In this document: positions 1 through 36,675 of the stretch, in pieces
Layout: every line of letters begins with the position of its first letter
How positions within the stretch are numbered: position 1 is the first letter of the stretch
Origin: Campylobacterota bacterium
GTDB taxonomy: Bacteria > Campylobacterota > Campylobacteria > Campylobacterales > Sulfurovaceae
Length of the DNA stretch: 36,675 nucleotides
NCBI GenBank assembly: GCA_013153055.1
Contig: JAADFE010000108.1
Coordinates: 1-36,675, forward strand
Direction of reading: 5' to 3'
Made by a program: the position numbers and the translations under genes
The notes under the pieces: generated by a model
What the model was told of the DNA's origin: nothing
Databases searched by the model: none
Seen by the model: only the letters and a program-made list of their open reading frames with translations

Positions 1-337
1 CGATATAGTTTCCATCATTTGACATATATGGTGGGTGAAATGGTAACTCTAGCTCACCATCTTCATTTAGTTTTGCCGTAACATCTGTTGATACTTTGGA
101 ATCAAATGGGATATCATCATACTCTGCTTGAGTTAAAAGTTTTTTAAATGCTTTCGGTCTGATGACAGCACCTGAAAGTATGTGAGAACCAATAGAACTA
201 CCTTTTTCAATAAGCATTATTTGCTTCTGTTCACCTTTTTTTTTCAGTCTATTGGCGAGTTCAATAGCAGTAGCTAGTCCTGCTGGACCGCCTCCAACAA
301 TGAGTACATCAGTTGAAATAATATCACTATTATTCAT
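1..337 (-). CDS. Electron transfer flavoprotein-ubiquinone oxidoreductase (ETF-QO), N-terminal part, cut by window edge
   Basis: ETF-QO passes electrons from electron transfer flavoprotein to the quinone pool and uses FAD and a 4Fe-4S cluster. Only the first 112 residues are in the window. They show an FAD dinucleotide-binding motif (VLIVGGGPAGLATAIEL, about residues 10-26), then IEKGSSIGSHILSGAVIRP, the second conserved block typical of ETF-QO, and a later SNDGNYI segment that matches the family's NNHGNYIV. The start is ATG at 337, with GGGAGAGGA as ribosome binding site just upstream. It runs in the same direction as mdh but is separated by about 220 bp containing a hairpin. The Fe-S part lies outside the window, so the call depends on the FAD domain; a related FAD oxidoreductase of the FixC family is the main alternative. 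Confidence 0.8.
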   Translation of the reverse strand, partial: MNNSDIISTDVLIVGGGPAGLATAIELANRLKKKGEQKQIMLIEKGSSIGSHILSGAVIRPKAFKKLLTQAEYDDIPFDSKVSTDVTAKLNEDGELELPFHPPYMSNDGNYI

Positions 338-498
338 TAAGTCCTCTCCCTATATATTTAAGATTACTTATAATTATATAACACATTTATAAGCATTATA
401 CAAGTTATCCAAAAAAGGTATATATTTACAAATAAAAACAGATTAAGATGTATTAAATATGGTTAGTTGTATAGAAGAGTAACAGATATTATTATATA

Positions 499-529
499 TG
501 ATGATAAATATAAATAATATTTATCATCA
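499..529 (-). terminator. Hairpin downstream of mdh, possible terminator
   Basis: A perfect 13-bp inverted repeat (TGATGATAAATAT, 5-nt loop AAATA, then its complement) lies 28 bp past the mdh stop codon. The stem is very AT-rich and is not followed by a clean T-run on the minus strand, so it may be a weak terminator or a protein-binding dyad in front of the ETF-QO gene. Confidence 0.4.
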
Positions 530-557
530 AATAAAAATAGTAACTTATATTTAATGA

Positions 558-1511
558 TTATGAATCAAAAAATTTTAATTCGTATAGTTTATCTACCATC
601 TCTTGAACAGATGCTACTGATTTGGCAAACATATCCATTTGATATGGTTTTAAGCCCATTTCTATAATTTTTTCAACTCCATCAGCACCAATCATAGCAG
701 GAACTCCAGATACTATATCTTTGTATCCATACTCTCCATCTAGCATAACAGCACAAGAGTGAATTTGTTTTGTATCTCTTAGGATAGACTCAACCATAAC
801 AGTTGTTGATTTTGCAGGAGCATAATAGGCAGACCCATTTTTCAAGAGGTTAACAATTTCGGCTCCACCATTTCTAGTTTTTTGAACAATCTCATCAATA
901 TCTTCAGGCTTTAATAAATCCTCAATAGGAACACCAGCTACTGTTGTAAATTTTGAGAGAGGAACCATAGTATTTCCATGTCCACCCATAACAGTAGCAC
1001 GAATTTGTCCCGCACCATATTTTAGCTTTTCGTATATAAAATGAGCCATTCTTGCACTATCAAGTATTCCAGCCATACCCAAAACTCTCTCTTTTGGAAA
1101 ACCTGTCTCTTTTAGTGCAACATATGTCATAGCATCTAGTGGATTTGATACCACTATCACAATAGCCTCAGGTGCATACTCTTTTATTTCTCTAGCATAA
1201 GTTCTAACAATCTCAGCATTTTTCATAAGTAAATCATCTCTACTCATACCAGGGCTTCTAGCTACACCAGCTGTAATTACTACAATATTAGAGTTAGCTA
1301 TATCTTCTGGTCCTCTAGCTGCTTTTACTACTGTATGTTGTCTTGCAGCATTTGCAGCTTGAGACATATCTAAGGCTTTTCCTTGTGCTATATCTTTATT
1401 TCTTCCTCTCAATACAACATAGTGACATAAGCCATTCATCGCCAATATAAATGCTACAGTAGAACCAAAGTTACCTGTTCCTATTACTGTTACTTTTTTG
1501 CTTTTTGACAT
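558..1511 (-). CDS. mdh: Malate dehydrogenase (LDH/MDH superfamily)
   Basis: The enzyme interconverts malate and oxaloacetate in the TCA cycle (reductive or oxidative) in the cytoplasm. The 317-residue length is normal. Visible elements are the Rossmann glycine motif GTGNFG (11-16), the substrate loop with R85 and R91 in VARSPGMSRDDLL (an arginine here favours malate over lactate), D151/R154 in GILDSARMAHF, and catalytic H178 in MGGHGN. Oddly, the acidic residue that normally ends the second beta strand and binds the NAD ribose is missing: the segment reads VVLRGRNKDIAQGKALD, with Gly36-Arg37 where most MDHs have Asp-Ile. This suggests altered, possibly NADP(H), cofactor preference (inference). 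The ATG start is preceded by AAAGGAT. The gene stands alone with its own promoter. Confidence 0.95.
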   Translation of the reverse strand: MSKSKKVTVIGTGNFGSTVAFILAMNGLCHYVVLRGRNKDIAQGKALDMSQAANAARQHTVVKAARGPEDIANSNIVVITAGVARSPGMSRDDLLMKNAEIVRTYAREIKEYAPEAIVIVVSNPLDAMTYVALKETGFPKERVLGMAGILDSARMAHFIYEKLKYGAGQIRATVMGGHGNTMVPLSKFTTVAGVPIEDLLKPEDIDEIVQKTRNGGAEIVNLLKNGSAYYAPAKSTTVMVESILRDTKQIHSCAVMLDGEYGYKDIVSGVPAMIGADGVEKIIEMGLKPYQMDMFAKSVASVQEMVDKLYELKFFDS

Positions 1512-1541
1512 TATTATCCTTTTTACAAATATTTCATTCTA

Positions 1542-1567
1542 TACGAATTAAATTCGTACTCATTATA
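1542..1567 (-). promoter_or_regulatory. mdh promoter -10 with adjoining 17-bp palindrome
   Basis: On the minus strand a TATAAT hexamer (1567-1562) lies about 50 bp before the mdh start codon. Just downstream, at the expected transcription start, is the palindrome TACGAATT-A-AATTCGTA (1542-1558). A perfect dyad over the start point is a plausible repressor operator; no regulator is identified. Confidence 0.45.
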
Positions 1568-1733
1568 TCGTGAGAAAATAACAAATTTGACACATTTCTA
1601 ATTTAAGTTTATACTTTATAAATGGTTGCGAATTGATGAAACACTATTTACAAAAAGTGAAGTTAGTTTATAACAAAAATGAATAATAATAAGTTTAGTA
1701 ACATATAATGCTATTTTTGGTAAAATTTTGTTT

Positions 1734-1907
1734 ATGAAACATTTAAAAGGACACTCAAAACAGTACTTCTCTCTGTTTGTAATTGCAATGTACTCTACTT
1801 TGCATAAGTTGTCTTGGATAGATAGTAACTACCAATATCATAAAAATGCTTTTGAGTATCAAGAGTATAAAACCTCTCCTCCTCTGTTTTTAAAATATTA
1901 TCAATAG
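1734..1907 (+). CDS. Possible small protein of 57 residues, unknown
   Basis: An open frame begins MKHLKGHSKQYFSLFVIAMY and ends PPLFLKYYQ. It lies in the 447-bp gap between mdh and the porin gene. A TATAAT hexamer (1704-1709) is 24 bp upstream of its ATG, but there is no clear Shine-Dalgarno sequence. It resembles no family I know, and a minus-strand frame also crosses this stretch. It ends just before the Fur box. It may be a real small gene, a gene remnant or chance; the rest of the gap (about 1568-1733) shows nothing recognisable. Confidence 0.25.
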   Translation: MKHLKGHSKQYFSLFVIAMYSTLHKLSWIDSNYQYHKNAFEYQEYKTSPPLFLKYYQ

Positions 1908-1917
1908 GCTTTAAGCT

Positions 1918-1936
1918 GATAATGACTATCATTTTG
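1918..1936 (+). promoter_or_regulatory. Fur box upstream of porin-cbiM
   Basis: GATAATGACTATCATTTTG matches the classical 19-bp Fur consensus GATAATGATAATCATTATC at 15 of 19 positions. It is centred about 32 bp before the porin start codon, where a bound Fur repressor would block transcription. The sequence match is direct; iron (or other metal) regulation of the porin and cbiM is inferred from it. Confidence 0.7.
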
Positions 1937-1958
1937 AAAAATAAAAAAAGGTTAAATA

Positions 1959-3020
1959 TTGAAAAAAAAATTATTTGTAACAACTATGGTGTTTTTATCT
2001 TCAATAAGTTTTGCACAGACTCCAATATCTGAGGCAATAGAGGGTATAGAACATAGTGGTGAAATTCGTCTAGGTGCGATTAGAACAAAAGATGATGAAG
2101 ATAAAAAGGCTACTACTGTATCTTTGGGAGGTAAACTCTCTATTGAGACTAAACCCATCTCTGGTGTTAGTTTAGTAGGAACTTTTTTTACAACTAACCA
2201 TCTATTTGGAAAAGATGATGAGATATCTTTTTTGAGTTCCACTGGAGATGATTACTCTATTGTAGGTGAGTCTTACCTAAAAATGAAATTAGGTAAGAGT
2301 ACTATAAAAGCTGGACGCCAAATCATAGATACTCCTTTTGCTGATAGTGATGATATAGCGATGATACCAAATAGTTTTGAGGGTTACTCTTTGGTTAATA
2401 AAGATTTAGAGAGTAGTACAGTAGTTTTAGCACTGCTTGATAAATGGTCTGGAGTTGATGCACCAGTACCAGAGAAGTTTACCTCTTTGGATAGTTCAGG
2501 TGATGCTGTTTTTTTAGCAGGGCTTATTTACAAGGGAGTGGCTGATACTACTATAGAGGCTTGGCATTATAAATTAGATGATGCTGATTTTAATTATGGA
2601 GAACTACTTTATGACAAAGATTCATTTAAAATGGGTCTGCAATATACAGACCAAGATAATGATAATAGTGCTTATGGATTATTAGTAGGTGGAAACTTCG
2701 GTAGTTTGTCTTTAGAGTTTGATTATAATAAAGTAGATGGAGTAGTGAGTAACGGTTTTGGGGGTGGACCATTTTTTACTTCAAATGAAGACCATACTAT
2801 AGCCGATGTAAAAGACCAAGAGGCAAAAACTTATCGTGCAGAGTATAAATTGGATAGATTAACTCTAGGAGTTTCTCATGCAGATTTTGATAAGTGTGAA
2901 AATGAGACTGATTATTTAGCTAGTTTTGAAGTTAATGAAAATCATACTTTAGATTTGATATATTCTGATATGTATGATGATGGCAATATGGTGCGATTTT
3001 TCGCTAATTATAAATTTTAA
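1959..3020 (+). CDS. OprD-type outer-membrane porin (Campylobacterota family)
   Basis: Predicted beta-barrel channel of the outer membrane. A signal peptide (MKKKLFVTTMVFLSSISFA, cut before QTPI) is followed by alternating-strand sequence and a C-terminal phenylalanine (FFANYKF), the usual barrel-assembly signal. The blocks LGGKLSIETKPISGVSLVGTF, YLKMKLGKSTIKAGRQ and DTPFADSDDIAMIPNSFEGY are those of the OprD-like porins common in this phylum. The 353 residues are slightly shorter than many relatives. The start is TTG at 1959 with AAAAAGG at 1945-1951. It sits behind a Fur box and 22 bp before cbiM, so the pair is probably co-transcribed and the channel may admit a metal complex; that substrate is inference from context only. 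Confidence 0.82.
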   Translation: MKKKLFVTTMVFLSSISFAQTPISEAIEGIEHSGEIRLGAIRTKDDEDKKATTVSLGGKLSIETKPISGVSLVGTFFTTNHLFGKDDEISFLSSTGDDYSIVGESYLKMKLGKSTIKAGRQIIDTPFADSDDIAMIPNSFEGYSLVNKDLESSTVVLALLDKWSGVDAPVPEKFTSLDSSGDAVFLAGLIYKGVADTTIEAWHYKLDDADFNYGELLYDKDSFKMGLQYTDQDNDNSAYGLLVGGNFGSLSLEFDYNKVDGVVSNGFGGGPFFTSNEDHTIADVKDQEAKTYRAEYKLDRLTLGVSHADFDKCENETDYLASFEVNENHTLDLIYSDMYDDGNMVRFFANYKF

Positions 3021-3042
3021 ATTATAAAAAAAAGGATAAAGA

Positions 3043-3723
3043 ATGCACATAGAAGCAGGTGTAGTTAGTGGTGCAAAAATGGTGTTGAGTTATGCAACAG
3101 CCACAGGTGTTATAGGTATGGGAGCCAAATTGGCTTGGGAAAATATAAGAGACAATGGTATTGTGTCTTTTGTACTAAAGAGTTTGTTGGCTACTATTAT
3201 AGTATTTTGTTGTTTTGAAGTACTGCCTCACTATCCAGTAGGAGTGAGTGAAGTTCATTTGATTTTAGGAACGACTATATTTTTAGTATTTGGTATCGCT
3301 CCAGCGATGGTTGGATTGGCTTTGGGACTTTTAATTCAAGGACTATTCTTTGCTCAATTTGATTTACCACAATATGGAATTAATGTAACTACTCTTTTAG
3401 CTAGTATGTTAATTTTATATACAGCTAGTAAAAAAATTATTCCAGAGAATATTGCATACAAAGATATTAGTTATTCTCAAATGTTAAAAATGTCTATTAT
3501 CTGGGAAGGTGCTATTGTTGGTTGGGTTGCTTTTTGGGCATTTTATGGACAAGGATTTAGTGCAGAAAATTTACATAATGTAGCAACTTTTGGAGGGGCA
3601 TATATGTTAGTTGTTATTATTGAACCTCTAATAGATTTAGCTGTTTTATCAGCAGTCAAAGCATTTAATAGTGGTAAGTGTAATATTCTATTTGATAAGA
3701 GACTTAATAACTGTAGAGCTTAA
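3043..3723 (+). CDS. cbiM: CbiM-type cobalt/nickel ECF transporter substrate-binding membrane protein
   Basis: Substrate-capture component of an energy-coupling-factor transporter for Co2+ or Ni2+ in the inner membrane. The protein begins Met1-His2-Ile; the mature N-terminus of CbiM/NikM is itself a metal ligand through His2. A further conserved His is in VGVSEVHLILG (H72), with H63 just before. The rest is hydrophobic with about six membrane spans, and FGGAYMLVVIIEP near the end is typical of the subfamily annotated as ECF ABC transporter permease. The separate ATPase and energy-coupling genes (cbiO, cbiQ) are not in the window. It lies 22 bp behind the porin gene and upstream of cobalamin genes, which favours cobalt over nickel, though the Fur box leaves nickel open. 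Confidence 0.85.
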   Translation: MHIEAGVVSGAKMVLSYATATGVIGMGAKLAWENIRDNGIVSFVLKSLLATIIVFCCFEVLPHYPVGVSEVHLILGTTIFLVFGIAPAMVGLALGLLIQGLFFAQFDLPQYGINVTTLLASMLILYTASKKIIPENIAYKDISYSQMLKMSIIWEGAIVGWVAFWAFYGQGFSAENLHNVATFGGAYMLVVIIEPLIDLAVLSAVKAFNSGKCNILFDKRLNNCRA

Positions 3724-3731
3724 TAATTTTC

Positions 3732-3764
3732 GAGGCTAAAAAGAGTTTGCTCTTTTTTAGTCTC
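3732..3764 (+). terminator. Terminator after cbiM
   Basis: Inverted repeat GAGGCTAAAAAGAG, loop TTTG, then CTCTTTTTTAGTCTC, starting 8 bp after the cbiM stop codon. The arms pair along about 13 bp with one extra T, and the 3' arm holds six Ts. It separates the porin-cbiM unit from vapBC. Confidence 0.6.
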
Positions 3765-3810
3765 AATATCTTTATATCATTTATATTTTCAGCCAACTTT
3801 AGATAAATTT

Positions 3811-3833
3811 GATATATACTAAAAGATATATAC
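3811..3833 (+). promoter_or_regulatory. Direct repeat in vapBC promoter, probable antitoxin operator
   Basis: GATATATAC occurs twice (3811-3819 and 3825-3833), 14 bp apart start to start, immediately before the vapB ribosome binding site (AAAAAGGAG). VapB/MazE-type antitoxins normally autoregulate by binding repeats at this position; use as operator is inferred. Confidence 0.45.
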
Positions 3834-3849
3834 CAAAAAGGAGTAATCT

Positions 3850-4086
3850 ATGACTCAATTAGCAAAAGTATTTCAAAATGGTAGAAGTCAGGCTATTAGA
3901 ATTCCAAAAGAGTTTAGAGTTGATACCACAGAGGTTTATATCGAGAAAGTTGGAGATGCTTTGATTATACGACCTAAACCTGTAGATAAATGGGATAATT
4001 TTTTTAAACTTTTAGATGAGGTTGATACAGCTGATTTTCTTGTAGATAGAGAGCAACCACCATTAGATAATAGGGAGTTGTTCTGA
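3850..4086 (+). CDS. vapB: VapB-type antitoxin (AbrB/SpoVT fold)
   Basis: Antitoxin of a type II toxin-antitoxin pair; it should bind its own promoter through the N-terminal swapped-hairpin domain and neutralise VapC with its C-terminal tail. The 78-residue protein opens with AKVFQNGRSQAIRIPKEFRV (5-24), the hallmark of VapB/AbrB-like antitoxins, followed by IEKVGDALIIRP and an acidic, aromatic tail (WDNFFKLLDEVDTADFL) of the kind that wraps around the toxin. Its stop codon overlaps the vapC start in ATGA, the usual coupling. The pair sits between cbiM and cbiK but has its own apparent promoter, so it is probably an insertion and not part of cobalamin metabolism. Confidence 0.9.
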   Translation: MTQLAKVFQNGRSQAIRIPKEFRVDTTEVYIEKVGDALIIRPKPVDKWDNFFKLLDEVDTADFLVDREQPPLDNRELF

Positions 4087-4490
4087 TGCTTTATATGTTA
4101 GATACAAATATTTGTAGTTTTATTATTAGAAATAAACCCCAAAATATCAAAAACAGATTAGAAGAGATAGAGAGAGACCATACAGTTGCAATCTCTAGCA
4201 TAGTAGCTTCGGAACTTTTTTATGGAGCTGTAAAGAAGGGTAGTCCAAATCTAATTAGAGTTGTTTCTGCTTTGATAGATAACTTCATTGTTTATGACTA
4301 TTCAAAAATTTGTGTGGAGTCTTATGCTGTTATTCGTAGCAATTTAGAAAAAAAAGGAACTATAATTGGAGCAAATGATTTACTAATAGCATCTCATGCT
4401 ATGAGTGTTGATGCTATATTAGTTACAAATAATACAAAAGAGTTTAGTAGAGTTGAGGGGTTGAGAGTTGAAGATTGGAGTGTTTGTTAG
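4086..4490 (+). CDS. vapC: VapC-type PIN-domain toxin ribonuclease
   Basis: PIN-domain endoribonuclease; known VapC toxins cut initiator tRNA or other structured RNAs when freed from VapB. The 134-residue length is standard. Acidic metal ligands are in place: D6 in YMLDTNICSF, E43 in VASELFYGA and D98 in GANDLLIASHA, followed by LVTNNTKEFSRVEGL, the conserved C-terminal block. All core residues look intact, so it should be active. Start and stop are fixed by the 1-bp overlap with vapB and the in-frame TAG at 4488-4490. The RNA target cannot be told from sequence. Confidence 0.92.
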   Translation: MLYMLDTNICSFIIRNKPQNIKNRLEEIERDHTVAISSIVASELFYGAVKKGSPNLIRVVSALIDNFIVYDYSKICVESYAVIRSNLEKKGTIIGANDLLIASHAMSVDAILVTNNTKEFSRVEGLRVEDWSVC

Positions 4491-4498
4491 ATTTTTAT

Positions 4499-4614
4499 TA
4501 GACTTTTTTCAAAATTAGGAACCGATAGCTTTCTCAAAGAGAGTGCAAAGCACAAGAGCCTCGCTTTTTTCGGGACTAAAGTCTCCGATTCCGAAGAGTT
4601 TTGCAAGAAGTCTA
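4499..4614. mobile_element. MITE-like element with terminal inverted repeats, no coding capacity
   Basis: The left end TAGACTTTTTTCAAAA (4499-4514) and the complement of the right end, TAGACTTCTTGCAAAA (4614-4599), match at 14 of 16 bases. Further in, GGAACCG on the left corresponds to GGAATCG on the right, so the ends pair for about 30 bp with gaps. TTAT stands on both sides (4495-4498 and 4615-4618), consistent with a target duplication; if the ends are AGACTT, the flanking repeat is ATT. The interior is richer in G+C than its surroundings and holds small hairpins such as GTGC-AAA-GCAC. It begins 9 bp after the vapC stop codon. It may be a non-autonomous transposon; a structured RNA is the alternative. 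Confidence 0.5.
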
Positions 4615-4696
4615 TTATAGAATTATACTTTGTCGAACTCTGGCTTAAAAAAAATTCCATACAAAAAAGTTCCAAATCCCCTTTAGCTTCTCTCGA

Positions 4697-4702
4697 TATA
4701 AT
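4697..4702 (+). promoter_or_regulatory. -10 box for cbiK-cbiL-rpn-cbiC
   Basis: TATAAT in CGATATAATTAT, giving a leader of about 20 nt that includes AAGAGG before the cbiK ATG. No -35 consensus is visible, as is usual in this phylum. I found no cobalamin riboswitch motif in 4491-4729. Confidence 0.5.
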
Positions 4703-4729
4703 TATATTTTTAAATTTTAAGAGGTAAAA

Positions 4730-5545
4730 ATGAAAAGATATAGACATTATAAAAAAGACAAGGCTATAGTTTTGTCTTGTTTTGGTTCCGTAATAGAGCA
4801 GGAGATGTATCTTGCTCTAAAAGATGAGGTTGAAAAAAAATTCAAAGGTGTAGATGTTTTCTTATCATTTAGTTCAAGAATGGTACTAAAAGATTTGCAC
4901 AAAAGAGATATGGATTATAAAAATTTGGCTCAGGTTTTAGCTGATGTTGATATGTTGGGGTATAGAAATATAGTTGTAGCATCTATCAATCTATTTCCAA
5001 CAGATGAGCATGAACTATTAGTTAGGACAGTAAAAGGGTTTGATAGCTTCTCTATGGCAAATATTCGTGCTACAAAAGCTATAATAAATAGAACCAAAGA
5101 GACCTCACTACTACTAAAAGAGCTAAATAGTACTATTAGCAAAGATGGATGGGCAAATCTATATATTATTCATGGTGTTCCACTTTTGGATTTGGCTGGT
5201 TTGGCATCTGTTGGTTATACTGAGCAGTTTTTAAAAATGATTGACAAGAGAAACTACACCTGTTCACTTGAAGGTGCATTTCCATACTATGCACTCAAAG
5301 AGTCTCTAGTTGAGCAGATGAGAGCAGATGGTGTAGATAGTGTTCAGGTGGTTCCTATGCTATTGGTTAGTGGAAACCACTATATCAAAGATATGGTAGA
5401 GATAAGAGATGAGCTAAAAGAGCATTTTGAAGCTCAGATTGTTCAATCTATTACAAAGTCAGATAGATTTAATCTAATTGAGCTAAATTCTATTAGAGAT
5501 ATAATTTTCCAAAATATCAAAGAGGAGATAACCAAGCTTGGATAA
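4730..5545 (+). CDS. cbiK: Sirohydrochlorin cobaltochelatase, CbiK type
   Basis: Inserts Co2+ into sirohydrochlorin (factor II), the first committed step of the anaerobic cobalamin pathway. By alignment from memory with Salmonella CbiK, whose metal ligands are H145, E175 and H207, the equivalents are H148 (YIIHGVP), E181 (CSLEGAFPYY) and H217 (LVSGNHYIKDM); all three are kept. The N-terminal VLSCFGS and the LSFSSRMVLKDLHKRD block also fit. No signal peptide is present, so this is a cytoplasmic form. The 271 residues are normal length. The start is ATG with AAGAGGT upstream. The 3' end overlaps cbiL by 8 bp, indicating translational coupling. Confidence 0.88.
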   Translation: MKRYRHYKKDKAIVLSCFGSVIEQEMYLALKDEVEKKFKGVDVFLSFSSRMVLKDLHKRDMDYKNLAQVLADVDMLGYRNIVVASINLFPTDEHELLVRTVKGFDSFSMANIRATKAIINRTKETSLLLKELNSTISKDGWANLYIIHGVPLLDLAGLASVGYTEQFLKMIDKRNYTCSLEGAFPYYALKESLVEQMRADGVDSVQVVPMLLVSGNHYIKDMVEIRDELKEHFEAQIVQSITKSDRFNLIELNSIRDIIFQNIKEEITKLG

Positions 5546-6203
5546 GAGACTATATATGGTCTCTTTGGGACCGGGGGATAGTGAGTTGATTACTATCAAG
5601 GCTCTAAAAGCTTTAAAAAATAGTGATGCTATATGTGTACCTACCAAATCAAAAGATAGTTTTGAGAAGTCTCTAACCCATAAGATAGTCACAAAACTAA
5701 TGCAAGAGCATAACTTTAGCAAACCAATTATAGCTGTATATACTCCCATGCACTACAAAAAAGAGGATTGGCAGTATCAGGTGGATATACTCTATAGTGG
5801 ATTTAAGGAGTATAATACTCTAAGCTTTGTTACTCTAGGCGATAGTGCTATATATAGTACAGTTTATTATCTACTAGATATTATCAAAGCTCAAAATCCA
5901 AAACTCTACTGTGCTACAGAGGTGATAGCAGGTGTTACATCATTCTCACAAGCATCAGCAAAGGTCAAAAAGCCACTATGTGTAGGTGATAGCAGATTAG
6001 AGATAGTACCACTACTAGATAAAGAGGTTCCCCTCACTACTATATATATGCGTCCAAAAATTGGGATGAATACAGATAGTATTAAAGAAAAGGGTGATAT
6101 ATATACATTTGAAAATATGAACTATCAACAAGAGAATATCACTTCATACAAAAAGAGTGTAGTTCAAAAGTATATGACTCTGTTTATAGATTTTTTTAGA
6201 TAG
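5538..6203 (+). CDS. cbiL: Cobalt-factor II / precorrin-2 C20-methyltransferase
   Basis: SAM-dependent tetrapyrrole methylase that methylates C20 of cobalt-factor II. The N-terminus carries the family signature VSLGPGDSELITIKALKAL (about 8-26), and the SAM-pocket block FVTLGDSAIYSTVYYLLDI lies near residue 97. The 221-residue length is typical. The start is TTG at 5538, inside the end of cbiK, with GAGGAG (5522-5527) upstream; an internal Met at residue 7 would remove part of the signature motif, so TTG is preferred. Its substrate comes from CbiK. Because the pair uses a chelatase first, the cobalt-containing substrate is more likely than precorrin-2. Confidence 0.88.
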   Translation: MDKRLYMVSLGPGDSELITIKALKALKNSDAICVPTKSKDSFEKSLTHKIVTKLMQEHNFSKPIIAVYTPMHYKKEDWQYQVDILYSGFKEYNTLSFVTLGDSAIYSTVYYLLDIIKAQNPKLYCATEVIAGVTSFSQASAKVKKPLCVGDSRLEIVPLLDKEVPLTTIYMRPKIGMNTDSIKEKGDIYTFENMNYQQENITSYKKSVVQKYMTLFIDFFR

Positions 6204-6236
6204 TAAGTTGTTTTATATAATAAAAAAGATTAAAAT

Positions 6237-7010
6237 ATGGGTCAAAAAGATGTAATTAGTAAAGAGGTTCTCAAAAATATAGCAAGAGATATATCTAAAC
6301 ATATTCTACATATTGAAATAAAAGAGGATATGGAGATTATCAATCAAGAATTTACGAGAGTAGAATCACGAGAGAGTGATTTGCTTTATAAAAATGGGGA
6401 TGAAATAGTCCATATTGAGATACAAAATAATAATCATGACCAAATGCACCTACGGATGCACAGATACTATAGTGATATACTTTTTTTGTATGAAGATTAT
6501 AAAATCAGTCAATATATGCTCTATATCGGAAAGTCAAAATGTAATATGAGAGCAGAGATAAAACGAGATAGAATTGATTATAGTTATGATATAATAGACA
6601 TTAGAGATATACCATGTGAATCATTTTTGTATAGTGATGACCCATCAGCTTTGGTTTTAGCTATGCTTTGTGATTTTGAGGGCAAAGATAGACAGATGGT
6701 TGTTAATACTATCTTAAGAAGACTAAGAGAGTTGAATGATGAACAAGAGTATAGAAATTATCTAAAGATGGTTAATATCTATTCGACTAATAGAGGTTTA
6801 GAAAAAGAAGTTGAAAAAGGAGTTGAAATGTTAACTGTAGATATAGAAAAAACACCATTTTATCAAATTGGAGCAAAAAATGCTACTTTTGAGAATGCAA
6901 TAATTATGATAGAAAAGTTTAACCACTCAATAGATGAGATTGTCAAAGAGTTTAATATAAAAAAAGAGGAACTTTTACTATATATAAATCAAAAAAAGTT
7001 AAAAAAATAG
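6237..7010 (+). CDS. Rpn-family (PD-(D/E)XK) recombination-promoting nuclease/putative transposase-like protein
   Basis: A 257-residue protein of the Rpn/YhgA-like group, related to the PD-(D/E)XK nuclease superfamily; E. coli RpnA is a DNA endonuclease that promotes RecA-independent recombination, and some relatives act in phage defence. The likely catalytic core is D48 in ESRESDLLY and E61-x-Q63 in VHIEIQ, followed by HLRMHRYYSDI. The C-terminal half is helical, with a final segment (residues about 222-252) common in this family. It lies 33 bp after cbiL and 7 bp before cbiC, and the cbiC ribosome binding site overlaps its stop codon, so it is embedded in the cobalamin operon. A cobalamin role is not expected; it looks like an insertion that kept the operon readable. 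Confidence 0.78.
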   Translation: MGQKDVISKEVLKNIARDISKHILHIEIKEDMEIINQEFTRVESRESDLLYKNGDEIVHIEIQNNNHDQMHLRMHRYYSDILFLYEDYKISQYMLYIGKSKCNMRAEIKRDRIDYSYDIIDIRDIPCESFLYSDDPSALVLAMLCDFEGKDRQMVVNTILRRLRELNDEQEYRNYLKMVNIYSTNRGLEKEVEKGVEMLTVDIEKTPFYQIGAKNATFENAIIMIEKFNHSIDEIVKEFNIKKEELLLYINQKKLKK

Positions 7011-7017
7011 GAGTGAT

Positions 7018-7731
7018 ATGCCATTTATAAAAGAGGAACCACCAATTAATATAGGTGCAGATATATCAGTTCGCTCATTTGAGATGATAAAAGAGGAGCT
7101 AAAAGAGTATCCAAAAGCCGTAGAATTTGATAGTAATGAGATAGAGGTTATTAGCCGACTTATCCATACCTCTACATGTTTTGAGCAGGTGTTAGAGAAT
7201 ATCTTTTTTACCCCTAATGCAATTCCTAGAATTCAGGAACTTTTACAACAAAAAGCTAAAATTATTGTAGATGTCAATATGATAAAAGTAGGACTCAGTC
7301 AATTTTATCTCGATACCTATGGAAATGAGGTTATATGCTATATCAATGAGCCGTTTACATTTGAACATGCTAAAAAAAATAAAACCACTAGAAGCTACGC
7401 AGCTGTAGTAGAGGCTATCAAAAAACACAAAGACCAGCCTATGATTTTAGCTTGTGGAAATGCACCTACATTTATATATGCAGCTATCAATACTCTACTA
7501 GATGAGGGAGTTGATTTAAGCAAGGTTGCTTTTATACTATTTCCTGTGGGATTTGTAAATGTGGTTGAGTCAAAAGATTATGGTAAGAGGTTTTGTGAGT
7601 ATTATAATATCCCTGCTGTTATTATAGAGGGTAGATTTGGAAGTTCTACTATGACAGTAGCTACTCTTCATGCTACCTATAAGCTTATCAAAGATTATGA
7701 TGGAGACAAGAAGTATAATGGGAAGGAGTAG
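7018..7731 (+). CDS. cbiC: Cobalt-precorrin-8 methylmutase
   Basis: Moves the C11 methyl group to C12 to give cobyrinate (or hydrogenobyrinate in the aerobic route, CobH). The catalytic His is H50 in VISRLIHTSTCFEQV, matching the family block around the active-site histidine. Also present are IIVDVNMIKVGL and CGNAPTFIYAAI, typical of CbiC. The 237 residues are slightly longer than many. The start is ATG with AGGAG upstream, overlapping the rpn stop. The other anaerobic-pathway genes (cbiD, E, F, G, H, J, T) are not in the window. The stop codon sits in a hairpin shared with the converging gene. Confidence 0.9.
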   Translation: MPFIKEEPPINIGADISVRSFEMIKEELKEYPKAVEFDSNEIEVISRLIHTSTCFEQVLENIFFTPNAIPRIQELLQQKAKIIVDVNMIKVGLSQFYLDTYGNEVICYINEPFTFEHAKKNKTTRSYAAVVEAIKKHKDQPMILACGNAPTFIYAAINTLLDEGVDLSKVAFILFPVGFVNVVESKDYGKRFCEYYNIPAVIIEGRFGSSTMTVATLHATYKLIKDYDGDKKYNGKE

Positions 7732-7744
7732 ATTACTGCTCCTT
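7723..7744. terminator. Bidirectional hairpin containing both converging stop codons
   Basis: AAGGAGTAG-ATTA-CTGCTCCTT forms a 9-bp stem with one T/G position that is a U-G wobble in the cbiC transcript. The cbiC stop (7729-7731) lies in the left arm and the stop of the minus-strand GGDEF gene (7733-7735) in the loop. Neither side has a strong T-run, so termination is likely but unproven. Confidence 0.5.
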
Positions 7745-9445
7745 TAAAAATAGTTCAATCTCCTCTGGTGGCATAGGTTTTGCTATGCCATACCCTTGGG
7801 CTCTATCACAACCTAGTTCTAATAAAACAGGCAGATGCTCTTTGCTCTCTACACCTTCTGCTATTACTCTATATCCAAAAACTTTTGCTAACTGTATTGA
7901 GGCATTGACAATAGAGTGGTCATCTTGATTTTTTAACATGCTCATTACAAATTTTTTGTCTATTTTGATACTATCTATTCTGAACTTATTGATACAAGAT
8001 AGGGTAGAGTATCCTGTTCCAAAGTTATCTAGGGCTATTTTAAATCCAAGAGATTTTATTTGTGATATTGAGCCATTTTTAGTCTCTATATCTTTGAGTG
8101 CTATATCTTCTGTTAATTCAAAAACTATTTTATTTGGATTAACAAGAGGATACTCTTTTAGTAACTCTTTTAACATTGGGATAAAGTTTTTTGATGTAAA
8201 TTCTTGGTAACTAATATTGATACTAACTAAAAAGTTATATTTTCTCTCTTTCCATATTTCAAATTGTTTGAATACATTTTCTATTACACTTTTACCTAAT
8301 TCACATACTATTTTTGGGTTATCTAATATATAAGGTAAAAAACTATCTGGAGTCAACACTCCTTTTTGTGGGTGTTTCCATCTAACTAGGGAGGCAAAAG
8401 CTACAACTTTATTACTTTTGATATCTATTATAGGTTGATAATATACTATAAACTCATTTTGATTTATAGCTCTATTTATCTCTTGGGCTTTTTTCTCTTT
8501 TTTTTCTAATGATGATTCCTCATTTTCATCAAAAAATTTATACATTTTTTTTGAATTTTTTGCTAGATACATAGCTTTGTCAGACTGTTTCAAAAGATTT
8601 TTGATTGATATGTTGTTTGATTGTTTGGAGTAAAATGTTATTCCAATACTCAAAGAGATAGGTATGTGGTATTTTGAATTGTTATCTATATAGATTAAAG
8701 GCTCCATAAAACTCTCTTCTACTCTTTTTAGGAGGCTCAATATATGACTATGTTTTTTCAAAAAACCTATGGCTACTGCAAATTCATCTCCACCAAATCT
8801 TGCTACTATGTCATCCTTTCTTAGAGAGTGTAGTAGATTTTTTGCTACTCTTTTTAATACAGCATCTCCTGCATCATGACCATATGTATCATTGATATTT
8901 TTGAATAAGTTTAAATCTATGCTTAATATAGCAACTTGTTTATTAGATTGAGTACTCTCAGTTATAAGTTTTTCTGCCTTCTGATAGAACAGTTTACGAT
9001 TTAATAGTCCTGTTAACTCATCATACTGTAAGGCAATTTCTAAATCCATCTTAGCTTTTTTTTGTTCTCTTTCTATTTTTAATAGATTTATTATATCATT
9101 GAGTGCATTCATCATTTGATTTGGATTTATGGGTTTTAATATATATTTATCTATACCAATATTGATAGCTTTATTTAGATATTTAGTGGTGTTATACGCT
9201 GTCAAAAGAGCTATTTTTTGATAAGGATTTAATTTTTTGATTTCGTTTATCATACCAAATCCATCCATATTAGGCATAGATATATCGGCTAAGATAATAT
9301 CTGGGTTTTTTTCTTTGTATAGTTTTATTCCTTCTTCACCATCATTGGCTATATAAATCTCTCTAAAAGATGATTTAAGTATCACCTTGACAATTTTTTG
9401 TATAATCTTATTATCTTCTACATAGAGGAGGGTAAAATCTTCCAT
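7733..9445 (-). CDS. Response regulator REC-GGDEF-EAL protein: diguanylate cyclase with degenerate EAL domain
   Basis: A cytoplasmic output protein predicted to make cyclic-di-GMP when phosphorylated. REC (1-120) has E10/D11, phospho-acceptor D54 (ADISMPNMDG) and K104. GGDEF (about 135-305) has an intact RFGGDEF (216-222) and a product-inhibition I-site R209-K-D-D212, so it should be an active, feedback-controlled cyclase. The EAL domain (320-570) has changed catalytic positions: EAL reads ASL (351-353), and the DD of the DDFG motif reads D473-N474. FELTED, KID and AEGVES are kept. Phosphodiesterase activity is therefore doubtful; the domain may only bind c-di-GMP. It directly abuts the upstream hybrid kinase gene with no intergenic base, which makes that kinase its probable partner. 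Confidence 0.92.
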   Translation of the reverse strand: MEDFTLLYVEDNKIIQKIVKVILKSSFREIYIANDGEEGIKLYKEKNPDIILADISMPNMDGFGMINEIKKLNPYQKIALLTAYNTTKYLNKAINIGIDKYILKPINPNQMMNALNDIINLLKIEREQKKAKMDLEIALQYDELTGLLNRKLFYQKAEKLITESTQSNKQVAILSIDLNLFKNINDTYGHDAGDAVLKRVAKNLLHSLRKDDIVARFGGDEFAVAIGFLKKHSHILSLLKRVEESFMEPLIYIDNNSKYHIPISLSIGITFYSKQSNNISIKNLLKQSDKAMYLAKNSKKMYKFFDENEESSLEKKEKKAQEINRAINQNEFIVYYQPIIDIKSNKVVAFASLVRWKHPQKGVLTPDSFLPYILDNPKIVCELGKSVIENVFKQFEIWKERKYNFLVSINISYQEFTSKNFIPMLKELLKEYPLVNPNKIVFELTEDIALKDIETKNGSISQIKSLGFKIALDNFGTGYSTLSCINKFRIDSIKIDKKFVMSMLKNQDDHSIVNASIQLAKVFGYRVIAEGVESKEHLPVLLELGCDRAQGYGIAKPMPPEEIELFLKEQ

Positions 9446-12013
9446 TTATATACTCCTAATTTGAGGGGATATATATCTTTTTAGTATATCTTGTAACTCT
9501 TCTATCTGTATAGGTTTAGATATATAATCATCCATCCCCTCTTTTATATATTTTTCTTTGTCTCCCTGTAGGGCATTTGCTGTTAATGCTATTATTGGGA
9601 TATGTTTTTTATTCTCTTGTATCTCAAATTGGGATATATTTTTTGTAGCATCAATTCCACCCATAATAGGCATCTGAATATCCATAAAAATAATATCATA
9701 TTCATCCGTCTGTCTGGATTTTAGTGCCTCTTTTCCATTGTTTACAACTGTAACATCCATGCCAAAGTTATCTAGTACTCTTTTCATAAGTTTTTGATTT
9801 ATGAGATTGTCTTCTGCTACTAAAGCTTTTATTTTATTAAATTTTAATCTATCTGTTGTTTTGTTTTCTATCTCTTTTGGTTTATCTATAAGTGTTTTTA
9901 GACTTTGTGATGTTCTTGTAAAATTAATGGGTTCATATATATATTGAGCTACATTCTTTTTTATGTTACTTAGCTCATTTTTTCTATCTCCTGATAGGAT
10001 TAGAACTAATTTACTAGGTAGTGATAAAAAAGGATTAATATCACCATCTCTATTAAAACATGAGTAGTGGATAAAAATCAAATCAGGTAGTTTGGTTGTC
10101 GAGAGGGAAAATATCTTATGAAACTCATAACTCTCAAATTTAGCACCATGATACTCAGTATATACTTTTAAGTTTTTATCTATACCACTATCTCTTTGAG
10201 GTAAAATATATCCTACTCGATATCCCGTTAGATTTAATCTAATCTGCTCTTTCGTCTCTTTTGGTTTTTTAAATTTTAGTGAAAAGAAAAAGTCTGAACC
10301 CTCTCCTTTTTTGCTATCTATTTCTAGTTTTCCACCCATATATTTAATAAGTTGACTAGATATACTAAGCCCCAATCCTGTACCACCATATTTTCTACTA
10401 GTACTAGCATCTGCTTGAGAAAATGCGTCAAATATTCTGTTCTTTTCTTTATCTGTAATACCAATTCCAGTATCTTTAACAGAGAAATGTATAGTGATAT
10501 CATTTAGAGTTTGAGAGATTTTTCTCATAGATATATATATTATTCCACCATCTGGTGTAAATTTGATAGCATTACTAATTAGGTTGGTAAGTACCTGAGA
10601 TATTTTGGTAGGGTCTCCTAATATTTCTAGTGGTATATATGGGTCACTATATATATTAAATTCTATATTTTTTTCTCTTGCTTTTGCTGTATATGTATCT
10701 ATAGTAGCCTCAAATTGTTTTATAGGATTAAAAGGTATGCTCTCTAGTTCTAGTTTACCTGCTTTGATTTTAGAAAAATCTAGTATATTATTGACTATAT
10801 GTATGAGATTATTGGAGCTATTTTTTATGATGGATACCATCTCTTTTTGTTCTTGGGATAGGTTTGTATCTTCTAATAATCTAGTAAAGCCTATAATACC
10901 ATTGAGTGGTGTACGAATTTCATGAGACATATTTGCTAAAAATCTATCTTTTGCACGGCTAGGTTCTTTTATCTCATTTGCTAAAAATTTGTATATCTCT
11001 ATAGTATCATTTAGGTTTAGTATCTTTTTTATCTCTCTTTTTTTACTCTCATCTAAATCAACTTCTATATATTTTAGTGTATTTTTTAGAAATTTTCTAT
11101 CTTTTTGTACATTACTCCAAGTGTTCAAAAGCCATAAAATCAAAAGCCATAAAAATAAAATCAAAAGAGATATAAATATATATCTATTCATTTGCCTCTC
11201 TTTGGATAAAAGTTCATTTCCTAAGTGAATTTTTGAGTTAAATAGAAGTATATATTGTGCATTTTCAACTCTTTTCATTTTCTCTTTGATACTATCTACC
11301 CAATCTTTAAAACTTGTAGAGTATCTCCCCTCTTGAGATTCAAAAAAAATCTCTGCTCTAGTTTTTATAGCGATTTTATTAAAGGAGTTTTTGTCTAATA
11401 TCTTATTGATTTTTAGTTCTATATCTATATTTTTAAATGGTATAAAATTGGGAAAGGTTATATGAGAGATTATTTTATCCCAATATATTAAGTCTTGGGT
11501 ATCCATTATTTTATTTTGATTTAGAATAAAAGCCAAAAGACTATTCTCCATATTTATCTCTTCTTTTAGCTGAATTAATTTTAGTGCATTGTATATATCT
11601 TTGGAGTTAGTAATACTATTCATTTTGTACAATAAAGGTTTTATGATTTTTCCTTCATATAAGTCAAAAAGTATATGTATATAATCTCCACTATTTTTAT
11701 TTACAATATTTCTTATCTGTTTTAGCTCTTTTGGTGAAACAAAATCACTATTTAGTTTGTTTACTTTGGCTCTTTTTTGTTCAAGTTGATTAAATATTTT
11801 TGGATTTTTGAGACTCATATATACGCTAGAGTACAGAACCTCTTCTTGGATAGCTTCTAGGGTTTTATTTAGTTGATTGAACAGTTTTTGTTTCTCTACT
11901 TCTTGTTTTACTTCTTGATATTCTTTATAGACATTATAAGTTTTAGATGCAAAAATAGTTAATGCTATGGCTATAATAAAAAATAGTAATATTTTATTAT
12001 TTAATAGTTTCAT
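9446..12013 (-). CDS. Hybrid sensor histidine kinase with NIT-like periplasmic domain
   Basis: Membrane kinase of 855 residues. TM1 (about 8-23) and TM2 (278-296) enclose a roughly 250-residue helical periplasmic region whose length and blocks ([20 protein letters not shown], and the stretch around [14 protein letters not shown]) resemble the NIT nitrate/nitrite-sensing domain; this is recognition by eye. Then come HisKA with H364 in [12 protein letters not shown], an ATPase domain with N478 (LISNAIKFT), DTGIGI and GGTGLGLS, a degenerate receiver-like stretch (about 597-710), and a C-terminal receiver with D778 ([11 protein letters not shown]). It follows two small PilJ-like genes by 14 bp and abuts the GGDEF gene. 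Phosphotransfer to the REC-GGDEF-EAL protein is inferred from position. Confidence 0.88.
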
Positions 12014-12027
12014 TTGATAGCACCTTT

Positions 12028-12807
12028 TTATAGATTTCTTTTGTGATATTGTTCTATTTGTGTAACCAAATCTTCTATATACTGCGTAGAATTTGATAAT
12101 ATATAAGGAATAGATAATTTATCTACTTGATAGAAGAACCTTTTATCTCTATCCCATATTTTATTGATTTTATCTAGTTTATAGTATAAATCATTTGGGT
12201 AGGTGTATCTATTTATCATTTTTAGACGGATATCTGTATCTTCTATCGCTTTTTGCATCTTTTGATAGTTTGTATTACTATTTAGACCAATAGATAGTGC
12301 CATATAATATTTATTAACTCTTCTGAGTAGATATAAAATCTCTTTACTTAACATGAGCATCTTCTCTTCTTTTGAGAATTTATATTTATGTTCATTAGCT
12401 ATAGATTGGATACCTTCTAATAAAATATCACTAGAATCTAGGATATCTTCTACATATGATAGATTTATCTTTTTGTTTGGAATACTTTTTATATTTACTT
12501 TTATCTCTTTTATTTTATATTTGAAATATTTTAAAATCCGTTCAGTATTTCCTCCTTTTCTTATATCTTCTATATCTTCAAGCTCTTTTATATAAAACTG
12601 GAGATTATCTATATTTTTATATAGTTGATTTTTTAATACTATATTATTAGGATTTTTGTAAAAAAATAGATAATCTGTTGCAATTTTTTGACTTAGATAC
12701 TGTATATTTTCAGTTGCCTCTAGGATTTTGACATCTCCTCTAGTTGATGCAAAAGATATTTTTGTTATTGTTAATATAGTAACTAAAATATATAAAACTT
12801 TTTTCAA
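12028..12807 (-). CDS. Exported PilJ-like helical protein B
   Basis: A 259-residue protein with an N-terminal signal peptide ([20 protein letters not shown], cut before STRG) and no further membrane span, so probably periplasmic. The mature part is almost entirely helical. [19 protein letters not shown] (31-49) is a diverged form of the MLSQR-type helix of the PilJ/type IV pilus chemotaxis sensor N-terminal domain, and a weaker second copy appears near 152-171 ([20 protein letters not shown]), giving two tandem units. It is a paralogue of the gene 16 bp upstream. There is no catalytic motif. A role as ligand-binding partner of the NIT-like kinase is inferred from the operon. The ATG start is preceded by a purine-rich GGGGGGC stretch. 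Confidence 0.6.
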
Positions 12808-12823
12808 TATGCCCCCCTATTTA

Positions 12824-13600
12824 CTATCTATTTTGTGATGTGTAAAATCTAATTAGCTCGTTCATTGTATTTGTGATTTTATCAGTAGTATCAAATACAA
12901 TTAAAGGAAGTTCACCTCTTTCTATATCAGCATAAAATGTATGAGTTATTTTCCATAACTCATCTATATCATCTAACTTTTTCTTTATAGTTGGATTTTT
13001 TGTTCTATATCTTGTTAATTTTTTGCGATTTCTTTGAAACATCTCTATACTTTTTTTCATATCACTTTTTGTTTGTCTGCTTTTATTTAATTGATATGCA
13101 ATATAATATTTTGCTATTTTTTGAGCTAATATACTCTGTTCTCCTACTGTTGCAATAAATTCAGAATCTTTGTTATGAATCTCTTTTTTGAGTGATGAGA
13201 TAATCTGCTCACTCTTATTTAAAATAGATTCACTCAAATTTAACATTGTTTTTACATTTTTTGTATTTAGTGGTTTATTGGATATATTACTAAATTGAGT
13301 AGAGCTTTGTTTTACAAAACGCATAATATTTTTTACTCTTTTATCTTTTGTGAGATGGTTTACTTTTTGGTAAGAGTTTTTGAACTCTTTTAGTGAGTTT
13401 TTTATCTCTCTATTTGCTTTATCTATAGCAATGCCTTTTCCTGCATATAGATAAGCTTTTGTAATTTGTTGAGATAGCATCCCTTGTTGATTTATGATAT
13501 TTAATAGTTTGATACTGTTTCTATCAGTTGTTATAGTATTAGATATTAGCGTATTTGTAAAAAATAATATAAGAATAATTATGCTATATAATCTATTCAT
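12824..13600 (-). CDS. Exported PilJ-like helical protein A
   Basis: A 258-residue predicted periplasmic protein, first in the operon. The signal peptide covers about residues 1-21 (IIILILFFTNTLIS). Two tandem helical units are visible: NIINQQGMLSQQITKAYLY (34-52) and VGEQSILAQKIAKYYIAYQ (152-170), both close to the NxAGRQRMLSQRxAKAYL motif of PilJ domains, the family that also covers the sensing region of NarX/NarQ-like nitrate sensors. Each is followed by a KxSxxxF-type helix. No enzyme motif or lipobox is present. The start is ATG with AAGGAGAAAC upstream, an excellent ribosome binding site. Being secreted without transmembrane or signalling domain, it is unlike usual PilJ proteins, which are chemoreceptors or kinases. 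Confidence 0.68.
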   Translation of the reverse strand: MNRLYSIIILILFFTNTLISNTITTDRNSIKLLNIINQQGMLSQQITKAYLYAGKGIAIDKANREIKNSLKEFKNSYQKVNHLTKDKRVKNIMRFVKQSSTQFSNISNKPLNTKNVKTMLNLSESILNKSEQIISSLKKEIHNKDSEFIATVGEQSILAQKIAKYYIAYQLNKSRQTKSDMKKSIEMFQRNRKKLTRYRTKNPTIKKKLDDIDELWKITHTFYADIERGELPLIVFDTTDKITNTMNELIRFYTSQNR

Positions 13601-13663
13601 TTTGTTTCTCCTTAGCCCATTTGACGAGCTTTGAATTTATGAATTTTAGAGAATAAAGATATG

Positions 13664-13669
13664 ATTATA
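13664..13669 (-). promoter_or_regulatory. -10 box for the PilJ-kinase-GGDEF operon
   Basis: TATAAT on the minus strand in GGATATAATC, 64 bp before the PilJ-A start codon. A second TATAAT lies at 13692-13687. Either could serve. The 152-bp gap holds nothing else I recognise. Confidence 0.4.
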
Positions 13670-13752
13670 TCCTATTCTCTGTTAACATTATAGCATTAAT
13701 TATCACTAATTATAATATAGAATGTTTGATAATAATTTTTTTTAAGAGAATT

Positions 13753-14340
13753 TTACTCTATAATCCTTTTTGCTTTGACAAAATATTTATTATATTTGCT
13801 TTTTGATAGAGATGAGATGATTATCCCTTTTCTTCGTGAAGCTGCATGTATAAATTTGTCATTGCCAATATACATACCTACATGAGTTATAGGTATATGT
13901 CTTGATTTGTCTGTCAAAAAGAATAATAAATCTCCTTTTTTTAGCTCTTTTCTCGTTACATATAGCCCAACTTTGGACTGTTCATAAGCAGTTCTAGGGA
14001 GTTCAATTCCTTGTTGTTCATATAGATACTTGACATATCCAGAACAGTCAAAACCTTTTGGTTGTGTCCCACCCCATACATATTTACCACCTAAATAGTG
14101 CTTTGCATTGTTTACAATATTATCTTTGTTATATTTAGTTTTTGATTTTACTCTTTTGAGTTCAGATAATAGTTTTTTCTGCTCCTCTATTAAATCATCA
14201 AAAAATGTATTGTGAGTATGTTGTATCTTTTTTCCACTGACCACAGTTCCATCTTGGTTTTTTATAATAAAAATATTTTTGTGACCTGCAAAAAGCATAC
14301 TATGTAAGATAATTGTTAAAAGTATAATCTTTTTCATCAC
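13753..14340 (-). CDS. NlpC/P60-family cell-wall endopeptidase, secreted
   Basis: Probable D,L-endopeptidase that trims peptidoglycan peptides in the periplasm. The 195-residue protein has a signal peptide (about 1-18, LTIILHSMLFA) and an NlpC/P60 domain from about residue 73. The catalytic triad is visible: C99 in GFDCSGYV, H153 in ITHVGMYIG and a third polar residue, H165, in FIHAAS. YVWGGTQPKGFDCSG is the family hallmark. A linker of about 50 residues contains a possible coiled coil (LIEEQKKLLSELKRVKSK). The start is ATG-ATG after AAGAGGTAAAAGTG. It is monocistronic, with its own -10 and the ccoG terminator upstream. Confidence 0.92.
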   Translation of the reverse strand: MMKKIILLTIILHSMLFAGHKNIFIIKNQDGTVVSGKKIQHTHNTFFDDLIEEQKKLLSELKRVKSKTKYNKDNIVNNAKHYLGGKYVWGGTQPKGFDCSGYVKYLYEQQGIELPRTAYEQSKVGLYVTRKELKKGDLLFFLTDKSRHIPITHVGMYIGNDKFIHAASRRKGIIISSLSKSKYNKYFVKAKRIIE

Positions 14341-14375
14341 TTTTACCTCTTGTTATAAGATATTAAATAAAATAA

Positions 14376-14381
14376 ATTATA
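14376..14381 (-). promoter_or_regulatory. -10 box of the NlpC/P60 gene
   Basis: Minus-strand TATAAT in GGCTATAATTTA, 35 bp before the start codon, placed between the ccoG terminator and the gene. Confidence 0.5.
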
Positions 14382-14422
14382 GCCTAAAAATGTATAAAAA
14401 AAGATTAAGAAAAAAATAAGAA

Positions 14423-14450
14423 TATGAGTACCAAAAAGTAGGTACTCATA
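14423..14450 (-). terminator. Rho-independent terminator of ccoG
   Basis: Perfect 10-bp stem TATGAGTACC / GGTACTCATA with an 8-nt loop, starting 9 bp after the ccoG stop. On the minus strand it is followed by TTCTTATTTTTTTC, a clear U-rich tract. Confidence 0.85.
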
Positions 14451-14459
14451 AGTAGTAGA

Positions 14460-15830
14460 TTATTTGAGTTTGTCAGCTCTAGGATAGATAAAGTCAACTT
14501 TTCTTAGAACGAAAATTCTCTCAGGCTCATCAACAGCATAAGCTTTTAAAGTAATTGAGATAGGTGTATTTTTAGTGTTATCATTAGCCAATCTCTCTTT
14601 TGTTGATAGGATTACTACTTTTTTAGCTAGTTTACCTGGGCTGAGTGTTACCTCTTTAAATCTTTTGATTTGAATTTTATCAGCATATTTACCTAAAACT
14701 TCAAGTTTATAAGTATGTTTTTTACGGTCTGTATTTTGGAACAACATCAAGAAGTTGTTGGTTACTTCATTATTATCTTTGATTTTATATAGTTGAGTTG
14801 TTTTGTTGATATTTAAAAGCATATACTCTTTTTTACCACTCATAACAATCAATCCACCAATAATAAGTATTAAAGCTACAAGATACATTATAGTTTTACT
14901 TCTAAGAAGTTTTGTTTTCTTGCCATTTATAACTTCATTGATACTACTCCATCTAACTAGAGACTCTTTTCCAAGTTTACCCATAACCTCTGTACAAGCA
15001 TCAACACACTCAAGGCAGTTGATACATTCAAGTTGAGTTCCTTTTCTAATATCTATATGAGTAGGACATACACTTACACAGTGTTGACATGCAATACACT
15101 CTGCATCCTCTTCTCCATGCTCTTTTAAATCTTTTTTCTTAAATACAATTTTTTCTTTTTTATCATTGTATATATGACCACCTCTTTTTTCGTCATAGAT
15201 AGCTTGTAGTGTATCTTCATCATATAGTACAGATTGAACTCTTGAGTATGGACATACATATATACACCAATCCTCTTTTAGGAAAACAATATCATATACT
15301 AAAAATCCAGCTATTCCTAACCAAAAGCCTAATAAAATAGTGTGGTCAAGTGGATGTGATAAATAGTTAAAGAAATCTTCAGGTGGAATAAAAAACCATA
15401 AAAAGTTAGCAGAAGCTACAAGTGAAAGAAGAGTCCATAAAATGATACCTATAACTCTTTTTGTTGCATTTTCTGGTTTGCTATAATCTGGTTCTTTCTG
15501 TTTATTATTAATTTTTTTTCTAAGCTTTAAAAGTTTAGTTTCAATTAAATCTCTATATATAACTCTAAAGATTGTTTGAGGACATGCCCACCCACAAAAT
15601 GCTCTTCCTCCAACAGCAGTAACAGCAAATATTCCTATAAACATAAACATTAATAAAAACGGCATTAGATAAAGCTCTTGCATATCAAAAGCTGTACCCA
15701 TTAAGTGTAGCTGTTTTTTATCAAATGACAATAGGAAAATATGGTTTCCTCCTATTGTTATAAACGGTAATATTAATGCAGCGATAGTTGCTATAATGTA
15801 TCCGTAATATCTCTTTATTCGATATGTCAT
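14460..15830 (-). CDS. ccoG: cbb3 oxidase accessory protein CcoG (RdxA/FixG), polyferredoxin
   Basis: Membrane iron-sulfur protein needed for cbb3 oxidase maturation; CcoG of Rhodobacter reduces copper for delivery to the CuB centre. The 456 residues include several N-terminal membrane spans, FCGWACPQ (C79, C83), WCIYVCPYSR (C189, C193), two 4Fe-4S motifs (C245/C248/C251/C255 and C269/C272/C275/C279), a TM near 315-330 and a C-terminal Ig-like FixG domain. All expected cysteines are present. It is the only cco gene here and lies about 15 kb from ccoI-ccoS and 20 kb from ccoN. Its promoter carries the same direct repeat as ccoN. Confidence 0.95.
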   Translation of the reverse strand: MTYRIKRYYGYIIATIAALILPFITIGGNHIFLLSFDKKQLHLMGTAFDMQELYLMPFLLMFMFIGIFAVTAVGGRAFCGWACPQTIFRVIYRDLIETKLLKLRKKINNKQKEPDYSKPENATKRVIGIILWTLLSLVASANFLWFFIPPEDFFNYLSHPLDHTILLGFWLGIAGFLVYDIVFLKEDWCIYVCPYSRVQSVLYDEDTLQAIYDEKRGGHIYNDKKEKIVFKKKDLKEHGEEDAECIACQHCVSVCPTHIDIRKGTQLECINCLECVDACTEVMGKLGKESLVRWSSINEVINGKKTKLLRSKTIMYLVALILIIGGLIVMSGKKEYMLLNINKTTQLYKIKDNNEVTNNFLMLFQNTDRKKHTYKLEVLGKYADKIQIKRFKEVTLSPGKLAKKVVILSTKERLANDNTKNTPISITLKAYAVDEPERIFVLRKVDFIYPRADKLK

Positions 15831-15880
15831 TTAAAGACTCCTTGTAATTTTTTAATGTAATATTCACATAATACAAAATA

Positions 15881-15895
15881 TAAGATATAATCTTA
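15881..15895. promoter_or_regulatory. 15-bp palindrome in the ccoG leader
   Basis: TAAGAT-ATA-ATCTTA, a perfect dyad 51-65 bp before the ccoG start codon. If transcription starts at the TATAAT at 15939-15934, the dyad lies in the 5' leader; it could also be an operator. The rest of 15831-16068 shows no gene. Confidence 0.3.
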
Positions 15896-15933
15896 CTTAT
15901 TATATTTTGAAATTATAATAAGTATAATTAAAA

Positions 15934-15960
15934 ATTATATTTGTTGTGACAAAAAGTGAC
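15934..15960 (-). promoter_or_regulatory. ccoG promoter: GTCAC-N5-GTCAC direct repeat 6 bp before a TATAAT
   Basis: Reading toward ccoG on the minus strand: GTCACTTTTTGTCAC (15960-15946), then AACAAA, then TATAAT (15939-15934). The repeat takes the place of the -35 element, as boxes for OmpR/PhoB-type activators often do, and the 10-bp period fits tandem winged-helix binding. The ccoN upstream region holds GTCACATTATGTCAC in the same orientation relative to its gene. Confidence 0.6.
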
Positions 15961-16068
15961 AAAATAGAGATAACCCCATTTAAAATTAAGTTTACTCATT
16001 ATCAATTAGAGTTTGATGAAATCATAATAATTTTTTAAAAAGATGCTAAAGATGTTTACTTTTTGGCT

Positions 16069-19000
16069 TTATTGGACTGAAATTAGTTTCTCTTCTACAT
16101 AAACTCCAAGGTTTTTTGCCTCATTTATAATCATTTGTGATACTTTCATATTTGATTCTATAATTATATCTGAGAGTTTAGATTTGATAGATAGTTGTAG
16201 AGGATGTTTTCCTGGATATTTTTGAGCTAGACAGTATAACTCCTCTATTATTTTGGTATCAGGCATAAGATTGATTGCCAAGATGACAGGAGGTAGATTA
16301 GGTTCTGGGGTATGTTTTACCTCTTTTTTTATTTTGATTTTCTCTTTTTTAGCATCTTTGAGTGACTCTATTTTTAGTATATTCATTCTAGTAAAATCAC
16401 CATCTTTTGTTATTCTAACTTTAAATGCAATAGGTTTAGATAAATCAAAATCTTCTTCTAACTCCTTTAGTCTATTTTCAAATAGCATTAGCTCAATATT
16501 TCCATGTAAATCCATAATATTAGCTATACCAAATTTGTTACCTTTTTTTGATATCTTTTCTGTAATATTTTCAATTTTTCCAACAATCAAAGCTTGTGAA
16601 CCATCTGCCAAATCTTCTATTTCTGAACTGAGAGTATATTTAATTCCTTCCAACTGTTCTCTATATTTATCTAATGGATGACCTGATACATAAAATCCTA
16701 GAGACTCTTTTTCTATCGCTAAAATCTCTAACAAATCATACTCAGGCATAGGTTGTATATCTATATTGACAGTAGTTAGCTCCTCATCATCTCCAAAAAG
16801 TGAACCAACAGCCATTTTTTTAGCTAACATAGCTTTACCAGCAGCCTCTACTATATCTTCCAATTGTGTAATAAGAGCTTGTCTAGTGTGACCAAAACTA
16901 TCAAATGCACCAGCTTTTATGAGTGTCTCTATAACTCTCTTGTTTACTTTACTAGCATCAATTCGTGATACAAAATCACTCATATCTTTGAACTCTCCAC
17001 CCTCATTTCTTGTTTGGATAATAGAGTTAATAGCCACATCTCCAGCACCTTTTAATGCACCCATACCAAAAAATACAATCTTTTTACCATCTATCTCATC
17101 AGCTTGGAAAACTAAATCAGAACGGTTTATATCAGGCGGACGAAGCTCTATATTGAGTCGTTTAAGCTCATCTACATATTTGACAACTTTGTCTGTATTG
17201 TTTTTTTCCAGAGTTAAAATCGCAGCCATAAACTCTGTTGGGTGATAATATTTTAAAAAGGAGGTATAAAATGTAATCATAGCATAAGCAGCTGAGTGAG
17301 ATTTGTTAAATCCATATCCAGCAAATTTCACAATCAAATCAAATAGTTCTTCTGATTTTGCTCTATCAAATCCCTTTTTCTCAGCACCATTGGCAAATTC
17401 ACCTTTGAGCCTATCCATCTCCTCTTTGATTTTTTTACCCATAGCACGACGAACAAGGTCAGCACCACCTAGAGAGAACCCACCAATAGTTTGAACTATC
17501 TGCATAACTTGCTCTTGATATACGATAACTCCATAGGTTGGCTTTAGTATAGGTTCAAGCTCAGGAAACATATATGTAATCTCAGCTCTTCCATGTTTTC
17601 TCTCCACAAAATCATCAAGCATACCAGACTCCATAGGTCCTGGTCTATATAGAGCCAACATCGCAATAATATCTTCAAATCCACTAGGTTTTAGCTTTTT
17701 TGCCAAATCTTGCATACCAGCTGATTCTATCTGAAATAGTCCTAGAGTATCACCTGTAGAGATATACTCATACACCTCTGGGTCATTTATATTCTCATGA
17801 ACAAAATCTATTCTCTTGCCATATCTCTTCTCTACTAGTTTGTTTGCTTCTTCTATAACTGTTAGAGTCTTTAGACCCAAAAAGTCAAATTTGATTAAGT
17901 CAACATCCTCTACATACTTTCCATTGTATTGTGTAGCTAGGGTATCCTGTCCTGTTGGTTTAAATATAGGAGTTTTTTCCCAAAGAGGCTCATTTGAGAT
18001 AACAACTCCAGCTGCGTGGGTTCCTGCATTTCTGTTTAGCCCTTCTAGTGCAAGAGCATAGTTCCAAACTCTTTTAGCTAGTGGATTTGACTCTATTAAC
18101 TCTTTTATTTTTGGCTCTTTTTCAAAAGATTTGGTTAGATTGATACCAAGCTCATCAGGAATTAGCTTTGCCATAGCATCAGCTTGAGAGTAGGGCATAT
18201 CAAGGACTCTTGCAACATCTCTGATAACCCCTTTTGCCAAAAGCTTACCAAAAGTGATAATCTGTGCTACATTATATCGTCCATATTTATTGATAACATA
18301 ATCAAGTATCTCCTGTCTTCTAGCTTGACAAAAATCCATATCAATATCAGGCATAGATACCCTCTCAGGATTTAGAAATCTCTCAAAAAGCAGACCATAA
18401 GGCATAGGGTCTATATCGGTGATTTTCAAAGAGTATGCTACAAGCGAACCTGCCGCACTCCCTCTACCTGGTCCCACTGGAATACCCATTTTTTTAGCTT
18501 GGTCAACAAACTCCCAAACTATTAGCATATATCCAGGGAACTTCATAGAGTTGATAATATCCATCTCTGTTTGAAGTCTATCTCTATACTCTTGGTGTTT
18601 TTCTGTTGGAACTATCTTTAGTCTCTCTTCTAAACCTTTTTTGGACTCATGGATAAATAGAGTTTTGTCATTTTCTAGTGAGTACTCTCTATCTGGTTCA
18701 GGTAAAGTTATTCCTGCCTCTTTGGCTCTCTCTCTTGTAAATTTAAAGTTTGGTGGAGTTGGGTTTCCTAATTTTATCTCTAGGTTACATTTGTTGGCTA
18801 TCTCTTGGGTATTACTAATAGCTTCTGGAATATCAGCAAATAGTTGAGCCATCTCTTGGGGTGATTTGATATAAAACTCATGAACAGAGTGTCTCATTCT
18901 ATTTGGGTCATCATAAAGTTTGTTCATGGCTATACACATAAAAGCCTCATGTGCATCAGCATCTTTTTTTAGTGTATAGTGAGTATCATTTGTAGCAATT

Positions 19001-19626
19001 AGTTTAATCCCTGTCTCTTGGGAGAGTTGTATGAGCTGTTTGTCTATATTGTATTGATGGTCAATTCCATGACGCATTATCTCTATATAAAAGTCATCTC
19101 CAAATAACTCTTTGTATTTTAAGGCTACTCTTTTTGCTTCATCATACCCTTTGGCTCCATTTTTGACATTTCTATCACTTAGATTTAGGTGCCAACTTAT
19201 CTCTCCTTGTAGACATGCACTAGAGCAGATTAGCCCCTCTGCATGGTCTTTTAGTAAATCCCAGTTTATTCTAGGATAGTAGTAAAACCCATGAATATAG
19301 GCTTGTGAGCTTAGATACATCAGATTTTTATAACCTATCTCATTTTTGGCATATAGACATAGGTGAAATCTCTGTCTAGTACTTTTGTCTCCTATCTCAG
19401 AGTGGTTATGGATATACGCCTCCATACCTATGATAGGTTTAATCCCTGCCTTTTTCATAGTATTATAAAATGTAATCGTACCAAACATATTACCATGGTC
19501 GGTCATAGCCACAGAGTCCATGCCAAGCTCTTTGATTTTGGATGCCAAAACATCTATTTTGTTTGCACCATCAAGCATAGAGTATTCAGTGTGTAGATGT
19601 AGATGGGTATATTGGATATTAGACAT
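16069..19626 (-). CDS. dnaE: DNA polymerase III alpha subunit
   Basis: Replicative DNA polymerase catalytic subunit of the C family. The 1185 residues are full length. An N-terminal PHP domain begins YTHLHLHTEYSMLDGA with its metal-binding histidines. The polymerase core shows GPGRGSAAGSLVAYSL and the catalytic aspartates in MPDIDMDFCQARR (about 420-430), followed by the thumb/fingers blocks GLFQIESAGMQ and YGFNKSHSAAYAMI. The OB-fold appears near 980-1080 (ALIVGKIENI). No intein or frameshift is visible. It is transcribed alone: the flanking gaps are 238 bp and 284 bp. Confidence 0.97.
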   Translation of the reverse strand: MSNIQYTHLHLHTEYSMLDGANKIDVLASKIKELGMDSVAMTDHGNMFGTITFYNTMKKAGIKPIIGMEAYIHNHSEIGDKSTRQRFHLCLYAKNEIGYKNLMYLSSQAYIHGFYYYPRINWDLLKDHAEGLICSSACLQGEISWHLNLSDRNVKNGAKGYDEAKRVALKYKELFGDDFYIEIMRHGIDHQYNIDKQLIQLSQETGIKLIATNDTHYTLKKDADAHEAFMCIAMNKLYDDPNRMRHSVHEFYIKSPQEMAQLFADIPEAISNTQEIANKCNLEIKLGNPTPPNFKFTRERAKEAGITLPEPDREYSLENDKTLFIHESKKGLEERLKIVPTEKHQEYRDRLQTEMDIINSMKFPGYMLIVWEFVDQAKKMGIPVGPGRGSAAGSLVAYSLKITDIDPMPYGLLFERFLNPERVSMPDIDMDFCQARRQEILDYVINKYGRYNVAQIITFGKLLAKGVIRDVARVLDMPYSQADAMAKLIPDELGINLTKSFEKEPKIKELIESNPLAKRVWNYALALEGLNRNAGTHAAGVVISNEPLWEKTPIFKPTGQDTLATQYNGKYVEDVDLIKFDFLGLKTLTVIEEANKLVEKRYGKRIDFVHENINDPEVYEYISTGDTLGLFQIESAGMQDLAKKLKPSGFEDIIAMLALYRPGPMESGMLDDFVERKHGRAEITYMFPELEPILKPTYGVIVYQEQVMQIVQTIGGFSLGGADLVRRAMGKKIKEEMDRLKGEFANGAEKKGFDRAKSEELFDLIVKFAGYGFNKSHSAAYAMITFYTSFLKYYHPTEFMAAILTLEKNNTDKVVKYVDELKRLNIELRPPDINRSDLVFQADEIDGKKIVFFGMGALKGAGDVAINSIIQTRNEGGEFKDMSDFVSRIDASKVNKRVIETLIKAGAFDSFGHTRQALITQLEDIVEAAGKAMLAKKMAVGSLFGDDEELTTVNIDIQPMPEYDLLEILAIEKESLGFYVSGHPLDKYREQLEGIKYTLSSEIEDLADGSQALIVGKIENITEKISKKGNKFGIANIMDLHGNIELMLFENRLKELEEDFDLSKPIAFKVRITKDGDFTRMNILKIESLKDAKKEKIKIKKEVKHTPEPNLPPVILAINLMPDTKIIEELYCLAQKYPGKHPLQLSIKSKLSDIIIESNMKVSQMIINEAKNLGVYVEEKLISVQ

Positions 19627-19701
19627 ATATTATTCTTTCTATTTTTATTTTAATATATCAAATTATTGTTAAAAGAGCCATAAAAAAATAAAAATCAGAT
19701 T

Positions 19702-19741
19702 TATAATAGAAGTTTGAAAAAACTAACAAACTTCTATTATA
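19702..19741 (-). terminator. Rho-independent terminator downstream of rnr
   Basis: Perfect 15-bp stem TATAATAGAAGTTTG / CAAACTTCTATTATA with a 10-nt loop. On the minus strand it is followed by ATCTGATTTTTATTTTTTT. It lies about 170 bp past the rnr stop codon, leaving a long 3' untranslated stretch (19742-19910) in which I see no gene. Confidence 0.75.
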
Positions 19742-19910
19742 TAATGGGGATAAGTATATCTCAATAGCACCATAAAAGGAGGAAGAGATTTCATAAAAAA
19801 TATTCTACAGATTGTAAATGTAAAATAACTAGTGCTATTTATTGATATAAGGAATTATAACACAGTATAACTTAAATATAAATTAACATAAATAAATTAT
19901 TTTTAATATT

Positions 19911-21884
19911 TTATCGGATATCTGTTATATCACTATCTAGTTTATTGATAAATTTGGCTTCTATATGAGCTAGGGCTATATTTACCTCTGATATAGAGAC
20001 TCTGATTTTATCAAATAGCATTAGATTATCTCTTCTTAGATTTACTACTACACCTTTGATATCACCATCTAATACTGCTTTGGCACTATCTTCTGTTATC
20101 TCTACTATATGTGCTTCAAACTCTTTGCCTCTTTGGGTATCTGCCCATCTAGCTAGTTTTCTATCTCTAAAATCCCACTCTGCTTTAGTCGATTCTCTCT
20201 CTAACTCCGAGACTCTAGCACATAGTGGTTCTATATTTCTAAGTAGATACTCCTTTTGTTGTTTGTCATCTTTTAGCTGTGCTTTGATTAATCTATGTAA
20301 AATCAAATCAGAGTATCTTCTAATAGGAGATGTAAAATGGCTATAGTGACTAAATCCTAATCCAAAATGCCCCTCATTGTGGGCTGAGTATGTAGCCTGT
20401 TTTAGAGATTTGATAATCATCTCATCCACTTCACTCTCTATGCCCATACTCTCAGCCTCTTTTTGGATAGCTCTAATTAGAGATGGACTATCCTCATAGT
20501 TTGAGACAAATAGCCCAATAGTAGCCAACTCCTCTAGTAACTCCTCTAGTTTACTAAGCTGTGGTGGTTGATGAATTCTAAATATACCATAGTCATCAAA
20601 TCTTTTTGCACTTGCTTGGTTGGCTAGTAGCATACACTCCTCTATAAGTGAGTGTGATGGAGTTCCTGTCTCTACTTGGGTAGATAGTAATTTATGCTCT
20701 TCATCTATAGTTAGTTTTATCTCTTCACTTCTAAAATCAAAACCATTTTTGAGTCGTTTGGCTCTTAGCTTTTTAGTTATACTATATAGTGGTAGTAGAT
20801 AATCTATTATTCTCTTCTCATGCTCTTTTGTTATATCGGCACCACTATTTTGGATGATTTTATCTACTTCATTATAGTTAAATCTCCTTTTTGAGTGGAT
20901 AATAGCCTCAAAAAACTCCTCTTTTAATGGTAGTAGAGTATCTCTATCTAGCTCTATTTTTGCTACAAATGCTAATCTATCCTCATGAGGTTTTAGTGAA
21001 CAGATATTCTCACTAAGTACTCGTGGTAACATAGGAAAAGATTTATGTGGTAGATATGTAGTAAATCCTCTTCTTTTAGCTTCATTATCTATTGGGCTAA
21101 AATAGTCAACATAGTGACTAACATCAGCTATAGCCACAAATAGAGTATAGCTTTTTGTATCAAAATAGATAGCATCATCAAAATCTTTTGCTGTTACAGG
21201 GTCGATAGTACAAAAGTCTAACTCTCTTAGGTCTGTACGATTTTGATGCTCTTCTGCATTGACATATTGTTCTACCTCTTTGGCTTGTTGCATTGAGTCA
21301 AATTCAAACTCATCTGCTCTATTATATAGTGCTAGAGAGATTTTTTCATCTACTTTTGGGTCTCCTAGATGACCAAAAACCTCTAAAACTTTATCAGTTT
21401 GAGTATCTACTTTTAGGACTGTACCTATTTTTAATGTTTTGATATCTACCCCATCCATTATTGCATTGGAGGGTAGGGTTGTTTTGATATTTAAAATCTC
21501 AAATTCACCAGCTTCGTTTATATTGGTGTATAGTATATTGTATATGTGAGCTTTTTTGATTACTAAAACCACTTTGGCAGAGGCTCTACCTCTTCGGGCT
21601 ATAATTCGTTTGACTACAACTATATCTCCATAGTTGGCATCACCTAAATCATCAGGCTCAACCAATAGGTCTCTTTGTTGTTCACTTGAAGCCTCTACAA
21701 ACCCTTTTCCATCTTTGTTTATATATAATCTTCCTACTCTATAGAGTGATTTTAATCTCCATAATCCATCAATCTCTTCGATAACACCGAGCTGTTTTAG
21801 AGTTTGGAAGTTATTTTTATCTTCTATTTCTAAATCACTCTCTTTTAACCCATTGGTTAACTGTATTGCAAATGGGCTACTCAT
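19911..21884 (-). CDS. rnr: Ribonuclease R (RNB-family 3'-5' exoribonuclease)
   Basis: Processive exoribonuclease that degrades structured RNA. In order: an OB/cold-shock-like region (about 50-110, RLYINKDGKGFVEA), an RNB catalytic domain with metal-binding aspartates in CTIDPVTAKDFDDAIYFD (D228, D234, D236, D237), and a C-terminal S1 domain (about 576-650). At 657 residues it is shorter than E. coli RNase R (813) and lacks the long N-terminal helix-turn-helix and the basic C-terminal tail; this shorter form is usual in Campylobacterota. The start overlaps the end of the upstream AGCS transporter gene by 4 bp (ATGA), so the two are probably co-transcribed. Confidence 0.93.
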   Translation of the reverse strand: MSSPFAIQLTNGLKESDLEIEDKNNFQTLKQLGVIEEIDGLWRLKSLYRVGRLYINKDGKGFVEASSEQQRDLLVEPDDLGDANYGDIVVVKRIIARRGRASAKVVLVIKKAHIYNILYTNINEAGEFEILNIKTTLPSNAIMDGVDIKTLKIGTVLKVDTQTDKVLEVFGHLGDPKVDEKISLALYNRADEFEFDSMQQAKEVEQYVNAEEHQNRTDLRELDFCTIDPVTAKDFDDAIYFDTKSYTLFVAIADVSHYVDYFSPIDNEAKRRGFTTYLPHKSFPMLPRVLSENICSLKPHEDRLAFVAKIELDRDTLLPLKEEFFEAIIHSKRRFNYNEVDKIIQNSGADITKEHEKRIIDYLLPLYSITKKLRAKRLKNGFDFRSEEIKLTIDEEHKLLSTQVETGTPSHSLIEECMLLANQASAKRFDDYGIFRIHQPPQLSKLEELLEELATIGLFVSNYEDSPSLIRAIQKEAESMGIESEVDEMIIKSLKQATYSAHNEGHFGLGFSHYSHFTSPIRRYSDLILHRLIKAQLKDDKQQKEYLLRNIEPLCARVSELERESTKAEWDFRDRKLARWADTQRGKEFEAHIVEITEDSAKAVLDGDIKGVVVNLRRDNLMLFDKIRVSISEVNIALAHIEAKFINKLDSDITDIR

Positions 21885-23329
21885 CTAATAGCCTCATTAT
21901 CAAGCTCACCTGATTTTAGTTTAGCTAGATAATCTTTTAGATATCTCTTTACATCTCCTGACATAACCACAAGCCCAAATATATTAGGAATAGCTAGAGC
22001 TAGAAATAGTATAGAACTAAAATCAACCATCAATCCTGTATTGGCTATAGTAGCTATAATAATAAAAGCCAAAAATATAAGCTTGAATATTATAGATGAT
22101 TTGATACCAAAAATATAGACCCAAGCTCTCTCTCCATAGTATGACCATGAAATCATAGTAGAGAATGCAAAAAGGAAAATAGCAAATCCTAAAACATGAG
22201 GAAACCAACTAACTACTGAACCAAAAGCTGCTGAGGTTAAATTTGCTCCCTGTTTAGCAGCGATAATAGCATCAAGTTCAGGAGTTCCACCTGTATATAC
22301 TCCTGTAATAATAACAACTAATGCAGTCATAGTACATACTATAACAGTATCTACAAATGGCTCATATAGTGATACTAATCCCTGACGGATAGGGTATTTG
22401 ACTCTAGCAGGAGCGTGAGCAATAGCAGCAGAACCAAGTCCTGCCTCATTTGAAAATACTGCTCTTTGAAATCCTTGTGCCATGGCTCCAAACATACCAC
22501 CAGCTACAGCAGTTGGAGTAAATGCCTCTTTGAAAATAAGTGCAAAAGCATCATCTATAGCACTAAAATTTACAAATAGAACCCAAAAAACCATAAGTAG
22601 ATAAAAAGCAACCATAAAAGGAACGATAGTCTCAGCTACATGTGCAATCCTTTTAATTCCACCTATAATAACAAGTCCAGTAATAAAAGCTAACAAAATT
22701 CCAAAAGCATAAGGATAATCATTGAAAAAAGGAACCTCATTTTGCATAATTCCTAATGATTGTGAGACCTGAAAAGTGTTACCAGCCCCAATAGCTCCTA
22801 GTATTAGAAATATCGCATATATAAATGATAATGATTTTCCAGTTTTTGCCCACCCTTTTTCGGCAAAACCTTTGGATAGATACTCCATAGCTCCACCCAT
22901 AATAGTACCATCTGGTAAAAACTCTCTATATCTAATAGATAGTGTAACCTCTGTAAATTTAAGAGTCATTCCTAAAAATCCAGCCATTATCATCCAAAAA
23001 GCTGCTCCTGCTCCACCTAAAGATATAGCGATAGAGACAGCGGCTATATTTCCAATACCAACAGTAGCTGATAGTGCCGTTGTTAGTGATTGAAAAGGGG
23101 TAATGATACCTTTATCTTCTGCTGTGTGGTATTTTCCTCTTACTATTGCTAATGAGTGAGGTAGCATTTTTAGATTGACAAATCCCATTTTGAAAGTTAG
23201 ATATATACCACCTGCAATTAGCCATGCTACTACAAAAGGGAAACTAGTTCCCTCAATATGCCCAAAGAAAATATCAAAAAATAGGATATTTTCAAAGAAA
23301 TGGTTGATAGATTGAAATATTTCGTTCAT
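21881..23329 (-). CDS. AGCS-family sodium:alanine/glycine symporter
   Basis: Inner-membrane secondary transporter that brings in small neutral amino acids with Na+. The 482 residues form about 11 hydrophobic spans. Family signatures are LTTALSATVGIGNIAAVSIA (about 82-101), AGFLGMTLKFTEVTL, and FSNEAGLGSAAIAHAPA, which carry substrate- and sodium-contacting residues. The motifs look intact. The substrate (alanine, glycine or another) cannot be decided. Overlap with rnr is by ATGA. The upstream LysM gene in the same direction ends 54 bp before its start. Confidence 0.93.
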   Translation of the reverse strand: MNEIFQSINHFFENILFFDIFFGHIEGTSFPFVVAWLIAGGIYLTFKMGFVNLKMLPHSLAIVRGKYHTAEDKGIITPFQSLTTALSATVGIGNIAAVSIAISLGGAGAAFWMIMAGFLGMTLKFTEVTLSIRYREFLPDGTIMGGAMEYLSKGFAEKGWAKTGKSLSFIYAIFLILGAIGAGNTFQVSQSLGIMQNEVPFFNDYPYAFGILLAFITGLVIIGGIKRIAHVAETIVPFMVAFYLLMVFWVLFVNFSAIDDAFALIFKEAFTPTAVAGGMFGAMAQGFQRAVFSNEAGLGSAAIAHAPARVKYPIRQGLVSLYEPFVDTVIVCTMTALVVIITGVYTGGTPELDAIIAAKQGANLTSAAFGSVVSWFPHVLGFAIFLFAFSTMISWSYYGERAWVYIFGIKSSIIFKLIFLAFIIIATIANTGLMVDFSSILFLALAIPNIFGLVVMSGDVKRYLKDYLAKLKSGELDNEAIR

Positions 23330-23383
23330 TTAAGCCCCTTTTTATTTGATTGATATTGTATATAAAAGATATTATATTTATAA

Positions 23384-24160
23384 TTAATTATCATCTAAAG
23401 GTATAAAATCACTATTATCAACTGGTTCATCATCTATAAAAACAGGTTCTTCTAACATATCTACTTCAGTTTTTTTAGGCATAGTGAAAATTTTCGCCAT
23501 AGGGTAATCTTCTATTGATTCTTTTGTTTTTTTGACTTCTTTTGGCTTTTCTTTGATAGTTTTTTTGGGAGTGACTGGTTTTTTCTTTATAATATGTTTT
23601 ATTTTTTTAAATTTTTTGTATTTATAGTGAGGACTTAGAGGAATAATAATTCTATCTCCTACAATAAGCTGTAAATCTTCTGCTATTTTATCTCTATTGG
23701 CTCTATATATTTTATAATATTTTCTTTTGTCTCCATAATATTTTTTTGCATAATCAGATAATCTATCGCCTTTTTTTACAACCACAACAATATGGTCTTT
23801 TGGTGGTGTCTTTTTTTTAGTCTCTTTCTTTTCTTCGTTCTCTTTTACATTTTTTTCTTTTGTTAATTTAGATAAACAGTTTTTTATATTTGATATATCT
23901 TTACTTTTTTGTTTAGTATCTTTTTTAGTCTCTAACTCTGATAGTTTTTTTAAAATAAAAGCAAGTTGTTTTTTAATCTCATCTAAGTCTCTATTTTGTT
24001 GTTCAAGTCTTGAATTTTCTCCACAACCTACAATCTCTTTTTGTACTAAATCACTTTTACCTGATTCGTCTACTAGTTTGATGCTCTCTTCTGCCATACT
24101 TGTCATACTAAATGTTAACATCAATACAATAAGCCCTTTTTTTGATAAAACTTCTATCAT
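23384..24160 (-). CDS. LysM-domain exported protein, unknown role
   Basis: A 258-residue lysine-rich protein with a signal peptide (GLIVLMLTFSMTSMA, cut near residue 23). A predicted coiled-coil stretch (about 52-80, RLEQQNRDLDEIKKQLAF) leads into a charged linker and one LysM domain (about 122-173: VVVKKGDRLSDYAKKYYGD ... DLQLIVGDRIIIP), which should bind peptidoglycan. The tail is basic (KYKKFKKIKHIIKKKP), then acidic (EPVFIDDEPVDNSDF). No catalytic domain is present, so it is probably a wall-associated structural or adaptor protein. The start is ATG after AGGAGAG. The adjacent gene upstream is divergent. Confidence 0.8.
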   Translation of the reverse strand: MIEVLSKKGLIVLMLTFSMTSMAEESIKLVDESGKSDLVQKEIVGCGENSRLEQQNRDLDEIKKQLAFILKKLSELETKKDTKQKSKDISNIKNCLSKLTKEKNVKENEEKKETKKKTPPKDHIVVVVKKGDRLSDYAKKYYGDKRKYYKIYRANRDKIAEDLQLIVGDRIIIPLSPHYKYKKFKKIKHIIKKKPVTPKKTIKEKPKEVKKTKESIEDYPMAKIFTMPKKTEVDMLEEPVFIDDEPVDNSDFIPLDDN

Positions 24161-24256
24161 TTATACTCTCCTAAAATATTATTAATTCTTACTAAAACAT
24201 TATAACATATTAGATATTTAATTTTGTTAGAAGATGCAAAATCATATAAATTTTGC

Positions 24257-24262
24257 TATAAT
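24257..24262 (+). promoter_or_regulatory. Extended -10 box of the DJ-1/PfpI gene
   Basis: TTGCTATAAT is an extended -10 element 22 bp before the chosen ATG (24285). It lies inside the longer possible reading frame that would begin at 24234, which argues against that longer start. Confidence 0.6.
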
Positions 24263-24284
24263 TTTAATTAAAAAAGGAATTGAG

Positions 24285-24851
24285 ATGGCAACAGTATTGG
24301 TACCATTGGCAAAAGGTTTTGAAGAGGTTGAAGCAGTATCACTAATTGATGTTATGCGTAGAGGTGGAATAGAGGTTATTTCTGCTTATTTAGATGGTGA
24401 GTTTGAGACCGATTTAGTTTTAGGTGCAAATGGGATAACAATTAAAGCTGATGTACCTATCAAAACAGTAATAGCAGATGATTTTGATATGATTGTACTC
24501 CCTGGTGGTTGGGATGGAACTTATGCTTTGGCTGAAAATGAAAAGGTACAATCTCTACTTAGAGAGTTCAAAGAGAAAGATAAAGTAGTAGGTGCAATAT
24601 GTGCAGCTCCATATGCACTCAAAACAGCTGGTGTTTTAGGAGATGAATATACATGTTATCCAAGTGTAGAGAACGAGATAAAACAAGATGGCTATAGAGA
24701 TGATAAAAAAGTAGTAGTTGATGGAAATATTATAACATCAAGAGGACCGGGAACTGCTCTATGTTTTGGACTAGAGATAGTCAAGAGACTAGTTGGAGTT
24801 GAGAGTTACCAAGCTGTAAAAGATGGTATGCTTTTAGATTTTTGTAACTAA
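24285..24851 (+). CDS. DJ-1/PfpI-family protein (YajL/ThiJ-like)
   Basis: A 188-residue cytoplasmic DJ-1 superfamily protein. The nucleophile elbow VGAICAAPYALKTAG places Cys at 106, the same number as human DJ-1, with the supporting Glu in GFEEVEAV (E14/E15) and GG in LPGGWDG. YajL/DJ-1 members have been assigned protein/nucleotide deglycase, glyoxalase or oxidative-stress chaperone roles; which applies is unsettled. An in-frame ATG at 24234 would add 17 residues, but the start at 24285 has AAAAAGGAAT upstream and begins MATVLVPLAKGFEE, the usual N-terminus. It converges on, and overlaps by 4 bp, the cytochrome gene on the other strand. Confidence 0.9.
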   Translation: MATVLVPLAKGFEEVEAVSLIDVMRRGGIEVISAYLDGEFETDLVLGANGITIKADVPIKTVIADDFDMIVLPGGWDGTYALAENEKVQSLLREFKEKDKVVGAICAAPYALKTAGVLGDEYTCYPSVENEIKQDGYRDDKKVVVDGNIITSRGPGTALCFGLEIVKRLVGVESYQAVKDGMLLDFCN

Positions 24852-25213
24852 TCTTTCTCTATATCAGGAGGCAAGATGAGTTTTTTTCTAATATCAAAAA
24901 AATTCATATACTCTTCTACCTCTTGGTATAAAGCTGTATCGTTTAAATCAATTTTATTTTTCATTGGAAATTTCAAAAAAAATTGGTTAGGCATAATGGA
25001 CTCTGTTTTATTAGGGTTTTTTAGATATTTCAATATTTTATCTTTTATGAGTTGATTGTCGCTATATCTCATAAGATATCTTCTATATATAAGCTCACTT
25101 GGTATTTGCTGTTTTTTGTGACAATTTAGACAAGTTTTTTCTAGTCTAGTAGATGGTGGTTGTGCTATTAGTGTTGTGATTGATACTATAAAAATGAGAC
25201 TATTTTTTACCAT
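24848..25213 (-). CDS. Small monohaem c-type cytochrome, periplasmic
   Basis: A 121-residue protein with a signal peptide (about 1-18, LIFIVSITTLIA) and one haem-binding motif, C28-LN-C31-H32. Candidate distal Met ligands are M74 (ESIMPNQF) and M84. The spacing is that of a small class I cytochrome c; the remainder does not match a subgroup I can name. Its start overlaps the end of the sensor kinase gene by 7 bp, so it is the third gene of a regulator-kinase-cytochrome operon. It may be the redox partner or signal input of the kinase, or simply a target gene; this is inference. Confidence 0.78.
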   Translation of the reverse strand: MVKNSLIFIVSITTLIAQPPSTRLEKTCLNCHKKQQIPSELIYRRYLMRYSDNQLIKDKILKYLKNPNKTESIMPNQFFLKFPMKNKIDLNDTALYQEVEEYMNFFDIRKKLILPPDIEKD

Positions 25214-26361
25214 TTTATTGTTACCTTTGTGTATCTATTTTCTATAGAATTTATAGAAAAATGAAAATTATACTGCTTGATGATATAGTGTATGATATCT
25301 AGTCCAATTCCAAAACCCCCTTCGCTTTGGTTGGCTCTACTAAATCTTCGATGGATAGTCTTTAAATCTTCTGCTTTTATACCTATGCCACTATTATATA
25401 CCTCAAATTTTTTTGAGTTTAGCTCTATGATTAAATCACCATTTACACTATTGTATTTAATAGCATTGGAGAGGATATTATCTATTAGTCTAATAGCATC
25501 ATTTTTATCAATATCTAGTATAATATTTGGTTCTATCATGAGTTTTAGTTTGAGTGATTTCGCCTCTATCATTGTAGAGAAAAAATCTATCCTTTCATAT
25601 ATTATCTGTGTTATATTTATAGATTTTATATCTCTATGGTAGTTATGATTTAGTTTTAGATATGTCAAATCCTCATATAAACGACTAAGAGTTTTGGAAG
25701 CTATCTCTATTCTTTTCATCTCCTTTTTACCTTCACAGCTATAGATAGTATCCAGTAGTTCTATATTGGTTAAGATTGTACTAATAGGAGTATTGAGTTC
25801 ATGGGTGGTATCTTGGATAAACCTATTTAGCCCATCCATAGACTCTTTCATAGGTGCAACAAACAGCCTACCCAAAAAAATCCCAAGTAGTGTAAAAAAT
25901 ATAAGTGCAATTAGTAAAAATAGAGCCAAAAGTTTTTGTAAATTATGAATTGGTTTTTGGTCTATCTCATTTGATACTACTAAATAGTAAGCCCCTAAAT
26001 AATACGGTTTGATTTTGTATATATAAAATAGTTTATTGTTTTTTATATAAAACTCCTTGTCCAATGAGATATTTTTAGGATGAAATGAGCCAAATATATA
26101 CTCTTTGTTGATATTATATATAGCAGATTTAAATGGTTTGTGATATGGATATACTAATGGTGTGTTAAATGAACTATGTAAAACTCTCAGTTTTTGAACT
26201 ATCTTTTGAGACTCTACATGTATTTTGTCTATCTGCCTATCTATAATATTATGTCTTTGATAATGATATAAAATAACTGTTGCTAATAAAAAAAGTGTCA
26301 GTGTTGAACTTAGATATATTGCCAAAAATCTAAGTAGTGAGCGTTTTTCACTACTTAACAT
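25207..26361 (-). CDS. Sensor histidine kinase of an OmpR-type two-component system
   Basis: Membrane sensor of 384 residues. TM1 (about 12-32) and TM2 (141-165) flank a roughly 105-residue periplasmic domain (about 35-138) without a recognised fold. There is no clear HAMP domain. HisKA has H187 in IQDTTHELNTPIS, then the ATPase domain with N299 (ILSNAIKYN), a G1 region NSGIGI and G2 GGFGIGLDI. It overlaps the response regulator upstream by 11 bp and the cytochrome downstream by 7 bp. A perfect 10-bp hairpin lies immediately after its start codon (26331-26357). Campylobacterota kinases of this TTHELNTP type are paired with OmpR regulators, which fits the neighbour. Confidence 0.9.
   Translation of the reverse strand: MLSSEKRSLLRFLAIYLSSTLTLFLLATVILYHYQRHNIIDRQIDKIHVESQKIVQKLRVLHSSFNTPLVYPYHKPFKSAIYNINKEYIFGSFHPKNISLDKEFYIKNNKLFYIYKIKPYYLGAYYLVVSNEIDQKPIHNLQKLLALFLLIALIFFTLLGIFLGRLFVAPMKESMDGLNRFIQDTTHELNTPISTILTNIELLDTIYSCEGKKEMKRIEIASKTLSRLYEDLTYLKLNHNYHRDIKSINITQIIYERIDFFSTMIEAKSLKLKLMIEPNIILDIDKNDAIRLIDNILSNAIKYNSVNGDLIIELNSKKFEVYNSGIGIKAEDLKTIHRRFSRANQSEGGFGIGLDIIHYIIKQYNFHFSINSIENRYTKVTIKW
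26331..26357 (-). other. Intra-operon hairpin at the regulator-kinase junction
   Basis: TAAGTAGTGA / TCACTACTTA, a perfect 10-bp stem with a 7-nt loop. On the mRNA it spans the response regulator stop codon and begins two bases after the kinase ATG. It could lower kinase translation relative to the regulator, or stabilise or cleave the message. It is formed by coding sequence, so chance remains possible. Confidence 0.5.
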
Positions 26362-27013
26362 AGCGATATCCTAGATGTTTGATTGTCTCAATTTTATCTT
26401 TGCCTAATATATTTCTAACAGTTGATATATATGCTCTAAGACTACCTTGACTAGGGGTTTCACTATAATCCCAAAGTTCATTATATATATCATCATAACT
26501 CAAAAGTTTATTTGGATTTTTGATAAAAAAGCTAAGTAGTTTAAACTCTTTGGTTCTAATCATTACAGCTTCGCCATTTTGTAAAAGTAGGTTATTGGAT
26601 AGATTAAAAGAGTATCCATTTTCTAACTCTATAATCTCTTCATATTTGGTCTGTTGTCGTTTAAATATAGCCTCTATACGAACTAATAGCTCTTTGAGTG
26701 CAAATGGTTTTCTAATATAATCATCACAACCTATATCAAACCCTTTTGTTACATCGTCCACACTATTGAGAGATGTGATAAAAATAGCAGGTGTAGTATC
26801 TCCATTATCTCTAATCTCCTTTAATAGGTCAAATCCATTTTGGTATGGTACTTTGACATCCAAAAGCATTAAATCAACTCTATTTTCATATAGTATATCT
26901 GTAGCTTGATAAGCATCATAGGCTGAATATACCTTGTATCCTTTGTACTCCAAAAACTGTTTTATTGTATCACTTAGTTGTAAATCATCTTCTAATAGTA
27001 AAATAGTTTTCAT
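26351..27013 (-). CDS. OmpR-family response regulator
   Basis: DNA-binding regulator of 220 residues. The receiver (1-115) has D9/D10, phospho-acceptor D52 (LLDVKVPYQNG) and K102 in RKPFALKE. The C-terminal winged helix (about 130-220) has FKLLSFFIKNPNKLLSYDDI, SLRAYISTVRNILGK and a final HLGYRYVK. A TTG at 27031 would add six residues, but a TATAAT at 27038-27033 puts the likely transcription start after that codon, so ATG at 27013 (MKTILLLEDD) is preferred. It is first in an operon with the kinase and a cytochrome c. Target genes are unknown. Confidence 0.9.
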   Translation of the reverse strand: MKTILLLEDDLQLSDTIKQFLEYKGYKVYSAYDAYQATDILYENRVDLMLLDVKVPYQNGFDLLKEIRDNGDTTPAIFITSLNSVDDVTKGFDIGCDDYIRKPFALKELLVRIEAIFKRQQTKYEEIIELENGYSFNLSNNLLLQNGEAVMIRTKEFKLLSFFIKNPNKLLSYDDIYNELWDYSETPSQGSLRAYISTVRNILGKDKIETIKHLGYRYVK

Positions 27014-27032
27014 TGTTTTTCTTTTTGGCAAT

Positions 27033-27038
27033 ATTATA
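27033..27038 (-). promoter_or_regulatory. -10 box of the regulator-kinase-cytochrome operon
   Basis: Minus-strand TATAAT in GATTATAATATTG, 19 bp before the preferred start codon at 27013. The gap to the phosphoesterase gene upstream is small and shows no terminator, so some read-through is possible. Confidence 0.45.
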
Positions 27039-27065
27039 ATCTATATAGATGAATTTAGTATGAAT

Positions 27066-28370
27066 TTACAACTTTAAAACATCTCCTACTTTTGTTTTCC
27101 ACAAATCAAGATTTTTTGGAATAGTTGTTGGGCTTTTATCTTGCTCTTTTTGAGTTAGCTCTTTTACTTGATTTGGGTTATATGCTGTTTTTTCATCTCC
27201 AAATTTAACTGTACGAATTTCTAATCTATTAGGCATAGCCGTTATTAGTTTAAATTGCCAAAAGCTACCACTAGCTAGTGTCCAAGATTTGTCATCATCA
27301 TTTTTTCTTGTAGGGGCTCCCCAACTACCTTCTCCAATAAAAGTTGTTCCATTTTTATCTATCACAAATCCCTCTTCACCAAACAAATCAGGCTTTAGTG
27401 GTTGAGTATATTTTACTAAATGCGAGTCACACTCAATAGCTAATTGAACTTTATATTTATAAAACAGCACAGCCCAATCGAGATATCGAAGCCTACCTTC
27501 ATCTTTGTTGGCTCGATGAGGTCTTAGAGGTCTATGATAGGAGAGGATTTTCCATCTTTTTTTATCATTTTTTAGCTCATTTTCTAGCCATTTGGTTTGA
27601 GCATCCCACTTATCATACTCATGCCACTGTTTTGTTTTTCTGATATCCATATCATAGTAACCCACAGCTGGTTCTAATTCTGTATTGAGAGTATAAAGAG
27701 ATAGAAAATTAAAATCAAGTTTTGAATAGACATCAGGATTTGGTACATCAAAGAGTTTATTGAGCATCTCATGGTCTGAGTTTTCATGATTACCTTGTGT
27801 GAGTGTTAGAGGATACATTCTACCATCACTACTTCTAGTCATCTGCCACTCATCAAACCACCTCTGCCACTCTTTTGCATCTCCATGATGAGTATAATCT
27901 CCACCGTGGGCTATAAATAGGGGTCTAATCTTTGATACTAATATATTACCTCTAATCCTACCCTCTGGAATAGAACGAGAATCACCTCCAGCTATAAATG
28001 TAAAAGCTCTATTATCAGATGGTGCTGTCTTAAAGTAGCTAGTCTGAGTACATTTACTAAAAGTACAGACTTTGAAATAGTATTTAGAGTCAGGTTTTAG
28101 ATTTGTAAGTCTAACAAAATTGTTATTCATCCCTTTATACTTTACTACTCTTTGTGGAGAGATATGGTTTTTGGTCTCTTTGGTTAATCCATAATATAGA
28201 GTTGGTTTACCTTGATATTGGTTCCATGCTATAGTCATAGTTGTCATCGGGTCACTGTTGAAGATTAGACGAAACTTATCAGAGTTGATTTTATTCGATA
28301 GAGCAGGTGAAGAGCATGAGGTAAAAAGCATCCAGACTATTAGAGTCAATATATAGTGAAGTTTTTTCAT
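27066..28370 (-). CDS. Lipoprotein metallophosphoesterase, purple acid phosphatase-like
   Basis: A 434-residue exported protein. The N-terminus ends in a lipobox with C19 (MLFTSCSS). An N-terminal fibronectin-like domain (about 30-115, with LTNLKPDSKYYFKV) precedes a calcineurin-like metallophosphoesterase domain, the layout of purple acid phosphatases. Metal-site motifs are D130 (GGDSR), D158 (GGDYTHHG), N194/H195 (GNHEN), H279 (SYHRPLRPH) and H317. Two positions differ: the Tyr of GDxxY is H161, and the GHxH motif reads C314-D-S-H, so one metal-binding His is Asp315. The function may be phosphomonoesterase or phosphodiesterase with altered metal preference. It lies 52 bp upstream of the two-component operon. 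Confidence 0.82.
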   Translation of the reverse strand: MKKLHYILTLIVWMLFTSCSSPALSNKINSDKFRLIFNSDPMTTMTIAWNQYQGKPTLYYGLTKETKNHISPQRVVKYKGMNNNFVRLTNLKPDSKYYFKVCTFSKCTQTSYFKTAPSDNRAFTFIAGGDSRSIPEGRIRGNILVSKIRPLFIAHGGDYTHHGDAKEWQRWFDEWQMTRSSDGRMYPLTLTQGNHENSDHEMLNKLFDVPNPDVYSKLDFNFLSLYTLNTELEPAVGYYDMDIRKTKQWHEYDKWDAQTKWLENELKNDKKRWKILSYHRPLRPHRANKDEGRLRYLDWAVLFYKYKVQLAIECDSHLVKYTQPLKPDLFGEEGFVIDKNGTTFIGEGSWGAPTRKNDDDKSWTLASGSFWQFKLITAMPNRLEIRTVKFGDEKTAYNPNQVKELTQKEQDKSPTTIPKNLDLWKTKVGDVLKL

Positions 28371-28445
28371 TGTTGTTATTTTTGTTGCCTTGTTTTTTTG
28401 TTATCGTATCAAATTAGGCTTTAAATGATATTGAGAGATTTAAAA

Positions 28446-28472
28446 AGCAGTAGAGGTAAACCCCTAACTGCT
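28446..28472 (-). terminator. Rho-independent terminator of the subtilisin-like protease gene
   Basis: Minus-strand stem AGCAGT-T-AGGGG / CCTCT-ACTGCT, 11 bp with a single bulge and one G-U pair, loop TTTA, then TTTTTAAATC. It starts 16 bp after the stop codon. Confidence 0.8.
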
Positions 28473-28487
28473 ATTTTGATATCGGTA

Positions 28488-30464
28488 CTACCAAAAAGAC
28501 CATCCTCCTCCACCGAATAGTCCACCAAAGAAACTACTATCACTCTTTTCCTCTTCAACTGTTACTTTTACAGTTGCTGTTGATTGTTTCTCTCCATCTG
28601 TAATAGTATATTCAAAACTATCATCTCCAGAGAAGTTGTCATTTGGAGTGTATTTTATTTTTCCATTTTCTATCTCGGCTGTTCCGTTTGTTGGATTTGT
28701 AGTTGATACTATACTCAAACTATCTCCATCTTCGTCACTATCATTTGCCAAGACATCGATAGTAACAGCTGTTTCATACTCTGTTGTAGCCTCATCATCT
28801 TTTGCCTTGGGAGTGTGATTGTTTTTTTGAGATACAGTTACAGATACTGTAGCAGAGGCTTCATCTTTGTTATCTGTGATGGTGTATTCAAAGCTATCAT
28901 CTCCTGAGAAACCATCATTTGGGGTATAGAGAAGGTTTCCATTATCTTTTTCTTCTACAGTTCCATTTTGAGGTTGAGTGATAGATTTTACATGAAGTGT
29001 ATCTCCATCTTCATCTGTATCGTTTGCCAAAACATTTATCTCTACAGATGTCTCATAATCAGTTGAAGCACTATCATCATTGGCAACTGGTGCATGGTTT
29101 GGTTCTGGATTTGTGTTTTCTCCTAGAGCTTGGTTTATATTTGCTCTTCCTTCTGTTAATATCTTGTTGTTTAGGTCATCTTTTTTATCTACATTATCTA
29201 AAAGTTTAGATTTTCTCTCATCTACTGTAGAGTTTGGATATAGTGAAGCTATCAAAGCGATAGAACCTGTGATATTTGGAGTAGCCATTGATGTTCCATC
29301 AAGATATGCGTATTGATTATCAGGATATGTACTTAGGATATTAGTCCCAGGTGCTGCTATATCGACACTATTTTTACCATAGTTTGAAAAACTTGCTAGT
29401 TTGTCATCTTGGTCACTAGCTGCTACTGCTATGATATTAGATGCGTCATAACTTGCTGGATAGCTTGGATTTTGGTCTATATCTTCACTACTATTTCCAG
29501 CTGCGGCACAAAATACTACACCTTTTTCACCTAGTTTTTTGATGGCATCATTTACAGAGTCATCTTGACTTCCACCACTACCACCATAAGAGGCATTGAT
29601 AGCGACAATATTTTCTCCATCATCTATCTTTTGAGATACATACTCTAGTCCCTCCATGATATCACTATCATATCCATACCCATTAGGTCTAAAAACTTTT
29701 ACAGCCATGATAGAGACTTTTTGTGCTACTCCAGAGATACCTTTGCTATTATCTCCCACTGCACCTATAATTCCTGCTACATGTGTACCATGGTAGTGTC
29801 CGTTGTCATCATATGGCTCATCTGGCATTGGATTATCATCATTATTCCCATCATTATCTCCTGCAAAATCATATCCATGGTTGATATTTCCTTGCCACAT
29901 ATTATCTTTTAGGTCACTATGTTGATAATCTATACCTGTATCTAGTACGGCTACTATAACATCCCTAGAGCCTTTTGTTTTTTCCCAAGCCTCAGATACA
30001 TCCATATCGGCATCATCTGTTCCCTCTTTGTTATTTACCTCTTGTCCTACATTTTCAATCGCCCAGAGTTTATCATAGTATGTATCATTGCTACTATTTA
30101 GTGTCATAATATTATTTGGTGATACTGATTTGACAAAAGAACTAAAAATAGACTGTTGGAAAAGAGATATCAATTGAGATGTTGTGAGGTTGTCTGATTT
30201 GATATGGATTGCACCTAGGGTTTGATATTTTGTTGTAGAGTATCTATTTTCTCCTAAAAATTGTTTGAGTAGGTTCTCAAATTTTGAACTATCTATCTGC
30301 CCATCTTTTAAACTTATAATAACCTCATTTGGAGCAAACTTTGGAGCTGTTTGATTAGTTATAGGAGGTTGTATAGATATTATACCATTTGCTGATATTG
30401 CTAAAGTAGATAGTAGTATAGATGAAGCTACTACAGATAATAAAGTATGTGATTTTTTATTCAT
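28488..30464 (-). CDS. Secreted subtilisin-like (S8) serine protease with two tandem cadherin-like/Big repeats
   Basis: A 658-residue exported protease. The start used is ATG at 30464 (MNKKSHTLLSVVASSILLS), with AAGGA upstream and a good signal peptide; a longer frame from 30521 would hide it. A prodomain (about 40-120) precedes the S8 domain with catalytic D175 (AVLDTGID), H225 (YHGTHVAG), oxyanion N324 (AAAGNSS) and S392 (DGTSMATP). Acidic, glycine-rich loops (DNDGNNDDNPMPDEPYDDN) suggest calcium binding. Two repeats of about 90 residues follow, each with VLANDxDEDGD and YTPNDxFSGDDSFEYTIT. The very end is FFGGLFGGGGWSFW, an unusual glycine/aromatic tail. It is transcribed alone. Confidence 0.92.
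   Translation of the reverse strand: MNKKSHTLLSVVASSILLSTLAISANGIISIQPPITNQTAPKFAPNEVIISLKDGQIDSSKFENLLKQFLGENRYSTTKYQTLGAIHIKSDNLTTSQLISLFQQSIFSSFVKSVSPNNIMTLNSSNDTYYDKLWAIENVGQEVNNKEGTDDADMDVSEAWEKTKGSRDVIVAVLDTGIDYQHSDLKDNMWQGNINHGYDFAGDNDGNNDDNPMPDEPYDDNGHYHGTHVAGIIGAVGDNSKGISGVAQKVSIMAVKVFRPNGYGYDSDIMEGLEYVSQKIDDGENIVAINASYGGSGGSQDDSVNDAIKKLGEKGVVFCAAAGNSSEDIDQNPSYPASYDASNIIAVAASDQDDKLASFSNYGKNSVDIAAPGTNILSTYPDNQYAYLDGTSMATPNITGSIALIASLYPNSTVDERKSKLLDNVDKKDDLNNKILTEGRANINQALGENTNPEPNHAPVANDDSASTDYETSVEINVLANDTDEDGDTLHVKSITQPQNGTVEEKDNGNLLYTPNDGFSGDDSFEYTITDNKDEASATVSVTVSQKNNHTPKAKDDEATTEYETAVTIDVLANDSDEDGDSLSIVSTTNPTNGTAEIENGKIKYTPNDNFSGDDSFEYTITDGEKQSTATVKVTVEEEKSDSSFFGGLFGGGGWSFW
28554..29099 (-). 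repeat. Tandem duplicated domain within the protease gene
   Basis: Two adjacent coding units (29099-28827 and 28820-28554) encode near-identical cadherin-like/Big domains; the shared residues GDDSFEYTITD and LAND-DEDGD show a fairly recent duplication. Copy-number change by recombination is possible. Confidence 0.75.
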
Positions 30465-30623
30465 GTTTTTCCTTGTTGAATTATATTTAGATATTTTAGG
30501 ATATATAAGTTTAATTGTCACTTAAAATAAATTTAAATTATTTTAATTTTAGTTTAAATTTTAATTAAAATATGTTATTTTATATTTTATCAAAGTTCTA
30601 CATATTGTTAAAGCTAATTCAAG

Positions 30624-30629
30624 TATAAT
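30624..30629 (+). promoter_or_regulatory. -10 box of ccoI-ccoS
   Basis: TATAAT in AAGTATAATTATG, 73 bp before the ccoI start. A single GTCAC half-site (30517-30521) lies further upstream but has no second copy at the 10-bp spacing seen at ccoN and ccoG. Confidence 0.4.
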
Positions 30630-30647
30630 TATGTATTAAAATTTAAT

Positions 30648-30684
30648 AACCAAAGTCTAACAAAGTATTTTAGGGACTTTGGTT
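30648..30684 (+). promoter_or_regulatory. Leader hairpin before ccoI
   Basis: AACCAAAGTC and GACTTTGGTT form a perfect 10-bp stem around a 17-nt loop in the 5' leader, ending 8 bp before the AAAGGAA ribosome binding site. It may be a translational control element or an operator dyad; no known riboswitch class matches. Confidence 0.45.
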
Positions 30685-30702
30685 AGTAGGTAAAGGAATT
30701 TT

Positions 30703-33108
30703 TTGCCAATAGTTAAATGTACTCACTGCCAGTTAGAGTTTGATGAGTCTGTTATGATTACAGAGAAAGATAATCCAGATGTATATTTTTGTTGTAATGG
30801 ATGTCAAGGGGTCTATCATCTACTTAAAGATGATGGGCTAGATAGCTTTTATGAGAAGATAGGAAACAATACTATAGCACCACCTATAGCCTCATCCAAA
30901 CAAGATAGCAGTAACTTTGATATGGAGAGTTTCAAGCAAAGATATATCAAAAAAACAAGAGATGGTTTCTCTCAGGTTGATTTGGTTATAGAGGGAATTC
31001 ACTGTGCTGCTTGTGTATGGCTCAATGAGAAGATACTAGATGATACAGATGGAGTAGTAGAGGCTAATATCAACTTCACTAATAACAAAGCAAAAATAGT
31101 CTGGGATGAAGATACTATAAAATTATCTCAAATAATAGATAAAATCAGAAGCATAGGCTACAACGCATATCCATATGATAGAAGCCAAGAGGATATAAAA
31201 GCAACAGCAAAAAAGAGAGACTATTTTATACGAATGGCAGTTGCTATATTTGCTAGTATGAATATAATGATGATAGATGTAGCAAAATATGCAGGTTTTT
31301 TTATGGGGATGAAGCCTGAGACTTTGCATTTAGTTCATATTGCTGAGTTTATATTTGCTACACCTGTGCTTTTTTATAGTGGATGGATATTTTTCCGTGG
31401 GGCATACTATGGACTCAAAAATCGTATAATTAATATGGATTTATTGGTTAGTTCTGGTGCTACTCTTACATATATATACTCTATTTATGTTCTGTTGGGT
31501 GGAGTTGGACATAGCTATTTTGACTCGGTGGCTATGATTATTACTTTTGTATTGGTGGGTAAATATCTGGAGGTTATTGGTAAAAAATCTGCTGTTGATG
31601 TTATGGATAAGATAAAATCTCAAGTACCACTAGAGGCTACTATAGTCGAGGATGGAGTTAAAAAAGTAGTCTCACTTGATAAGATAGAGGTAGGGGATAT
31701 TATAGAGGTAAAAGTTGGTGAAAAAGCAACTGTTGATGGTGAGTTAATAGTAGATGAAGCAACTTTTGATGAGAGTAGTATGACAGGAGAGTCATTGCCT
31801 GTAGAGAAGTACAGAGGTGATAAAATCTATAGTGGAACGATTAATGCTGGTGGGGTTATTAGGTACAAAGCTACTAAAAACTATGCAAACTCAACATTAA
31901 ATGGAGTGGTCTCATTATTAGAAGATGCTTTAAACTCCAAACCAAAAATAGAAGAGAAAGCTAATGAGATTTCAAAATATTTTTCTATTACTATTTTGAC
32001 TTTGGCTCTTTTGAGCTTTTTGGGTTGGTATCTATATAATGGAGACTTTGAGAATGCTTTGATTATAGGAATATCTGTGATTGTTATTGCTTGTCCTTGT
32101 GCTTTGGCTTTGGCTACACCTATAGCTTCTCTCATTGGTGTTAGTTGGGCTGCGAACAAGGGGATTTTGTTTAAAGAGGCAAAGTTTATTGAGACTTTTG
32201 CAGAAGCCGATAGTGTTGTTCTGGATAAAACAGGGACTGTGACTAATGGAAAGTTGAGTGTCAAAAATGTGAGAGGTTCTATAGATGAGGACTCTTTGCC
32301 TCTACTTTATTCTTTAGTAGATAGTTCAACTCACCCCGTTAGCAAAGCGATTAAAAAGTATCTATTGGATAATTATGAAAAACCAAACTATATAGAGTTG
32401 GAGAATATTAAACAGGTTCATGCAAAAGGATTAGAGGCTACATATCAAGGTAAAAGGCTTCTGGGAGGGAATATTCAACTATTGAAAGATAATGGTATAG
32501 TAGTGGATATAGATACAGAATATACTATTTATACTTTTGCTATCGATGATAAGTTGATTGTCTCATTTGAGCTTGAAGATGCACTCAAATCCCATAGTAG
32601 AGAGTTAATAGAGTATTTCAAATCAATAGGTGTAGAGCCTATTATGGCAACAGGAGACCATGAGAGAGTAGCCAAGAGGGTAGCAAAAGAGGTTGGTATA
32701 GATAGTTACAAATCTCAAATGTCTCCAATAGATAAAGCTAAGTTTGTAGAATCTCTAAGAGATAGTGGCAAGATAGTGGTAATGGTAGGAGATGGGATTA
32801 ATGATGCTTTGGCACTATCCAAAGCAGATGTATCTATAGCCATGGGTGGTGGTGCTGATGTAGCACTGGCTATGAGTGATGTAGTTATATTAAATAATTC
32901 TCTATTGGGAATAAAGGATAGTTTTAGAATATCTAGGAGAACCTATAAATTTATTAAACAAAATTTATTAATATCATTAATTTATAATATAATTACGATA
33001 CCTATAGCAATAGCTGGATATGTGATACCTTTGGTAGCAGCATTATCTATGAGTTTAAGTTCATTACTAGTTGTAGGAAACTCTATGAGAATAAAGGAGA
33101 AAGATTAA
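30703..33108 (+). CDS. ccoI: CcoI/FixI-type copper P-type ATPase for cbb3 oxidase assembly
   Basis: P1B-type ATPase that moves copper across the inner membrane for the CuB centre of cbb3 oxidase. The 801 residues start with a cysteine-rich zinc-ribbon-like segment (C6, C9, C30, C31, C34), typical of the FixI/CcoI branch and absent in CopA. An HMA domain has C101/C104 (GIHCAACVW). The core has TGESLPVEK, the transport motif C464-P-C466 (IACPCALALATP), phosphorylated D508 (DKTGTVTNG), HP (STHPVSKAI) and GDGINDALAL. The start is TTG at 30703 after AAAGGAA, and it gives MPIVKCTHCQ. It overlaps ccoS by one base. Confidence 0.94.
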   Translation: MPIVKCTHCQLEFDESVMITEKDNPDVYFCCNGCQGVYHLLKDDGLDSFYEKIGNNTIAPPIASSKQDSSNFDMESFKQRYIKKTRDGFSQVDLVIEGIHCAACVWLNEKILDDTDGVVEANINFTNNKAKIVWDEDTIKLSQIIDKIRSIGYNAYPYDRSQEDIKATAKKRDYFIRMAVAIFASMNIMMIDVAKYAGFFMGMKPETLHLVHIAEFIFATPVLFYSGWIFFRGAYYGLKNRIINMDLLVSSGATLTYIYSIYVLLGGVGHSYFDSVAMIITFVLVGKYLEVIGKKSAVDVMDKIKSQVPLEATIVEDGVKKVVSLDKIEVGDIIEVKVGEKATVDGELIVDEATFDESSMTGESLPVEKYRGDKIYSGTINAGGVIRYKATKNYANSTLNGVVSLLEDALNSKPKIEEKANEISKYFSITILTLALLSFLGWYLYNGDFENALIIGISVIVIACPCALALATPIASLIGVSWAANKGILFKEAKFIETFAEADSVVLDKTGTVTNGKLSVKNVRGSIDEDSLPLLYSLVDSSTHPVSKAIKKYLLDNYEKPNYIELENIKQVHAKGLEATYQGKRLLGGNIQLLKDNGIVVDIDTEYTIYTFAIDDKLIVSFELEDALKSHSRELIEYFKSIGVEPIMATGDHERVAKRVAKEVGIDSYKSQMSPIDKAKFVESLRDSGKIVVMVGDGINDALALSKADVSIAMGGGADVALAMSDVVILNNSLLGIKDSFRISRRTYKFIKQNLLISLIYNIITIPIAIAGYVIPLVAALSMSLSSLLVVGNSMRIKEKD

Positions 33109-33326
33109 TGAATTCAGTTTTGATGTTAGAGTTGGCTGTTGGTGTTATAGTTAGTTTTACGCTACTTGGTATATTTATATGGGCTGCAAAAAGTGGTCAG
33201 TTTGACGATAAAAAAAAGCAGATGGATGGGCTTTTGTTTGATGGACCAGAAGAGTTACAAAGAGCTTATGAGAGAGAGCAAAAAATAAAAAAGTTAAAAG
33301 AGAAAAAAGCTCAAGAACCTAAATAG
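33108..33326 (+). CDS. ccoS: cbb3 oxidase assembly protein CcoS
   Basis: A 72-residue single-pass membrane protein needed for cofactor insertion into cbb3 oxidase. One TM (about 5-27, LELAVGVIVSFTLLGIFIWAAKSGQFDD) contains the FIWAxKSGQFDD sequence that defines CcoS, and a basic helical tail follows. The start ATG overlaps the ccoI stop (TAATG). The 3' end overlaps the converging response regulator gene by 8 bp. Confidence 0.93.
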   Translation: MNSVLMLELAVGVIVSFTLLGIFIWAAKSGQFDDKKKQMDGLLFDGPEELQRAYEREQKIKKLKEKKAQEPK

Positions 33327-33996
33327 TTTTGAGCTTATACCCTTGGGATGATATGTTTTCTATTAGCTTTTTAGATGTTTTATCTCTAAGCCTTTTAATA
33401 AAAGTTCTAAGTCTATCATTTGATACTTGATTATCTATCCATAGAACATTTTTTATTGTTTTGTTATCAACTTCGTAGTCTTCTTTTTCCATCAAAAGAG
33501 AGAAAAAATTAACTTCTCTTTTGGTTAGTGACACTTCTGTTTCATTTTGATACAATTTTTTATTTTTTACATTAAATTTAAAATCATCTATTAAATCTAC
33601 TGTTTTATTATTGCGAATCTTAGGGATAAGTGTTGCTAAGTATTGAAGCAGTTCATCTGGATTAAAAGGTTTTATAAAATATTTTGTGACACCTATATCA
33701 ATAGCTTGTAGTAACATATCAGTATGGCTATATGCACTGAGTATTATAATGGGCAAATCTTCATCTATAGATTTAATCTCTCTTGCTAACTCTAAACCAT
33801 TTACTTTTGGCATCATAATATCAGTGATAATGATGTCAGGTCTTATTTTGTGGTATTTATTAAGTGCTTCTTCTCCATTTGAAGCCATAATAAATTTACC
33901 AAAATAGTCCTCTATAGCCAAACGCATTAGTTTTGCTAATCTCTTTTCATCTTCTGCAAAAAGTATGGTTATATCTTTAAATATTTTACTATACAT
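33319..33996 (-). CDS. OmpR-family response regulator, candidate regulator of cbb3 genes
   Basis: A 225-residue regulator. The receiver has E15/D16, phospho-acceptor D59 (IIITDIMMPKVNG) and K109 (YFIKPFNPDE). The C-terminal winged helix starts near 135 (DFKFNVKNKKLYQNETEVSLTKREVNFFSLL) and ends with NDRLRTFIKRLRDK and SSQGYKLKTI. It follows the PAS kinase by 9 bp and forms a pair with it. Both sit between ccoI-ccoS and ccoN, and the pair is divergent from ccoN, whose upstream region holds a direct repeat of the kind OmpR-family proteins bind. Control of cbb3 expression is an inference. Confidence 0.9.
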   Translation of the reverse strand: MYSKIFKDITILFAEDEKRLAKLMRLAIEDYFGKFIMASNGEEALNKYHKIRPDIIITDIMMPKVNGLELAREIKSIDEDLPIIILSAYSHTDMLLQAIDIGVTKYFIKPFNPDELLQYLATLIPKIRNNKTVDLIDDFKFNVKNKKLYQNETEVSLTKREVNFFSLLMEKEDYEVDNKTIKNVLWIDNQVSNDRLRTFIKRLRDKTSKKLIENISSQGYKLKTI

Positions 33997-34005
33997 GAAC
34001 AGACC

Positions 34006-35199
34006 TTATTTGGTAGGAATAGTAATAATAAATTTAGCACCTTTTCCTCCATTTTCTACTGTAATTATACCATTTAAACTATTTTGAATAATCATATGTG
34101 ACATAAATAACCCAATTCCTGTGCCTGTACTTGCATGTTTGGTACTGAAATATGGTTCAAATATTTTATCTATATGTTTTTCATCAATTCCACCTGCATT
34201 ATCCTCTATAACTATTTTTGCAAATGGTTTTGATTTTATTTCTATTTTAGATATACTTATCCATATGATTTTATTTTGAATATGATTTATACTAAAAGCA
34301 TCTTTTGCATTTTGGATTAGATTTATGATGACTTGGGATAACTCGTTTGATATACCTTCTACTTGTATATCTATAAAATCTTTTTTGATATTTATCTCCT
34401 CTTTTTGTAGATGATTTGATAGTATATTTAGAGCATCATTTATAGAGTCTTGGATTGTAAATAGACTCTTTTTTTTGTTTGGATTAAAAAAGTTTGAGAA
34501 ATCTTCAATGGTATTTGACATATTTGATATAATCTGTTGAGCCTCTTGGTAGTTGTTCTCAAACTCATTGGAATTGGATTTTCTAAAAGCATTTTTTAGA
34601 CTAAATAGAACCCAGTTTAGCTCCGTTAGGGGTTGTCTCCATTGGTGAGCAATATTGGCTATCATTTGACCTAAACTAGCAAACCTAGATTGCATAAATA
34701 GGATTTTCTGTTTCTCTTCATTTTTTTTTATCTCCTCTTGGACTCTTCTCTCTAGGGTGTGGGTTAGCTCCTCTAGTTCTTTTGTTTGTTGTTTTACTCT
34801 CTCTTCTAGTATCTGTTCTTGTTTTTCTAGCACCATGGTTAGTTCAACCTCTTTGGTGACATCATATCTTATAGCTATGTACTCTTCTATCTCTCCATTT
34901 TCATCCAATATAGGTGTAATAGTTGTATTTAAATAGTAGTCTTTTCCACTTTTTGATAGGTTTTTTACAGTAGCTTTATATGTTTTTTTAGCTGTTATCG
35001 TCTTCCAAAGTTTTTTGAAATGATTTTTGGGAATACTAGGATGTTTGACTATGTTATGTTTTTTACCTATTAGCTCTTCTCGGCTATATTCTGATATTGC
35101 ACAAAATTCATCATTTACAAAAGTTATAACCCCATTTATATCTGTTTTTGAGACTATATTACTATTTTCTATAGCCTCTTTATACTGTTCTAGCAACAT
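34006..35199 (-). CDS. Cytoplasmic PAS-domain sensor histidine kinase (Aer-like PAS)
   Basis: A soluble kinase of 397 residues with no membrane span. The PAS domain (about 12-115) reads VNDEFCAISEYSREELIGKKHNIVKHPSIP, close to the Aer-type redox PAS that binds FAD; this is resemblance only. A coiled coil (118-168) joins to the kinase core with H185 in IAHQWRQPLTEL (the HQWRQPL kinase class), N297 (IINLIQNAKDAF), DNAGGI, IFEPYFSTK and GTGIGLFMS. The start is ATG with AAGGTG upstream, and a minus-strand TATAAT sits at 35265-35260. Next to oxidase genes, a redox- or oxygen-linked signal would make sense. Confidence 0.9.
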   Translation of the reverse strand: MLLEQYKEAIENSNIVSKTDINGVITFVNDEFCAISEYSREELIGKKHNIVKHPSIPKNHFKKLWKTITAKKTYKATVKNLSKSGKDYYLNTTITPILDENGEIEEYIAIRYDVTKEVELTMVLEKQEQILEERVKQQTKELEELTHTLERRVQEEIKKNEEKQKILFMQSRFASLGQMIANIAHQWRQPLTELNWVLFSLKNAFRKSNSNEFENNYQEAQQIISNMSNTIEDFSNFFNPNKKKSLFTIQDSINDALNILSNHLQKEEINIKKDFIDIQVEGISNELSQVIINLIQNAKDAFSINHIQNKIIWISISKIEIKSKPFAKIVIEDNAGGIDEKHIDKIFEPYFSTKHASTGTGIGLFMSHMIIQNSLNGIITVENGGKGAKFIITIPTK

Positions 35200-35259
35200 T
35201 ATTTAACACCTTATACTTTAATTTTTTTCTCTTCATCAAGTAAAGTAAACAACACACTT

Positions 35260-35265
35260 ATTATA
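35260..35265 (-). promoter_or_regulatory. -10 box of the PAS-kinase/regulator operon
   Basis: Minus-strand TATAAT in GCGTTATAATAAG, 60 bp before the kinase start codon, in the 176-bp region shared with the divergent ccoN gene. Confidence 0.5.
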
Positions 35266-35295
35266 ACGCATCTTTATTAGTTATTTAAGTATATA

Positions 35296-35320
35296 TTAAT
35301 GGTTATCTTTATACCATTAA
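35296..35320. promoter_or_regulatory. Inverted repeat upstream of ccoN
   Basis: TTAATGGT-N9-ACCATTAA, perfect 8-bp arms, 10 bp upstream of the GTCAC repeat. It could be an operator for a second, dimeric regulator acting on ccoN or on the divergent kinase gene. Confidence 0.4.
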
Positions 35321-35329
35321 AGTTAGATA

Positions 35330-35344
35330 GTCACATTATGTCAC
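35330..35344 (+). promoter_or_regulatory. GTCAC-N5-GTCAC direct repeat at the ccoN promoter
   Basis: GTCACATTATGTCAC, followed after 5 bp by TATCAA (35350-35355), a 4 of 6 match to TATAAT, and then AGGAGG and the ccoN ATG. It matches the ccoG copy at 13 of 15 bases, with the same orientation and nearly the same distance to the -10. The same bases also read as an imperfect dyad (ATAGTCACA-TTA-TGTCACTAT, 35327-35347), so the binding mode is not settled. Confidence 0.6.
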
Positions 35345-35375
35345 TATTCTATCAAAATTTTAAGAGGAGGTATTG

Positions 35376-36675
35376 ATGCAAAGCAATGCACAACTTGAGT
35401 ATGATTATTCAGTAGTAAAGCTGTTTACTTTTGCAACAATCTTGTTTGGTATCATTGGTATGACTGTTGGTGTAATTTTAGCCTTTCAACTTGCTTTTCC
35501 AGAGCTAAGTAACTTAGCAGGAGAGTATGGTACATTTGGAAGGTTAAGACCACTACATACTAATGGTGTAGCATTTGGTTTTACCCTTAGTGGTATTTTT
35601 GCAACATGGTATTATGTTGGACAGAGAACATTAAAAATGTCTCTAAAAGAGTCTAAATTTTTAATGGTAGTTTCAAAACTACACTTTTGGTTATATTTCA
35701 TAACTATACTTTTAGCAGTGGTAACGCTTCTTAGTGGTTATACAACTTCTAAAGAGTATGCAGAATTAGAGTGGCCACTTGATTTACTTATTGTAGTATG
35801 GTGGGTACTTTGGGGTATAGCTATGTTCGGTATGATTGGTATGAGAAGAGAGAGAGCTATATATGTATCTGTTTGGTACTATATGTCTTCTTTTGTAGCT
35901 ATTGCAATGTTATTTATTTTCAATAACATGGAAGTTCCTACTTTCTTATGGGCTGATGGTGCTCCTAGTTCAATGATGCACTCAATCTCAATGTGGTCAG
36001 GAACAAATGATGCGTTAATTCAATGGTGGTATGGACATAATGCTGTTGCATTCGTTTTCACAACTCCAATTATTGGTATGATTTACTACTATTTACCAAA
36101 AGAGTCTGGTCAACCAGTTTTCTCATATAAACTATCAGTATTATCATTTTGGGGATTAATGTTTGTTTATCTTTGGGCTGGTGGTCACCACCTACTATAT
36201 TCAACTGTTCCAGACTGGATGCAAACAATGGGTTCTGCTATGTCAGTAGTTCTTATTTTGCCATCTTGGGGTTCAGCGATTAACATGCTACTTACAATGA
36301 AAGGTGAGTGGGGACAACTTCAAACTTCACCATTGATTAAATTTATGATTTTGGCTTCTACATTCTATATGTTATCAACAATAGAAGGACCAATTCAAGC
36401 TATTAAATCAGTAAATGCTATTGCTCACTTTACAGATTGGATTCCAGGGCATGTTCATGATGGTGTTCTTGGTTGGGTTGGATTTATGACTATAGCTTCA
36501 TTATATCATATGGCTCCAAGAATGTTCAAAAGAGAAATTTATTCTAAAAAATTGATGGATACACAGTTCTGGCTACAGACTACTGGTATTGTGCTTTACT
36601 TTACATCTATGTGGATTGCAGGTATTACTCAAGGTATGATGTGGAGAGCTTATGATGAGTATGGTTCACTTCTAT
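35376..36675 (+). CDS. ccoN: cbb3-type cytochrome c oxidase subunit I, 5' part, cut by window edge
   Basis: Catalytic subunit of the high-affinity terminal oxidase; it reduces O2 at a haem b3-CuB site in the inner membrane. The first 433 residues are present. Expected metal ligands are H61 (RPLHTNG, low-spin haem), H221 (YGHNAVAF, CuB), H271 and H272 (AGGHHLLYSTVP, CuB), H359 (haem b3) and H361 (low-spin haem) in PGHVHDGVLGW. All are intact. The start is ATG at 35376 with AGGAGG five bases upstream; an adjacent in-frame TTG at 35373 is less likely. The remaining ccoNOP(Q) genes should follow outside the window. Confidence 0.95.
   Translation, partial: MQSNAQLEYDYSVVKLFTFATILFGIIGMTVGVILAFQLAFPELSNLAGEYGTFGRLRPLHTNGVAFGFTLSGIFATWYYVGQRTLKMSLKESKFLMVVSKLHFWLYFITILLAVVTLLSGYTTSKEYAELEWPLDLLIVVWWVLWGIAMFGMIGMRRERAIYVSVWYYMSSFVAIAMLFIFNNMEVPTFLWADGAPSSMMHSISMWSGTNDALIQWWYGHNAVAFVFTTPIIGMIYYYLPKESGQPVFSYKLSVLSFWGLMFVYLWAGGHHLLYSTVPDWMQTMGSAMSVVLILPSWGSAINMLLTMKGEWGQLQTSPLIKFMILASTFYMLSTIEGPIQAIKSVNAIAHFTDWIPGHVHDGVLGWVGFMTIASLYHMAPRMFKREIYSKKLMDTQFWLQTTGIVLYFTSMWIAGITQGMMWRAYDEYGSLL

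Follow-up and report, generated by a model that had tools for sequence, protein, structure and literature searches.

The operon described here raises the question of how two soluble PilJ-type proteins, predicted to be exported, could be connected to a membrane-bound hybrid kinase with a NIT-like sensor and to a putative enzyme of cyclic di-GMP (c-di-GMP) turnover. The window (the whole stretch of 36,675 nucleotides that was analyzed) is contig C139 in the draft genome (1.91 Mb, 84% complete) of a sulphur-vent-type bacterium whose close relatives are Sulfurovum and other Campylobacterota. Four genes follow each other on the minus strand with gaps of 16, 14, and 0 bp, exactly the coordinates and spacing originally predicted for a four-gene operon. 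In the order of the genes, preceded by the leader, the features are:

13601 to 13690, minus strand: operon leader containing a TATAAT, a hairpin (z -4.8 for the window copy), and a Shine-Dalgarno sequence, in that order
12824 to 13600, minus strand: PilJ1, predicted exported soluble protein of 258 aa with two PilJ-type four-helix bundles (PF13675, AlphaFold2, orthologue alignments A1 and A6)
12028 to 12807, minus strand: PilJ2, second helical protein with predicted export, 259 aa, TTG start, without an N-box (hhalign A2 vs A5, orthologues in A2)
9446 to 12013, minus strand: hybrid histidine kinase of 855 aa, organized as TM-periplasmic NIT-TM-HisKA-HATPase-REC (Pfam, structure, kinase tree)
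11180 to 11923, minus strand: periplasmic NIT-fold sensor of the kinase, residues ~31-278 (model pLDDT 90, NasR 4akk)
7733 to 9445, minus strand: REC-GGDEF-EAL response regulator of 570 aa, a predicted diguanylate cyclase (Pfam, motif comparison, co-occurrence, mirror tree)

The flanks of the operon are ordinary, with an NlpC/P60 gene 152 bp upstream accompanied by a FixG-type (CcoG-like) gene, and converging cobalamin genes on the opposite side, among them cbiC, which ends 1 bp from the operon (Pfam assignments). Neither PADLOC nor Rfam returned a match.

PilJ1 carries a putative signal peptide (residues ~1-20, assigned by inspection) and matches the curated Pfam family PilJ (PF13675) with 37.8 bits against a cut-off of 26.6 (E 2e-9). 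Its AlphaFold2 model (pLDDT 87) consists of eight helices in two bundles, and the only global match to this model among the PDB chains listed was the NIT protein NasR (TM 0.56, probability 0.97, E 0.37). A sequence-profile search of the PDB with PilJ1 gave weak matches only, to PilJ and McpN. PilJ2 is a remote homologue of PilJ1 (profile-profile probability 99.7%, E 5e-27, hhalign A2 vs A5), and as the window copy has no Pfam match, this homology is the one basis of its PilJ assignment. The original prediction of a soluble PilJ-type pair was therefore borne out, by Pfam and the NasR-like two-bundle model for PilJ1 and by homology to PilJ1 for PilJ2.

The sensor of the kinase can be assigned to the NIT family, though Pfam does not recognize the window copy: Pfam NIT (PF08376) is found in 16 out of 23 alignable homologous sensor regions but gives no match in the window kinase. 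NasR (4akk) was the only PDB match to the sensor model with E below 0.001 (E 6e-4, probability 1.00), and the PilJ1-NasR match, with its E of 0.37, suggests structural kinship less strongly than this one. A sequence-profile search of the PDB with the NIT region returned nothing relevant. These data agree with the NIT-like character that had been proposed for the sensor. The sensor lacks a P-box, and the combination of PilJ-type sensor and P-box within the kinase that characterizes NarX/NarQ is absent. Residues ~590-730, between the HATPase and REC domains, have no Pfam match.

Relatives of PilJ1 were sought by a profile scan of 84,980 species, and extended neighborhoods were examined as well. 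A contig scan with the window PilJ1 gave no matches, and an alignment omitting this divergent copy recovered >300 relatives. Within the order, PilJ1 relatives are present in 17 out of 150 genomes. The gene order PilJ0-PilJ1-PilJ2-NIT receptor recurs in many loci of two Campylobacterota families and is conserved in dozens, far above chance; the original prediction had named absence of the neighborhood from all other genomes as the outcome that would speak against it. Many of the genomes are draft metagenome-assembled genomes, which makes absences soft, and a genome present in two collections may account for more than one of the loci. Receptors in the family of the window (f1) are hybrid kinases of ~1000-1130 aa, those in the second family (f6) are proteins of ~510-600 aa without recognizable HisKA or HATPase, and at one locus (L047) the receptor is a NIT-TM protein of 330 aa. 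The PilJ trio, all three of them soluble proteins with predicted export, and the NIT domain are thus constant across the sets and the rest of the receptor varies. Since only the NIT domain is constant downstream of the PilJ genes, the PilJ proteins are tied to the NIT domain and not to an enzyme, which suggests that the PilJ trio and the NIT domain form one sensing unit. This module is apparently undescribed so far.

Several further observations concern the wider family. The C-terminus of the f6 receptors (L045, L046, L055, and others) is possibly a degenerate kinase-like region. Single soluble twin-PilJ relatives were found in many other bacteria; in other phyla some adjoin nirB or nasA or sit near narK, and others adjoin unrelated genes (dxs). 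Contigs C28, C46, C150, and C31 of the genome that holds the window (G000) encode further proteins, each with two to four PilJ domains in tandem (frames of 337-567 aa, L039-L042). An apparent PilJ2-kinase fusion at L164, considered as a Rosetta stone, was rejected as an artefact because a run of N joins two contig pieces.

The genome that contains the window also holds a full three-PilJ set at another location (contig C19, L043). Comparison of the two identifies the window set as a reduced, derived version of the three-PilJ module, a point that the original prediction did not contain. In this derived version, found among the 34 genomes sampled from the genus, PilJ0 is missing and the kinase measures ~850 aa; the version occurs in 12 genomes and is restricted to the genus, and its kinases are monophyletic with a support of 1.000. 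Three forms can be distinguished beside the canonical type A: type B keeps both PilJ proteins at full size, type C (four genomes) has a PilJ1 cut to one bundle of 139-141 aa, and type D (the window and genome G283, whose contig ends inside PilJ2 and leaves PilJ1 outside the data) has the REC-GGDEF-EAL gene adjoining the kinase. A 597-aa gene beside the type C sets was considered as an output and proved to be uvrC. The leader hairpin starts directly after the TATAAT, and a comparable layout is found in two-PilJ sets of other genomes but not in the canonical set that this genome also carries. The hairpin may be an operator or an RNA element; covariation is too weak, and the consensus fold too weak, for the hairpin to be claimed as an RNA element.

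The loss of PilJ0 is accompanied by the loss of the nitrate-type N-box, which was scored as the strict pattern [IVL]-[ND]-x-A-G-x-Q-R-M-L-[ST]-Q defined for McpN (PMC6381276). In canonical sets, both PilJ0 and PilJ1 contain the nitrate N-box of McpN/NarQ (G-x-x-R), with the strict form in 26 out of 30 type A PilJ1 proteins. In the full set of the window genome, PilJ1 keeps both arginines and its first box (AAKQRMLSQ) misses the glycine of the strict form. In the two-PilJ clade, the window included, the strict N-box was found in none of 10 PilJ1 and none of 11 PilJ2 proteins, and the N-box arginine is absent from every box that remains. A census of PilJ2 in all sets gave 0/40 N-boxes. The two boxes of the window PilJ1 (alignments A1 and A6) are:

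13469 to 13504, minus strand: degenerate N-box 1 of PilJ1, reading LNIINQQGMLSQ, G-x-x-R lost (R to G)
13121 to 13156, minus strand: degenerate N-box 2 of PilJ1, reading IATVGEQSILAQ (R to S)

Paired MLSQ-type motifs had been described for both proteins; the pair is present in PilJ1 (MLSQ and ILAQ, both altered), whereas PilJ2 has a single clear box (YLSQK). Despite the loss of the arginine the genes of the clade are intact, and dN/dS values for the PilJ genes of type B (0.10-0.29) and type C (0.12-0.39), the types to which this analysis was applied (the window copy is too divergent), indicate purifying selection and rule out pseudogene decay for these testable copies.

The output protein was compared across 12 orthologues. 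The GGDEF motif and the RxxD inhibitory I-site are intact in 12/12, and at least one catalytic EAL residue is lost in 12/12, the residues differing between them; in the window EAL is changed to ASL and DDFG to DNFG, which leaves the phosphodiesterase residue set incomplete. An EAL domain broken at varying residues is expected if selection acts on synthesis alone. Judged by these motifs, the window protein probably makes c-di-GMP, and the intact GGDEF signature is in line with the c-di-GMP output that was originally predicted. The cyclase gene adjoins the kinase gene only in the window and in G283 (L154) and is unlinked in the other carriers. An orthologue (50-63% identity) is present in 12 out of 175 genomes of the family, and 11 of these 12 hold the two-PilJ set (Fisher p 5e-7 within the genus, or 8e-7 when the genomes counted have a completeness of at least 80%, tests that treat the genomes irrespective of phylogeny). 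The exceptions are G291, which has the cyclase and no detected set, and G299 (70% complete), which has the set and no cyclase. In a DnaE tree, used as a single-marker species proxy, the carriers are spread over at least four separate branches, so the match is not simply explained by one shared ancestor. Kinase and cyclase distances are correlated (r 0.89), and the correlation persists when the distances of this single marker are controlled for (partial Mantel 0.84, p 0.0002). Co-occurrence on separate branches and mirrored trees together provide good evidence that kinase and cyclase cooperate even where their genes are unlinked.

Three type B loci (L190, L191, and L193) have an open cyclase frame in which no ATG, GTG, or TTG precedes the receiver domain, possibly because of a rare start codon. 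At L056, a REC-EAL protein whose GGDEF domain is degenerate (5239-6897) is encoded upstream of a PilJ1-PilJ2-NIT-like set, at a distance of two genes; this is a further link to c-di-GMP. Among the DnaE genes of the genus, four (L223, L216, L218, and L221) form frames of 1403-1646 aa in which the match is split around residues ~389-406 in an intein-like manner, and the G283 copy contains a TAA.

We consider it rather probable that the four proteins constitute a phosphorelay in which PilJ1 and PilJ2, two soluble periplasmic proteins with twin four-helix bundles, act as co-sensors or regulators of the NIT hybrid kinase, which in turn switches the diguanylate cyclase. The PilJ proteins would most likely dock on the periplasmic NIT domain and thereby set the state of the kinase, which would phosphorylate the REC domain of the REC-GGDEF-EAL protein and so switch its cyclase activity. 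As the kinase contains no HPt domain and only three HPt matches were found genome-wide, phosphate may either be handed over directly by the histidine of the kinase or travel via a separate HPt protein. Alternatively, PilJ1 and PilJ2 could be structural leftovers or stabilizers, a ligand-free scaffold or chaperone beside a NIT kinase that senses alone. The absence of an N-box from PilJ2, the reduction of PilJ1 to one bundle in four genomes, and the NIT kinases elsewhere in the family that lack PilJ partners (L166-L173), and thus show that NIT does not require PilJ proteins, would all fit such a role. We regard it as unlikely, however, because the PilJ genes have stayed in register, are under purifying selection in the testable copies, and have not been lost as a pair from any two-PilJ set in the sample whose contig is intact. 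That the cyclase is a mere neighbor, adjacent by accident in two genomes while the kinase signals to other receivers, would account for the unlinked genes of all other carriers, but it is very hard to reconcile with 11/12 co-occurrence on separate branches and with kinase and cyclase trees that still mirror each other after control for species distance, and we give it the least credence of the explanations considered.

A separate question is what the relay may respond to, as the NIT and PilJ families had led to the prediction of nitrate/nitrite-type sensing. Both families include nitrate-binding members (PMC6381276, PMC8199190), and in McpN the N-box and its arginine are tied to nitrate by experiment (PMC6381276). 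With N-boxes in PilJ0 and PilJ1 of the canonical sister sets, nitrate is a reasonable ligand for those sets. These N-boxes, and the twin-PilJ relatives beside nirB or nasA or near narK in some genomes of other phyla, would favor a nitrate or nitrite sensor in the window as well, in which PilJ1 and PilJ2 bind the ion and pass the signal to the NIT kinase, resulting in nitrate-controlled c-di-GMP, but this is improbable. The N-box and its G-x-x-R are missing from all PilJ proteins of the clade, the analogous arginine is the one probed in McpN by R61A (PMC6381276), the widespread NIT arginine beside E58 is a valine in the window kinase, and no nitrate genes were identified by Pfam among the ten neighborhood proteins scanned. 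Moreover, NIT and PilJ domains without nitrate binding have been reported, among them the NIT domain of PA4520 (PMC6381276). Since PilJ0 is absent and the N-box arginine is lost across the clade, nitrate sensing is unlikely for the window copy on sequence grounds, and the copy has probably changed to another ligand or become ligand-independent.

Taken more broadly, the ancestral module would have been PilJ0-PilJ1-PilJ2-NIT with a nitrate-type N-box in PilJ0 and PilJ1. Somewhat more tentatively than the relay itself, and at slightly less than even chances, we suggest a widespread class of multi-protein receptors in which soluble twin-bundle PilJ proteins bind the ligand and signal by docking onto a NIT domain of similar two-bundle fold, one branch of the genus having lost the nitrate site and now being devoted to controlling c-di-GMP in response to a new stimulus. 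Both domains, PilJ and NIT, are filed as sensors built into receptors; here the PilJ-type proteins are free-standing and travel with a NIT receptor phylum-wide, so that sensing and signalling are apparently split between proteins. The occurrence of a full three-PilJ copy and an arginine-less reduced copy in one genome makes both the ligand change and the role of the NIT partner directly testable. If true, the link to the cyclase would mean that this sensor governs the surface/motile switch of vent-type sulphur bacteria.

Among known systems, the NarX/NarQ kinases and McpN share the PilJ-type four-helix periplasmic sensing mode, with the box at the same position in the first helix, but their PilJ domain is built into a membrane receptor, whereas the PilJ proteins here are separate and soluble and the window copy is without the nitrate arginine. 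NasR (NIT-ANTAR, 4akk) has the NIT fold of the kinase sensor, and the eight helices and two bundles of PilJ1 resemble it as well; NasR, however, is a one-component RNA-binding antiterminator, whereas the NIT domain described here is periplasmic and part of a hybrid kinase. XylFII-LytS and TorT-TorS are two-component systems in which an accessory periplasmic protein takes part. In these and in QseG-QseE, as in the present system, a separate extracytoplasmic protein is proposed to act via the kinase sensor, but their partners are of the sugar-binding type or a lipoprotein, whereas here two or three PilJ-type proteins belong to the same broad helical class as the sensor of the receptor. QseG-QseE is likewise described as a two-component system with an accessory periplasmic protein (PMC12691602). 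The actinobacterial Cvn (conservon) systems combine NIT kinases with the accessory proteins CvnE/CvnF (PMC13343842) and are alike in their kinase family and in the use of accessory sensor proteins; CvnF, however, is a GAF protein that accompanies kinases without NIT, and the described core parts include neither PilJ nor a diguanylate cyclase. Full-text searches of the open-access literature did not turn up any account of soluble PilJ proteins that act with a NIT kinase, and the original prediction likewise named none. Two-component systems that use an accessory protein and have a c-di-GMP output are of a known kind, and to our knowledge it is the parts and the way they are split between proteins that are new.
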